Source: Doris montereyensis (lineage: Eukaryota > Mollusca > Gastropoda > Nudibranchia > Dorididae). Taken from it: DNA of 64,000 nucleotides. The stretch spans positions 5,001 to 69,000 of the forward strand of contig JAXRKP010001620.1 of assembly GCA_037039925.1 (NCBI GenBank), given 5' to 3'. Below, piece by piece: positions 1-64,000 of this stretch (its first letter is position 1; every line of letters begins with the position of its first letter). Under the pieces are notes generated by a model. It was not told the DNA's origin, searched no databases, and was given only the letters and a program-made list of their open reading frames with translations. The position numbers were made by a program, and so were the translations under genes.

Positions 1-559
1 TCGGCCTGCTGACCTTGACATTGAGTCAACAGAATGAGGTCAATCGTGGTCACATTTAATTTTCTTGCAAGCTAGATCTAACCGATTTGGTTTGGTTTGA
101 CACGGCGCATTGATTTCTCTCCTTCACCAAAAAGACGATGATTGTTTAATTTGAGACGAATAATAATCTCTTTAAATAATATATTGCTTTTTTGATTTCA
201 GTCTTCTGATAATTAAAGTCCACGATGATAAGGGGTGTAATAACTAACATATATTTTGACCTACAATGGACTATATCGTGACCTCGGAGCCTCTCTCAAG
301 ATCGGGCATTTCCCTCGGTCAGAGTCCAATATAGGTCAATTATAAAACCCCGTAAGAACAAAGAAAAGACAACTGCAGTACAAAGGAAGGACAGGGCGAC
401 CCCATGCGTCGGAAGGCATCGCCAGGCCACGAAAAGAAAGCCTCACTTCCACTCCAGCCAAGCTGAATGTGATACGCTCTAGTCTTTCTTCCTACTTGGC
501 TTTTTATACAAGTGTTTATTTGAACGTCCTTTTTCATAACCAGTCTTAGCAGCCGCTAG
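1..559. other. No gene seen
   Basis: AT-rich single-copy-looking sequence. I see no exon with credible splice sites and no recognisable repeat. Short open frames here have no coding character. Confidence 0.5.
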
Positions 560-800
560 GGGTCACTACCGTCATTAAAGAGACATAAAAGAAATATTGA
601 AGTTTTGGAGTCACACAGTGACGGAAACAAAGCAGATATAGATCTAGATCTAGATCCATGAGAGAATAACAGAAAAAATAATTGGGCATCACACAGAATC
701 GAACCCACAAACTCCGGGTCGGCACCCATCGCCTTGCATGCCATGAAAATGAAAAGAACGCACTACCAACCTTGCTAACTAGGCTAACCACGTAAAGCGT
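560..800 (-). mobile_element. tRNA-derived SINE, family A, degraded
   Basis: On the minus strand this carries the same order of blocks as the cleaner copies near 15.2 kb: a tRNA-like head, a B-box-like stretch (GAATCGAACCC on the + strand), the CGGCACCCATCGCC block and the CATGAAAA block. It is interrupted by a run of CTAGAT repeats at 638-656. Assignment rests on shared blocks with the other copies in this window. Confidence 0.6.
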
Positions 801-1199
801 TGCGATGGGAACTTCTGTTATATATTTCACTATTGAACTACTGCTGCTTCTACATATACTGCTGTTGCTGCTGCAAACACTGTGCTCCTGTAATCTGACT
901 GTTGTACCCAGCATAAGACAATCGTGAGCAGAGGTACTGGTAACCTATTTCTCTTCTTTCATTCTTTCACAAGTCTTTCATCATTACCCATTCCTCTTTA
1001 TCAAACCTAGAATCTCCGCATGGATGATTAGGGTAAATTACAATAAATCTACACCTGAAAACTTTAAGCAAAGCTGTCATTACGATAAGGGATTCCTCTT
1101 TTTCATACCATTGTTGGAAACACCAGGACTACAGAGCAGAATGGGACCCTTGCCTGGTTAGGTGTGAAGAAATGACATCCTCTCCCTGCAGACAAGACG

Positions 1200-2010
1200 G
1201 GCCATTGGATGGTAGGTACTTGCTCACTGGACCATAACACGACAGTATATGTACTTATTCATTGAACCATGACCATGACAGAATGAGTACCTCATTGGAC
1301 CATGATATTAACAGTATCTGTACTTGCTCATTGGACCATGACTTGACAGTACGATGACCATGACCACGACATACAGACACTTGCTCATTGGATCATGACC
1401 ATGGCAGTGTAAGTGCTTCTCATTGAACTGTGACCACAACAGAATAGGTACTTGTTCATTGAACCATGACCATGGCAAGGTATATGTAATTGTTCATTGG
1501 ACCATGACCTTGGCGAGTATAGGTATAGGTACTTGCTCATTGGACCAGAGCAATAACAGTATAGGTACTTACCATTTGGACCATAACCTTGGAGTATAGG
1601 TACTTTTCATTAAACCGTGACCAAAACAGAATAGGTACATGCTCATTGAACCATGACCAGTGCCAGTATATGTAATTGCTCATTGGACCATGACCTTGGC
1701 AGTATGGGTATAGATACTTGCTGATTGGACCATGACCATAACAATATAAGTACGTGCTCATTGGACCATGCACGTGACAGCATCGGTACTTGCTCATTAG
1801 ACCATGGCCATAACAGTATAGGTACGTGCTCATTTGACCATGACCATGGCAGTATATGTACTTGCTCATTGGACCATGCACATGACAGTATCGGTACTTG
1901 CTCATGGGACATGGCCATAACAGTATAGTACTTGCTCTTGACCATGACCTTGGGCAGTATGTACTTGCTCATTGCACAATGCCCATAACAGTATAGATAT
2001 TTGCATAACG
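1200..2010. repeat. Minisatellite, about 36 bp unit
   Basis: Imperfect tandem copies built round TTGCTCATTGGACCATGACC and ATAGGTACT, roughly 20 units, with many small indels. Long open frames on both strands here are by-products of a unit length divisible by three, not genes. Confidence 0.9.
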
Positions 2011-2239
2011 GTGTAGGTACTTCTGTCATGCTCCGACAAAACACCTAGTTTTCCAAACCACAGTTTTGAGATATTTGCAATTTAAAGTTTTAGTCATATC
2101 TTGAAAAATGAATGCATAATGGGTTTTTCTCTAAAGTATGAAAGAGCCTTTACATTTACAAATACTTAGAGAATCTCTACCTGTTTTCAGTCTCTCTCTT
2201 ATCTCTCTCTTTCTCTCTTAGAATAACAGTAACACAAAA

Positions 2240-3164
2240 CCTTGTGGATATCTTTATGAAGAAAAAAAGATTTGAAGAAGAAGCTATTTTCATGTTATTC
2301 TTTAGTAGCAAAAATCTATTAGCCAATCATTTCTCTCCATTTGGACAAGTTGTTGTCTTCTCTCCCTTTTTACCTGTGTTTAAAATCGTCTTACTCCTCC
2401 CGATGTTTCTTATATTGTTGCCTAATCTGAACTGGTCGTTTAAATCTCATAAAACCATTAGTTCCTGTTTTGTGTTCAAGATTTTCTGCAGCTATTTGTA
2501 AATCGTTTTTGAAGGTATCTTTTTCCATCGTTAGTGGCGTCTTCGTTTGGTCCATAAGCTATTAATAATTTAATTTCTCTTCCTTTTGGTTTAATATTTA
2601 TCTCTAATAGCCATTGGGCTTATAAAATTCCAGCTTTTTAGTAGCCTTTCATGCCTTTTATGCACTAATGTGGAGACCTACTTCTGCTCTAGCTCTGTCT
2701 TTGACATATACTCTGAGAAGATGAAAATATGATTTCGTCCTACATTTTCTATTCCTTGTCCTTTTTCTTTGTTTCTGTAATGGCCATAAAAAATGTCTAC
2801 TTTGAAATTTTTCCATTTCTTCAACTAATTTTAATTATTTTCCATTTATTGACCTAACATTCCATGTTCCAAAAATCACAGTCCGTGTTCGTTTCCATTT
2901 TCGTCGTTGAAAGGTCTCCATTTCCGGGTATAATTATATATTTCTCTGCATCAGTTGGGTTTCGGATAAGCAGGATTAGCCCACTGTACCCTAAGTAGAT
3001 GGTGGGCCTGCCACCCTGAGGCCCCCTACCAGGCCTTGTTATTTTCTGTCAGGGTTAACTCCCTTAGCCTTTGGTCAACCAAGACCGACCTGAAAGGCAG
3101 CAGGAAACTTGTGGAGGGCAGGATCATCTATTCCCGTACATGTGCTTACCTGTCCACTGCCCGG
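2240..3164 (-). pseudogene. Non-LTR retrotransposon 5' fragment (endonuclease region), broken
   Basis: Minus-strand translation gives pieces of an endonuclease/exonuclease/phosphatase domain, starting FGTWNVR near 2870 and followed by a block like that of the better-preserved copy at 43234-44319. Both copies end at the same 5' sequence (CCGGGCAGTGGACAGG on the minus strand), so this one reaches the element's 5' end. Several frameshifts and stops make it dead. A 35 bp minisatellite begins exactly at its outer edge. Confidence 0.8.
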
Positions 3165-4080
3165 ATAATCTCTTATAACCGTAATGTACCATGTAAAATG
3201 GCATCTCTTGTTTTCTGTCTTATGGCATGTAACTCTTATCTCTTATAACCGTAATGTACAAGTAAATAATGTACCGTAAAATCTGCTTATAACCAGGAGT
3301 AAAATGGCATCTCTTATAACCGTAATGTACAATGTAAAATGCATCTCTTATAACCGCATGTACTGTAATAATGTATGTAAATGGCGCCTCTTATAACCGT
3401 AATGTACAATGTAAAATGGCATCTCTTATAACCGTAATGTACAATGTAAAATGGCATCTCTTATAACCGTAATGTACCATGTAAAATGGCGCCTCTTATA
3501 ACCATAACAAACAATGTAAATGGCATCTCTTATAACCGTAATGTACCATGTAAGAGCTCTTTATAACCGTAATGTAGCAAGTGTAAATGGCAATCTCTTA
3601 TAACCGTAATGTACAATGTAAAATGGCATCTCTTATAACGTAATGTTTTGTTCAATGTAAAATGGCATCTCTTATAACCGTAATGTACAATGTAAAATGG
3701 CATCTCTTATAACCGTAATGTACAATGTAAAATGGCATCTCTTATAACCGTAATGTAGCATGTAAAATGGCATCTCTTATAACCGTAATGTACAATGTAA
3801 AATGGCGCCTCTTATAACCGTAATGTACCATGTAAAATGGCATCACTTATAACCGTAATGTACCATGTAAAATGGCGCCTCTTATAACCGTAATGTAAAA
3901 TACAATGTAAGATGGCGCCTCTTATAACCGTAATGTACCATAACCGTAAAATGGCATCTCTTATAACCGTAATGTACAATGTAAAATGGCAATAACCGTA
4001 ATGTACAATGTAAAATGGCATCTCTTATAACCGTAATGTACCATGTAAAATGGCCTCTTATAACCGTAATGTAAAAGCAA
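3165..4080. repeat. Minisatellite, 35 bp unit
   Basis: About 25 copies of a 35 bp unit containing CTCTTATAACCGTAATGTAC and AATGTAAAATGGCAT; adjacent good copies start at 3661 and 3696. Variants include a GCGCCTC form and truncated units. The array starts directly at the 5' end of the LINE fragment to its left. Confidence 0.95.
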
Positions 4081-4339
4081 GGAAAATCAGGACTGTGACT
4101 GCTGATTATGCCACCCGCAAGAGGAGTAGCATGGACTTACGTAATACGTAATTTTACCCATGTAAAAAACCCAACAACCTTATTGAATGCATACGATTAT
4201 TAAAAACAGCATTTAAAATCGACTCTACTAAGTAAATTGTCAACACTAATCGATGGTTTCAATCTCTCCACAGCGACTTTGATTCGATCTTTGATTTGAT
4301 CTTTGATTTCGCTACTACTAAGGTGATCTGTTGTTTTGA

Positions 4340-4660
4340 TGTTGGTAGTTTTGTTTTAAAATAGTGCCCGGATTGCCCTTCAAATCCAAGGTATCTTAAA
4401 CGCGCACAGAGAGTTGTGATCTGCACAGCTTTGGTTGGATCTCAAAACAATCGTCCGTCTCCGATGGGACTAGGTGTAAATCCACCTATCTGGACAGGGC
4501 AAGGTGGGGTTTACTCCAAAAAAAAGAAAGAAGAAAAAAAGCAACACAACAAGCTTAAAAAACCATTTTAAGTATTCAACTTCTTTGGACTTGAACCCAC
4601 GACATTTTGGTGAAGGGCTAACACTTTGTCTCTAGATTTCCAAATCCCCGCTCCTCTGAT
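4340..4660 (-). mobile_element. SINE family B, degraded
   Basis: Shares with copies at 37625-37930 and 62880-63200 the ordered blocks GTGATCTGCACA, CGTCCGTCTCCGATGGGACT and AGGTGTAAATCCACCT, in the same orientation. The opposite strand of the family carries a tRNA-like GGTTCAA B-box-type sequence. It is truncated and diverged. Confidence 0.65.
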
Positions 4661-4889
4661 TACCTTCCCCTTCTCTCAAAATCCCCCTCCCTGCACAGAC
4701 GACGGCCGATCCAGTCATGTGTTGCTACAAGGTGGTCAAAGTCTGGTTCAAGTGGTGGGGTTTGCCAAAACACTCTGGAGAGCTATCTGTTGGAGATTAT
4801 AGGAGAACAGGTTGCTGTCCAGTTTGCTTTCTGTCTACCCAATTGTCCATATTAGTCTGACCTCTATCCTTCGACAGTTCAGTTTGGGT

Positions 4890-6260
4890 GACCCTAGAGA
4901 GAGAGAGAGACTAGAGAGAGAGAGAGAGATAGATAGATAGATAGATAGGCATGAAATGAACATAGATAGTAGTTATATATATATATTTATATGGATATAG
5001 ATAGATATATAGATATATAGACACATAGATATAGATAAATAGAAAGATAGATAGATAGATGGATAGATAGATAGGTAAATAGATATACAGATAGACAAAT
5101 AGACATATTATTGTTGATGATATATATTCGCATTATAGAACATGAATATTATAAAATACGTATTGATAGATAGTGACGTCACCAAATAGATAGATGATAG
5201 ATAGATAGAAAGATAGAAAAAGATAGCTTTGGATAATTTTGAAAAGAAAAATCTTAGATAGATAGATTGTTATAGATAGATACAAACATAATAATAATAA
5301 TAATAATAATATGTATATGTATGTATTTAAAAATTCAATTCATCACATGTAAAGTTATGATTTGTATATTAGATAGATTGCAGTAACAATGATAAAAATA
5401 TAACTCCACCTCAAAAGATCACATGGCAGAAAACAGAACTAAAAGATGATGTACAGACATAAGTGTCATTGAAATGATTGATGCAAATAAGGATAGAAAA
5501 AACAATTACTCTATTCCAATTAATGTACTGATATATATATTTATTCAAAGGAACACAATTTATTACTGTTTGAACAGATTGTAGTCCTTTATAGTTAAAA
5601 TGATTGATTAAAAACATTCAAATGCCAGCATATTATGAAGGGAAAGAAGGTAGAATAACAAAGAAAAAAGATAAAATAGAAAATCCCAAGAGAGAAAGTA
5701 CAAAGAGAGACATGAAAGGTCTTGCAACTAGAGAACGGAGGTAAGAGAGAAATTAGAGAGAGAGAATTTTAGAGAGAGAGAGAGATTAGATAAAGAAGCC
5801 AATGAGAGAGTCACAGAGAGAGAGATGAGAGAGAGAGACTTAGAAATAAGACAATTGTTTCAGCAACAGATAGGTGAGTCATAAGTCAGAGAGCATAATG
5901 ATATATTATATAGCAAGGGACGGACAGAGAAAGGAGAGAGGGAGAGAGAGAGATAGAGATAGAGATAGAGATAATAAGATAGATAGATAGATAGAAGAGA
6001 CATGATAGACAGAGAGATAAACAATAGAGACAGACAGATGAACAGACAGACAGACGCATACAGACATAGATATATAGATAGATAAAATGATAGATAGGAG
6101 AGGTAGATATATTGATTAGCAGTCAATATGTTGATAGATAGATAGATAGAGGGAGAGGGCAAGAGACATGCAGAAAGAAGAAGAGAGAAAGACGAGAAGA
6201 GAGATAGAGAGACAGAGAGAGATAGAGAGAGAGAGAGGGGAGAGAGAGAGAGGATACGGT
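4890..6260. repeat. GA- and GATA-rich simple repeats
   Basis: Alternating tracts of (GA)n and (GATA)n with interspersed AT-rich sequence; the densest parts are 4895-5100 and 5920-6255. An (AAT)n run lies at about 5290-5310. Open frames rich in Ser/Leu/Tyr here are repeat translations. The interval 5300-5640 between the dense parts holds nothing recognisable. Confidence 0.85.
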
Positions 6261-6469
6261 GGGGAATAGGAGTCAGGTGTCTTCCCCATGGAACACAACA
6301 GGATGGCTAGCTGTGCCAGGATTAGAATATGGGACCTTATGGTCCCAAATATAGGCAGCCTAACCCGCGGCCATCGACGCCACGTTTTGACCTTGAAAAG
6401 TTGTACAGTTGTGTGAAACATACTTTGTGTTAAAAGACTCAGGAGATAATATTAAGTTGCACGTCTGGA

Positions 6470-7980
6470 GAAAGGTTATTTCTCATGTTCCATCTCACCT
6501 TCCTCTAACAGCAAGAACAAAGGTTGTTTCTCATGTTCCATCTCACCTTCCTCTAACAGCAAGAACAAGGTTGTTTCTCATGTTCCATCTCACCCCCTTT
6601 AACAGCAAGAACAAATGTTGTTTCTCATGTTCCATCTCATTCCCCTGTAACTGCAATAGTAAAGGTTGTTTTGTCCTGTTCCATCTCATTCCCCTGTAAC
6701 AGGAAGAACAAAGGTTGTTTTGTCCTGTTCCATCTCATTTCCCTGTAACAGGAAGAACAAAGGTTGTTTGATCATGTTCCATCTCATCCCCCTGTAACAG
6801 GAAGAACAAAGGTTGCTTTGTCGTGTTCCGTCTCATTCCCCTGTAACAGGAAGAACAAAGGTTGTTTTGTCATGTTCCATCTCATCCCCCTGTAACAGGA
6901 AGAACAAAGGTTGCTTTGTCATGTTCCATCTCATCCCCCTGTAACAGGAAGAACAAAGGTTGTTTTGTCCTGTTCCATCTCATTCCTCTGTAACAGGAAG
7001 AATAAAAAGTTGTTTTGTCATGTTTCGTCTCATTCCCCTTTAACAGGAAAAACAAAGGTTGTTTTGTCACGTTCCATCTCATTCCCCTGTTCATCCTCCC
7101 TTTACAGCAATAGCAAAGGTTGTTTTGCCATGTTCCATCTCACAATCTCCTTTAACAGCAAGAGCAAAGGTTGTTTCTCATGTTCCACCTCATCCCCCTT
7201 TAACAGCAATTAAAAGGTTGTTTCTCATGTTCCATATCATCCCCCTTTAACAGCAAGAGCAAAGGTTGTTTCTCATGTTCCATCTCATGGATGATCCCCC
7301 CTTTACAGCAGTAGCAAAGGTTGTTTCTCATGTTCCATCTCATCCCCCTTTAACAGCAAGAGCAAAGGTTGTTTCTCATGTTCCATCTATGTTCCCCCTT
7401 TAACAGCAATAGCAAAGGTTGTTTTGTTATGTTACAAACCTTTCAGAGCAAATCCCATGGTTTTTAACAGCAAGAGCAAAGTTCTGTGTTTGGCCTTGAA
7501 AGGTTTTTTAAGTTTGTTTTTACATATCATCCCCCTTTAACAGCAAGAGCAAAGGTTGTTTCTCATGTTCCACCTCATGAGAGACGGTTGTTTCTCATGT
7601 TCCATCTCATTCCCTCTGACAGCAAGAGCAAGGTTGTTTCTCATGTTCCATCTCATTCCCCTCTAACAGCAAGAACAAAGGTTGTTTCTCATGTTCCATC
7701 TCATTCCCCTCTAACAGCAAGAGCAAAGGTTGTTTCTCATGTTCCATCTCATTCCCCTCTAACAGCAAGAGCAAAGGTTGTTTCTCATGTTCCCATCTCA
7801 TTCACCTCTAACAGCAAGAGCAAAGGTTGTTTCTCATGTTCCATCTCATTCCACCTCTAACAGCAAGAGCAAATGTTCCATCTCATTCCCCTCTAACAGT
7901 AAGAGCAAAGGTTGTTTCTCATGTTCCATCTCATTCCCCTCTAACAGCAAGAGCAAAGGTTGTTTCTCATGTTCCATCGC
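6470..7980. repeat. Minisatellite, 48 bp unit with acceptor-like core
   Basis: About 30 imperfect copies of a 48 bp unit: GTTGTTTCTCATGTTCCATC, then TCATTCCCCTCTAACAG, then CAAGAGCAAAG. Neighbouring good units start at 7681 and 7729. The left half carries variants (GTTTTGTCATG). The unit looks like a polypyrimidine tract ending in AACAG, and the array stops about 20 bp before the candidate exon at 8000. Confidence 0.95.
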
Positions 7981-7999
7981 CAAGTGTTCTGTTTGTCAG

Positions 8000-8070
8000 G
8001 CCGTTATCACAAACTCTCACTGGAGGACGTTCGGAATATGGAAGCACGGACCAGTCAGGAACTTGAACAG
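8000..8070 (+). CDS. Candidate orphan internal exon, unknown protein
   Basis: A 71 bp open block is preceded by TTCTGTTTGTCAG and followed by CAG|GTAAAT, both good splice sites. In the frame implied (phase 1 in, phase 0 out) it encodes RYHKLSLEDVRNMEARTSQE followed by LEQ, charged and helix-prone, unlike the surrounding repeats. I cannot name a family and found no flanking exon that joins it. It could be a real exon of a gene lying mostly outside the window, or chance. Confidence 0.35.
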
Positions 8071-8353
8071 GTAAATTATTATTATTGTACTCATTTGCAA
8101 AAGAAACTGCACACTTCATAGTTTTACTCTCAATTACTCATTTTAAGTAACGGGGGTTTGACACATCCTTCAGGTAGGAATTGAACCATGTCTATGTCTG
8201 TCTTGATCAATAAAAAAGTTTGCTCATTGTCGACCTTGGTGTTTTGAAACTCCATAATTTATTCCAGTGAGTACATTTTCAGAGAAGTCTGGAAATCTAT
8301 GTTTCAAAATTAAGCTGACTCTACTAGAACATATAGCGAAAACCAGATAGATT

Positions 8354-9440
<1,087 letters not shown>

Positions 9441-9959
9441 TTAGACAGAGTACAGAGAGATTCTCAGAAACCACTGTAGAGAGTTAGATGAGTCACAGAG
9501 ATTATTATATCAGATTAGTAGAGACTGACATTTTCCATTGTACACAGACAGACATTGAGACAGAAATCAGACAGACAGAAAAGAGAGGACACAGTGCAAA
9601 CAGACACAAAGACAATTAAGAGACTGAGGCAAGAGCTCATGATTTTTGCTAAGAACCTGAGCAGATCATTTGAAATCTACCTGTGACATATGGAGGGTGA
9701 GGGAGCCGTGGTTCTGAGAGAGAGGTCAGAGTTAAGATGTAGAGCTGTAATTAATTTAGTATTTTTAGATAGATACAAATACTGTATCAATATATTCTGA
9801 TGGTCAACGCTGTGTGTATCAGACTATAGAAATGTTCAGACATTTGTCTCAAAGACAAGACAGACAGAAAAACAAACAAATTAGTAACGGACAAAATGAA
9901 TTTGTGGATCGGGTGCAAAACAATATTTTCCCAACAATTAAAATACTGATTTGACTCAA

Positions 9960-10003
9960 GTAATAATAATAATAATAAGCAGATCATTTGAAATAATGAA
10001 TAA

Positions 10004-10034
<31 letters not shown>

Positions 10035-10244
10035 TTAAGATGTACAGCTGTATATAATATTAATACATAGATAGATAAAATAATAAAATAATAGACAGAG
10101 GTCAACAATAATAATAATAATGTTCTGCCAGATATAATAAGAGAAGAATTTAAAATAATAATAATAATAAGGATAATAATGAATTAAGAGAGAGATAATA
10201 ATAGAGAATAATAGATAGAGAATAATAATAATAATAATAATAAC

Positions 10245-10309
<65 letters not shown>

Positions 10310-10640
10310 TAGATAATAATAATAATAATAATAATAATAACAGATAATAATAATAGGCAATAATAATAATAATAATAACAATATAATAATAATAATAATA
10401 ATAATAAATGAGAATTATAATAATAGATAAGAGAGAGAAGAACTATAATAATTAATAATAACAATAGAGCCATAATAAGGCTAACAATAAATAATAATAA
10501 TAATAATAATAATAAAATAATAATAATAATAAGAATAATAATAAAATAATAATAATAATAATAACAATTAAAATAATAATAATAATAATAAAACATCGAA
10601 TAAGTGTAATAATAAGAAGAAGAATAATAATAAAAACAAA
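9960..10640. repeat. (AAT)n microsatellite region
   Basis: Interrupted AAT/ATA trinucleotide runs, longest about 10215-10400, with short GATA and GAGAGA interruptions. Confidence 0.95.
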
Positions 10641-11340
10641 CAAAACAAGAAAGAACAGCCTGAGAAATCATGAGATCGTTGTTGCATCAACTTTGGTCAA
10701 GATCAAATTCCATGTCCCTTTGTTTCTCTCCATATTTATTAGGTTACTGAGGCAATCTACCATCGTCCATCTTCAAATAATTATTTTAATGAAAAAATCA
10801 ATTTCATCTCAAATCTTTGGAGCCAACAGGTTTTGCCATTTCACCTCAGTCTCTACTCTCTCTTGAACTTTCACTCAAGAAGTATTCTCATAACTCAAAA
10901 GAACGATTCAACTCTTGAAATCATTAGCCGTCTGGAACTGAGCTGCTGCTAAATGATAACTCAAGGGGAGGAGTGAAAACCGAGTCAATTTGTTCCCTCT
11001 TATCATTAGGCAGATTTATGCGATTTAAATTAGACAAATGGAAGAGGACACCATCAAATACTGACTTAAAGTTCTCCTTGAAGTGTCAAGCCACAAGAAG
11101 AACAATAAGAAGTACATGTGATTTATCTCGATCTCTTTGGTTGTTCTTTCATAATTTCTTCCAACTGTTGGCCATAAGAACCTCCCCTACGAATAAATTT
11201 TCCTGATTCCGTAACTGTTGCCATTTAATACCGAGAAAAAAGTGTCAATCTATACAATCTGACGACCGCCGTTCGAATTGCTTGGGTTTTTAAAACGCTG
11301 TCTGACTGAGGTTATTTTACCTGACTTTGCCTTATCATTG
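10641..11340. other. No gene seen
   Basis: Single-copy-looking AT-rich sequence. One open frame near 10973-11206 has no motif and no convincing splice context. Confidence 0.4.
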
Positions 11341-12650
11341 AACGGTGTTAATGTTTTTTCAAGCCACTGTTATAACAAGATAAAAAAATGTTGATAAAAC
11401 CATCTTGTTATTAGATCTTATTCATCACGATACACTATGTTTTTGTTTAACTTTAAACCTGACCATTGAATCATTAATTATTTTCATAGCTCTAAAAAAA
11501 TTTGAACTGATGACCACGTGTTTTATTTCTTTTTTCTTCACAAAACTGACGATGTTCTTTTGTATTTTATAAAACCAACTTGTTATTTCTTTTTCAAGTC
11601 ATAAAACTGACCAGATTTAGATTTATGTCTTAAAAATAAATAAAACATGACTGACTATGCTTTAAAAAATCAAAGACCTAAACTGATCTAGATCCCTGTC
11701 ATTAAAAAAAATCATTGGATCCCTGTCATTAAAAAAATCATAAACTGACTAGGTCCCTGTCATTAAAAAAAAAATCATAAAACTGGCGATATATGTCTTT
11801 TTTTTTAAATCATTAAACTGACAAAGCCATTTTTTACAATCATAAAACTGACTATGCCATTTTTTACAATCATAAACCTGACTACATCTAGACTTTTTTT
11901 AAAAATCATAAAACTGACAAGATGTGTGTCATTTACTTTCCAAAAATCATAAAACTGACTATGCCATTTTTTAAATCATAAAACTGATTAGATCTACGTA
12001 ATTTCTTTTAAATTATGAAAATAATAAAATTGACGATACATGTCGTTTAAAAAAAAAAGCATAAAATTGACTATACCATTTTCTACAATCATAAAAGTGA
12101 CTAGATCTGTCATTTTGTTTCATCATAGACTCACTATGCCATTAAAAAAATCATAAAACTGATTAGATATATGTCATTTAAAAAATCATAAAGCTGATTA
12201 GATATATGTCATTTTTAAAAAAATCATAAAACTGACCATTCCATTTTTAAAAAATCATAAAACTGACTAGATGTCATGTTTTCTTAAATGATAAAAATGA
12301 CTAGGTGTATGTCCTTTTTTCTTTTAACCATAAAACTCTAACTGTAACTAGATCTAAATCTATGTCATGTTGTTTCTCATAAAACGAACTAGATCTAGAT
12401 TATGTCTTTCCTTTTTTTTTTTGTCAATCATAAAACTGATCATGTCATATTTACAATCATAAAACTGATTATGCCAGTTTATTAGACTTATAAAACTGGC
12501 TAGATGTACATCAGTTTTTCTTCATAAAGTTGACTACGGCAATTTAAAATAAATAATAAATCTGTCTATATCCTTTTTAAAAAAATCATAAAACGATGTT
12601 ATCTAAAAAAAATTTAAATCATACGATCAACCTCGTTATATATTTATGTT
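11340..12650. repeat. Degenerate tandem repeat, TCATAAAACTGACTA core
   Basis: About 30 diverged copies of a roughly 35-50 bp unit, each with ATCATAAAACTGAC, a variable TAGATCTATGTC part and an A- or T-run. Unit length varies because of the homopolymers. Confidence 0.85.
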
Positions 12651-13539
12651 TGTTTTAAAAATGACTATGTCTATGTTGTTTAAAAAGTTGATATTTTAAA
12701 AAAAAAGCTGTTTCTAATTGATGAAACTGACCACGTTCTTTCCTCGCTTCGTTGTTATGAAAAAAGAAACTCCTAACAAAACAACAGACTTGTTGTTTTT
12801 CCTTCTGACATTGCACTGTGAGATGCCTGTATAAGTGTGTCGATATTACTGGTCTGTTATCTTTAATTGTCTTCTGACATCGAAACGTCACGTGTCTGTT
12901 CTTTTTCTTCGGTGGAAATTATCGCCAAAAAAAACAGTAGGTCTAAGTTCCAGTAAATTTCCGCCTTGGAGTTTGATTGGATAATATCTAGGCGATCTAA
13001 GTAACAGATCGCCAGGATAATCTCCAATCGCGTGTTTACGCAATAAACCAGCTAAATCGTTTGATCCACTTCATGCGGTGATCTCAGTGTGAATATAAAG
13101 GAATCTGCAAGATGAAATATATGTGAAAGAGTGAAAACAAAAAAATAAGTAAGATCTTGTTTCTGTCTATTTTTTTTCTCCTTTTCTACTCATCGTCATT
13201 ATCACTGTCTTCTTTCCTTGATTCAGTCCAAACTAGTATATTGCTCCTTTGTTGTCTCGAAGGGTCATACCCGAAAGGTCACGTGGCTGTTCTGTTTTCT
13301 GTGTTAGAGATGTCAGGATTGTCGTTTATCAATATAAAAGTTATTCCCTTATGCTACTATTGTGATTTTAGTACCTACATCCACAGCTAAAGCTAATGAT
13401 GTAGTGGGTTTGTTGTTGGGCCTTTTTTTTTCTTCTCCTTGTTGTAATAGTAGTTTTTTTTCCGGACTGACAGTATACTACAAATAGTTGGTAGTAGTAA
13501 TAGTAAGTGTTGTAGTATGTAGTAGGACCCCTTCTCCAT

Positions 13540-13680
13540 CGTCCGTCTAATAGGGGTTGGTGGGTGCTACTAGTAGGTCCTACTTCTTTTCTTTCCCTCT
13601 TTCCTTATCTTTCATCTTGCTGTTTCCTCTTAGTTCACCCCTGAGATGTTGTCATGGTGGACAGGGTAGTTTTCTTAAAT
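13540..13680 (-). repeat. Dispersed repeat family R1 copy
   Basis: Reverse-orientation copy of the R1 family: blocks GGTGGGTGCTACTAGTAGG, TCCTACTTCTTTTCTTTCCC, TCTTTCATCTTGCTGTTTCC and TCACCCCTGAGAT occur in the order and direction opposite to the copy at 27525. R1 is a non-coding repeat of about 140 bp defined here from its many copies; its class (SINE or MITE) is not clear. Confidence 0.75.
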
Positions 13681-13913
13681 TGATGGGAATAGGTGTCACC
13701 CCCCCACCCGCTTCGTGGACCAAAAGGAGTGGGTTTACTTAGTCTAGGAGTGTCAACCTGTGGGGTTTGATTGAGAAGCTGACATCCTGCCTATGCACTA
13801 CTGAGAACCCATAATGCTCATAATGTAAAGTTCTAGTAAACTTAATTCGTTTTAGCTAGTAGTGTGTTTTAGTAGTAGTAGTAGGTTGCCATATTGAATT
13901 TTAAGTTTAGTGG

Positions 13914-14985
13914 TTATCCAACAGTGAGTAATTTTAGATAAAGACTAGCAGTGAGGCTACGCCTGTCAGAAGTTAATGTAATGACACAAGACAATATGAA
14001 AGCCCCATAGGAACAAAGACGAGACAAACACAAGGTATAGACAGAAAAAATCCAGGCCACCATGGGGATCGAACCCTGACCTGTCTCGGCACCCATCGTC
14101 TCGCCATGAAAAGAAAGCGTCTACCAATCGAGCTAACTACGCTGAAAAAAGGAGTTTCATTAGCAAGGTCTTTGCACGAACCCAGTCATGACTAGCAGTC
14201 ATATTCACTTACAGTTGTTTTCAGTAGCCTCGATCTACAGATTTCTAGATCTAAACCTAGTATTATATTAAACAACCATTGAACATTGACGAATAAATAC
14301 ATTACAATGATAGTATGCCTCTGAAGTAATCTGACGTAGATAAATACAAACAGTGAGGCGAGGGCTGTCTCCTTAATGTAATGACACAAGACAATATGAA
14401 AGCCCCATAAGAACAAAGACGAGACAAACACAAGGTAGACAGACAGAAAAAATCCAGGCAACCATGGGGATCGAACTCGCGACCCAGTGTCGGCACCCAT
14501 CGCCCTCTCATGAAAAGAAAGCGGTCCAATCGAGCTAACTACGCTCCCTAAAAAGGAGTTTCATTAGCAAGGTCTTTCGCACGAACCCAGTCATGACTAG
14601 CAGTCATATTCACTTACAGTTCTTCAATAAATACTCAGTAGCCCCATTACAATTTTCTCTAGATCCTAAACCTAGTATTATATTAAACAACCATTGAACA
14701 TTGACGTTGGCTGTTTACAATAGATAGTATGCCTCTGAAGTAATCTCTCGTAGATAAATACAACAGTGAGGCGAGGCATGTCAGAAGTAAACATAATCAA
14801 ATAAATAAAACTAAAACGAAAATTCTCTCTCGGCAACCACGCCTCATGAAAAGAAAGCTCAAACGAACTTTTTGAATTCTCATTGTCTGTCAGAAGTTAA
14901 TGTAATGACACAAGACAATATGAAAGCCCCATAGGAACAAAGTGGTTTATCACCATGGGGATCTCTATTAATTAATTCTGACATC
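13914..14985 (-). repeat. Left arm of inverted array: 418 bp repeats with SINE A
   Basis: Reverse-orientation copies of the unit seen cleanly at 15020-16220: two fairly complete units (SINE heads ending near 14130 and 14545) and a third that is scrambled and deleted between 14760 and 14985. Each unit holds a SINE A copy and about 240 bp of flank including AGGCATACTATC and ACTAGGTTTAGATC (reverse complement). Copies are less regular than in the right arm. Confidence 0.85.
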
Positions 14986-15019
14986 GAGCCTCCCTAAAAG
15001 GAGCCTCAATACTTGTCAT

Positions 15020-16220
15020 ATTCACTATTTATCTACGTCAGATTACTTCAGAGGCATACTATCTATTGTAATGTATTTATTCGTCAATGTTCAATGGTTG
15101 TTTAATATAATACTAGGTTTAGATCTAGAGAAAATTGTAATCGGGGCTACTGAGGGAACGAACTGTAAGTGAATATGACTGCTAGTCATGACTGGGTTCG
15201 TGCGAAAGACCTTGCTAATGAAACTCCTTTTTTAGGGAGCGTAGTTAGCTCGATTGGTAGCACGCTTTCTTTTCATGGCGAGGCGATGGGTGCCGACGCA
15301 GAGGTCGCGGGTTCGATCCCCATGGTGGCCTGGATTTTTTTCTGTCTATACCTTGTGTTTGTCTCGTCTTTGTTCTTATGGGGCTTTCATATTGTCTTGT
15401 GTCATTACATTAACTTCTGACATGCCCCTCGCCTCACTGCTTGTATTTATCTACGTCAGATTACTTCAGAGGCATACTATCTATTGTAATGTATTTATTC
15501 GTCAATGTTCAATGGTTGTTTAATATAATACTAGGTTTAGATCTAGAGAAAATTGTAATCGGGGCTACTGAGGGAACGAACTGTAAGTGAATATGACTGC
15601 TAGTCATGACTGGGTTCGTGCGAAAGACCTTGCTAATGAAACTCCTTTTTAGGGAGCGTAGTTAGCTCGATTGGTAGCACGCTTTCTTTTCATGGCGAGG
15701 CGATGGGTGCCGACGCAGAGGTCGCGGGTTCGATCCCCATGGTGGCCTGGATTTTTTTCTGTCTATACCTTGTGTTTGTCTCGTCTTTGTTCTTATGGGG
15801 CTTTCATATTGTCTTGTGTCATTACATTAACTTCTGACATGCCCCTCGCCTCACTACTTGTATTTATCTACGTCAGATTACTTCAGAGGCATACTATCTA
15901 TTGTAATGTATTTATTCGTCAATGTTCAATGGTTGTTTAATATAATACTAGGTTTAGATCTAGAGAAAATTGTAATCGGGGCTACTGAGGGAACGAACTG
16001 TAAGTGAATATGACTGCTAGTCATGACTGGGTTCGTGCGAAAGACCTTGCTAATGAAACTCCTTTTTTAGGGAGCGTAGTTAGCTCGATTGGTAGCACGC
16101 TTTCTTTTTTTCATGGCGAGGCGATGGGTGCCGACGCAGAGGTCGCGGGTTCGATCCCCATGGTGGCCTGGATTTTTTCTGTCTATACCTTGTGTTTGTC
16201 TCGTCTTTGTTCTTAATATT
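15020..16220 (+). repeat. Right arm of inverted array: tandem 418 bp repeats with SINE A
   Basis: Nearly identical direct repeats; the marker TATTTATCTACGTCAGATTA starts at 15026, 15444 and 15861 (spacing 418 and 417). Each unit contains a SINE followed by the flank that leads to the next SINE, so flank and SINE were amplified together. The last unit breaks off at about 16217 within the SINE tail. Confidence 0.95.
15235..15420 (+). mobile_element. tRNA-derived SINE, family A, best copy
   Basis: The head looks like a tRNA gene: A-box-like TTAGCTCGATTGG at 15245-15257 and B-box GGTTCGATCCC at 15310-15320, about 53 bp apart. A non-tRNA body follows to the TTACATTAACTTCTGACATG block. It is not a functional tRNA: the acceptor stem does not pair and a long tail follows. 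Two further copies lie at about 15654-15840 and 16072-16217 in the same array. RNA polymerase III internal promoters of this kind drive SINE transcription. Confidence 0.85.
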
Positions 16221-16369
16221 GTCTTGTGACGTAATTTTACTAGTTGTTTTCAGTCAGAAATGAGTCCAATAATAATTGTAAACAGTGGGAAACAATTTCC
16301 ATCTCTGTGCAATACATGTACAGGTATTCCATCCTTTCCTCTACGCTGATTTTGTTTTTGTGAAATCTA

Positions 16370-16515
16370 CCTTGTTGATCCTATCATGTGGTGATCTCAG
16401 AGAGTCAATTAGGGGGTAACAACAGGATGAAAGATGAGTAAGGAGGAAAGAAGTAAGATCTAACAGCAACTCTTATCAACCTCCCACTCCTCACAACACA
16501 CGGATAGGGAAAGAC
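16370..16515 (+). repeat. R1 copy
   Basis: Contains ATGTGGTGATCTCAGAG, GATGAAAGATGAGTAAGG and GGAAAGAAGTAAGATCTA in R1 order. A (CA)n tract follows at 16546-16582. Confidence 0.75.
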
Positions 16516-16539
16516 AAAGAAAAAAACATTTGAAAAAAC

Positions 16540-16545
<6 letters not shown>

Positions 16546-16582
<37 letters not shown>
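16546..16582. repeat. (CA)n microsatellite
   Basis: Short uninterrupted CA dinucleotide run next to the R1 copy. Confidence 0.95.
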
Positions 16583-16589
<7 letters not shown>

Positions 16590-16959
16590 AACCCCTCAAT
16601 AACACCCAATACAGCTAGATTTCATTACATTTGTGTTTCATAGGCATTCACCTGGTCAACCATAATGTGTGGTGAGGCCAGAAACAAAAACGAAAAGTGA
16701 ATTATTTGTTTAATTTTGAATTCTCATGTACATTATGAAGGCGTGGTTTGTTTAATTGAAATTTACTGCTCCCCACCCTCCCCCAATCCACCATAGGCAG
16801 TGATTCCAGGGTTAACTAACATAGCATTAAGATGAAAGAAATGTGAAAGCGTTTAAAGAAAAGAGGTCGTACCTATTAACAACGCCAGCCAATCGCCAAA
16901 GAAATACATGCACAGGAGTGACAACAGTCAAGTAGTACATAACACACACCATCCACAGT

Positions 16960-17105
16960 GTAAATTCCGTTCATTGAAATTTACCTCGTCCGTGAAGTGT
17001 GGTCATCTTAGGGTGAATTAAGAGGAGAAACAGTAAGATGACAGATAAATAAATGAAGGCGAAGGAAAGGAAAAAAGTAAGTCCTACCAAGAGCGCCCAC
17101 CAACA
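16960..17105 (+). repeat. R1 copy at the edge of a minisatellite
   Basis: Begins TTCATTGAAATTTACC, continues with GTGGTCATCTTAGGGTGAAT and GGAAAGGAAAAAAGTAAG, and ends CGCCCACCAACAGCCCACTC, directly joined to the 48 bp array on its right. A unit-like ACCATCCACAGTGTAAAT also lies just to its left (about 16945). Confidence 0.8.
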
Positions 17106-19170
17106 GCCCACTCCACAGTATAAATAGAAGATAGAGTATATAGCCTATACCAACCATCCACAGTGTAAATAGAAGATAGAGTATATAGCCTATACCAACC
17201 ATCCCCAGTGTAAATAGAAGACAATAGAGTACATAGCCTATACCAACCATCCACAGTGTAAATAGAAGATAGAGTACATAGCCTATACCAACCATCCATA
17301 GTGTAAATAGAAGATAGTACATAGCCTATACCAACCATCCATAGAGTAAATAGAAGATAGTACATAGCCTATACCAACCATCCACAGTGTAAATAGAAGA
17401 CAATAGAGTATAAAGCCTATACCAACCATCCACAGTGTAAATAGAAGATAGAGTATATAGCCTATACCAACCATCCATAGTGTAAATAGAAGATAGAGTA
17501 TATAGCCTATACCAACCATCCACAGTGTAAATAGAAGAGAATACAATAGTACATAGCCTATACCAACCATACACAGTGTAAATAGAGTACATAGCCTATA
17601 CCAACCACAGTGTAAATAGAAATAGAGTACATAGCCTATACCAACCATCCATAGTGTAAATAGAAGACAATAGAGTACATAGCCTATACCAACCATCCAT
17701 AGTGTAAATAGAAGATAGAGTACATAGCCTATACCAACCATCCATAGTGTAAATAGAAGATAAGATAGATCCATAGTGTAAATAGAGATAGAGTATAGCC
17801 TACCAACCATCCACAGTGTAAATAGAAGACAGAGTATATAGCCTATACCAACCATCCACAGTGTAAATAGAAGACAAGAGTACATAGCCTATACCAACCA
17901 TCCACAGTGTAAATAGAAGATAGAGTACATAGCCTATACCAACCATCCCACAGTGTAAATAGAACAATAGAGTACATAACCCAACCAATAGTGTAAAGAG
18001 ATAGTACATAGCCTATATCAACCATCCACGGTGGAAATAGAAGACCAACCATAGAGTACATAGCCTATATCAACCATCCACAGTGTAAATAGAAGACAAA
18101 TAGTGTAAATGTAGAGTACTATATACCAACCATCCATAGTGTAAATAGAAGACAATAGAGTACATAGCCTATACCAACCATCCATAGTGTAAATAGAAAC
18201 AATAGAGTACATAGCCTATACCAACCATCCACAGTGTAAATAGATAGCCAAATAGAAGATAAGTACATACAACCATCCACAGTGTAAATAGAAGATAGAG
18301 TACATAGCCTATATCAACCCTCCACGGTGGAAATAGAAGACAATAGAGTACATAGCCTATATCAACCATCCACAGTGTAAATAGAAGACAATAGAGTATG
18401 TAGGCTATATCAACCATCCATAGTGTAAATAGAAGACAATAACCAAAGAAAATGTAGGCCTATCAACCATCCATAGTGTAAATAGAAGACAGAGTATATA
18501 GCCTATACCAACCATCCACAGTGTAAATAGAAGACAGAGCATATAGCCTATACCAACCATCCACAGTGTAAATAGAAGACAATAGAGTACATAGCCTATA
18601 CCAACAATCCACAGTGTAAATAGAAGACAGAGTATATAGCCTATACCAACCATCCACAGTGTAAATAGAAGACAATAGAGTACATAGCCTATACCAACCA
18701 TCCCAGTGTAAATAGAAGACAGAGTAGATAGCCTATACAACCATAGTGTAGGCTGACAATACATAGCAAGCTATACCAACCATCCACAGTGTAAATAGTA
18801 TATAGCCTATATCAACCATCCACAGTGCAAATAGAAGACAATAGAATACTTAGCCTATACCAACCATTCACAGTGTAAATAGAAGACAATAGAGTACATA
18901 GCCTATACCAACCATCCACAGTGTAAATAGAAGACAATAGAGTACATAGCCTATACCAACCATCCACAGTGTAAATAGAAGACAATAGAGTACATAGCAT
19001 ATACCAACCATCCACAGTGTAAATAGAAGACAATAGAGTAGATAGCCTATACCAACCATCCACAGTGTAAACGGAAGAAGACAATAGAGTAGAAGCCTAT
19101 ACCAACCATCCAAGTGTAAACGGAAGAAGTAGATAGCCTATACCAACCATCCAAAGTGTAAACAGAAGAA
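17106..19170. repeat. Minisatellite, 48 bp unit
   Basis: About 43 copies of a 48 bp unit with ACCAACCATCCACAGTGTAA, ATAGAAGACAATAGAG and TACATAGCCTAT; clean units start at 18873 and 18921. Shorter units lacking ACAATAG are frequent at the left end. The repeated Leu/Tyr/Trp-rich minus-strand frames are by-products of the unit length (16 codons). Confidence 0.97.
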
Positions 19171-19925
19171 GAGAGACTACTTGAATGAGAATGAGACAGA
19201 AATAAACAAAAAATGTAGTTGTTTTATTCAATTTTGGTTTTTTATTTGATTTTTGTTGGCTTTTTTGTACACACAATACATAATTGCCATTTGGATAGAA
19301 TTACAATTACAATGAATTTCATATAAAAAATTGATCACTCTTCTCTTAAACATACTTTTAGTGAAGAAAATATACAAGTAAAGTGTCAATAATTGGAGAA
19401 CGGTGTAACAAAAGGCTGAAGATAACAACTGCATTATTTGGTTTGAGAATGAGAATAGTACTAGTAATAGAAAATCTAAAGGTGTTGAAACATTGTTGAG
19501 TCCTGCTTTTTTAAGGCAAATACGGCACCGTCACGCACAAAGTTTGCCATTACTTGAAATAAAAAATATGGATTTATGGGCTGTATCCCTGCACAAGTGC
19601 AGGCTCACCAAGTGTGCATTATTTATCTCCCAGCAGGCCATTTCATTTAAAAGTCCTTCTCAACTCGCTGGGGGAATATACAGTACATTAGCCTGTTAGG
19701 TGCTGTGTACTAACACTTCGACAAATTCTTTCTATACCTATAGCTAGGTACTCATTCACGACTGATTCAAGTAGGAAAGCAGAGTGAAGTATCTTTCCTA
19801 AGAGTACAGCGTTGTGGAAAAAACTCACTTGGGCCAGCCAAGAGATTTGAACCAGTGTTGCTGTGGTTACAACTTAATAACACTACAGGTTAGCTACGAC
19901 TCCTCATACCGACCATTCCTTTCAC
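19171..19925. other. No gene seen
   Basis: AT-rich sequence between repeats. The piece at 19490-19690 looks repeat-like but I could not match it to another copy in this window. Confidence 0.4.
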
Positions 19926-19929
19926 TAAG

Positions 19930-20095
19930 CTTGGATCGACCAAACATTTTGTCTTTGTTTATCGTTGCTGCATTGGCAGGTTGAGCCCCATAACAAAAAT
20001 CTGCCCTGGGATGGGAATCAAACCCAGTTCTCCCGAGTGTTAGTACTGTTAGTCAAATTTTCTACCGACTGAGCTATGCTACCAATGCCTCTCTT
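19930..20095 (-). mobile_element. tRNA-like SINE, family C
   Basis: Reverse complement reads TAGCATAGCTCAGTCGGTAG (A-box region) and then GGGTTTGATTCCCATCCC (B-box region), with a long D-to-T arm spacing and a tail. This is a tRNA-derived head, not a functional tRNA. It is distinct from family A. Confidence 0.65.
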
Positions 20096-20633
20096 ACTAT
20101 TAGGAATTGCAGCTGATAATTTCATGCATCGTTGTCTAGTGGGATGTTGCCACATTTTTTAGTGGCAGCTTCTTTCATCAAACGTATATTATGAAAACTA
20201 CAGTACCTAGTGTGTGGGTTCAAGTACAACATCAAACACATACAATAGTAAACGTGCGATAAATTTGGAAAAACCAGATGCATGTACACTTTTGAGTGCC
20301 TTTTGGGGTACATTGTGTAGCAACGGTGATGGACTACTTTTCTCAACATAAACCAAGATTTGCCATTGAACAGTGCCCCCACTTTACTTGACCTACTTAG
20401 ATTATAACATCACGGGCATAGAGTTCAGACTTAAATTCCGATATCCACCTATCAGTCTAGATAGATCTAGATCTAACAAAAGAAAATCTAGAAAATCTAG
20501 TACCTCATTAGGTTCTTAATTCTAGATCTACTTATACAATTTCTAAAATATTGCTAGAATTTAAACCTCAAACTCAAACATAGTAAAAACAATCAGAAAA
20601 CTTCGAGAAACTCTGTCTATCTATTTTTAGATT

Positions 20634-20651
20634 GGGGGGGGGGGGGGGGGG
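20634..20651. repeat. Poly-G run
   Basis: About 18 consecutive G. Such runs are common sites of consensus error. Confidence 0.9.
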
Positions 20652-20799
20652 ATATAGTTTGTTTTTGATTTGCATGGCGTGTGTCACATTCTCATAATTT
20701 TGAAAAAATTCCCGACATTAGCTAGATAGATTTAGATTATAAATATATATACCTGAAATACATATCCAGACTATAAAAATAGGAAACTAGAAATGAACG

Positions 20800-21480
20800 T
20801 CCATGCCCTATTCAAGTAGGAAAGAGTCAAAGGAAAGAAGAAAAGAGTTGTCAGTAGCACATGACCCACTATGACCCATGGGAAGGAAGGGGAATGAGGC
20901 CATTTGTCAGTAGTACCCACTATGACCCAGGCCATTTGTCAGGATGAATGGGAAGGAAGGGGAATGAGGCCATTTGTCAGTAGCACCCCAGGCCATTTGT
21001 CATGACCCATGGGAAGGAAGGGGGAATGAGGCCATTTGTCAGTAGTAACCCCTATGACCCATGGGAAGGGAAGGCCATTTGGTAACCCACTATGACCCAT
21101 GGGAAGGAAGGGAATGAGGCCATTTGTCAGTAGTACCCCACTATGACCCATGGGAAGGAAGGGGAATGAGGCCATTTGTCAGTAGTAACCCACTATGACC
21201 CATGGGAAGGAAGGGGGAATGAGGCCATTTGTCAGTAGCACCCCACTATGACCCATGGGGAAGGGGAATGAGGCCATTTGTCAGTAGTAACCCCACTATG
21301 ACCCATGGGAAGGAAGGGGGAATGAGGCCATTTGTCAGTAGTACCCCACTATGACCCATGGGAAGGAAGGGGAATGAGGCCATTTACCCTCAGATTTGTC
21401 AAACAAACCCATGGGAAGGAAGGGGAATGAGGCCATTTGTCAGTAGTACCCAACGGATGTGAGGCCATTTCTCAGACAAA
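20800..21480. repeat. Minisatellite, about 52 bp unit, grown from an R1 end
   Basis: About 12 copies of ATGACCCATGGGAAGGAAGG, GGAATGAGGCCATTTGTC, AGTAGTACCCCACT. The sequence just before the array (AGTCAAAGGAAAGAAG, then GTCAGTAGCAC) resembles the 3' part of R1, and GTCAGTAGCACC is retained inside the unit. Confidence 0.9.
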
Positions 21481-22032
21481 CAAACATTTTTAAACGGATG
21501 TCTTCTACTATCCAACTATCTGATAGTAGTGATAGTATTAATAACAATCGGCTATTGTTTAATAAAAAATATAATACTTGTACGTCATGGCCAACAACAA
21601 GACAAATCCCCCAAGCTCCCCCCGCCTGATTTGCACTTCATTACCCTTGCCTGAGTAAATCAAACATTATTCTTATTGCATTTTTATTAATTAAAAAAAA
21701 CAAACAAAACTTCTTTGTTGGCCATTTTCAAGAAGAAGAGAGACAACAATTAAAATATTCCAAAATGTTTTCACTCCTCTTTAAATTAGATTTACTAGAA
21801 TTACAGAAAATGAACCGCTTACTCTAATAAGACTATTTTTATTTGCGTTTCTAATGTAAACAAGCCAGCGATTTGAAGGAAGACAGGAATCTGGCTGCAC
21901 GTTGAAGAAGTTTCAGTTGAGCATTGATTGAATTAAACAGGACGCCATCATATTAATATGTTTGACATCAAAACATAACATCCTACAGCAAATGCGACAT
22001 TTCCCATGCCAATGACATATCTGATATAATGG

Positions 22033-22139
<107 letters not shown>

Positions 22140-22249
22140 CACACATGATATATATGGAATACTGAAATTAACACACATACACACACAAGTTTCACAGATT
22201 TAGATTTGAGGGGGAGACTGCAGCTGAGAGACAAAATACTAATAGTTTA

Positions 22250-23700
22250 CATATAATTTTCATATTTCACACATACAAAGGGTATCGTGCTGTGATCAAC
22301 ATGGACAAGTTTTTTGTTGCTAAAATTTTTGGTTACATGGTAACAGTGGCCATATTGGATTTTTTATACACTTTTTTCAAATCGCTAAAACTCAAGATGC
22401 CATCTTCCAAAATCCATCAAACTTGAGATATAGGAAGTAGAAAGACATAGAAAAGTTTCATAAAATCGATTCTTAGATATCTGGTCCAGTTATTGAGAAA
22501 GAAGTCATTCTACGAAATCTCGAAAAACACCAATTTTTGATACTAAATCGTCAATAAAATCAAAATTGTTGTTTTGGTTTTTACAAAGCCTCTTATACAA
22601 ATTAGGCAATCATATGAGAAGCTGTAGCCCATATTTCATTAAAATCTAACAGTAGCTTTTTGACTTTTAATGAAATGCTTATAAAAAAAAACTAATTTGG
22701 AGAAAAACGCCATTTTGTATTTCTGAAACCAAAAATATGTATGGGGAGTGTTTTGCGAACAGGGGCTTATGATTTTGTAGCATCGGTACAAACGGACAGA
22801 CTTTTCCCTTTACATAGATATCACATATTACAGGCATTGACTCCTTTTTCATTCCCATATTTTCAAATATTTAGGAGAAAACTTGAGTAAATTTATAACA
22901 TTTTTCAATATAAAGAGGGCCTACAACCACATTTTACATATAGTTTTCATGTTTTTACTATCGCAGACTGATTCTAGAAGGGTTATAGCATATAAAAAAT
23001 GCTAATATCTAAAATTGATACTTTTTACGCCACACTTCAAACCATGAAAAATGTCAGTTTGAAATTGAACATGTATAATCGTTTAACAGCGGTAAAATAC
23101 ATGTGTTACAACAGCAAATCTTTAACGCCACTACAATACACAAAAGTCTTTATGATGAATTCTCATGAAAACACAAATACGTATCACATTTATTCGTAGG
23201 GTGTATTAGTTATATTACATTTCACGTATGAACCTGAAGAAATAATTTGAATGATTTGCAATTAAAGAGTATTAACCGAGAATGAGATCATCAATAATCA
23301 TATTGTCAAGCAGCAATAATTTCATTCAGCCTTGTCATTTTTTGTACTTAAGGAGATATTCACACACACAAAAAACTGTTATATTTGTTTATTAAGTGAA
23401 TTCATTTAAAATATTTGAAACCACTTTATATTTTCTATTTGTTAACACATTCTAATAAAACAAAAAATGAATCCTCCACAGGCGTCATAGGAATGCAATT
23501 ATGGTGTAATTTGGTTTCATGTCAAAAAGCTGGACAGGCTAAATGTAAAAGCCCCATGACAATATTTCTATTCTATCTCCGAATGTCAATCACAGACATG
23601 CAAAATGACATGAGACCTTTCTCTCAATGTCAATCACAAACACGTAAAATAACCACTGTACAAAGTTATCTTTCAAAGCAACCATCAAAAATTACAAAAT
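22250..23700. other. No gene seen
   Basis: AT-rich, without splice-flanked open frames. Parts near 22400-22760 have the texture of an old interspersed repeat, but I could not define ends. Confidence 0.4.
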
Positions 23701-23714
23701 TAAAACACTGTATT

Positions 23715-24110
23715 TAAGAGCAATCATCAAAATTAAAAAGTTGTAGCCCTGTCTTTCAGAGCAATCATCAAAATTAAAAAGTTGTAGCCCTGTCTTTCAG
23801 AGCAATCATCAAAATTATAAGGTTGTAGCCCTATTTCAGAGCAATCATCAAAATTATAAAGTTGTAGCCTCTATTTCAGAGCAATCATCAAAATTATAAG
23901 TATAATTGTAGCCCTGTATTTCAGAGCTATCATCAAAATTATAAAGTTGTAGCCCTGTACTTCAGAGCAGTCATCAAAATTATAAAGTGACAGCCCTGTA
24001 TTTCCGAGCAATCATCAAAAGGACAAAGTTACAGCCCTGAATTTCAGAGCAATCATCAAAAGCACAAAGTTACAGCCCTGAATTTCAGAGCAATCATCAA
24101 AATTACAAAG
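23715..24110. repeat. Minisatellite, 41 bp unit
   Basis: About ten copies of CAGAGCAATCATCAAAATTA followed by AAGTTGTAGCCCTGTATTT; clean units start at 23718 and 23759. Confidence 0.93.
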
Positions 24111-24399
24111 GTATGGCCAATGTTTCATGACACATCAAGAGTACAAAATAAACTTTGTGGATACAAGACTCTAAAAGATTCAATGACAACATTGTGCATC
24201 ACACAATACACGATAGAAAACTACGATTTCCAACAAGCCTATTAGTATAAGGGGTCAAAAGGTCATAAAATTGAGTTTGGTCTGAGATAATAGTGACAAA
24301 TTTTCATTATCAAAATGACCCATGATAGGTTTTTTTCAAGGCCTAGTTACCACACAATGAATTTTGACTTTTAAAAAAAACTTGTAAAGACAAACAGCG

Positions 24400-24590
24400 A
24401 AGCGAGGTGCATGTCTAAGGTGACGAATAAGAACAAGAAATAAATATTGAAGCCCCAAATGAAAAACATGAGGCATATAAAAAGGAATAAGCAGAAAAAA
24501 CCTTTGGGCACCAGAAAGAATTGAACCTGTGACCTCCACTTTGGCACACATCACCTCGTCAGCATGGTTGGTAGTGTTCTCTCTTTGCAT
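24400..24590 (-). mobile_element. SINE family A, degraded
   Basis: Minus-strand copy: GCAGAAAAAACCTTTGGGCACC, GAATTGAACCTGTGACCT (B-box complement) and GGCACACATCACCTCGTCAGC align in order with the reverse complement of the 15.2 kb copy. Confidence 0.6.
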
Positions 24591-24899
24591 GAAGATCTGG
24601 AGGTCACAAAGCTTACTACAAAATAAAAAAATCTCAAAGTGAGACAAAAATAGCATAACAAACAAAGTGTACTTGAGCATTCACAAACGTACAATGATAT
24701 GGCAATAAGAAAGGGAGAGGACACATTTAAAGAACAGAACTAATATTTGTTAACTCTTTGGTTGCTAAAGTCTGTATCTGAAAAAAAAAAACAAAAAAAA
24801 AAAACAACCAAACAAACAGATTTATCATCCCCATTGCTAAGAGTTTTAAGGGACAAAGTGCAAAAAATGGATTACGTACACATCCACAGAAATCTATTA

Positions 24900-25621
24900 C
24901 AGTCGACTCCGCTAATTGCAACACGATGGGAGCAGCAACATTGTCGCGATTAACTGAAGTTGCTATAAACCGGATTCCACTGTTGGCTCAGAGTAAAGGG
25001 TCATTTCAGTACTTGAAGACTAGGTATATCTGGTGCAATATTTTTTTGCATAGATAACTTTGCGCTAAGTTTTACAGACTTGGGACCGCCATGAACATTT
25101 TCATCTGTGTACAAGTTGTATGCCTTCAAATAGATACTACACAGCCAGTAAAGCATACTACAGTAATTCAGTTCATTCCTTATGTTGAACTAGTTGTGCA
25201 GCACGTGATAAGTGACGTTACTCCCTTTGATCTGAATGGTCGGTTGTCAGCTGCTCACTCAACGTATTGGCTGGACATGGTCATGTGTTTCTTATTGTAC
25301 CGTACAATACTATGCTGCTCAGCTGTCTGAGTTGTCTCTATGCAAGGCCAGATGCTCCTTTTACTGTCTGCTAGACCCACAATCAGTGTCAGGTCATTGT
25401 GTCATTACGGTTGTAAGGTAATGACAATGTAGATATGCGAGCATCATTGAACAAAGTGTAATATCAGGGAAAAAAGCTGGATGAATATCTGAGGCAAGGT
25501 GTCGCCGGAGTTGCGATTATCCGAAGTGAGTTGCGATTAACCAGTGACTTTATATAGAATTATTCTGTTTCTAGGGGAAAGTTGCGATTGAACGTAAATT
25601 GCTATTAACCGGAGTCGACTG
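24900..25621. mobile_element. Non-autonomous pogo/Tigger-like DNA transposon, 722 bp
   Basis: Terminal inverted repeats: left end CAGTCGACTCCGCTAATTGC at 24900, right end ending CCGGAGTCGACTG at 25621. TA dinucleotides flank both sides (24898-24899 and 25622-25623), the target duplication of Tc1/mariner/pogo elements. Inside the right end there are sub-terminal repeats of TTGCGATTA. There is no transposase: the open frames near 25091-25420 have no DDE or DNA-binding motif I can see. Confidence 0.85.
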
Positions 25622-25623
25622 TA

Positions 25624-26760
25624 GTTAAAAAAACACACAGTGCAAGTTGATGACTTGCCAGTAAAAGGGAAATCACTCTAGAAATCAGCGAGGTTGTCCT
25701 AGTGAAAAGCCATTGCTTTTATGGATGATATCTAACATTTAACATAGAAATACCGACATAATGTTCACTCAAGATTATATTGTCTTAACTACACATCTGT
25801 TGATTTGGGAATTATGATCACTGGCTGAGAATTTCTGGATCTGATCTACATCTAGATCATTATTCTGCTAACGCTCACAAAAGGCTTGTACTCGTCTACC
25901 TATCTGTTCCTTTCATCTAATTGTTCTTTTGTCTCTGTTAGTCATAAACTTCCTTTGTTTTTCTTTCGAGCATGATTATTCTCTAGAGTTAAATCTAATA
26001 GATTTCAAGCACTTTTGTTCTGCGTTTTGTTTTTGAATTGAGTGCATCTTTATCAGTTTTTGTTTCACCTTCATAAAATAAATAAATCATGGCGTTCCTT
26101 TTTGCACATTTCCTCATAAGTATGGATTATAAATGGTTCGCATAATTTTGAGTGAGTAAACACATTTCAAGGTTTTTGGTTGCTGAATAAGAACCAGATT
26201 CAACGTTACATGACCTAATTCCATGTCAACTATGGCGTAATATAGATTATCAGCCTTTGTTCCAAATGGTTTATGGGTAGTCAGGACAATATAATTCTGT
26301 GCCTTGGAAATCAGAGTGAGAAATGAGAGTCAGAATTTCCAGGGAGGGAATAAGACCCCAACCCGTGGCTAAATTCTCTTGCTGTTCATATTAACATCGA
26401 CAGATTGGCTTGGCATTTCACGTACTGTAAACAAAATATCATCTTTTAAAGTAATGTAACATCAAAAGTTTATGCCCCTCTATCTTGTGTTGAATTTATT
26501 ATGAAATGCATTACTGGTTTCTGCAACAGGCATGTGAATCTTTTCAACACTTCAGGGTTTGAACATCTGTAAAACAAACATTAAAAAAAAGAAAGAAACA
26601 AAATTGAGAAACAAATGCTGAATATTGTTCAAACGTTTTTGTTAATGTTATAAATTTTAATATCTATGTATAAAAACAACTTTTTGTAAAATTTTAGAAA
26701 ACACATAAAAAAAGATAATCTTTCTAAATTTAAAAATTACTAGATATATTAGAATAATTA
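25624..26760. other. No gene seen
   Basis: AT-rich sequence without recognisable repeats or exons. It lies downstream of the EMI-domain gene and probably beyond its 3' end. Confidence 0.4.
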
Positions 26761-26775
26761 TAATAATAATAATAT

Positions 26776-26966
<191 letters not shown>

Positions 26967-27129
26967 TGCTTGAATTATTATCTTGAATTAGTCTCTGTGA
27001 TATCTTTTTTTTTTACCTGTAAGCCTTATTCGTCAAAAATCTCTGTGTTCACAATTTTTGTCAATGGTGAAAAAAGAACAATATTTCCCCATAAAAACAA
27101 TAAAAATAACAATAAGTCGTAATTCTATG

Positions 27130-27247
27130 TTATTGGATTATCATATCCTCACCATCTGTTCTCACTACGCCTTCGGCGAAAACGTAAGCATTTTCTGTGT
27201 GGCCCATTTCAACGCTCTCTTCAGCAGCTTTCTTTAGTCGCCGTTGC
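27130..27247 (-). CDS. EMI gene exon 7: cytoplasmic tail and stop
   Basis: Acceptor TCTTACTCAATATTAG. Completes the Lys codon and encodes QRRLKKAAEESVEMGHTENA, then YVFAEGVV and an acidic end, finishing IIQ and TAA. The basic start fits a stop-transfer signal. The Tyr in ENAYVF could be a phosphorylation or sorting site (inference). I see no canonical polyadenylation hexamer close downstream. Confidence 0.85.
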
Positions 27248-29528
27248 CTAATATTGAGTAAGAAAAAGACATATTAAAAAATAGACTAATCAAAATAAAT
27301 ATATAAATGAAGTAAATTAAAGAAATGATACCAACAAACAAAAAAAGAATTTTTAATCAAGAAATAAATCTTATAAAAAAAAGAATTGAAATACAAATAA
27401 GATTTTAAAAATAAAACAATTGTACTGTGTTAGAAGTCAAGGTCCATATTTGGCAGTAGCCTCCTTAAACTAGTTGAAAATAGATTTATCAGTGCTATTT
27501 GCGTCTAATTTAACCAGTTTTTTGTTTGTTTGATTGGAATTTACCTGGCCCACCATATGTGGTGATCTCAAAGCGAATTAAGGGGAAAACACGCGAGAGA
27601 TGAAAGATTAGTTCAAGTGTGAAAGGAAAGAAGTAGGATCTATCAGTAGCACTCGCCAACCGCCCATCTTAATATGACAGGCAAAACATTTTAAAAAAAA
27701 TAAAAACAAATAAAAAGAACTTGGGATGAGGGACGGACCATGAACACAATCTAATTCACATAACCATCTACATCATTAGGGCTCAAACGAAGTGAAATCA
27801 ACTCCCAACTCTATTTCCAACCAACTTTGACTTTTGTTGAAAGGGAGAAGGACGGCTAGGCCTGTATGAAATATAAAATAATTAGTTGCCTGACTAAGCG
27901 CCCCCCCAAGAACAACTAGACCTGTATAAATTATAAAATAATTAGTCACCTGACAGAGTGCTTCCCCCCATCCCCCCTCCAACTTCAATGCCCCACCCTT
28001 TCCATGTTGCTTCCACCGTGGCCCCAACATCAATGTTTTTATTAATGAGTTGACGGTCGCACTAAAAATTCTCCCCAGTTGTAATCCACGAAACCTTAGT
28101 GAATCCATGGCGCATACACTTCTCACAGAACAACATCGGCAGTCTCGTGTTGAGTTGAAATGGAATGAATCAGAAAAGGGAAAGTAGTAACTCCTTTTGC
28201 TTTCTATGTCATTAATTACTGACTTAGGGCCTTCTGCTATCGAGGTTATCAGACTCCGCAGCCTCGGCTGTTTTCTTGATTTCCCTACTGAAAGGAACCC
28301 GTTCTCTTCTTCTAAATTATTTCAATTTCTCTAAGTATTTCCAGTTCGTTGTATGATGTAAGTTCAATGGTACTTCTGTTTGTTCTCTTTAGATCGTTAT
28401 TCAGGGTAAATGGGCGAGTTGTTGTAGGTCGTCCTATTTGTGTTTTGTCATTTTCTGTGAAGTAAGTTATCATTGCTTTGTTCGCTAGAATGTCGTGGGT
28501 CTCTTCTTAAGATGTGTCCGAGTAATCTCCACCTTGCCTCTAGAATTTGGATTGAGAGTGGCGTTCCCTGTCATTTTTTGTTGAGGGATTCATTTGAAAT
28601 TTTCGTTGGATAGTGTATGCCCAGCTCTCGTCACAGCTGTTTTTTTGTGTGAAATGTGTCTTGTTTTCTTCTGTTTTCACCATTGTTCATGTTGCACAAT
28701 TGTATAGGACGATAAATTAAAAAAAAAAAAATCATATAATTGAAGCCTTGTTTTCTATTCAAACAGTCTTTTCTTCTTTTTCCATTTTGTACGAAATTCA
28801 AATAGAAGTGGAATGGATTGGGGTGGAAAGGAGTCACAGTTGATTGCACCATGTTTGCGGCCTAGGTCACTCACTTCTTCCACAGATGCAGCCCAATCAA
28901 AACTAAGACGCAGAGAAGGAAGACGCAGGCACAAATGATGCCTGTGTAAGCCCCACTGGATAAATTCAGAAAGATGCTGTTGTCACTGTCATGCTTGACT
29001 GGTTTGCTTTCCACGGTGTGTTCTGAGATGAAATAGGAAAAAGTTTTAATCTATGACACAGCATGATGGGATCTATAACGTCTTCAAGAAAATAGTCAGT
29101 TCATGGGTCGAATTCACAAATAAATAATATTTCCCAAGTTTCCAAGCAATGTTAAACCTATGGATTGCTAAACATAGCATCAAGTTGTTATGGATTGCTA
29201 AACATAACATCAAGTTGCTATGGATTGCTAAACATAACATCAAGTTGCCATGGATTGCTAAACATAACATCAAGTTGCTATGGATTGCTAAACATAACAT
29301 CCTGTTGCTATGGATTGCCAAACCTACTAACAATGGGCAAAGTGTGTAACACAGTTTGCTTTCTAAGCGATTTGCTTAGCCTCAAAACATGTTTTATTTC
29401 CACTCTAGTTCCTCCGATGTGTGTCACATGGAGATATCAAATGTTATGCAAATTGAATAGAAATACAATTAAATTTTTTTTTTAAAAAATAAAAAAAAAA
29501 AAAATAAAAAAAAATATAAAAAAATAAA

Positions 29529-29563
<35 letters not shown>

Positions 29564-32500
29564 ATGTCATGCAAATCAAACTGATGGCTGAAAGTATATC
29601 TAAATATAAGTAACATGTGATATGGTCTAAACTAATCCTATAAGAAATTACAGTGGTGTCGGCCAAAGAACCCGGTCTGCCTAAGAACCCGCTATTTCCA
29701 TGTGATGGCATATTCCTTGTATAAAACTAGACCTTACTAGTTACAGCCTGGTCCGCCTTAGAACCCTGTCTGCCTAAGAACCCGCTATTTCCATGTGATG
29801 GCATATTCCTTGTATAAAACTAGCCCTTACTAGATACAGCCTGGTCCGCTTTAGAACCCGGTGTGATTGTTAGTTGAGAATCATGAAACCAACATTCCAC
29901 ACTCAATTTAATGCTATTAATTGTTGACAAGATGTGATATTTTGCAAGTGAATCATAGAAAGGTGAGGCAATTCTCTAGATAATAAACAGAAACTGGTTA
30001 TCTATTGGGGTCTGGCCAAAATTTTAAGGTCAAAGGGAACAACCCATAAAATATATATAAATAATGAAGCAAAAATACAAGGCATGTCACGGTTGGAGTT
30101 CACATTAGAACCCGGTCTGCCTAAGAACCCGATGTTTCTGTTTCCCGTGGCCCGAGTTCTTAGGCAGGCACCACTATGTCAGCAAAACTTTATAAAAAAA
30201 AATTCAAATTTTTCATTTCCCTTCGAAAGAGGCAGACTGAGTCAAAATTAGTTCCACAGAATATCAAAACATCATTGTCCTATCATTTCACTAGAAAACA
30301 ATTTAGCAAACACAGGGCTACAACACTTACCAGGAAAACTACAATATTATGTCACAATGAGTAGGGAGCATACTATCTATAACCATCATCCTCGTCATGA
30401 AGGCCGTGACTTTCAAACAAGAAAAATATATTCTAAACATTACCCGTCCATCACACTATTATTTCTAATGACTTTATGAAACAAAACAAACGTTAAAGCA
30501 AACAAAATCAAAGCTAAAAAACAAACCCAACTAAACAAAACAAAAAAGCCCCAAAAAGCTCAAATTAAAAACCAACACCTCCACCATAAAAACAGTGCAC
30601 AAAACCACAAAGATAAAAATGGTAACAATGTATAGAAATGTAAGTTACACAGGATAATGGAAAAACTAACAAATTAGTCTAGAAGTCAAACAAAATTAGT
30701 AGTCAAATGAGAAAAGATCAAGAGCGAAAGTTGATTTCTTTTTTAAAAGAAAAAAGAAGATATTTTTAAAATGGATGATTCAATAGGAGGAAGTAAATAC
30801 ACTTTCAATAACATTCCTTCTATATGAGGAAAACAATGATAAGACAAAAGCAATAACCAAAAAATGAATTTTACACATTTGATCTAATTTGTCTTGGCTA
30901 AAGTGCTGAACATACAAAAAGACCCACAAGTTGGTGTACAAGATAAAGAAGATGAGATGCCACAATAGCAATATTAGTCTTAACTGCTAACAGGATAGTA
31001 TGATCATATGAGAGTATGAGGGTCACATATAGTAATGAAGACAATACAAAACATTACTTGTGAATTGATAACAGGCATAAGTCAATGAGCAATAGGCAGA
31101 ATTCAGTAAATATTACAATAGATGTATATACATGCAATGACAATAAACAAAGGATGAAACTGTAAAGGTAGTCGCATATCCACTGACTATGTTAGATATG
31201 GATCTATGCCAGTAGAGCTTGTCTGAAAATTGTAATGAAACATGATATAAAACTTTGAATAAAAGTGTAAATGTGTTTTTACAATGCTGTCAATTCATAT
31301 TGTCTCACTAATACTTAGACATTTTCATCATAGTTTTTTGGATATTGTAATCATAACGTCTTGGATGTTGTAATCATTAAGATGTCGGACATGGTCACTA
31401 TAAATTCTAAGACGTTGTTGTGTCATCATGAGTTGACGTTATTTTCTGGGACATTGGTCTTAACCGAAGTGGTCTGGATAAATCTTAGGACATTGTTAAA
31501 AGTTTTTGACCACTTTGAGGAGACATGGGAGGAAAACAAGATGACTGTCAGGTATAAAAAATTTGGAGAAAAGAACGAAATATGTATCAGCAGCTTTCAC
31601 CAAATCACTGGCTTGGGGCAATGAAGCTTGTGAAATAAGTTCATGCATTAGATGACAGCAGTTAGATAAAATACAAAACACATATTAGGAAACAAAAAGC
31701 TTCTTCACAACATTAAGACACAGTGAGAGGGATCCCGTCTCCACCGACAAAATAAAACAACAACAACAAACAAAAAACAGCAACAAACACTGAAGAGTAT
31801 GAAGGAGTACAACAAAAAAATGACAGGAATTTATTCTTTTTTTTTTTTCTAGGAAAACTACAATGAAGGTAGGCATGAATTAATAAAGAGGAAAATAAAA
31901 TTTATATGACAAATATATATTGATATAATGTATTACATTCGACGGAAAAGCCATTTCAAAGCCAGTTAAATAGTGTGTATATGTCAGCCATATCTGAAAT
32001 CAAACCACAGCAAATAGTGATACAATGTCTGATTTGTTCCATTAAAATTTACCCTGTTCACCATATGTGGTAATCTTAGGAGTGACTTAAAAGGAATCAG
32101 AAAGATGAGAGATAGGCGAATGGAAATAAATATGACCTATCAGCAGTACACACCCATGACACTATGCCTTCAGTTCATGTCTCATATTGGAGTTTGTCTC
32201 AAATACAGGGATAACATTAACATTGTAAAAAAATAGCTTAGTTTATCATTACTTAACTTGAGAAAGAAAGAGAGACGGAACAAAGTAAAAAATAAGTAGA
32301 TATGATTAAACACATAGGTGAATAAAAGTTCCTCCAAGGCCATTAAGGTCCATAAACCTGAGCTTGTCCCTATTTCTATAGCCTGAAGCTGAACAGGTGA
32401 TAATAATCGCTCCCGGACAGGACGCTTGTCTGGCACAATTTTCACCCCCAACCTAGCGCTTGTACCCATTAGCACCTGGGTCGAATGGGGAAGAGTATAG

Positions 32501-35500
32501 TTTGTAGAATCGATGAAGGTCAGATGTGCCTAAGTGATTGTTATGAAGGTCAGATGTAAACGCCTAATCGTGATTATTATGAAGGTCAGGTGTAAACGAT
32601 CGTGATTATTATGAAGGTCAGGTGTAAACGCCTATCGTGATTATTATGAAGGTCAGGTGTAAACGCCTATCGTGATTATTATGTGTAAACGCCTATCGTG
32701 ATTATTATGAAGGTCAGGTGTAAACGCCTATCGTGATTATTATGAAGCAGTGAATTTTTTCCCTCTATTTGCGTGGATGCAGTAATCTTGGGGGTAACTT
32801 GTGAGGCAATATAAAGGTTAAAGATGAAAGTTAAAAAGAGTGAAAGTGCCCCCCAATAAGCAGTGATGTAAAAACAAGCAATTGATATTGACTTCTATAA
32901 TGTTTGATACTGAAATCTAAGAGTGAGACAAATTATATACAAAAGACAACAAAAGACACAGCCAGACTGATAAAGAAACCATGCCAAAGCTTAAAGTGAA
33001 GTCCCAAAACTTCAGAAAATAAAAGCGAGAGACGATGGAATGACAAAGATCTCTACAGACAGACGTACATACGCACATTTTTGGTTGCACTGACTACCAA
33101 GCAATTCAACGAGTGAGAGAAATAACAATAACATTAAAAAATATATAATAATAACAACAATAATAATAAACACCCAACAAGTTCAAAACAGTTCAAGGCA
33201 GGGGTGAAGGTGATGCCCTTTGTCGGTGATTACCTTCCTTTCTAGGTGCATGGGTGACCAGCGGTGGGGTGGAGAGAGCGACAGGCCCACCACTCTCAAA
33301 ACGCCCACCACCACCACTCCCAGAGGCGGTCCCTGAGAGCCGCCAGCAAAAACAGAAGAAAAGAACAGGATGAATAGAAGAAAGTTTGGTGGGGGAGTTT
33401 TTTGGTTTCAAATTGATCATTTTGTCGTTTTCTTTTTTTTTTTTATTATTAATGTGACTATAACACTAAGCAACGATTGTCAAGCCAAAGACAGTGACAG
33501 TTTCTCGGCTTAACGTGAATACAACACTAAGCAACAGGTGTCAAGCCAAAAACAGTTACAGTTTCTCTAATGTAAATACAACACTAATCAATTGTTGTCA
33601 CGCCAAAGACAGTTTTAGTTTGTCGGCTCATTGTGAATACAACACTAACCTACGGTTGTCAGGCCAAAAACAGTTACAGTTTGTCGGCTAAATGTGAATA
33701 TAACACCAATCAATGGTTGTCAAATAAAAGACAGTTACAGTTTGTCGGCTCAATGTGAATACAACACTAAGCAACTGTTGTCAAACCAAAGACAGTTACA
33801 GTTTCTCGGCTAAATGTGAATATAACACCAATCAATGGTTGTCAAACAAAAGACAGTTACAGTTTGTCGGCTCAATGTGAATATAACACTAAGCAACGAT
33901 TGTCAAGCCAAAGACAGTTACAGTGTGTCGGCTCAATGTGAATATAACATTAAGGAATGGTTGTCACGCCAAAGACACTTACAGTTTATCAGTTCAATGT
34001 GAATATAAGACTAAGCAATGTTGTCAAATCAAAAGCAGTTACAGTTTCTCGGTTCAATGTGAATATAACACTAAGGAACGGTTGTCAAGCCAAAGACAGT
34101 TACACTTTGTCGGCTCAATGTGAATATAACACTAAGGAACGGTTGTCAAGCCAAAGACAGTTACACTTTGTCGGTTCAATGTGAATATAACACTAAGGAA
34201 CGGTTATCAAGCCAAAGACACTTACAGTTTGTTGGTTCAATGTGAATATAACACTTAGGAATGGTTGTCAAGCCAGAGACACTTACAGTTTGTTGGCTCA
34301 ATGTGAATATAACACTTAGGAATGGTTGTCAAGCCAAAGACAGTCGCACAGTTTGTCGGCTCACAATGATGGTCCTGTATGTCCCACAAGTTGGATGATT
34401 TTGGAGTTATAATCATCATCCGATTCAGTCTGTCAATGGTCCTGTCATCAGATTCAGTCTGTCAATAGATTCAGTCTGTCAATGGTCCTGTCATCAGATT
34501 CAGTCTGTCAATGGTCCTGTCATCAGATTGTCATCAGATTCAGTTTGTCAATGGTCCTGTCATCAGATTTAGTCTGTCAATGGTCCTGTCATCAGATTCA
34601 TTCAGTCTGTCAATGGTCCTGTCATCATATTTAGTCTGTCAATGGTCCTGTCATCAGATTCAGTCTGCCAATGGTCCTGTCATCATATTTAGTCTGTCAA
34701 TGGTCCTGTCATCAGATTCAGTCTGTCAATGGTCCTGTCATCATATTTAGTCTGTCAATGGTCCTGTCATCATATTTAGTCTGTCAATGGTCCTGTCATC
34801 AGATTTAGTCTGTCAATGGTCCTGCCATCAGATTCAGTCTGTCAATGGTCCTGCCATCAGATTTAGTCCGTCTTCTTCTTTAATGGGATGGATTACATTT
34901 TGAGTTGCTTTAGAGATCCTTGAAATGGAAAATCAAAGACTGCCTCAATTGTGGGTCCATGTGACCAATGGTCCTGTCATCAATCAGTTTGTCAATGGTC
35001 CTGTCTTAAAAAAAAAAAATGTTTTAAATGTGTGACCAAGTTTAGTCTTCTGTTTGTAATCAATTTCATTTGAATTTTGTTGTTGTCTTTAGTTTGGATT
35101 ATCTTTCCAGGTGAGAAATTTAGATCTGTTCTAGTCTTTCTCCCCATGAGTTTATGTGTAGTTCGGACTATCATACAATTCTAAGCCAACACTATCCCCC
35201 TCCACCCTGTCTGACTTATTCCCACTGGACATTTGAAGCCAAATTTTCATTATCACCATGACGAAGACTGCAAATTTGTTTGTTTTATTGGGAATTTACC
35301 CTGTCCACCATATGTGGTGATTTGAGGGTGAATAAGGAGAGAAAAGCGAGATGGAAATATAACTGAAATAGTTAAAGAAAAGTCATAAGAACGCCCGCCA
35401 ACAGAAGTAAAATAAAATAGTGACTTTAATACTCACCAAGAAATCAACCTCAAGCACACACAGCAATGGTATTTTAAAACGCCAAAGATCCCAAAAACAA

Positions 35501-38500
35501 CAGATTTACTCAAAAGCCCAGTACTACACTTTTAAGAAAAGTCAAATTTCTTATGAGAGCCTATAAAGTGATCTGATAGACTGAAACCCAGACTTAATGT
35601 CACTCTGTTTGTTTTTGAAAGATTTATTTTTCTTATTGTAGTTTTGTAGACTAAGAAAACTGTCATTATATGACTTATGTGATTTCCTAGGAGTTTCTTT
35701 TACTGTTCTTCTATTTTTCTAAAAAAAAATATTATAAGGCTATGACAACCCTAGGGGCACAAAGAAAATGATCCATTAACAAAAATAAAAATTGTGATAA
35801 AAGAAAAAAAAAGGACATGCAGAAGAAAAAAAACTCCCACAAAACAAAACAAAACAAAAATGCAAAGAACTTCTCAAGGACAAATCTATTATGTTCTGTT
35901 GTACAAAATTTAACTGTATTGTTTCAGTGGCTGAAACTTGAGAGAAAAAGAAAAAAAAGGCAGCAATAAAAAGCAAGTAAAAAACACAAACCGTAAGCTG
36001 CTATCCTATTGGCCCAAGTCATTGTTTTTTTCTTTTGAGATAATCACACAAAAATACAATCCAAACTTAATTCATCCACTTGAAAGAGACTTCACCAGAG
36101 TTTTATTTTGTGTATATATATATATATATAGCCAGTGTCAGTAAAACTGATTAAAATCATGTAAGTCCGCCAGACATTATTTTTCAGGAGAAGCAAAAAA
36201 AAACCACGTAATATATCATCAAATAGGGCTGCAAACACCATATTATGCCTTCGTAATTTCAATTTCATAACTACTTCAGTCTGTAGAACGTAGTAAATGG
36301 GAAAAGAAATTCACCCTGTCGGGCATGAACAGTCTTTTGTTGAGAGGCTGGCATCTTCCACTGGACCACCCTTGGACTTGGGCCAAAAGAGCAGCACCTT
36401 GACAATTTGTTATCGCCATACTTATTGTGCGTTGTGTTAGTAAAGAATTCTACTTTTTTTAAACTGCTCTACGATTAAAGGAGAGAGGAAGCAAATAAGA
36501 CGTTGTCTGGTTAGCTTGATATAAAATCACCGCAGACAAACCATCACCTTTCTCAACGCCTGACTCAGTGCCAGCAGGCTCTGGGGCATTGGTATCCGTC
36601 ATTTTGTCTAAACGGTCACCTCCTTTGCACTTGCATTTTCATCCGTGGATAGTGGTTTAGTATCCGTCACTTTGTCTAAACGGTTACCTCCTTTTGCACC
36701 TGCATTTTCATCCGTAGATGGAGGTTTAGTATCCGTCACTTTGTCTAAACGGTTACCTCCATTTTCAGCCTTATTTTTATCTGCAGAAGGCATTTTCGGG
36801 ATTACCTTCCGGAAAACCCTACGGTTTGGTCCAAGGCAGCACAAAAGGAAGGAGAAACAGATAAATGGATATAATATCAACATTGACACTTAAAAAGAGC
36901 TAATGGCTTCAAATGATGACATCAGTGTTGCTGGAAGAGAAAATTGGGAAGGAAAAAAAAGTTTCACACGCACTCGAAAATGCCTAATCCAAAATTCAAG
37001 AGACTCAAGATTTCTGTTTGAATTAAGCATCTTTCAGACTATCCTATTATCCAAGTGTCACCAACTACGTGATGTTGTTTTTCATTTTTGTGTATTTTCC
37101 CTGTTGCGATGACACGAATATGCATCCATCCATGCCTATTTACTTCTTCCGCGTTTTCTCTGTTTCGTTTAGATTATGTTGGCTGTCATCAACAACAACA
37201 AAAAAAGAAAAGAAAATGAAGACGTCTAGGGGAACAGAATTTGTTTTGGACTAAAGGTAAATCTTGGATTAGAGTGAAATTAATTCCGGAAAAAATCGAG
37301 ACATTTCAAAATTTTCAAACTAACATAAGTTTTGGACTTAGCGACTTTGAGTGTGATTGCACGACCATGTGAAATAACAGCAATAGTGTTTTTAAGTCTG
37401 GTCCTATGTTAGACCCCAATGAGCACAAAAGTTTTGGTGTTTGTAAAACTATACCTAGAGAAGAAAAAGATGATCAAAATGCATCTCATGCATGGTTGCA
37501 TCAAATCATACTCGTACGATGAAATCAAACCGGATGAAAAATGCAAAAGTGTTAAAAAATCACAGGGGGACAAGATGCTGCAACACCGGAGAACATGGAT
37601 ATGGTGACTTTGGTCTTTTTCTGACTTGATTTGATTTTACCCACATCCACGGTGATCTTGGGCATTTTTGGTAGGATTTTTTTTAGTAATGCCCAGACCG
37701 CCCTGTAAACACTCAAGCGATCTTTAACATGCACAGAATGTTGTGATCCGCACACGGGAACTCCTTTTTATCGTCCGTCTCGATGGGACTAGGTGTCGAC
37801 CCACCTGCATGGAACACAGGAGGTGGGTTTAGCTAGAATAAACTCAAGAAAACTTTTCAACCTGTTGGGCATGAATACATGACCTCTTCATTGAGATGCC
37901 GACATCTTGCCTCTGGAAACAAGACAAGTGACAAACACACAAGGTTCTGTTGCCATGACAACAGCCATGTTAAAATTTTCTTTCTTGTGCATGACATTGA
38001 AAGTATCTAAACAAGAAGGTAATTCAAATTTATCTTTCATTGGCATTTTCTTTCAGCACAAATTTGTTGCTTCATTGTAATTTACGCCGTCCACCATATG
38101 CAGTGATCTCAGGTGAATTTAAAGGAAACAACAATATGACAAAAAGACATGTGTATATGAGTGACAGAAAAGAAGTAGGACCTACCAGTAGACCTACGAA
38201 AGGGTGATGTTAGAGGAAAAGGAAAGAAAGATTCTGATGTGTGAATGAGGGAAAGGATAGAAGTTAGATAGACCAGTAGAATCTGCCACATGGTTTCTGA
38301 ACTTTCAGCATATTCACCTAGTAACTCTTGACACGGTGATGCCAGATAAGACAAAACAACAATAACAAAAGATTTTTTTAAAATGGAGAATAATTACACC
38401 CCCCCCCTCCCCCACGAGTATATTTATATGTCAATATTTTCACGGCAAATTGGGTGAGATCTTCTTTTACATAAATAGAACATCTAAAAATTAAATCAAA

Positions 38501-41500
38501 ATGTTTATAAATCATTCTATACAATGTTGTCATCTACTGCAATTTAATTTTAAAAACTACAGCATGTCCCTAGAGAAAGAATGAGGGAGCATGGCTTGTT
38601 GGGTTTAAAACTTTCACACAACCGTCAATCATCTAAGTCTAAAATGCAATTCCTATCTAATGGCCATGAAAACCAAAGCATATCTGGGAAAAGGTGAATT
38701 CTCCATAGTGGAAAGAAAAACTGGATCAAATTTCAATCAACTTCATCAGATGCAACATCATATCATAATTTTTGATAACCAAAATTAATTAGGAGGGATG
38801 GGGTGTGGTCACACAGGACGGTGTATTAACAAATTCTTTGCCAATATCTCATTCAATAATTATACAGTATAGAATTTTGCTAACCTATTATTCAAATTCG
38901 TCCTGAAATCCAAAACATGTTAAAGTGTAGCGACAACTCCCTTCATGAATACATACAAAAATAATTCAAATGCATATATTAAAATCTATTTTTGTTTCAT
39001 TGAAATTTATCCAGTCCACCATATGCAGTAATCTACAGGGTGAATAAAAAGGAAATGGGAAGATGAAAAATAGGCACAAGAATGAAAGGATAGAAGAAGT
39101 AGGACCAGATGAGTGCAAGAGTGAAGGGAAAAATAAGTAGGACCAGATGAGTGTAAGAATGAAAGGCAAAAAAGGAAGAAAAGTAGGACCAGATGAGTGT
39201 AAGAATGAAAGGAAAGAATAAGTAGGACCAGAAGGAAATGAAAGAAATAGTAGGACCAGATGAGTGTAAGAATGAAAGGAAAGAATAAGTAGGACCAGAT
39301 GAGTGAAGAATGAAAAAGAATAAGTAGGACCAGATGAGTGCAAGAATGAAAGGAAAGAAAAGTAGGACCAGATGAAAGAATGAAAGGAAAGAATAAGCAG
39401 GACCAGATGAGTGCCAGAGTGAAAGGATAGAATAAGTAGGACCAGATGAGTAGGACCAGATGAAGAATGAAAGGAAAAGAAGTAGGACCAGATGAGTGCA
39501 AGAATGAAAGGAAAGAATAAGTAGGACCAGATGAGTGCAAGAATGAAAGGAAAGAATAAGTAGGACCAGATGAGTGCAAGAATGAAAGGAAAGAATAAGT
39601 AGTAGGACTAGATGAGTGCAAGAGTGAAAGGAAAGAATAAAGTAGGACTAGATGAGTGCAAGAGTGAAAGGAAAGAATAAGTAGTAGGACCAGATGAGTG
39701 CAAGAATGAAAGGAAAGAATAAGTAGGACCAGATGAGTGCAAGAATGAAAGGAAAGAATAAGTAGGACCAGATGAGTGTAAGAATGAAAGGAAAGAATAA
39801 GTAGGACCAGATGAGTGCAAGAATGAAAGGAAAGAATAAGAGTAGGACCAGATGAGTGCAAGAATGAAAGGAAAAAAGAAGTAGGACCAGATGAGTGCAA
39901 AAGTGAAAGGAAGAAGAAGGACCCACCAGTAGCAACTGCCAACTGCCCACCCCATGCGGACAAGAACACAGTCTAGTTAAGTATCTTTGACTAATAATGT
40001 ATAATTCATGACAACCGAAAGAGAGATGCTAATGTTAGTGGACTGAAAGATGCATCTAACTCTTCATAAATGAGGAAATGAGACCCATGCATGTTACCAT
40101 AGGCACGTATCACCACACAAGCTCACTGTTTGACTCACTCACTGCTTTGTTTGTTTGTTTCTTTGAAGTACCCCAGTCCACCATGCAGGTGAACTCAGGG
40201 ACTCACTCACTGCCACTAAAGATCACGTGTTGGGGAAACGTGTAAAAAAAACTCTTTCCTCTTCAAGCCCAACACCTGACACGTTTGGATATTCCTTGGG
40301 TTTTTCTTTTCTTTATACTTCTTCTTTTTTCTTATTTCCCTCTCTTTTCTTTATTTTCGCTCAGATTGGTAAGCCAAATTCATCCAAAATTTCACCAAGT
40401 AAATAGCTGACCATTGTTGTATTTATCATGAATATTGATCTGTCTTATATTTGTCTATCTATCTATCTATTCGTCTCCACTTCTCTCTACTATAAATAGG
40501 TCAATTTATTTGTCTATTTATCTTTTTCTCTACCTCTCTACTATAAATAGGACAATTTATCTGTTTATCTATCTATCCTTCTCTACCTCTCTCTACTATA
40601 AGTTAATTTATTTGTCTATCTATCTATCTTTCTCTACCTTTCTACTATAAATAGGACAATTTATCTGTCTATCTTTCTATCCTTCTCCACCTCTCTCTAC
40701 TATAAGTCAATTCATTTGTCGATCTTACTATCTTACTTCATCTCTCTTTACTACAGGACAATTGATTTGTTTATCTATATATCATTCTCCACCTCTCTCT
40801 ACTATAAGTCAATTAATTTGTCTATCTTTTTATCCTTCTCCACCTCTCTCTGCTATTAGTCAATTAATTTATTTATCTTTTATCCTTCTCCACCTCTCTC
40901 TACTATAAGTCAATAAATTTGTCTATCTTTTTATCCTTCTCCACCTCTCTCTCTGTTATAAGTCAATTAATTTGTCTTATCTTTTTATCCTTCTCCACCT
41001 CTCTCTACTATAGGTCAAATTAATTTGTCGATCTTTTTTCCTTCTTCCACCTCTCTCTACTATAAGTCAATTAATTTATCTATCTGTCAGAATGGGTATC
41101 TTCTCCAAGCCCCTTTCATTGTGTGAGGTTCAAAATGTCTTATCTATTATCATATGTGGAACTTCTACTGATGGATTGAAATTATTTCCTGATGCCCACA
41201 GTCATTTGGGTAGTTTAAATTGCTTTATGTCATCTGTCAGAATGAGTATAGAGCTCTGAGAGAAGAACCCTTAGCAGTGAGGTTCAAAATTCTCAGCAAA
41301 TCTGAGGGGAATGGTCTGCTTTCGGTCAAATAGGGCTGATGGATTGAAATCCTTCCTGTGGCACAGTCATTTAAAAGTTATTATCTGCTTTATGTCATCA
41401 CGGTCATCATGAGCATAAGCTCAGAGAAGAACCTGAGCAGCAATCAAAATTACTCAGCAAATCTGAGAATGGTCTGCTCAGAGCTGGCTGACTGTCAATC

Positions 41501-44500
41501 CTACATATTGTAGAACAGATTTAATGAGTTATTATCTCTACATATTGTAGAACGCACCTAATCAGCTCACAAGCTGACAATCTCTACACATTGTAGAATG
41601 CCTAATCAGGGCTCACAATGGGCGTGTCAATCTCTACATATTGTAGAACAGACTTAATGAGGGCTCGAAATGGGTGTGTCAATCTCTACACACTGAAGAA
41701 TGCCTAATCAGGGCTCACAATGGGCGTGTCAATCTCTACACATTGTAGAACGGACCTAATCAAGGCTCACAATGGGCGTATCAAAGCATGCGACGCTGTC
41801 GAGCCCAACACCTGACTCAGTGGATATTCCTAGTCCTGTGCCTTTGGCAAGAATAATTTGTTTTTTTCATGGACGCCTGACAACATTTTTACTCACACAT
41901 GTCAACTAACCAGTTGTAAATAAACACTTTGCAGTTTTCCTGTTATTGTTTAGTAAGTCTTTCACTGAAAATCTAACACAGACTGAGACAAATCTGTGTC
42001 TATCTTTTTCTACTATGAGTTCTTAATTTTGTATTTCTTTAGGTAAAATCTCACAATACATATGAAGATCTAGATGCGTTTATGTTCCAACAGTCAGATA
42101 TTGGTTAAAAAAAAAAAATGTCTTGCCGGGCAACATTCTGAGTATGGCTCAGCGATTTTCATTGCACTCACATGCCAGAACCCATAGACCTACGTAAAAG
42201 TTTTTAGATTTTCAGGTTTTCTGTGTTTGTTCTCTTTTAAACACATCTAACATTCAAAACTTTTCATGAGAAAATTGCTGGTATCATCTGAAAAATGATT
42301 TGTCTATTGTTACATCTTCCTTTAGAGAAAAATTATTCCTCTATTGCTCTCACTGTAAAAAAACCCACCCCACAACATTTAATTTTTAAAAATTTTACGG
42401 CTGTCCCAACTCAAAACACTGGCAGTGTGTGACTCAAACAGATAAAATGCCAAATGTCATGACCAAGTTGGATGCTACAAATGTTCAATGTATTTTTAAT
42501 AACAAAACACACTGTAGAGAGAAAAATATGACATAAATATAACACACACAAATAGCTTCTTACCTGAATCTTCAATGCATGTGACATTGTTGTCAGGATC
42601 CAGTTTAAAACCTGCACAGCAATCTGTCAGCATGCGATACCGCACAACTGACTGGTTTTTCTGGAGCAAGCAATCCGTAATTCTGGGAAAATACACACAT
42701 ACAAATAAATACATACACACATATTTTTTTTGCTTTTGATTTAGGGTTTTTACTTTTAGCATATATATGCGTAACTATCAAAATATAGTCATCCTATATC
42801 ATTGAAAAGTTTGTAGAGGCCTTGATTGCCAAGAAACCGGTGCCATCTGGGATTTTGACCCAATTTTCCAAAGCTATCTCCTCACTTAGTTTTGAATAAA
42901 ATCACTCAAAACCTGTGAAGGGTATTTTTTCCATTCAATATTTAAAGAATGGCATTGGGTTATTAAGATATATTTTGGTTATTTAAAAAAAAAAAAAGAA
43001 ATTTTGAAAATAGCTTATATCGTTTATATACAAAAATGGCATTTTTATTAAACAAAATGTTTTCTTTCAGGCGGTTTACAAAATATAAAAAAACCCTGAT
43101 GTTATTCTATTAACATTGACAAGAGGAACTTGTGTATCACATATTATACAAATTTAGAAATTTAGTGGGAGAAAACTACATTCGAAAAAATGTGAACAAA
43201 GAAATCAAATGAAAATAATACAAAAAAGACACTTCAGACGGGTTGCCCTTCTTGTAGCAGCCTCTTTACTCTTCTGACAGTCTCTGGCATTGATACGAAT
43301 GTAAAGAGGATTGTAAATCTAGGTTTTTCACTGATAAATCTTTTTATCCTAAATTGATATACCTGTTTTACTACTGGTTTATTTAACTCTACTTTGAGTT
43401 TAGTAGCTTTCTTCTCTTTCCTTTTCTGTTTGTTTTCCTCAGTCAGTAATCTCATTTTGCCAATCACTAAGTGATGATCACTTAATATTTCTGCTCCTCT
43501 GTTTACTCTTGCATCCAATGTACTGTAAAAAAGGGAGCTGATAACTATTATGCAGTCTATCATTGACTTTTCACACCTGTCTTCATTTACTCTTGTATAT
43601 TTGTGGATGTCTTTATGAGGAAAAAGGTGTTGGCTATTTTCGTGTTATTCTTTAAGCAAAAATCTATGAGTCTCTCTCCATTTGAGAAGTAGTTATCTCT
43701 CCTTCTTTACCTATTACACCTCCTGACGTTTCTACATTGTTGCCTACTCTAGCGTTTAAATCTCCTAAAAGCAGTAGTTCCTGTTTGGATTTAAGACTCT
43801 CTGCAGCTATTTTTAAATCATTTTCGAAAATCTTTTCTTCTTTAGTTTTGGTCTTCGTTTGGTCCATAAGCTATTAATAATTTAATTTCTGGTCCTTTTG
43901 GTTTAATATTTACCTCTAATAGCAGTGGGCTTATAAATTCCCAACTTTCTAGTTGCTTTTCATGCCTTTTATACACTAAGAGGCCTACTCCTGCTCTAGC
44001 TCTATCTTTGACATCTACTCCTGAGAAGATAAAAATATGATTGGTCCTACATTTTCTATTCCTTGTCCTTTTTTCTTTGTCTCTGTAATGGCCAAAACAT
44101 CTACTTTGAATTTTTTCCATTTCTTCAACTAATACTAACTCTTTTCCATTTATTGCCCTAACGTTCCATGTTCCAAAAATCACAAATGTTGTTTTCTGTC
44201 AGGGTTAACTCCCTTAGCCTTTGGTCAACCAAGACCTGCCTGCAAGACAGCAGGAGACTCGTGGAGGGCAGGATGGATCATCTACTCCCCGTATAGGTGC
44301 TTACCTGTCCACTGCCCGGTTTTTCAGTATCTTTTATTTAAATTGAAAAAAAATAAGTAACAAAAAACGTGTGCATAAAAACAAAACGCTGATTGGCCGA
44401 GACTGGTAGGTAGGTGTCTTTTGTCTATCGAATGACCGCAGTGGGCGGGTCAATCTCATTGTGTCGAGTTAAAGTTACATTACAATACAATATAAACGAT

Positions 44501-47201
44501 TAACCTTGTTACTAAAAATTGTTACCGACATTTATTCAACTTATTGCTTTAATTTCGTTATTTTGAGTTTGATTATTGATACACTGGCTGCTTTGTGAGA
44601 AGGAATTGGATTGGAAGGAAAGTGAAACATCATCAAACATTTAATGCCACCAGATCGTCACATATTTAGGGAAAATAATCCCCAAGTAAATATATTTTAG
44701 TTTATAGCAATGGTCCTGAATACTGTCTTTGTTATCCTAAAACACACACTTTTAAGCTGCAAAATCTAGTATTATGACTGCTTTCAGCATATATAATCTC
44801 TTTGTTGATGTGCAGTTTCCTTACTCTTATTATCAAATTTCATTTGATAAAGAGGTGTGCCGAAATGCAGATACAGCATTTCATTTGATAAAATTCAAAT
44901 TGCTCTTATTCTTTGAAATTTTTCATTTTTCTTTTTTTTTATGACATGGTTAACTTACTCGTAAAAAGTACACTGTTCTTGAGTAAACCAGCCGCAGGAA
45001 TCCTGGTAGGACTGGTTGCATTTAGAGGGCTGGACGATGGTGCGCACACTTTCATATGACTGAATCTTGGTACACCATCGGCAACTGAGTGAAGAAAATC
45101 CAAAATTAATGGAAAGCGAGTTGAAAATAAATTAAATGGAGAAAAAAACAACTTAATTTGCGGAAGATGTCAACTTTTTAACAAAAGTGGACAGAGGAGA
45201 AAAGAAGTTTGTTTGTTTGATTAAAACGATCTCCATCCACCATTGCAGTGACCTCAGGGGTCAATAAGAGGAAAGAGCGAGACAGAAGAAGGAAAAAGAG
45301 AGAAACAATCCAATCCTACGGTTGGGCCACGAAAAAATGGAACATAAATTCTAGATTGACATTTTATAAGATGCACTGGAAAACGCCTAAAATGGGTTAA
45401 AATAAAAAAAGTTGATTTATAGCATGCAAACAAAGTTCTGGCATTCAAACAGATAAACTTCACGCGTGAGGATTGACCATACAAACTGCATTTTGTTATT
45501 AGGCAACACATATAATAAAATCCAATAATTTGTCTCTATATGACATTGAAAAATAGCATGACAGTAGCCTGGAAGCACAAATCTCGTCTTCATTATTAAA
45601 CTATGCTTCACCTCGGGTGAGCCAAGAAAATAATTGTCCTGAAATTTTGATTTTACAGGTATATAATTTTGCACATAGAACATTCAAACCAATATCCTAA
45701 ATCTTTTGACATGACAGCTGCGTCCAATAAACAACACACTAGATTTGTCCCATTTTGGACAAAAATGACCCTATCAGCAACTCACTCTTCTGCCCTCAAA
45801 CCAGCAAAGGGGCGTGACCCTAGATATGTAATACTAGATTGACCAATCAGCGTAGCGGCTACGTGACTCAATGGGGAGAGCCGTCATTGGCTGTAAAGCC
45901 TCACCTGCGCTATCGTCTCAGAAGACCAAGGCTCAGAACGATGGGGATTGATGCACCGCTTTACATTGTTTACTGACTGACTTGTCTTTTAGTTGTCGCT
46001 TTTATTATTCTTTCACTTACAATCTAGACATACATAACGTTTGACATTTCAGACAAATTCTTTGTTATTTGTGTTTTATATTGAATCAATACAAAAAAAT
46101 AGAGAAAGAAATGAAGTTGCTTTCTATTTGTCTCAATAGATTATAACAATGTGATATAACATGAAGAAACGGTACGATTTGAGAAACAAAGGGATGAAAC
46201 TTGTTCACCTAATGAAGAACAATGTAGTGTGTGACAAAATCAAGTGTAAGATATTAAAACACATTTCATATTCTCTCTTTTTCTCCTTCTGAAAAAATAC
46301 CCAAATTTTTTTCTAAATGAACATTTTGAAAGGGTCGACTATATTAATACATGTATTTACAAAAAAAAACAATAGTTTGGGTGAAAGAGGGGAACAATTG
46401 TGTATAATATTGTTTTTCTGGCCCTCTTGATTAAGCAAATATATTTTAGTACTTACTAAATGAAATACATACAGATATAATATATACATCACTTAATGAG
46501 AAGCACTGTAATGTGTGACAATATCAAATGTAAAATTATTAGAACACCTTTCATACTCTCTCTCCAAATGAGAGATGTTGCCTTCAGCCCTCATCTATTT
46601 CATTACATGAAGAAACTATACTTGTCCATTAAAGAGTACAGTTTCGATAAGTTTCAAGGTAACAATCACAGAGAAAGCAACATAGCGCCGCACAAGTAGA
46701 GCTTTATAGCTGATGGCGTCTCGCCTCCATGAAATCTCGTGTTCAGACTGGCGGTGTAGAGCGATTGTCTGATCTCTATTTAGTATATCTATGGGCATGA
46801 TGGAGACATATTTACATATAACTTAAGGCGACTGAAAAGTTGAATGTAAAATAAAATTGACATTAAATAAAACTGGTTGAATTTACATGGACTCAACCGT
46901 AGATGATATGTTTTTAACCAATGGTCTAAACGCCTTAGATCATCATACAGTCTGAGCCAAAATAAATTTATTCTTTTTTAAGAGAAAAGAAAAAAAGTAT
47001 CCCAACCAGCTGCTCCCATACACTGCCCACTATGATAACAGTATTATAAATCTATGAAAAGAAGATGAAAACAAAGTTCAAGATGCTCATTAAGTCTTAC
47101 TCAACATAGCTGAACAAACAACCCAATGCCAAGCTGATGAGTAAGGGGTTCAAAACCGTGCGCAAGCAGAGCTTGGCATGACTGTGTCCAGACTTCATCA
47201 T
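27130..47201 (-). CDS. EMI-domain single-pass membrane protein, seven coding exons
   Basis: Join, minus strand: 47201-47101, 45084-44959, 42682-42564, 36780-36548, 33332-33234, 29022-28875, 27247-27130. All introns are GT-AG and phases run 2,2,1,1,1,2, so the join reads through except for one missing base in exon 4. About 314 residues: signal peptide (1-33, hydrophobic 16-33); EMI domain (35-111) with nine Cys and the hallmark CCAGF at 97-101; three 23-residue linker repeats; a Gly/Ser/Pro segment; a transmembrane helix (about 251-274); and a 40-residue basic then acidic tail with Tyr in ENAYVF. Sequons lie at 57, 85, 108 and 246. EMI domains mediate extracellular protein-protein contacts in EMILINs, multimerins and MEGF-type receptors. 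No EGF, C1q or coiled-coil region is present, so I give no name. Function is not known to me; a cell-surface adhesion or receptor role is inference. Confidence 0.85.
27525..27670 (+). repeat. R1 copy in EMI gene intron 6
   Basis: One of the cleaner copies: TTGATTGGAATTTACCTGG, CCCACCATATGTGGTGATCT, GAGATGAAAGATTAG, AAAGGAAAGAAGTAGGATCT, ATCAGTAGCACTCGCCAACC. Confidence 0.8.
28240..28660 (-). pseudogene. Non-LTR retrotransposon 3' ORF fragment, broken
   Basis: Minus-strand translation gives ILEARWRLLGHILRRDPRHS, the common post-RT block of LINE ORF2 proteins (RW..LGH..RR). Stop codons and frameshifts follow. It lies inside EMI gene intron 6. Confidence 0.65.
28875..29022 (-). CDS. EMI gene exon 6: juxtamembrane and transmembrane helix
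   Basis: Acceptor CTATTTCATCTCAG, donor AAGAA|GTGAGT, phase 1 in and 2 out. Encodes a polar lead with one NLS sequon and then AYTGIICACVFLLCVLVLIG followed by LHLW, a clear membrane helix followed by Lys. If the donor were not used the frame would stop right there (TGA). Confidence 0.88.
29150..29335. repeat. Minisatellite, 30 bp unit
   Basis: Six copies of TATGGATTGCTAAACATAAC plus ATCAAGTTGC, in EMI gene intron 5, about 130 bp upstream of the transmembrane exon. Confidence 0.95.
29480..29560. repeat. A-rich tract and (TA)n
   Basis: A-rich low-complexity sequence ending in about 14 TA units. Confidence 0.9.
29651..30176. mobile_element. Non-autonomous TIR element, about 525 bp
   Basis: The left end CAGTGGTGTCGGCCAAAGAA and the right end GAGTTCTTAGGCAGGCACCA are imperfect inverted repeats and match the ends of the 96 bp element at 62168. 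TA precedes the left end. Inside, a block of about 97 bp (AACCCGCTATTTCCATGTGA onward) is duplicated. No coding capacity. The exact right end is uncertain by a few bases. Confidence 0.65.
30180..32029. other. EMI gene intron 5, no feature seen
   Basis: A-rich intronic sequence. Open frames near 31361-31624 lack motifs and splice context in the gene's direction. Confidence 0.4.
32030..32160 (+). repeat. R1 copy
   Basis: Contains TCCATTAAAATTTACCCTG, CACCATATGTGGTAATCTTA and AGCAGTACACACCCATGAC in R1 order. Confidence 0.75.
32330..32490 (-). repeat. Dispersed repeat fragment, SINE-core-like
   Basis: The minus strand carries ACCCAGGTGCTAATGGGTAC and TGGGGGTGAAAATTGTGCC, a pattern I associate with the conserved tails of invertebrate SINEs. 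There is no second copy in this window, so the class is uncertain. Confidence 0.4.
32505..32750. repeat. Minisatellite, about 35 bp unit
   Basis: Seven copies of GATTATTATGAAGGTCAGGT plus GTAAACGCCTATCGT; one copy lacks the GAAGGTCAG part. Confidence 0.93.
33234..33332 (-). CDS. EMI gene exon 5: Gly-rich cassette
   Basis: Acceptor TTTTGCTGGCGGCTCTCAG, donor GGAAG|GTAATC, 99 bp, phase 1-1. Encodes TASGSGGGGRFESGGPVALS and then a Pro/Thr/His stretch. Being symmetrical, it and exon 4 could be skipped without frame change. Confidence 0.7.
33435..34350. repeat. Minisatellite, 61 bp unit
   Basis: About 15 copies of GGCTCAATGTGAATATAACA, CTAAGCAACGGTTGTCAAGC, CAAAGACAGTTACAGTTTGT, C. It starts about 100 bp upstream (in gene direction) of the Gly-rich cassette exon of the EMI gene. 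Confidence 0.95.
34425..34880. repeat. Minisatellite, 29 bp unit
   Basis: About 15 copies of CATCAGATTCAGTCTGTCAA plus TGGTCCTGT, some with TTTAG for TTCAG. Two stray units occur near 34970-35005. Confidence 0.95.
35270..35400 (+). repeat. R1 copy
   Basis: TTTATTGGGAATTTACCCTG, CCACCATATGTGGTGATTTG and ACGCCCGCCAACAG in R1 order. Confidence 0.8.
36548..36780 (-). CDS. EMI gene exon 4: linker with 23-residue repeats, one frameshift
   Basis: Acceptor ATGCCTTCTGCAG, donor GAGAAAG|GTGATG, phase 1-1. DNA repeats of 69 bp (starts at 36661 and 36730) encode GGNRLDKVTDTKPPSTDENA plus GAK, three units, the third diverged. Unit 3 begins after a CCTTTGC run (36622-36628, plus strand) where the sister unit has CCTTTTGC. 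The missing base breaks the frame; without it the exon stops early, and with it the phase meets the next exon. An alternative donor lies 15 bp further on. Low-complexity, Thr/Ser/Asp-rich, probably an extended stalk. Confidence 0.7.
37625..37930 (-). mobile_element. SINE family B, nearly full copy
   Basis: The minus strand runs from a tRNA-like head (near 37930) through TCGACACCTAGTCCCATCGA, a GTGTGCGGATCACAAC block and GTTTACAGGGCGGTCTGGGC to a TCACCGTGGATGTGGG tail. It matches in order the copies at 53750, 62880 and 63745. Confidence 0.75.
38070..38200 (+). repeat. R1 copy
   Basis: TTCATTGTAATTTACGCCG, CCACCATATGCAGTGATCTC and AAAGAAGTAGGACCTACCAG in R1 order. A partial second 3' piece follows to about 38280. 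Confidence 0.75.
38995..39960 (+). repeat. R1 copy with internal 39 bp minisatellite
   Basis: The R1 5' part (TTGAAATTTATCCAGTCCAC, CATATGCAGTAATCT) is at 39000-39080 and its 3' end (GGACCCACCAGTAGCAACTG, CCAACTGCCCACCC) at 39920-39955. Between them are about 20 copies of a 39 bp unit: GTAGGACCAGATGAGTGCAA plus GAATGAAAGGAAAGAATAA. The unit is the R1 segment GTGAAAGGAAAGAAGTAGGACC expanded in place. Long minus-strand frames are by-products of 13-codon units. Confidence 0.93.
40140..40205 (+). repeat. R1 fragment
   Basis: Only the 5' part is present: TTTGTTTGTTTCTTTGAAGT, CCCAGTCCACCATGCAGGTG, AACTCAGGG. Confidence 0.6.
40435..41100. repeat. Minisatellite, about 55 bp unit
   Basis: About 12 imperfect copies with CTATCTTTTTATCCTTCTCC, ACCTCTCTCTACTATAAGTC and AATTAATTTGT. 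The left part carries (CTAT)n. Confidence 0.93.
41200..41800. repeat. Diverged repeats and 52 bp minisatellite
   Basis: From about 41500: GTCAATCTCTACACATTGTA, GAACGGACCTAATCAGG, GCTCACAATGGGC, five or six units. Before that, two diverged copies of a longer block (GTCATTT... TTTATGTCATC... AGCTCAGAGAAGAACC) at about 41200 and 41370. Confidence 0.8.
42564..42682 (-). CDS. EMI gene exon 3: second half of EMI domain
   Basis: Acceptor GTGTATTTTCCCAG, donor TCAG|GTAAGA, phase 2 in and 1 out. Encodes ITDCLLQKNQSVVRYRMLTD followed by CCAGF and a final Cys. The pattern YR....CC.G(F/Y) is the signature end of EMI domains. Confidence 0.9.
43234..44319 (-). pseudogene. Non-LTR retrotransposon 5' part: endonuclease domain, broken
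   Basis: Minus-strand frames in order: MIFGTWNVRAINGKELVLVE (near 44180), then IAYGPNEDQN, then QELLLLGDLNARVGNNVETS, then NRGAEILSDHHLVIGKMRL. These are the classic blocks of the LINE EEP endonuclease (GTWNVR, GD.NARVG, SDH.LV). Frame changes between them make it dead; the RT is missing. The 5' end CCGGGCAGTGGACAGG is shared with the 2240-3164 copy. It lies in EMI gene intron 2, in the gene's own orientation. Confidence 0.85.
44959..45084 (-). CDS. EMI gene exon 2: first half of EMI domain
   Basis: Acceptor TTCTTCACTCAG, donor GA|GTAAGT, 126 bp, phase 2 in and out. Encodes CRWCTKIQSYESVRT and then QSYQDSCGWFTQEQCTFYE, matching the Cys-rich first part of EMI domains (early Cys, Trp, then C..YE/YR). 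Confidence 0.87.
45200..45300 (+). repeat. R1 fragment
   Basis: TTTGTTTGTTTGATTAAAAC, ATCCACCATTGCAGTGACCT and CAATAAGAGGAAAGAGCGAG in R1 order. Confidence 0.6.
45301..47100. other. EMI gene intron 1, no gene seen
   Basis: Mostly AT-rich. A short CpG-containing island with CCAAT motifs in both orientations lies at about 45820-45960. A short duplicated block (CACTGTAATGTGTGACAATA type) occurs near 46210 and 46500. Confidence 0.45.
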
Positions 47202-47214
47202 CAAGCCAAACTCT
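47101..47214 (-). CDS. EMI gene exon 1: start codon and signal peptide
   Basis: The acceptor at the upper edge (polypyrimidine then TTATGCAG) means a 5' UTR exon lies further up. The start is ATG at 47201-47199, immediately followed by a second ATG, either of which gives the same reading. The frame encodes a short basic lead and LLISLALGCLFSYV, a typical signal peptide core. Donor GA|GTAAGA, phase 2. Confidence 0.85.
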   Translation of the reverse strand, partial: RVWLDDEVWTQSCQALLAHGFEPLTHQLGIGLFVQLC

Positions 47215-50200
47215 CTGCATAAGAAAAAAAGAAAACAAGATTGATTTGAAAGCATTTGACGACCAATATACCTAAGATACTGTAAGATTAAGATACTGAT
47301 CATAAATTTATTCCACTTTTGGTTTTAATGCCTTCCTACATTGTTGGACATTTTCAGAGATTGCTAAGAAAATAGATTTAACCTCACAGGAAGTGATCAA
47401 AATATTTTTAAAACGTATCCATCTTTCATGCATTGCTGAAAATTTTATAAAATCAATCATCACAAAATGTAGAACAGAAAAGATCATTAATAAGAACAAA
47501 TCCGTCAGTATTTCATCTACCTTGATGTTTGATGTCTGTTTTATTCTCAAACGTTTACGTTTTTTAAATCTTGTCTTCAGTTTCATTAATCCAAAACTGA
47601 ATACGTGTACTATTTTAATTTCATTTGGTCCTCCCCATCCCTAAACATAGTTGAAATTCTTTTCAGAATATAAACCATGTAGAGAATTATGCGATTACTC
47701 CAAATTCTTCTGCTCCTGACGTCTCTATCAAATTCCAGGAAATGACTTGGTATTTAAATAACAAGACATCAACAACATAATAGTATTGGGATGAGTTCCA
47801 TATTTGGGACCCAACCAATGTTTTAACATCGTTATCACCTACAGTTGGCTTTGATGGCGTAGCGAGGGTAAGGACATCGATACTATAATATTAAAATAAT
47901 GACAGGGTACCGCCTATACTATGGTGTACTCCTTCCATGGTATAATTTATAACACAAATGAAGAGAATTATTATGATAACCATTATATCGATGAAGATGA
48001 TGATGATTATGATAATGCTGGAAGTCTGCAAAAATATAAATGCTAAACTAAAACTGCCAGAAAGCATCATGCTTCAAAAGCTACAGATTAGACTGTGAGG
48101 TTTGAAGAAAGGCAGTTGGTATTGAAAGGAGAGTGAGCTTGTTGTAGATTCACTTAAGAGACATAAAAACATAGTTTAAAAAAGGCATTACTGATTTACA
48201 ATGCATGTAATAATATATATCCTATATGTTATAAAAAAAACTTGTTTATTTTCTGTCATGTCTACTGACCTTAATAAACAATCAATCGAGCTGAAATTTT
48301 GTATGGAAATACTCAAAGGCTTGAAATATGATCCTTCATTTTCAAATCCCTATAACTCTAATCATTTATGTGTAAATAATTAACCAAACTATCTTTCTTT
48401 ATCAGCTCCCATTCTACCTTCCGGTTTATGGGTTTCAATGTTTTGTCATACTTTATTATTGACTTTACGGAAGTTGTTACTTCAAGCATAAACAACTAAA
48501 ACAAGTAGACTAGAGCAGTACAAAAGTATGAAAATTAAATTTGTGGGCTCAAAGTTGTGATTTTTGTTGGGATGAGCCAGGCAAGGGGAGGCCTTGGATG
48601 GGCTGTCGGAGGGACCTAGCTTTGCTTCGGATGAGGGAGGGGGGGGGGGGAGCAGGTAGGGGTGGGGAAGGATTTCATGGTCAGCGATAGTATAGTGCGT
48701 GCCCGACTATCATAATAGGAGTCCTTCCATACAATACATCTAAATTCTAGATAAAATCTTGGAGTATGAGACATTATGGTGAACCCTAGGGAGGAAAATC
48801 AAAAATAATGATACATACAACAGATTACTAGGACAACTTAACAAAATCAGATACAGTCAGAGAAGAATAAGAAAAAAAGGAGAAGAGGAAGAGGAAAAAG
48901 GAGGGGACGGAAGAGCAGGAGAAGAATATTAGGGTGCGTTATCTTGCCCTTATGAAATTGTGGGATTTCCACTAGTATATATATATGTATATAATATATA
49001 GGCCTATAATGTTTAATGGAAAGACTAAGAAGAAAGGCATGCAGTTCTGGAGTAGAACCCTGTCAGCGTCAGAGAACTTAAAAAAAATAATTTTATTGGA
49101 AGAAAACACAGCCTTAAAATATCAATAACTTTCACAGCATAAATATTTTTATATACATAGAATCTTAAATAAGATCTAAAACCGGATCTTTCATGGGCAT
49201 CCCGTAATAATTGATGTCCCGTTAGTGTGAGTACATTTGTATTCTGTAAATTAATGTAACTGAAAATCTGCCCAGGTGGTTTAAGTTTATTTTATACCAA
49301 ATAGTAATTTATAAAATAATTCAGAAGAAGTATTTTTATTGAGCACTAATCCTATGACTTTTCATCTTGATCAGGATGGAGACCGCCTGAATCCCCCTTT
49401 TTTCTTCTTCACTGAGTTGTCACGTAATCAGGGGGGGGATCCCTGAACCCCCCCTTATTTTCACTTGATTCCCATTTTTAAAAATTGATGATGGAATAAT
49501 GATGGTATTTTTATCTGGCCAACCATTTCTTGTGTCACCGGGACATCAATTCTTAACCCCATCGCCCTTAAATACTATTATGGGTCAGTCTGTGCATGCT
49601 ACACAGCCTTATGACACATGTTTCAATATGCTTAGTGACTGGTTTAAGGGTCATAACTGTATAAAACACTTGTATACATGGGTCAAAGTATTTATTATAA
49701 TAAAAGAAAGGCCATTTGCCTGAACTGAAAGTTGGTATGTCTTTCCACAAAAACATGCACGCACCGGTCAACATTGCAAGTGTCGAAAAAAAGTTTGAAT
49801 AACTTCCCCTCTGGAAGTCAGCTGTCAGTTTCTAAGTTATGTGGGTATGTCCCTTGGCAGTGAAGGGGCGAAGGAGTATCCTATAGTATTATTGATCTTA
49901 ATACTTCATTTATAAACAATAAAAGTCGAATTTTTAGCTCAGACATAGATCTAGAATCTACTTAAGCCTCAAATCAAGAAACTAGATCTCTCTATATTCT
50001 ATAGATTGTATATGCCTCTTTATCTCTAGATCTAGAGATGAAGTAAAAAATGATAGGCCTAGATCTAAAAATCTAATAGGCTACACATGACATGACATTA
50101 TAAACTCAAAGCCCTGTCAACAGTGTCAAAGATGAATCAAAATAATTCTTCACAAATAGGTTACAAGAAATAAACAACAAAACATGATCAGAGGGAAATG

Positions 50201-50270
50201 ATTTATGTAGAAATCAGATCGAAATTATTTTAGATGATATCCTCTCTTTATCTAAGACTTCAGATCATAC
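47215..50270. other. Probable 5' UTR intron of EMI gene, no coding exon seen
   Basis: AT-rich sequence; poly-G run at about 48642-48652. The acceptor before the first coding exon requires an upstream exon. On the minus strand a donor-like CAG|GTATGA sits at 50271/50270, near the candidate promoter. No coding exon or defined repeat is seen. Confidence 0.4.
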
Positions 50271-50439
50271 CTGTTTAAGAGTTGTGACTGAAAATGGATT
50301 CTTTCTCAGTATCTCAGATATGCGTGATAAGGTGTAAAACTAAAACAATTTATGAATTAGTAGATTAGTTTTGGAATCTAAGATAATGATCACAGATAAT
50401 CAACACGATTGATAAAACTGTGACGATTTTCTCCTACTT

Positions 50440-50720
50440 TCCCCAACAATTTCACGCGGACTTTGATCTGAGACTCATTCAATATTCGCTTCCTCACAAG
50501 GTTGATAGTAACTAGACTAGATCTAGCCCACTCACTAGCCTTTGAGCCCTCGTCAATCCGACACAGTCGACTAACGAGTCGTTGTTGTTGGTGGTGAGTA
50601 GTGTGACCCTAGCTATGACCCGGAAGTTGTGTAAATTCCTCCACTAAAGAAGATCTCTTTACTGGCGGAAGCAAAACACTGAAATAAACACTTCACGGAC
50701 AATGGAGATTGAGAGCGCTA
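50440..50720. promoter_or_regulatory. Candidate bidirectional promoter, EMI gene (-) and SNAP29 (+)
   Basis: A local rise in CpG dinucleotides (ACGCGG, GTCGACTAACGAGTCG, GAGCGCTAATCGCCG) in an otherwise CpG-poor region. ETS-type sites CCGGAAGT at 50620-50627 and GCGGAAGC at 50665-50672. No TATA box at a sensible place. It lies about 620-900 bp upstream of the SNAP29 ATG and just beyond the possible EMI gene 5' exon donor at 50270. Inference from composition and position. Confidence 0.35.
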
Positions 50721-51331
50721 ATCGCCGATTGTGACTCATTTAGGAATGAATAGATCTAGATTCTATGTCGTGTCGACAACTTAAGTTCTTTGACTGATTT
50801 TCTCTAATTCTATTTGATATTTACTGGCTCTTGTTCTGCTCACTTTTAATTAAGTCGGTGTAATATCATTAGTTCAGCCTGGAACTGTAGACCAGATCTA
50901 TCTAGATCTAGATCTAGACCTAGACTTCTTCTGTACTACTGTAGGCTACCTCGTAAAACCCACCACAGCAATGAATGAGTGCATATGCGTATATATCCAG
51001 AGTAGGCTAAAGAACTAAATAACCGATGTAGACTTAGAATCTAGATCTATAGTTCTAGACAACAGTTAGCGATTTGATTCGTTGGCCAAGATTCTAAAGT
51101 TCTGTGACAAAATTGATGTTACACTAATTTGTGGGCTCAAAGTTTTGATTATTATTTCATTATACGCCTGTAGTATTTCATGCCTATATAGGCCTAGAGA
51201 TTGAGAGCTAGATCTAGTTATCTAGTCATAAACACTTGTTACATATATTACTTTGCTAACAAGTATACAGAGAAAACTATTATAAATCATATTAATATAA
51301 ACCATAATTACAATTGTTATTATTGAGCATC

Positions 51332-51634
51332 ATGTCTCGCTATGTGCAGTCTTCAAATCCTTTTGAAGACGATGAAGATGAAGGCAATTTTGTGATGGTC
51401 GATAAACAGAGCAACAGATCATCATCTAACCCAAGGTCAACACAAGGAAGTTCCAATGTCTATGCCAAAAATCATCACTGGAATGCTAGTGGTGAAACGA
51501 GCAGTCCCTTTGATGATCGACGGCAACACTTGATGCAGCAGATTCAGAATTCTGAAAATACCCAGTTAGAAAGTACACAACGAGCATTAGCAAGCATCTA
51601 TGACTCAGAGGCGATGGGCGTTGCCACAGCAGAG
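51332..51634 (+). CDS. SNAP29: SNAP29 exon 1
   Basis: The start ATG begins MSRYVQSSNPFEDDEDEG, matching the family's NPF-acidic start; an upstream in-frame TTG is not a start. It ends in ALASIYDSEAMGVATAE, the beginning of the Qb SNARE helix, with donor GAG|GTTTGT, phase 0. Whether 5' UTR exons precede it is not clear. Confidence 0.93.
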
Positions 51635-54600
51635 GTTTGTTAAAAACAAATTTATCAATGAATTATTTGCTCACAGACATCAAAGTCCTTATGTGGCGCC
51701 GATGGCCTCGTGGTTAGTCTCCTAGACTTTAAATCATGGGGTCTCTGGTTCGAATGCCAGCAATGCTAGATCCGGCACTTTGTTCCTTTAGAAAGACACT
51801 TAACACACATTTTCCCTATCAGTCAATGAATCTCCTCGTTACAGTTGCTTTCATTTGCCAATGATTTAGTTCTGTTTGGAAAATCAGAAAGTGACCTTCA
51901 ATCGAATAACAACATTATGAACAATGAATTAAATAAAAGAGGAACGAGAGTAAATGCAAAGAAAAGCAAAACAATGCTAGTAACTAGGGAAGCTAAAACA
52001 CAAAATCTTAAATTGGGCAGGGAGAATTTAGAACAAGTTCAAAGCTACAATTATCTAGGAGTAATGATTAAACAGAGGGAAAACTAACAGAAGAAATCAG
52101 CCAGAGGATCAAAAAGGCAAGTGCAATATATAACCATCTAGGAAAGGCATTTGTAGGTAAGCAAGAATTGTCAACAAAAACCAAAATGGCAGTATACAAT
52201 ACAGTTTATTGTCCTTCTCCTCTATGCTCCTCTATGGCAGCGAAACATTGACCTTAGACAGTAGATAATACAGTAGAGTACAGGCAGCTGAAATGAAATG
52301 TCTAAGAAGAGTAGTAGGGAAAACTAAAAGAGACAAAATCAGAAACACAACATTAAGAGATTAAACCAAAGCAGATAGCATAAAAACTAAGATAGAAACA
52401 AATCAATTGAGATGGTTTGGGCATGTGAACAGAATGAATGACAATAGAATAGCTAAATCAGTATACAGTGCTAAAGCCCAAGGTAAAAGACCAAAAGGCA
52501 GACCTTGGAGAAAGTGGGAAGAAGATATAAAAGAGGCATTGAAGCATAGCAATTTAACTTTTTTGGAAGGAAACAGAAATTGCCAGGACAGGGCATCTTG
52601 GAGAAAGATCATCTTGGCATCTGAACCCATACACCGAAAGGTAGAATGGGAACTTATAAAGAAAGAAAGAAAGTAATTAGCAAGTAAAGAAATAAAAATG
52701 ACAACAAAATCAAAACATAAAATGATGCGACTTAGAACAGCATAACTGTGTGCCTGTGACGCTAGATATGGAATGCCCAAAAAATTCACCCAAAAGGCGC
52801 AGAACTGCAAAAATAATTGTGGTGACCTGTCGACCACTACTCAAGTGCCCGCTTAAGCTTGCTCCCAGCCACTGTGCACTTGGGCGACGACTACTACAGT
52901 GAGATAGTTTAAAACATCATGTCTTTTATGTTATTTGTGATAATGTGTCTTGTGGTCTAGGCCAATTTTGTTTTTATCTCTGATTTTTTAATATTTTATA
53001 CATTTTGTATACTGAATTAGTCTACCCATGCATACTACTAACTAGCCTAGAGTCGATTGAACACGGAAGTGAGACAAATTCAAATTTGTCCTTCCTAGTT
53101 TTTAATCTACCACAAGCATGAGGTAAACGATTTAACAGAACATTTTTTAACTTGCCATACTCATCTCTAATTATTCTCATCATCAAATCTATATGTTTAG
53201 ATTGATAAATTACGTCCACCCTTTATATATTATGTATTTGATCTAACAGTTTGTAGAAGTTATGAAGATCTGTTTTAAAAACCTATTGTGATTACACACT
53301 AGATATTTCCTCCATTACAACATGATGTGATGTAATGTATAAATTATGACTTTTGCTTGTTTTTCATATCGCAGAAACTCCTTCATCAAGACGACACGCT
53401 CAAAATTATGATTTTTGTTTTGTATTTCACTTGAGGAACCTTCGCTCAAGGAGACACGCTCAAAAGTGTTGAGAAAAAAATGGACGGGATGCAGCACAAC
53501 TTGACAACATCTCAGCGTCACATCAATAACATCAAAAGCGTGTTTGGAGGCATCCGGAACTGGTGGTCGGGAGATAAGAATTCTCAAGGTCAAAAGAAGA
53601 GTGCAGACGATGCCAGTACTAGGTATAGCAATAGTTTCCTATAAACAGAAAATGGAAAAAGAAAATAATCGTTCAAGGCCATAACAACCCATAGAGCTGG
53701 AGCAAATATTGGTTTTTAGTGCAAAGCAGAACAGGTGACTTCCTGTATTACCTGCAAGATGGTCTTGCGGCAAGGCATCGGCCTCTCAACCAGAAGGTCT
53801 TGGGTTCAACCCCGGCAGGTTGGAAAGTTTTCTCGAGATTTTTCAAGTAAAAGCCATTTCCTGGTTGAGGTGGGTGGATCGGCACCTAGTCCCGTAGGAG
53901 ATGGACAATAAAAAGGAGGTCCCAAGTGTAGATCACAACACCATGTGCGCATTAAAATAAAGATACATTGGCTGTTTACAGGGCGCCAGTTAAAGTGTGA
54001 AACCAAAATATGCTGACGATTCAGTTTTTCACCTTCGCCATTAAAGATTATTAACTTTTTGACAAGTTTTGGCAATTTAGTGTACACTTATCTATACCAG
54101 CACTGATGTAAACACAAACACCTTTGCGAACGCCGAATCTTTGTTGCCAGACGACATTTTGATAAAGCGCTGGGATTAACCGATTCTTATGCCATCTGAG
54201 AACCTTACAAATCATGTCGACAGACGTTGCATCATTTCAAGAAACAAGAATACAAATGAATAGAATGTATACATGTCTTTCCACACATACTATTTGAGAC
54301 AGGAAACACATGCTATCATTATCACCTTATTTCCAATGAATCGTTCTCATCAGCCGTAATTCAACATCGGCATAACTTTAGACCTATGCTTTCATGAAGT
54401 TATGACAACTTAGCGACTTGCCTGAAAAGTGAAATCCACTCTTGATGGAGAGGAGATTTTAAAGCATAGGTAGATATACTGACGATCCATTGAAAATGTA
54501 TTACGTTTACATATGTACATGTAATTGCAAACTCAGCATGAGAGAGAGAGAGATATATGTTACACGGTCAACCACTAAAGGGCATTTTCTGGTTGATCTT

Positions 54601-57600
54601 AGGTGTCGTACTGGCTGTTGGGGATAATGAATTTGTGTATGTATGGTGGAGAGCATACGTTGAAAAGCATCATCATTGCAATCAAAAATCTTGTTTCAGA
54701 TTGAGAAATACATTGGAAAAATCAGAAATGCAAAAAACAGACGTCAGTGGTTTTTATGATGATGACGAAGACCTTGATGACAAGTTCATGGCCAAGGCTC
54801 CACGACGTGGCAGCAGCCAAGGCCAGTATTCCATGATTTCACCCCATCACCCGCTCTGCTCGAGAAGAAGATGTCGATCAAAACTTGCGTAAGTGGCTGT
54901 ATTCATATTGTTTTGAAATTCATAACAACTGCATGTCTTTCTAATCAAAATTCATACAATATCATCAAAACTTGTTCGCTGTTATGAATAGGTGAGATGG
55001 TTTAGCACAACAGGATAAACTTTATGACTCCATGCCTATCGTCGATTTTCATACTAATCATAAGCAGAAGCATGCTGCTTCATTTTCACTTTGACTTTCT
55101 GACGAACTGCAATTTCCACACTGATCAGTAATGCCCTACTACTCACGCGAGAAGATTTCAGATTTAAAAACTGGAACCTTCCTTAGGTTCTTTCAAATTT
55201 TTCAGGGTTTTTAGTCTGAAATATACTAACACATTTGTTGTGGAAATAGCTTTTCATGGAGGCTTTTGGGAAAGATTTAGCTAAATTAGGATAGCCTATC
55301 AATGTTGAGATGCACTGACTTGCCTCTGCAGTAGTACGGTTCAGTTGTGAATTTGGTCTGCAGTCGATGATTTTTCATTTTTTCATTCCAGGACAATGAA
55401 AGCTAAATCATTTTACATTTCCTATTGCGTTATTTGTGATTTATTTTATCCTGTTTGTGGGTTATTGTGATTTAATAATCTAATCTACATCAAGAGCTAG
55501 ATAAGATTAGGATCGATCTGCTTGAGTGAAGTGACCTAGATTTTTTTATGAAGGCTTGACAACCCTTGGCCATAACTTTGGGTTACAAGGAATTCTTGGG
55601 TTCGTATAATTAGCATATAAATAGATCTAGCGTATTAACAGATTAAAATTATTCCTTGCTCGGCATTCCAGAGAAATCTAGATTATAGTGGATATAGAGA
55701 TCTTAAAAATAGCGCACACGTGGTTGATCTAGATCTAGATTTAGATTTTATAAATACAAACAAGCTATTTTATGATAGATCTGGATTCAATCTAGTAAGA
55801 TCTAGATATATCTAAGTCTAATTGTTATCTAGAGGCATAGAAACTATGAGAGTAGATTTAGATTTCTAGGTCTAGAATTTGTGGCACCCATTTTCTTTCA
55901 ATAACTTTAGTAGAGCTAGAGTTAGATTTCTAGATCTATTTCACTTGGTCGTCTAGTAAATTGAATCAGAATTGATTGAGAATTTTGCTAACAAGCAAAT
56001 CTTCAAAACAACTAGTTCTAGCTCTAGATCTAGACAATTTAATAAATTGGGGATGACCTGTCAACAGTTAAGGTTTATTGACTGGGATTTGCCAGTAGAA
56101 ATGATCGATCTAACTTCTAAGAACAAATTCAGGTGGGAATGGCTGTCAACTAAATGTTGTAATGATGAATTCCTTTCTACGTATATCAAGAAAGGTTGAG
56201 AAAGATGGCATTGCATGGTGCTGTTATTGTAAGTGTGAGATTAAATACGGTACAGGAGGTGTTCGGTGTATGAAAGTTTCACATTTCAGATACTTTCAGA
56301 TTTTTTTCATTTGCCATTTACATCCCTGCATAATATATTATATGTATGTATTTCAATCAAAATGGGTGACTTTTCACTAAACCATTTCCAATTATATTGT
56401 AACGTATTTCTCACCACTGTTAAGAACATAGGATGTTTGGAACTTTTTTCATCTGAAAGAATTGTTTCTCTTGATTTTATCACTATTATCAGGTCACCGC
56501 AGAATTTTATTGTCCTCGACTTGCTTGAGTTCATTTCTTTGGGTAGTCTTCTGCCCGTTGGTGTCGATGATTCTCATTGTTGTTGACCTCCATTCATATC
56601 TGTTTCGTGTCCCTGTATTGACATCAAATCGACTTAGTTTTGTCAAAGATACTCGAGCAATAATATGTTTCATTTCGAGTTTTTGACAAGATAAAATATG
56701 AGTGATATCTCCTCCTTTTTCATGGCTAGGCTAACTGCCTGCCAACCTGTCAGTGCCCGGGGTTCGAAGTTATGTCTTTTGAACAAGCAAGAATCTACAT
56801 TAAATTTTACATTAAAATCTACATCTAAACGTTAAGATTAGATCTAGATCTATCTTCTAGATTAGATCTAGCTTCTAGATTAGATCTAGCTTTTAGAATA
56901 GATCTACATGCAGCGATAGAGTTTGCTACATGTAGCGATGAAGTTTGTTTCGCATTCTAGATCTAGCTTTGCTCTAGATCTAGATCTAAATAAACTCTAC
57001 TATATTTAAAAATCTATATACAATTGTCTTCTCAAAACAGATATACCCCGGCAAAAAAAACAAACTGAGAGGTGGAAGCTTATAGAAAGAGAGAGAAGAG
57101 AAGGGGGATAGACATACCGACAAAATTTCATTGCAACTTACTGCATCCACCATATGATATAAATCCATAAATATCGCTTGCATTACAGGATGGATCTACT
57201 TACAACATTAATACGACACAGTAAAAAACAATAACAAAAGAAGCGATTTATTTTGCAGCATACGGTTTCACTGCGAAGAACAGCTTTGTAGCTGGCTCAA
57301 CTTGATTTAATCATCAAGACCCAGGGTTTGGCACTCAAATCATTACTATAACCAATATTTTATATAGTAAAAAACGAAGTGATCCATCTTATTGTTCTTA
57401 GTATATCTTTGATTTTGTCCAGTCTGTGATGCTGTTTCTATGAGATGACCCGACCAGCTCAGATTTTATTTACGATTTTAGAGATGATCTTTCATGAGAG
57501 ATGACCCGGCTAACTTGGAATTTATTCTAGAATTTTAGAGATGATATTTATGTGATGACCCAAGAATTACTTGGAATTTATTTTACAATTTTAGAGATGA

Positions 57601-58130
57601 TATTTATGTGATGACCCGACTTACTTGGAATTTATTTTACAATTTTAGAGATGATGTTTCATGAAATGACTGGAATTAACTTGGAATTTATTGACAATTT
57701 TAGAGATTTTGATGGAATAACCCGACTAATTTCGAATTAAAATTTTTTTTTTAGAGATGATGTTTCATGAGAGATGAGCCAACTAACTTACAATTTTAGA
57801 GATGATGTTTGATAGAATGAGCCCACTAACTTGGAATTTATTTTACAATTTTTCGAGATGGTGTTTGACGGAATGACCTGGCTAACTTGGAATTTATTTT
57901 ACGATTTTTGAGATGATGTTTGATTGATGACCTGGCTAACTTGGAATTTATTTGATAATTTTAGAGATGATGTTTCATGGAATGACCCGACTCAAGGGAC
58001 TGGCCTCAGGCTAGGGGATGAAATTGAACGTCAAAATGAACAACTGGACAGAATCAATGTCAAGGCCGAAGCAACAGACGACCTTCTGGAAAACCAGAAT
58101 TCACAAATGAGAAAGATTTTGAGAAGATAA
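51332..58130 (+). CDS. SNAP29: SNAP29, Qbc-SNARE, four coding exons
   Basis: Join: 51332-51634, 53436-53622, 54700-54888, 57965-58130; phases 0, 2, 1. About 281 residues (vertebrate SNAP29 is about 258). SNAP29 forms SNARE bundles with a Qa syntaxin and an R-SNARE, best known in autophagosome-lysosome fusion with syntaxin 17 and VAMP8. Seen here: NPF at 9-11 followed by acidic residues (EHD-binding in the family); N-terminal SNARE helix from about 80 to 145 with zero-layer Gln at 106 and the NNIKSVFGG block; a Cys-free acidic linker, as expected for SNAP29 and unlike palmitoylated SNAP25; C-terminal SNARE helix with Gln at 250 in EIERQNEQLDRI. Three single-base indels (near 53439, 54842-54845 and 58011) break the frame; all splice sites are intact. 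Assembly error is more likely than a dying gene. Confidence 0.93.
51693..51810 (+). mobile_element. tRNA-derived SINE, family C-like
   Basis: A-box region ATGGCCTCGTGGTTAGTCTC, B-box GGTTCGAATGCC, then a tail with AGAAAGACACTTAACACACA. It lies in SNAP29 intron 1 and is not a functional tRNA. Confidence 0.75.
51845..52676 (+). pseudogene. Non-LTR retrotransposon reverse transcriptase 3' fragment
   Basis: First frame LSFANDLVLFGKSESDLQ is the RT catalytic block, with FAND where active enzymes have FADD; it continues to YNYLGVMIKQREN. After frame breaks it ends with MRWFGHVNRMNDNRIAKSVY and GKRPKGRPWRKWEEDIKEAL, the usual C-terminal LINE block. It is 5'-truncated and dead, in the sense orientation of SNAP29 intron 1. 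Confidence 0.88.
53343..53466 (+). repeat. Tandem duplication of SNAP29 exon 2 acceptor, 62 bp
   Basis: Copies start at 53343 and 53405 (ATTATGA..TTTTG). Each holds a T-rich tract, an acceptor-like AG (53374 and 53435) and about 30 bp of exon 2 start up to ACACGCTCAAA. Only the second copy continues into the rest of the exon; the first would run into a stop. Confidence 0.85.
53436..53622 (+). CDS. SNAP29: SNAP29 exon 2, second of two duplicated starts
   Basis: Encodes QGDTLKSVEKKMDGMQHNLT, then SQRHINNIKSVFGG and a WW-containing segment, ending STR. Donor AG|GTATAG, phase 2. The exon start is one base short (GAACCTTCGCTCAAGG against AAACTCCTTCATCAAGA in the first copy), which breaks the frame with exon 1. 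The acceptor TTTCACTTGAG ends in GAG, weaker than the TATCGCAG of the first copy. Confidence 0.85.
53750..53985 (+). mobile_element. SINE family B
   Basis: tRNA-like head with CAAGGCATCGGCCTCTCAAC and B-box-like GGGTTCAACCCC, then GGTGGATCGGCACCTAGTCC, AGATCACAACACCATGTGCG and CTGTTTACAGGGCG. It lies in SNAP29 intron 2. Confidence 0.75.
54700..54888 (+). CDS. SNAP29: SNAP29 exon 3
   Basis: Acceptor AAAATCTTGTTTCAG, donor C|GTAAGT. Encodes LRNTLEKSEMQKTDVSGFYD, an acidic DDDEDLDD stretch, KAPRRGSSQGQYSM, and after the CCCC run at 54842-54845, in the shifted frame, ITRSAREEDVDQNL. One C too many in that run explains the shift. REE..VDQNL is the family block just before the second SNARE helix. 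Confidence 0.87.
54889..57430. other. SNAP29 intron 3, left part: palindrome-rich
   Basis: No exon seen. Rich in TAGATCTAGATC-type palindromes at 55480-56030 and 56830-57000. A partial R1-like piece (TTTCATTGCAACTTACTGCA, CCACCATATGAT) lies at 57123-57165. Confidence 0.5.
57431..57964 (+). repeat. Tandem array of SNAP29 exon 4 acceptors, about 55 bp unit
   Basis: About ten units, each with CTAACTTGGAATTTATTTTAC, AATTTTAG and AGATGATGTTTCATGGAATG then ACCCGACT. The first two parts are the intron end (branch-point-like CTAAC, T-rich tract, AG) and the last is the first 28 bp of exon 4. TTTTAGAGAT is intact in most units; two units (near 57857 and 57908) have lost the TAG. Confidence 0.92.
57965..58130 (+). 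CDS. SNAP29: SNAP29 exon 4: C-terminal SNARE helix and stop
   Basis: Acceptor TTTGATAATTTTAG with branch-point-like CTAAC at 57936-57940. In phase 1 it encodes MMFHGMTRLKGLASG, then after one missing base near 58011, LGDEIERQNEQLDRINVKAE and a tail ending KILRR, TAA. This is the Qc SNARE helix with its zero-layer Gln. The exon start is the last unit of a tandem array. Confidence 0.88.
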
Positions 58131-58404
58131 ATTTTTGACTTCTGTTCTCTCAATATGTTCATTATCCACCACTTAAAGCTTCTCTTTTTTCTTCTTATTT
58201 TTGTGTCGTTGTTTTTAAGTTCTCTTGTCTCCTTTTATTCTATGTTTTCAAGGGACATAATTCAATTTTTCCATGAGGAAGAATATTTACGAGTGATATT
58301 ACTTCTTGTTTTATTTACACAAAATTTAGGCTTCATGAACAAAAAGAATGTTCTGTGTGGCTTTTAATTTTTATAACATCAGGGATGACTCTCCTGGCAT
58401 TCAA

Positions 58405-58410
58405 AATAAA
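58405..58410 (+). terminator. SNAP29: Candidate SNAP29 polyadenylation signal
   Basis: AATAAA 275 bp after the stop codon, the first canonical hexamer in the sense direction, followed by AT-rich sequence. Confidence 0.45.
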
Positions 58411-58559
58411 TATGAATACGGCCATTTTGGGTTATGTAAATGTTTATGATATATATTTATATATATATATATTTATTTATAAATATATTTGGGATATTTT
58501 CAATACCAGTATGGCAAACTTATATTAAATTCTTTAATAGAATTTGACAATTATCTATT

Positions 58560-59250
58560 TAACAAGCAATTACCAAAAATTAGAATTTGACACTTGTCTG
58601 GTTAGCACTTACTAAAAAATAGAATTTGACAATTGAAGAGGTCATTTCAATAGTGTGCCAATGTCCACTTTCAAGGAATACGACACAGAGAGATAATCCT
58701 AGGGAATAAAAGGAAATCGTGCTTCCACAAAAGTATGAAAATGATATGATGAAAACACATCACATTTTAGGCCGTTTGAAACTTGCAATTTCCAAAGCCA
58801 CCTGTGCCCAAGTCCATTGTTTTTGGCACTTTTATCTAAATGATGTAATTGGGACTTAGGCACACTATTGAAATGGCCCCTTCAATTATCTATTTAGCAT
58901 GTACCAAAAATAGATTTTGACAATTATTTATTTAGCAAGTAAGTATCCAAAAAATACAATTTGATCATTGTCTATTTAGCAAAAAAAGTACCCCAAAATA
59001 CAATTTGATAATTATCTATTTACAAGTACCCAAAAAATACAATTTGATAATTATCTATTTCACAAGTAGCCAAAAAATACAATTTGATAATTATCTACGT
59101 AACAAACATTCAAAAACTATAATTTGACAATTATCTATTTAGCAAGTACTCATACAATTTGACAATTATCTATTTAGCAAGTACTCATACAATTTGACAA
59201 TTATCTATTTAGCAAGTAAGTACCCAAAAAATACAATTTGACAAAATGAT
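58560..59250. repeat. Degenerate minisatellite, about 40 bp unit
   Basis: About 13 copies of AATTTGACAATTATCTATTT and AGCAAGTACCCAAAAAATAC, split by a unit-free stretch at 58650-58880. Confidence 0.9.
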
Positions 59251-59399
59251 CTATTTAGCGCAATGCTCTTGAAACCCACATCAGTTATTCCTCAAATATC
59301 TTTGACACAACATCCCAAAGGTGTTCTGCTACTATAAGTGTCTCAACTGTGTGTCATTGTTCTTTTACACACAAAGATGTGTGAGATAGTTCCCTATAT

Positions 59400-59550
59400 G
59401 ATATGAGCTGGGGTGGGTGGCGGACGCTGCTGGAAGGTCCTACGTCTTTCCTTCCATTTTTTCATTTATCTTTCATCTTGCCGTTTCCTCTTGATTCACC
59501 CTGAGATCACTGAATATGGTGGAAGGGTGTATTTCAATGAAGCAATGAGC
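59400..59550 (-). repeat. R1 copy
   Basis: Reverse copy: GGGTGGCGGACGCTGCTGGA, AGGTCCTACGTCTTTCCTTC, TATCTTTCATCTTGCCGTTT and TTCACCCTGAGATCACTG. Confidence 0.8.
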
Positions 59551-59879
59551 TACGCATTGGGTCTTGTCAAAGTCAAGGCCTTTGTTTGGTAGAACCAATG
59601 TCTATATTGGGGGAGTGGTAGATAATGTGACCTAAGACTGCAAGGTCAAGTTCATACTACTAGTCACCAGTTTGAACCCCAGTACACTGGGCTTGTGGCT
59701 GTGGCCGTAACACTTTTGTTTACCTATTGCTGCATCCACACCTGAGCATCATTCGACCAACAGGGTGCATGCTCATTGGAGTGTGGGCCGCTGTTCAAGA
59801 AAGTAGTTGTGCTCTTTGTTTGTGTGCCCTGTTTGCTGAACAATGCCCAAGTGTGGATCAAGCATTCATTATGTGAGAA

Positions 59880-61560
59880 TGATATTGGGGGAGGGGGGGG
59901 GGGGTTGTCAGGACACACGTCATGACAGTATCTTGTCTAACAATGAGATTAGTTCAACTGTGTTGTGTCCCAGCTGTAGCAAGTAGCCGTCTTCTTCATC
60001 TGGGAATAGTGATGCAATAGACACAATTCCAAGCAGGTTGAAAATGTTATCCAAAGTATGTAAATGGATATATATTCGTATGCTTTGTCAAAACCGTTCT
60101 TAAAACAGTACATCGACGGTAAAAGTCACAAACCGTGTAAGTCTAAAATTAGTAGCACTTCTTTTTTCTCCTTTTTAACATTAGGAAGCCCCTATGCTTC
60201 GTCTAGTTGGGATTCCATGGCACAAGAACCAACAGAAACCTGTATAATAACCATATGAGCGATCCGTGTATCCCTATCGGGTCTAGTTTTTGACACTTGC
60301 AAGCCGTATATGTTTGTGAAAGTAAGTTAAAAGGCGCAGCATCATTTTCTTTTGATTTTCTCAAAACACCCAAAATTGGACTTATGCGGTTTTTGTGATT
60401 TTTCACCGTCGACATATAACATACTGAATTTCACATGTAGAAATTTTTATGGTTGATAATATGTTAAATTTGGCATCATTATCTCATAGTAGCAATGAGT
60501 TGTTTTTATTCCGCTCTTTTCATTTAATGCACAACATCTCATAGGGCACCACAATTCACATACACTGTTTAATTTTTTAATGTTCTTTTTATGTTACATT
60601 GTCCATGTTGCAACATGCACGTTTAAAAAGAAAAGTTCTTATGACTGATGTAATCAATCAAAATCATTGAATCAGACTCTTGATGAAAAGCTAACCATTG
60701 AACAGAGATCTAGTGCCAAGGCGTAAATCAAAGGGGTTTTATTACACATTGATTTTAACCACAGGTACGTGTTTGCAATGGTAAATTTCAATAAAGAAAC
60801 AAAGCCGTAACCGGAAACACTTCCACGGCCCGCAGAGGTCAGACATGGAGTACCCAGTGCGTTTGTGTGACTCAACCTAGCCCAATCAATGTCTAGTAGA
60901 ATTAAAATAGTCGATGGTTAGTCATGCATGTGTAGCCTAAAAGATTCATTTGGCTATTTAATGTATGCTACCGAAGATATAGTTTTTGTTTCTTTCGGTT
61001 TTGTTTGTTTGAAAGAAAATTATTTTTAGAAACGTGCGGCAACTAGGTTTAATACAAGTATCAAGTGTGAAAGTGGCTGGCAATGTGAGGGTGGTTGTCA
61101 TGTTGTCAATTTTAAAATTTCATTTCATTTTTACCACATTCCATTTAACTTATAGTTGTAGAGGATTTATTGCTCAAGGCGGGTAAATTTGTAATCTCAA
61201 AGTTTCCGTTCAAGGAATGGGATATGTAGATGTTATCTCAATTTGTATTCCTCGGGAAAGGTAGCAGGTCCTAGTTCTCCTTTTATCTTTTATATTTAGG
61301 TGTGAATGACTACCTTGCTGTGGGCAGAGGAGCGTCTTGACAACATGATTATATGATTCAGACTGCACTACTGAATACACTCTGTACTTATGGTGTCAGA
61401 GGTTTGCTAGACCCCAAATTGTGTCCCTGGTAAAAAATCACCCAACACACCTCTTCCCTCGACTTCATCCGGGAGGTCAGTAGGTACCAGTACTACTACT
61501 AGCAATAGTTGGAAGCCTGTCAGAGACAAGAGTGTCCACCAGCAAGATGATTAATTTTTT
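59880..61560. other. No gene seen
   Basis: Short poly-G run near 59890-59902; the rest is single-copy-looking. Open frames at 60064-60258 and 60672-60875 have no motif or splice support. Confidence 0.4.
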
Positions 61561-61569
61561 TGTATTGTC

Positions 61570-61765
61570 TGTATGGTCTCTGTCTAAGTATGGATGGAAC
61601 TTTATGGTCTCTGTCTAAGTATGGATGGAACTTTATGGTCTCTAAGTATAGATGGAACTTTATGGTCTCTAAGTATAGATGGAACTTTATGGTCTCTAAG
61701 TATAGATGGAACTTTATGGTCTCTGTCTAAGTATGGATGGAACTTTATGCACTGTGAATGGTCTC
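61570..61765. repeat. Minisatellite, about 25-34 bp unit
   Basis: Six copies of ATGGTCTCTGTCTAAGTATG plus GATGGAACTTT; three shorter units lack CTGTCTAAG-type sequence. Confidence 0.93.
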
Positions 61766-62069
61766 TGTCTTAAGAAGTTCAGATTATTTACTAAGACTAA
61801 GACAAGAAAGAGATTGATTGAGAGAATTTGCCCAGTGTAAGATGAAAATATGAGTTGTTGCCCTTTGTTCAATTCTCTAACTCACAAATTTTTACCCAAT
61901 GATTTAAAAAACATGATTTTTATGTATTGCGATGTGATTGAAATAAATTGGGGGCAAAACAATATCATCATATTCCACTCATATTCGTACTGGTTACAAA
62001 TATATTGATCTACATGTTTGAGGACTTTGAAAATATGTTTACTTTTACATTATGTCATGCAGTTATTAT

Positions 62070-62105
62070 TTTTATTATTATTATTACTAAATTAAACAAA
62101 AAAAA

Positions 62106-62167
<62 letters not shown>
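62070..62167. repeat. (ATT)n microsatellite, left part
   Basis: Long ATT run directly abutting the TIR element on its right. Confidence 0.95.
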
Positions 62168-62168
<1 letters not shown>

Positions 62169-62263
62169 AGTGGTGTCAGCCTAAGAACCTGACTCCTCAG
62201 AGTAAGCCTAAGAACCCGCTGTTTCTGTCTCCCGGGGACTGAGTTCTTAGACGGTACCCACTG
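62168..62263. mobile_element. MITE, 96 bp, near-palindromic
   Basis: The left end CAGTGGTGTCAGCCTAAGAA and right end TTCTTAGACGGTACCCACTG are inverted repeats. TA flanks both sides (62166-62167, 62264-62265). It has the same ends as the element at 29651. It sits inside an ATT microsatellite, whose TA steps offer the target. Confidence 0.8.
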
Positions 62264-62450
62264 TATTATTTTTGATATTATTATTATTATTGTTATATTA
62301 ATATTACTATTATATTATTATATACATTGTACTTTTTATTATTATTATTATTTTATTATTATTATTATTATTATTATTATAACTATTATGATTATTATTA
62401 TTAATATTATTATTGACATTATTACTATTATTATTATTATTAAGCATTAT
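62264..62450. repeat. (ATT)n microsatellite, right part
   Basis: Interrupted ATT runs to the right of the MITE. Confidence 0.93.
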
Positions 62451-62609
62451 GTGTCTACATGTAGTATTATGCTTGTATCATTTGACCTGGGTTTATCGCT
62501 GTATGTGCTGACAGTCATGTATATATATAATGTTGAAATATACTCGTATTGGGGGTTTATTCAATCATATGGCACACTACATACATGTATTATATAATGC
62601 TTTGCTGGT

Positions 62610-62795
62610 TGATCCTACTTCTTTCCTTTCACCCTTTCATTGATCTTTTCATCTTGCTGTTTCCTCTCTATTTTCATATTGTAGACAGGGTAAATTTCAA
62701 TGAAACTCACATACAATGCTCTGTTTCTCTGAGTAAAACATTTAGAAAAAGGCTTGGAGGAAGCTGAGATCACCCCATATGGTGGATTGGATAAC
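62610..62795 (-). repeat. R1 copy
   Basis: Reverse copy: GATCCTACTTCTTTCCTTTC, GATCTTTTCATCTTGCTGTT, GACAGGGTAAATTTCAATGA. It is interrupted by about 60 bp, with AGATCACCCCATATGGTGGA at its right end. Confidence 0.75.
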
Positions 62796-62879
62796 TGTAA
62801 ATAAAACAAATAAAACCACGAGGAAGGAACTTCAGGTAGTCTCAATTCTTTTGGCCCAACGATGATTTATTTCAGGTGC

Positions 62880-63200
62880 ACGGCATTTTGATTTTGATCT
62901 TTTGATCTTTTTGATCTTTTTAATCTTTTTGATCTTGATTTTACCGACATCCACACGTAAGGTGATTTCAGGGATTTTGGTAAGATTGTTAGTGATACCC
63001 TGACTTCCCTGTAAACAGCCCCACAGGATTTTTAACATGTTGTGATGTGCACCTCCGTCTCCGATGGTCGATCACCTACCTGGACTAGGCGATGGGTGTT
63101 AGTACTGTTACTCGAAAAACACTAGCGGAAATCTTTTAATTGCTGTGACACGAACCCAGGACCTTTTTGATTGAGAGACGGACACCTCTTCCTTCTGCAC
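62880..63200 (-). mobile_element. SINE family B
   Basis: Minus-strand copy with GACATCCACACGTAAGGTGA, CCTGTAAACAGCCCCACAGG, TGTGATGTGCACCTCCGTCT and the head complement CACGAACCCAGGACC near 63155. The 62890-62940 part is a short TTTTGATC repeat. Confidence 0.75.
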
Positions 63201-63744
63201 CAAAATTAGATTAACAATTTTGTGGGGGTCTGACAAAACCCATTATAAGGTGAACATTTTTAAAATGTTTTTCTTTTTTTGTATAAAATGATAGCCCAAT
63301 GTGTTATAAACATTTAAAACTTGCTTTGATGAAAATCGGTCGAATTTTGACAGTTATGATTGCTTTTGTAAGACAAATTTCAAGACTGCAGGAAACCCCA
63401 TTTTGAGAGAATCGCATTTAATGTTTTTCTTTTGATTTGATAAAAATTTCCAGCTGTGTGCTCAAAAAACAACTTTTAAACACATTTTTAGACATTTTCA
63501 AGGCAAAATATTATAACCGAAAAAAACAAAACAACTCAATTTCCATAAGAATTGGCCTCAACTCACATTTTCCTTCTTTTCTTGATTCAAACTCCTTTCA
63601 CCTTACAACAGGTTTCGTCAGATCTTCACACATTTGTAGTTGAATTAAAAAAAACACGCGCGTTGACTCAAGATTTCAGTTGGTCAATTATTATGGAGAA
63701 GAAAATGAAATTTGAAATATTATTTATTATCTCCCTACTTTTCA

Positions 63745-64000
63745 GGGGCAAAATGCCGGCCTCTTAACCAGAAGGTTGTTGGCTCAAGCCCCAGCAGGTT
63801 GAAAGGTTTTCTAGAGTTTTTTGGGTACAAGTACAACCCCCCCCCCCCCCCCCCACCACCACCCGGTCCAGTTGGGTGGCTCAACATCTAGTCCCATCAG
63901 AGACAGTAGATGAAAAGGAAGTCCCATGTGCAGATCACAACCGTGTCCCTCACAAGCTCTGCCTTACTACATTCAGCCTTGACAAATTCATGCTGGATAA
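63745..64000 (+). mobile_element. SINE family B, runs off the window
   Basis: Head GCCGGCCTCTTAACCAGAAG, B-box-like GGCTCAAGCCCC, then a poly-C run at 63838-63854, TCAACATCTAGTCCCATCAG and GTGCAGATCACAACCGTGTC. It continues past the right edge. Confidence 0.75.

Follow-up and report, generated by a model that had tools for sequence, protein, structure and literature searches.

A minisatellite lies across the last 3' splice junction of the SNAP29 gene in the nudibranch Doris montereyensis, where ten copies of the boundary between intron 3 and exon 4 stand in tandem. The array is best read as a mirage-type minisatellite that was amplified and then decayed, with splicing most likely directed to the last copy and the nine upstream junctions (the decoys) used rarely or never. 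A probability of about 0.8 is given to this reading. Since such a structure is known from amphioxus, the surprise lies in the animal group and not in the mechanism. The window analysed is a stretch of 64,000 nucleotides on one contig (C692) of a 513 Mb assembly of 3500 contigs, and all of the features described are on its forward strand.

The SNAP29 gene

Four exons of SNAP29 were recognised from sequence and homology. Exon 1 (51332 to 51634) encodes the NPF motif and the start of the first SNARE motif and ends at the donor GCAGAG/GTTTGT, the slash marking the splice point; a single stop inside the exon 1 match lies past this donor. Exon 2 (53436 to 53622) has the donor AGTACTAG/GTATAG and a single-base frame break near its start. 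Exon 3 (54700 to 54888) has the acceptor CTTGTTTCAG and the donor ACTTGC/GTAAGT, ends in phase 1 and has one extra base compared with the orthologues, in a C run near 54842-54845. Exon 4 (57965 to 58130), the last, encodes the C-terminal SNARE motif and ends with a TAA stop codon at 58128-58130.

The composite protein belongs with SNAP29 on its two SNARE motifs, its N-terminal NPF, which is invariant in the 15 rows of the alignment, and its full-length similarity. The SNAP29 SNARE chains of 7bv6 and 4wy4 are matched in both SNARE motifs. The gene is closest to those of heterobranch gastropods, with Aplysia californica SNAP29 at 61% over the whole composite, and a maximum-likelihood tree places it among the heterobranch rows with support of 94-95. 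No Pfam family reached its cut-off for the composite, no SNAP29 was confirmed in viral contigs and no tRNAs were found.

In the alignment of the composite with 14 SNAP29 proteins, 13 of them from named gastropods, the splice is placed between ...NL and QMM..GM.RLKG. Exon 3 contributes the first base of the codon (C), which is completed by the AG of exon 4 to give NL-QMMFHGMTRLKG, compared with NLQMMGEGMARLKG in Aplysia. Because the alignment puts the splice there, the 28 nt repeated in the array are conserved coding sequence. The sequence-only reading would have been refuted by an orthologous exon 4 that lacks the repeated segment, but as judged from the proteins the orthologues have it as conserved coding sequence.

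The array at the intron 3/exon 4 junction

Tandem Repeats Finder identifies a minisatellite at 57428-57992 with a period of 56, 10.5 copies, 74% matches and a score of 486. Its nine decoy junctions and the true acceptor occupy 57428 to 57964, with junctions ending at 57481, 57538, 57594, 57648, 57703, 57754, 57799, 57855, 57910 and, for the true copy, 57964. The units are 45-57 bp. When the window around the true exon 4 junction was aligned to the 400 bp upstream it scored 82, a score reached by none of 500 dinucleotide shuffles (maximum 34). Three stretches of 58-61 bp upstream of 57426 were considered as an extra decayed unit and rejected, their scores of 11, 14 and 15 being those of the background (mean 13.3, maximum 21).

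The sequence-only reading had claimed about ten tandem 3' splice junctions before exon 4, and the array and its ten placed junctions are indeed real. It had also claimed that the intron-exon junction itself was amplified and that the true exon is the last unit, at 57965. Both are supported by homology to gastropod SNAP29 proteins, which fixes the position of the splice and so indicates that the repeat unit is the junction itself.

Pairwise identity among the units is 57-95%, and every pair except one is 57-85% identical. Apart from the single 95% pair, there is no steep gradient of divergence with distance, as in an old minisatellite. These values also bear on whether the array was made or expanded by misassembly. 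Indel noise seems to be present in the assembly, as judged from copies of a 417-bp repeat, but identities of 57-85% in all pairs but one are unlike those of misjoined copies of one locus, and a search with 57401-58200 matched this place only. An artefact of this kind is extremely unlikely.

Splice signals of the decoy junctions

According to the sequence-only reading each unit has a CTAAC and a TTTTAG, with about seven units keeping the TTTTAG and the sequence after it intact. TTTTAG is present in 7 of the 9 decoys, as claimed; the other two, 57855 (TTTTCG) and 57910 (TTTTTG), both have an AG two bases downstream. The exact TTTTAG/AGATGATG is found in just three (57648, 57754 and 57799), while three further decoys carry AGATGATA or AGATGATC and decoy 57703 carries AGATTTTG. 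The CTAAC does not hold as a general feature. Counting a spacing of 18-35 nt before the AG as normal, it is present in 3 of the 9 decoys (57538, 57855 and 57910), two of which are without TTTTAG, and in decoy 57799 it is just 16 nt before the AG. Only decoy 57538 has both elements together. At the presumed true 3' splice site (57936 to 57964) the CTAAC (57936-57940), a T-rich tract and TTTTAG occur together, and a long terminal exon is present behind 57964 only. The strong form of the claim, about seven intact competing acceptors, is not supported, given the single decoy with both elements and junction columns that are not significantly conserved.

The CTAAC straddles a seam in the array, where the exon-derived end of one copy (CCGACT) is joined to the start of the intron part of the next (AACTTGG). 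Looser branch-like words occur in the remaining decoys and animal branch points are degenerate, therefore more of the decoys could be usable.

All nine decoy frames encounter a stop after 5-30 codons and their products would thus be without the C-terminal SNARE motif. No exon follows exon 4, so that mRNAs from decoy use could escape exon-junction-dependent decay. That only the last unit is followed by SNARE-coding sequence, as had been stated, holds in the assembly provided that a single-base frame break at about 58010-58014 is bridged.

It could be proposed that the decoys are functional, the repeated acceptors titrating splicing factors or delaying the inclusion of exon 4 and thereby tuning SNAP29 output, in which case decoy use would generate a protein that has the N-terminal SNARE motif but lacks the C-terminal one. 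The nine truncating frames would suit such a role, as would the retention of TTTTAG, the columns of which are changed in 2 of 60 cells compared with 14% over all columns, so that of the five parts of the unit for which changes were counted it has changed least. So little change could also reflect weak selection to retain acceptors. However, in per-column counts from a periodic alignment of 57428-57964, the 15-column window with the fewest changes fell at the junction but was equalled in 419 of 2000 sets of shuffled columns, which is not significant. An earlier anchored alignment, in which TTTTAG stood at 96% and the rest at 78%, was not relied on because the anchor favours the junction. With CTAAC and TTTTAG together in just one of the nine decoys, and an array that resembles many other minisatellites of the window, a functional series of decoys is very unlikely.

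TTTTAG has been lost from two of the three decoys that bear a CTAAC and from none of the other six (Fisher p = 0.083, noticed post hoc), which faintly suggests disarming. A more elaborate proposal would build on this, with the array as a splicing rheostat of variable copy number: individuals would differ in how many acceptors are live and hence in how much full SNAP29 they make relative to a form carrying only the first SNARE motif, selection having disarmed the decoys element by element. This is highly improbable. Neither the conservation of TTTTAG nor the Fisher result supports a functional series, and nothing significant points to the decoys being maintained for a role.

Frame breaks and the state of the gene

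The gene could instead be a pseudogene in which the array is free to decay. There are three single-base frame breaks, one each in exons 2, 3 and 4, and because of the last of these the true acceptor as assembled leads to a stop after 16 codons. Such breaks were not seen in the 501-codon frame of a transporter gene or in pieces of kinesin and SNAP25. At 9 of the 111 sites that are invariant among the 11 other rows of the heterobranch clade, this SNAP29 differs, compared with 0-4 when each of those rows is left out in turn, although one of the nine (R148H) stems from the copy of the exon 2 junction chosen for the composite. Among the heterobranch rows this SNAP29 also has the longest terminal branch, 0.50, followed by 0.31.

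Set against this, no nonsense codon was seen in the 281 codons of the composite, frame breaks apart, and the replacements are conservative. Over all 15 rows the departures are at 6 of 74 sites, with 8 of 76 for Haliotis and 7 of 75 for Littorina. The root-to-tip distance, 0.935, lies close to those of Lymnaea, Physella, Biomphalaria and Bulinus (0.77-0.90). A second SNAP29 was not found in the searched sequence of the 513 Mb assembly, the fifth match being a SNAP25 exon.

Similar lesions are present elsewhere. Across 774 bp, the 99%-identical copies of the 417-bp repeat are separated by a single substitution and 4 homopolymer indels, the inverted copies adjoining this repeat by 35 mismatches and 32 gaps, and the units of the array at 20878-21438 by 19 mismatches and 35 gaps. 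On another contig a P450 exon has two frame changes within about 40 nt, which on inspection by eye look like the loss of two bases in short runs. A uniformly noisy assembly is nevertheless not indicated, given the open frame of 501 codons in the transporter gene (in which 484 residues were scanned and a Pfam match spans residues 16-104) and the 111 mismatches but 7 gaps of the array at 33449-34363. Given these lesions at other places, and with no further SNAP29 found, we lean towards assembly error as the source of the frame breaks, and a pseudogene is considered unlikely.

Origin of the array

We infer that the array arose by tandem duplication, is nearly neutral and leaves 57964 as the AG in use. 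Under the preferred reading of an amplified and decayed minisatellite, it would have started when about 55 bp were duplicated in tandem, between breakpoints some 28 bp into intron 3 and 28 bp into exon 4, and slippage or unequal exchange would then have produced the ten junction copies, which have decayed since. The first copy would stay with the intron while the last led into the remainder of the exon, the extra copies merely lengthening the intron. A duplication of the junction would preserve itself in this way because an intact start of the exon is always left downstream. For the same reason a duplication that spans the acceptor would be tolerable, unlike one inside the exon. Splicing would go to 57964, with the decoys used rarely or never.

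Comparison with known systems

Arrays that span splice junctions are described in the amphioxus Adh, globin, troponin C and PGBD5 genes, where splicing is reported or inferred to be undisturbed, in the available portions of two papers (PMC3087553, PMC3902484). In the same portions, the Adh units are 10-72 bp with somatic instability, and a globin gene has 6 and 3 repeat units in two haplotypes. By analogy, it is plausible that the SNAP29 array varies in copy number between individuals.

As far as those portions describe the amphioxus mirage minisatellites (Adh3, BflGb6/BflGb9, troponin C and PGBD5), the SNAP29 array is similar in its several tandem units across an exon-intron boundary, in units of tens of bp (10-72 bp in Adh3), in the true exon at the end of the array and in splice signals that are kept in many, though not all, copies. 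It differs in being in a gastropod rather than a cephalochordate and in the gene involved, SNAP29, and, unlike BflGb6 with units described there as 81-100% identical, it is more diverged (57-95%), with about 10 junction copies. The unit spans an exon-intron boundary, as set by protein homology. The splice dinucleotide is retained in many but not all copies, and exon 4 lies at the gene end of the array with its boundary and homology intact, although the assembly has the single-base frame break inside it. The array is assigned to the mirage type, in a mollusc, on its structural features. A structure described in cephalochordates would thereby be extended to a mollusc, in which a single gene has about ten copies at one acceptor and two at a second one. 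No account of arrays of this type in molluscs was found in the literature searched, the coverage of which was incomplete.

Tandem arrays and tandem duplication have reportedly given rise to introns and alternative splice sites (Zhuo et al. in 2007). The cases in the available parts of PMC2812944 and PMC2891723 share with SNAP29 a tandem duplication that bears splice signals. In those cases, as described there, exonic sequence with AG/GT or cryptic sites was repeated to generate a new intron, whereas in SNAP29 an existing 3' splice junction was repeated and no new intron is evident. The unit of the array reads TTTTAG/AGATGATG, without AG/GT, and belongs to an intron that already exists, with its donor after 54888. 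The unit does not fit intron gain by tandem duplication, in which the new intron is bounded by duplicated AG/GT.

Reed and Maniatis are said to have engineered duplicated beta-globin 3' splice sites in 1986. In the part of PMC5389562 available, a duplicated beta-globin 3' splice site is spliced in vitro exclusively to the downstream copy, very inefficiently, whether the upstream copy has 14, 55 or 205 nt of exon after it, and exon length is reported to affect the choice between duplicated acceptors. As described there, those constructs share with the SNAP29 array competing acceptors and a short or long piece of exon behind the upstream copy, but are artificial, have two copies and were assayed in nuclear extract. 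The array is a natural counterpart of the duplicated-3'-splice-site experiment, raising the question of how the spliceosome picks the last of many similar acceptors.

A second duplicated junction and the tandem-repeat background

The junction between intron 1 and exon 2 is also duplicated, in two copies 61 bp apart that the sequence-only reading did not mention. Local alignment pairs an upstream duplicate at 53343 to 53404, in which the acceptor-like ATATCGCAG ends at 53374, with the presumed true copy at 53405 to 53464, in which TTTCACTTGAG ends at 53435. Their score of 44 was reached by none of 2000 shuffles (maximum 28) and by none of 500 in a second test. Tandem Repeats Finder does not list this pair.

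As a control, nine other acceptors were taken (SNAP29 exon 3, six kinesin exons, one SNAP25 exon and one transporter exon), with positions chosen by eye; motif strings located the kinesin exons, one of which also had a Pfam match. Eight of the nine, including SNAP29 exon 3, are not duplicated, at least 111 of 500 shuffles reaching their scores. The transporter acceptor scores 25 (2 of 500 shuffles) through a similarity of 31 columns located 285-316 nt upstream, which is weak and unconfirmed. On the donor side, exons 1, 2 and 3 score 22, 15 and 22 when their 5' splice sites are set against the downstream intron, without shuffling, and give no clear signal of duplicated donors. Among the 11 acceptors examined, therefore, two are clearly duplicated, one weakly and eight not. 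Duplicated junctions are not the rule among these acceptors, yet SNAP29 has two of its three junctions duplicated. With both of the clear cases in SNAP29, repeat density alone does not predict a pair in one gene.

That density is considerable. Minisatellites with units of 20-120 bp and a score of at least 100 make up 11,483 of the 64,000 bases of the window (17.9%), in 22 merged arrays. They also make up 11.7% of the 172.5 kb of non-N sequence in 20 further regions of the genome, each of 10 kb and picked at arbitrary positions (0 to 41% per region). It follows that a repeat across the edge of an exon is unsurprising in itself, and this suggests that minisatellite-rich genomes may repeatedly produce such junction arrays. 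Within the window, 464 of 2554 pairs of adjacent 75-bp blocks score at least 44, the score of the exon 2 pair.

Duplicated splice junctions

The SNAP29 gene also carries one duplication of its intron 1/exon 2 junction, at 53343-53464 with a spacing of 61 bp, which the sequence-only reading did not mention and which is missing from the Tandem Repeats Finder listing of the window. Three of the SNAP29 exons each have a single-base frame break relative to the orthologues, at 53436-53447, 54842-54845 and 58010-58014.

Outside the window, the start of the transporter exon in locus L020 of the same genome resembles the intron 285-316 nt upstream over 31 alignment columns (8296-8326 against 8609-8638), a similarity reached by 2 of 500 shuffles; this is possibly a decayed junction duplication. 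At another locus of this genome, L008, the last exon of a P450 gene (G000:C150, about 86061-86220) passes through three reading frames within 160 bp.

Other repetitive sequences in the window

Directly 3' of SNAP29 is a further minisatellite (58884-59259), with 9.4 copies of a 40-bp unit. A 417-bp unit is repeated in tandem at 15026-16215 (2.8 copies, 99%), its copies differing almost solely in homopolymer lengths, and indel-rich inverted copies of it lie directly upstream (13935-14797). Pieces resembling non-LTR retrotransposon proteins, as judged by eye, are present at 51830-52673, 2391-2880 and 43714-44184. One of these is within SNAP29 intron 1, and the latter two match each other at 85%.
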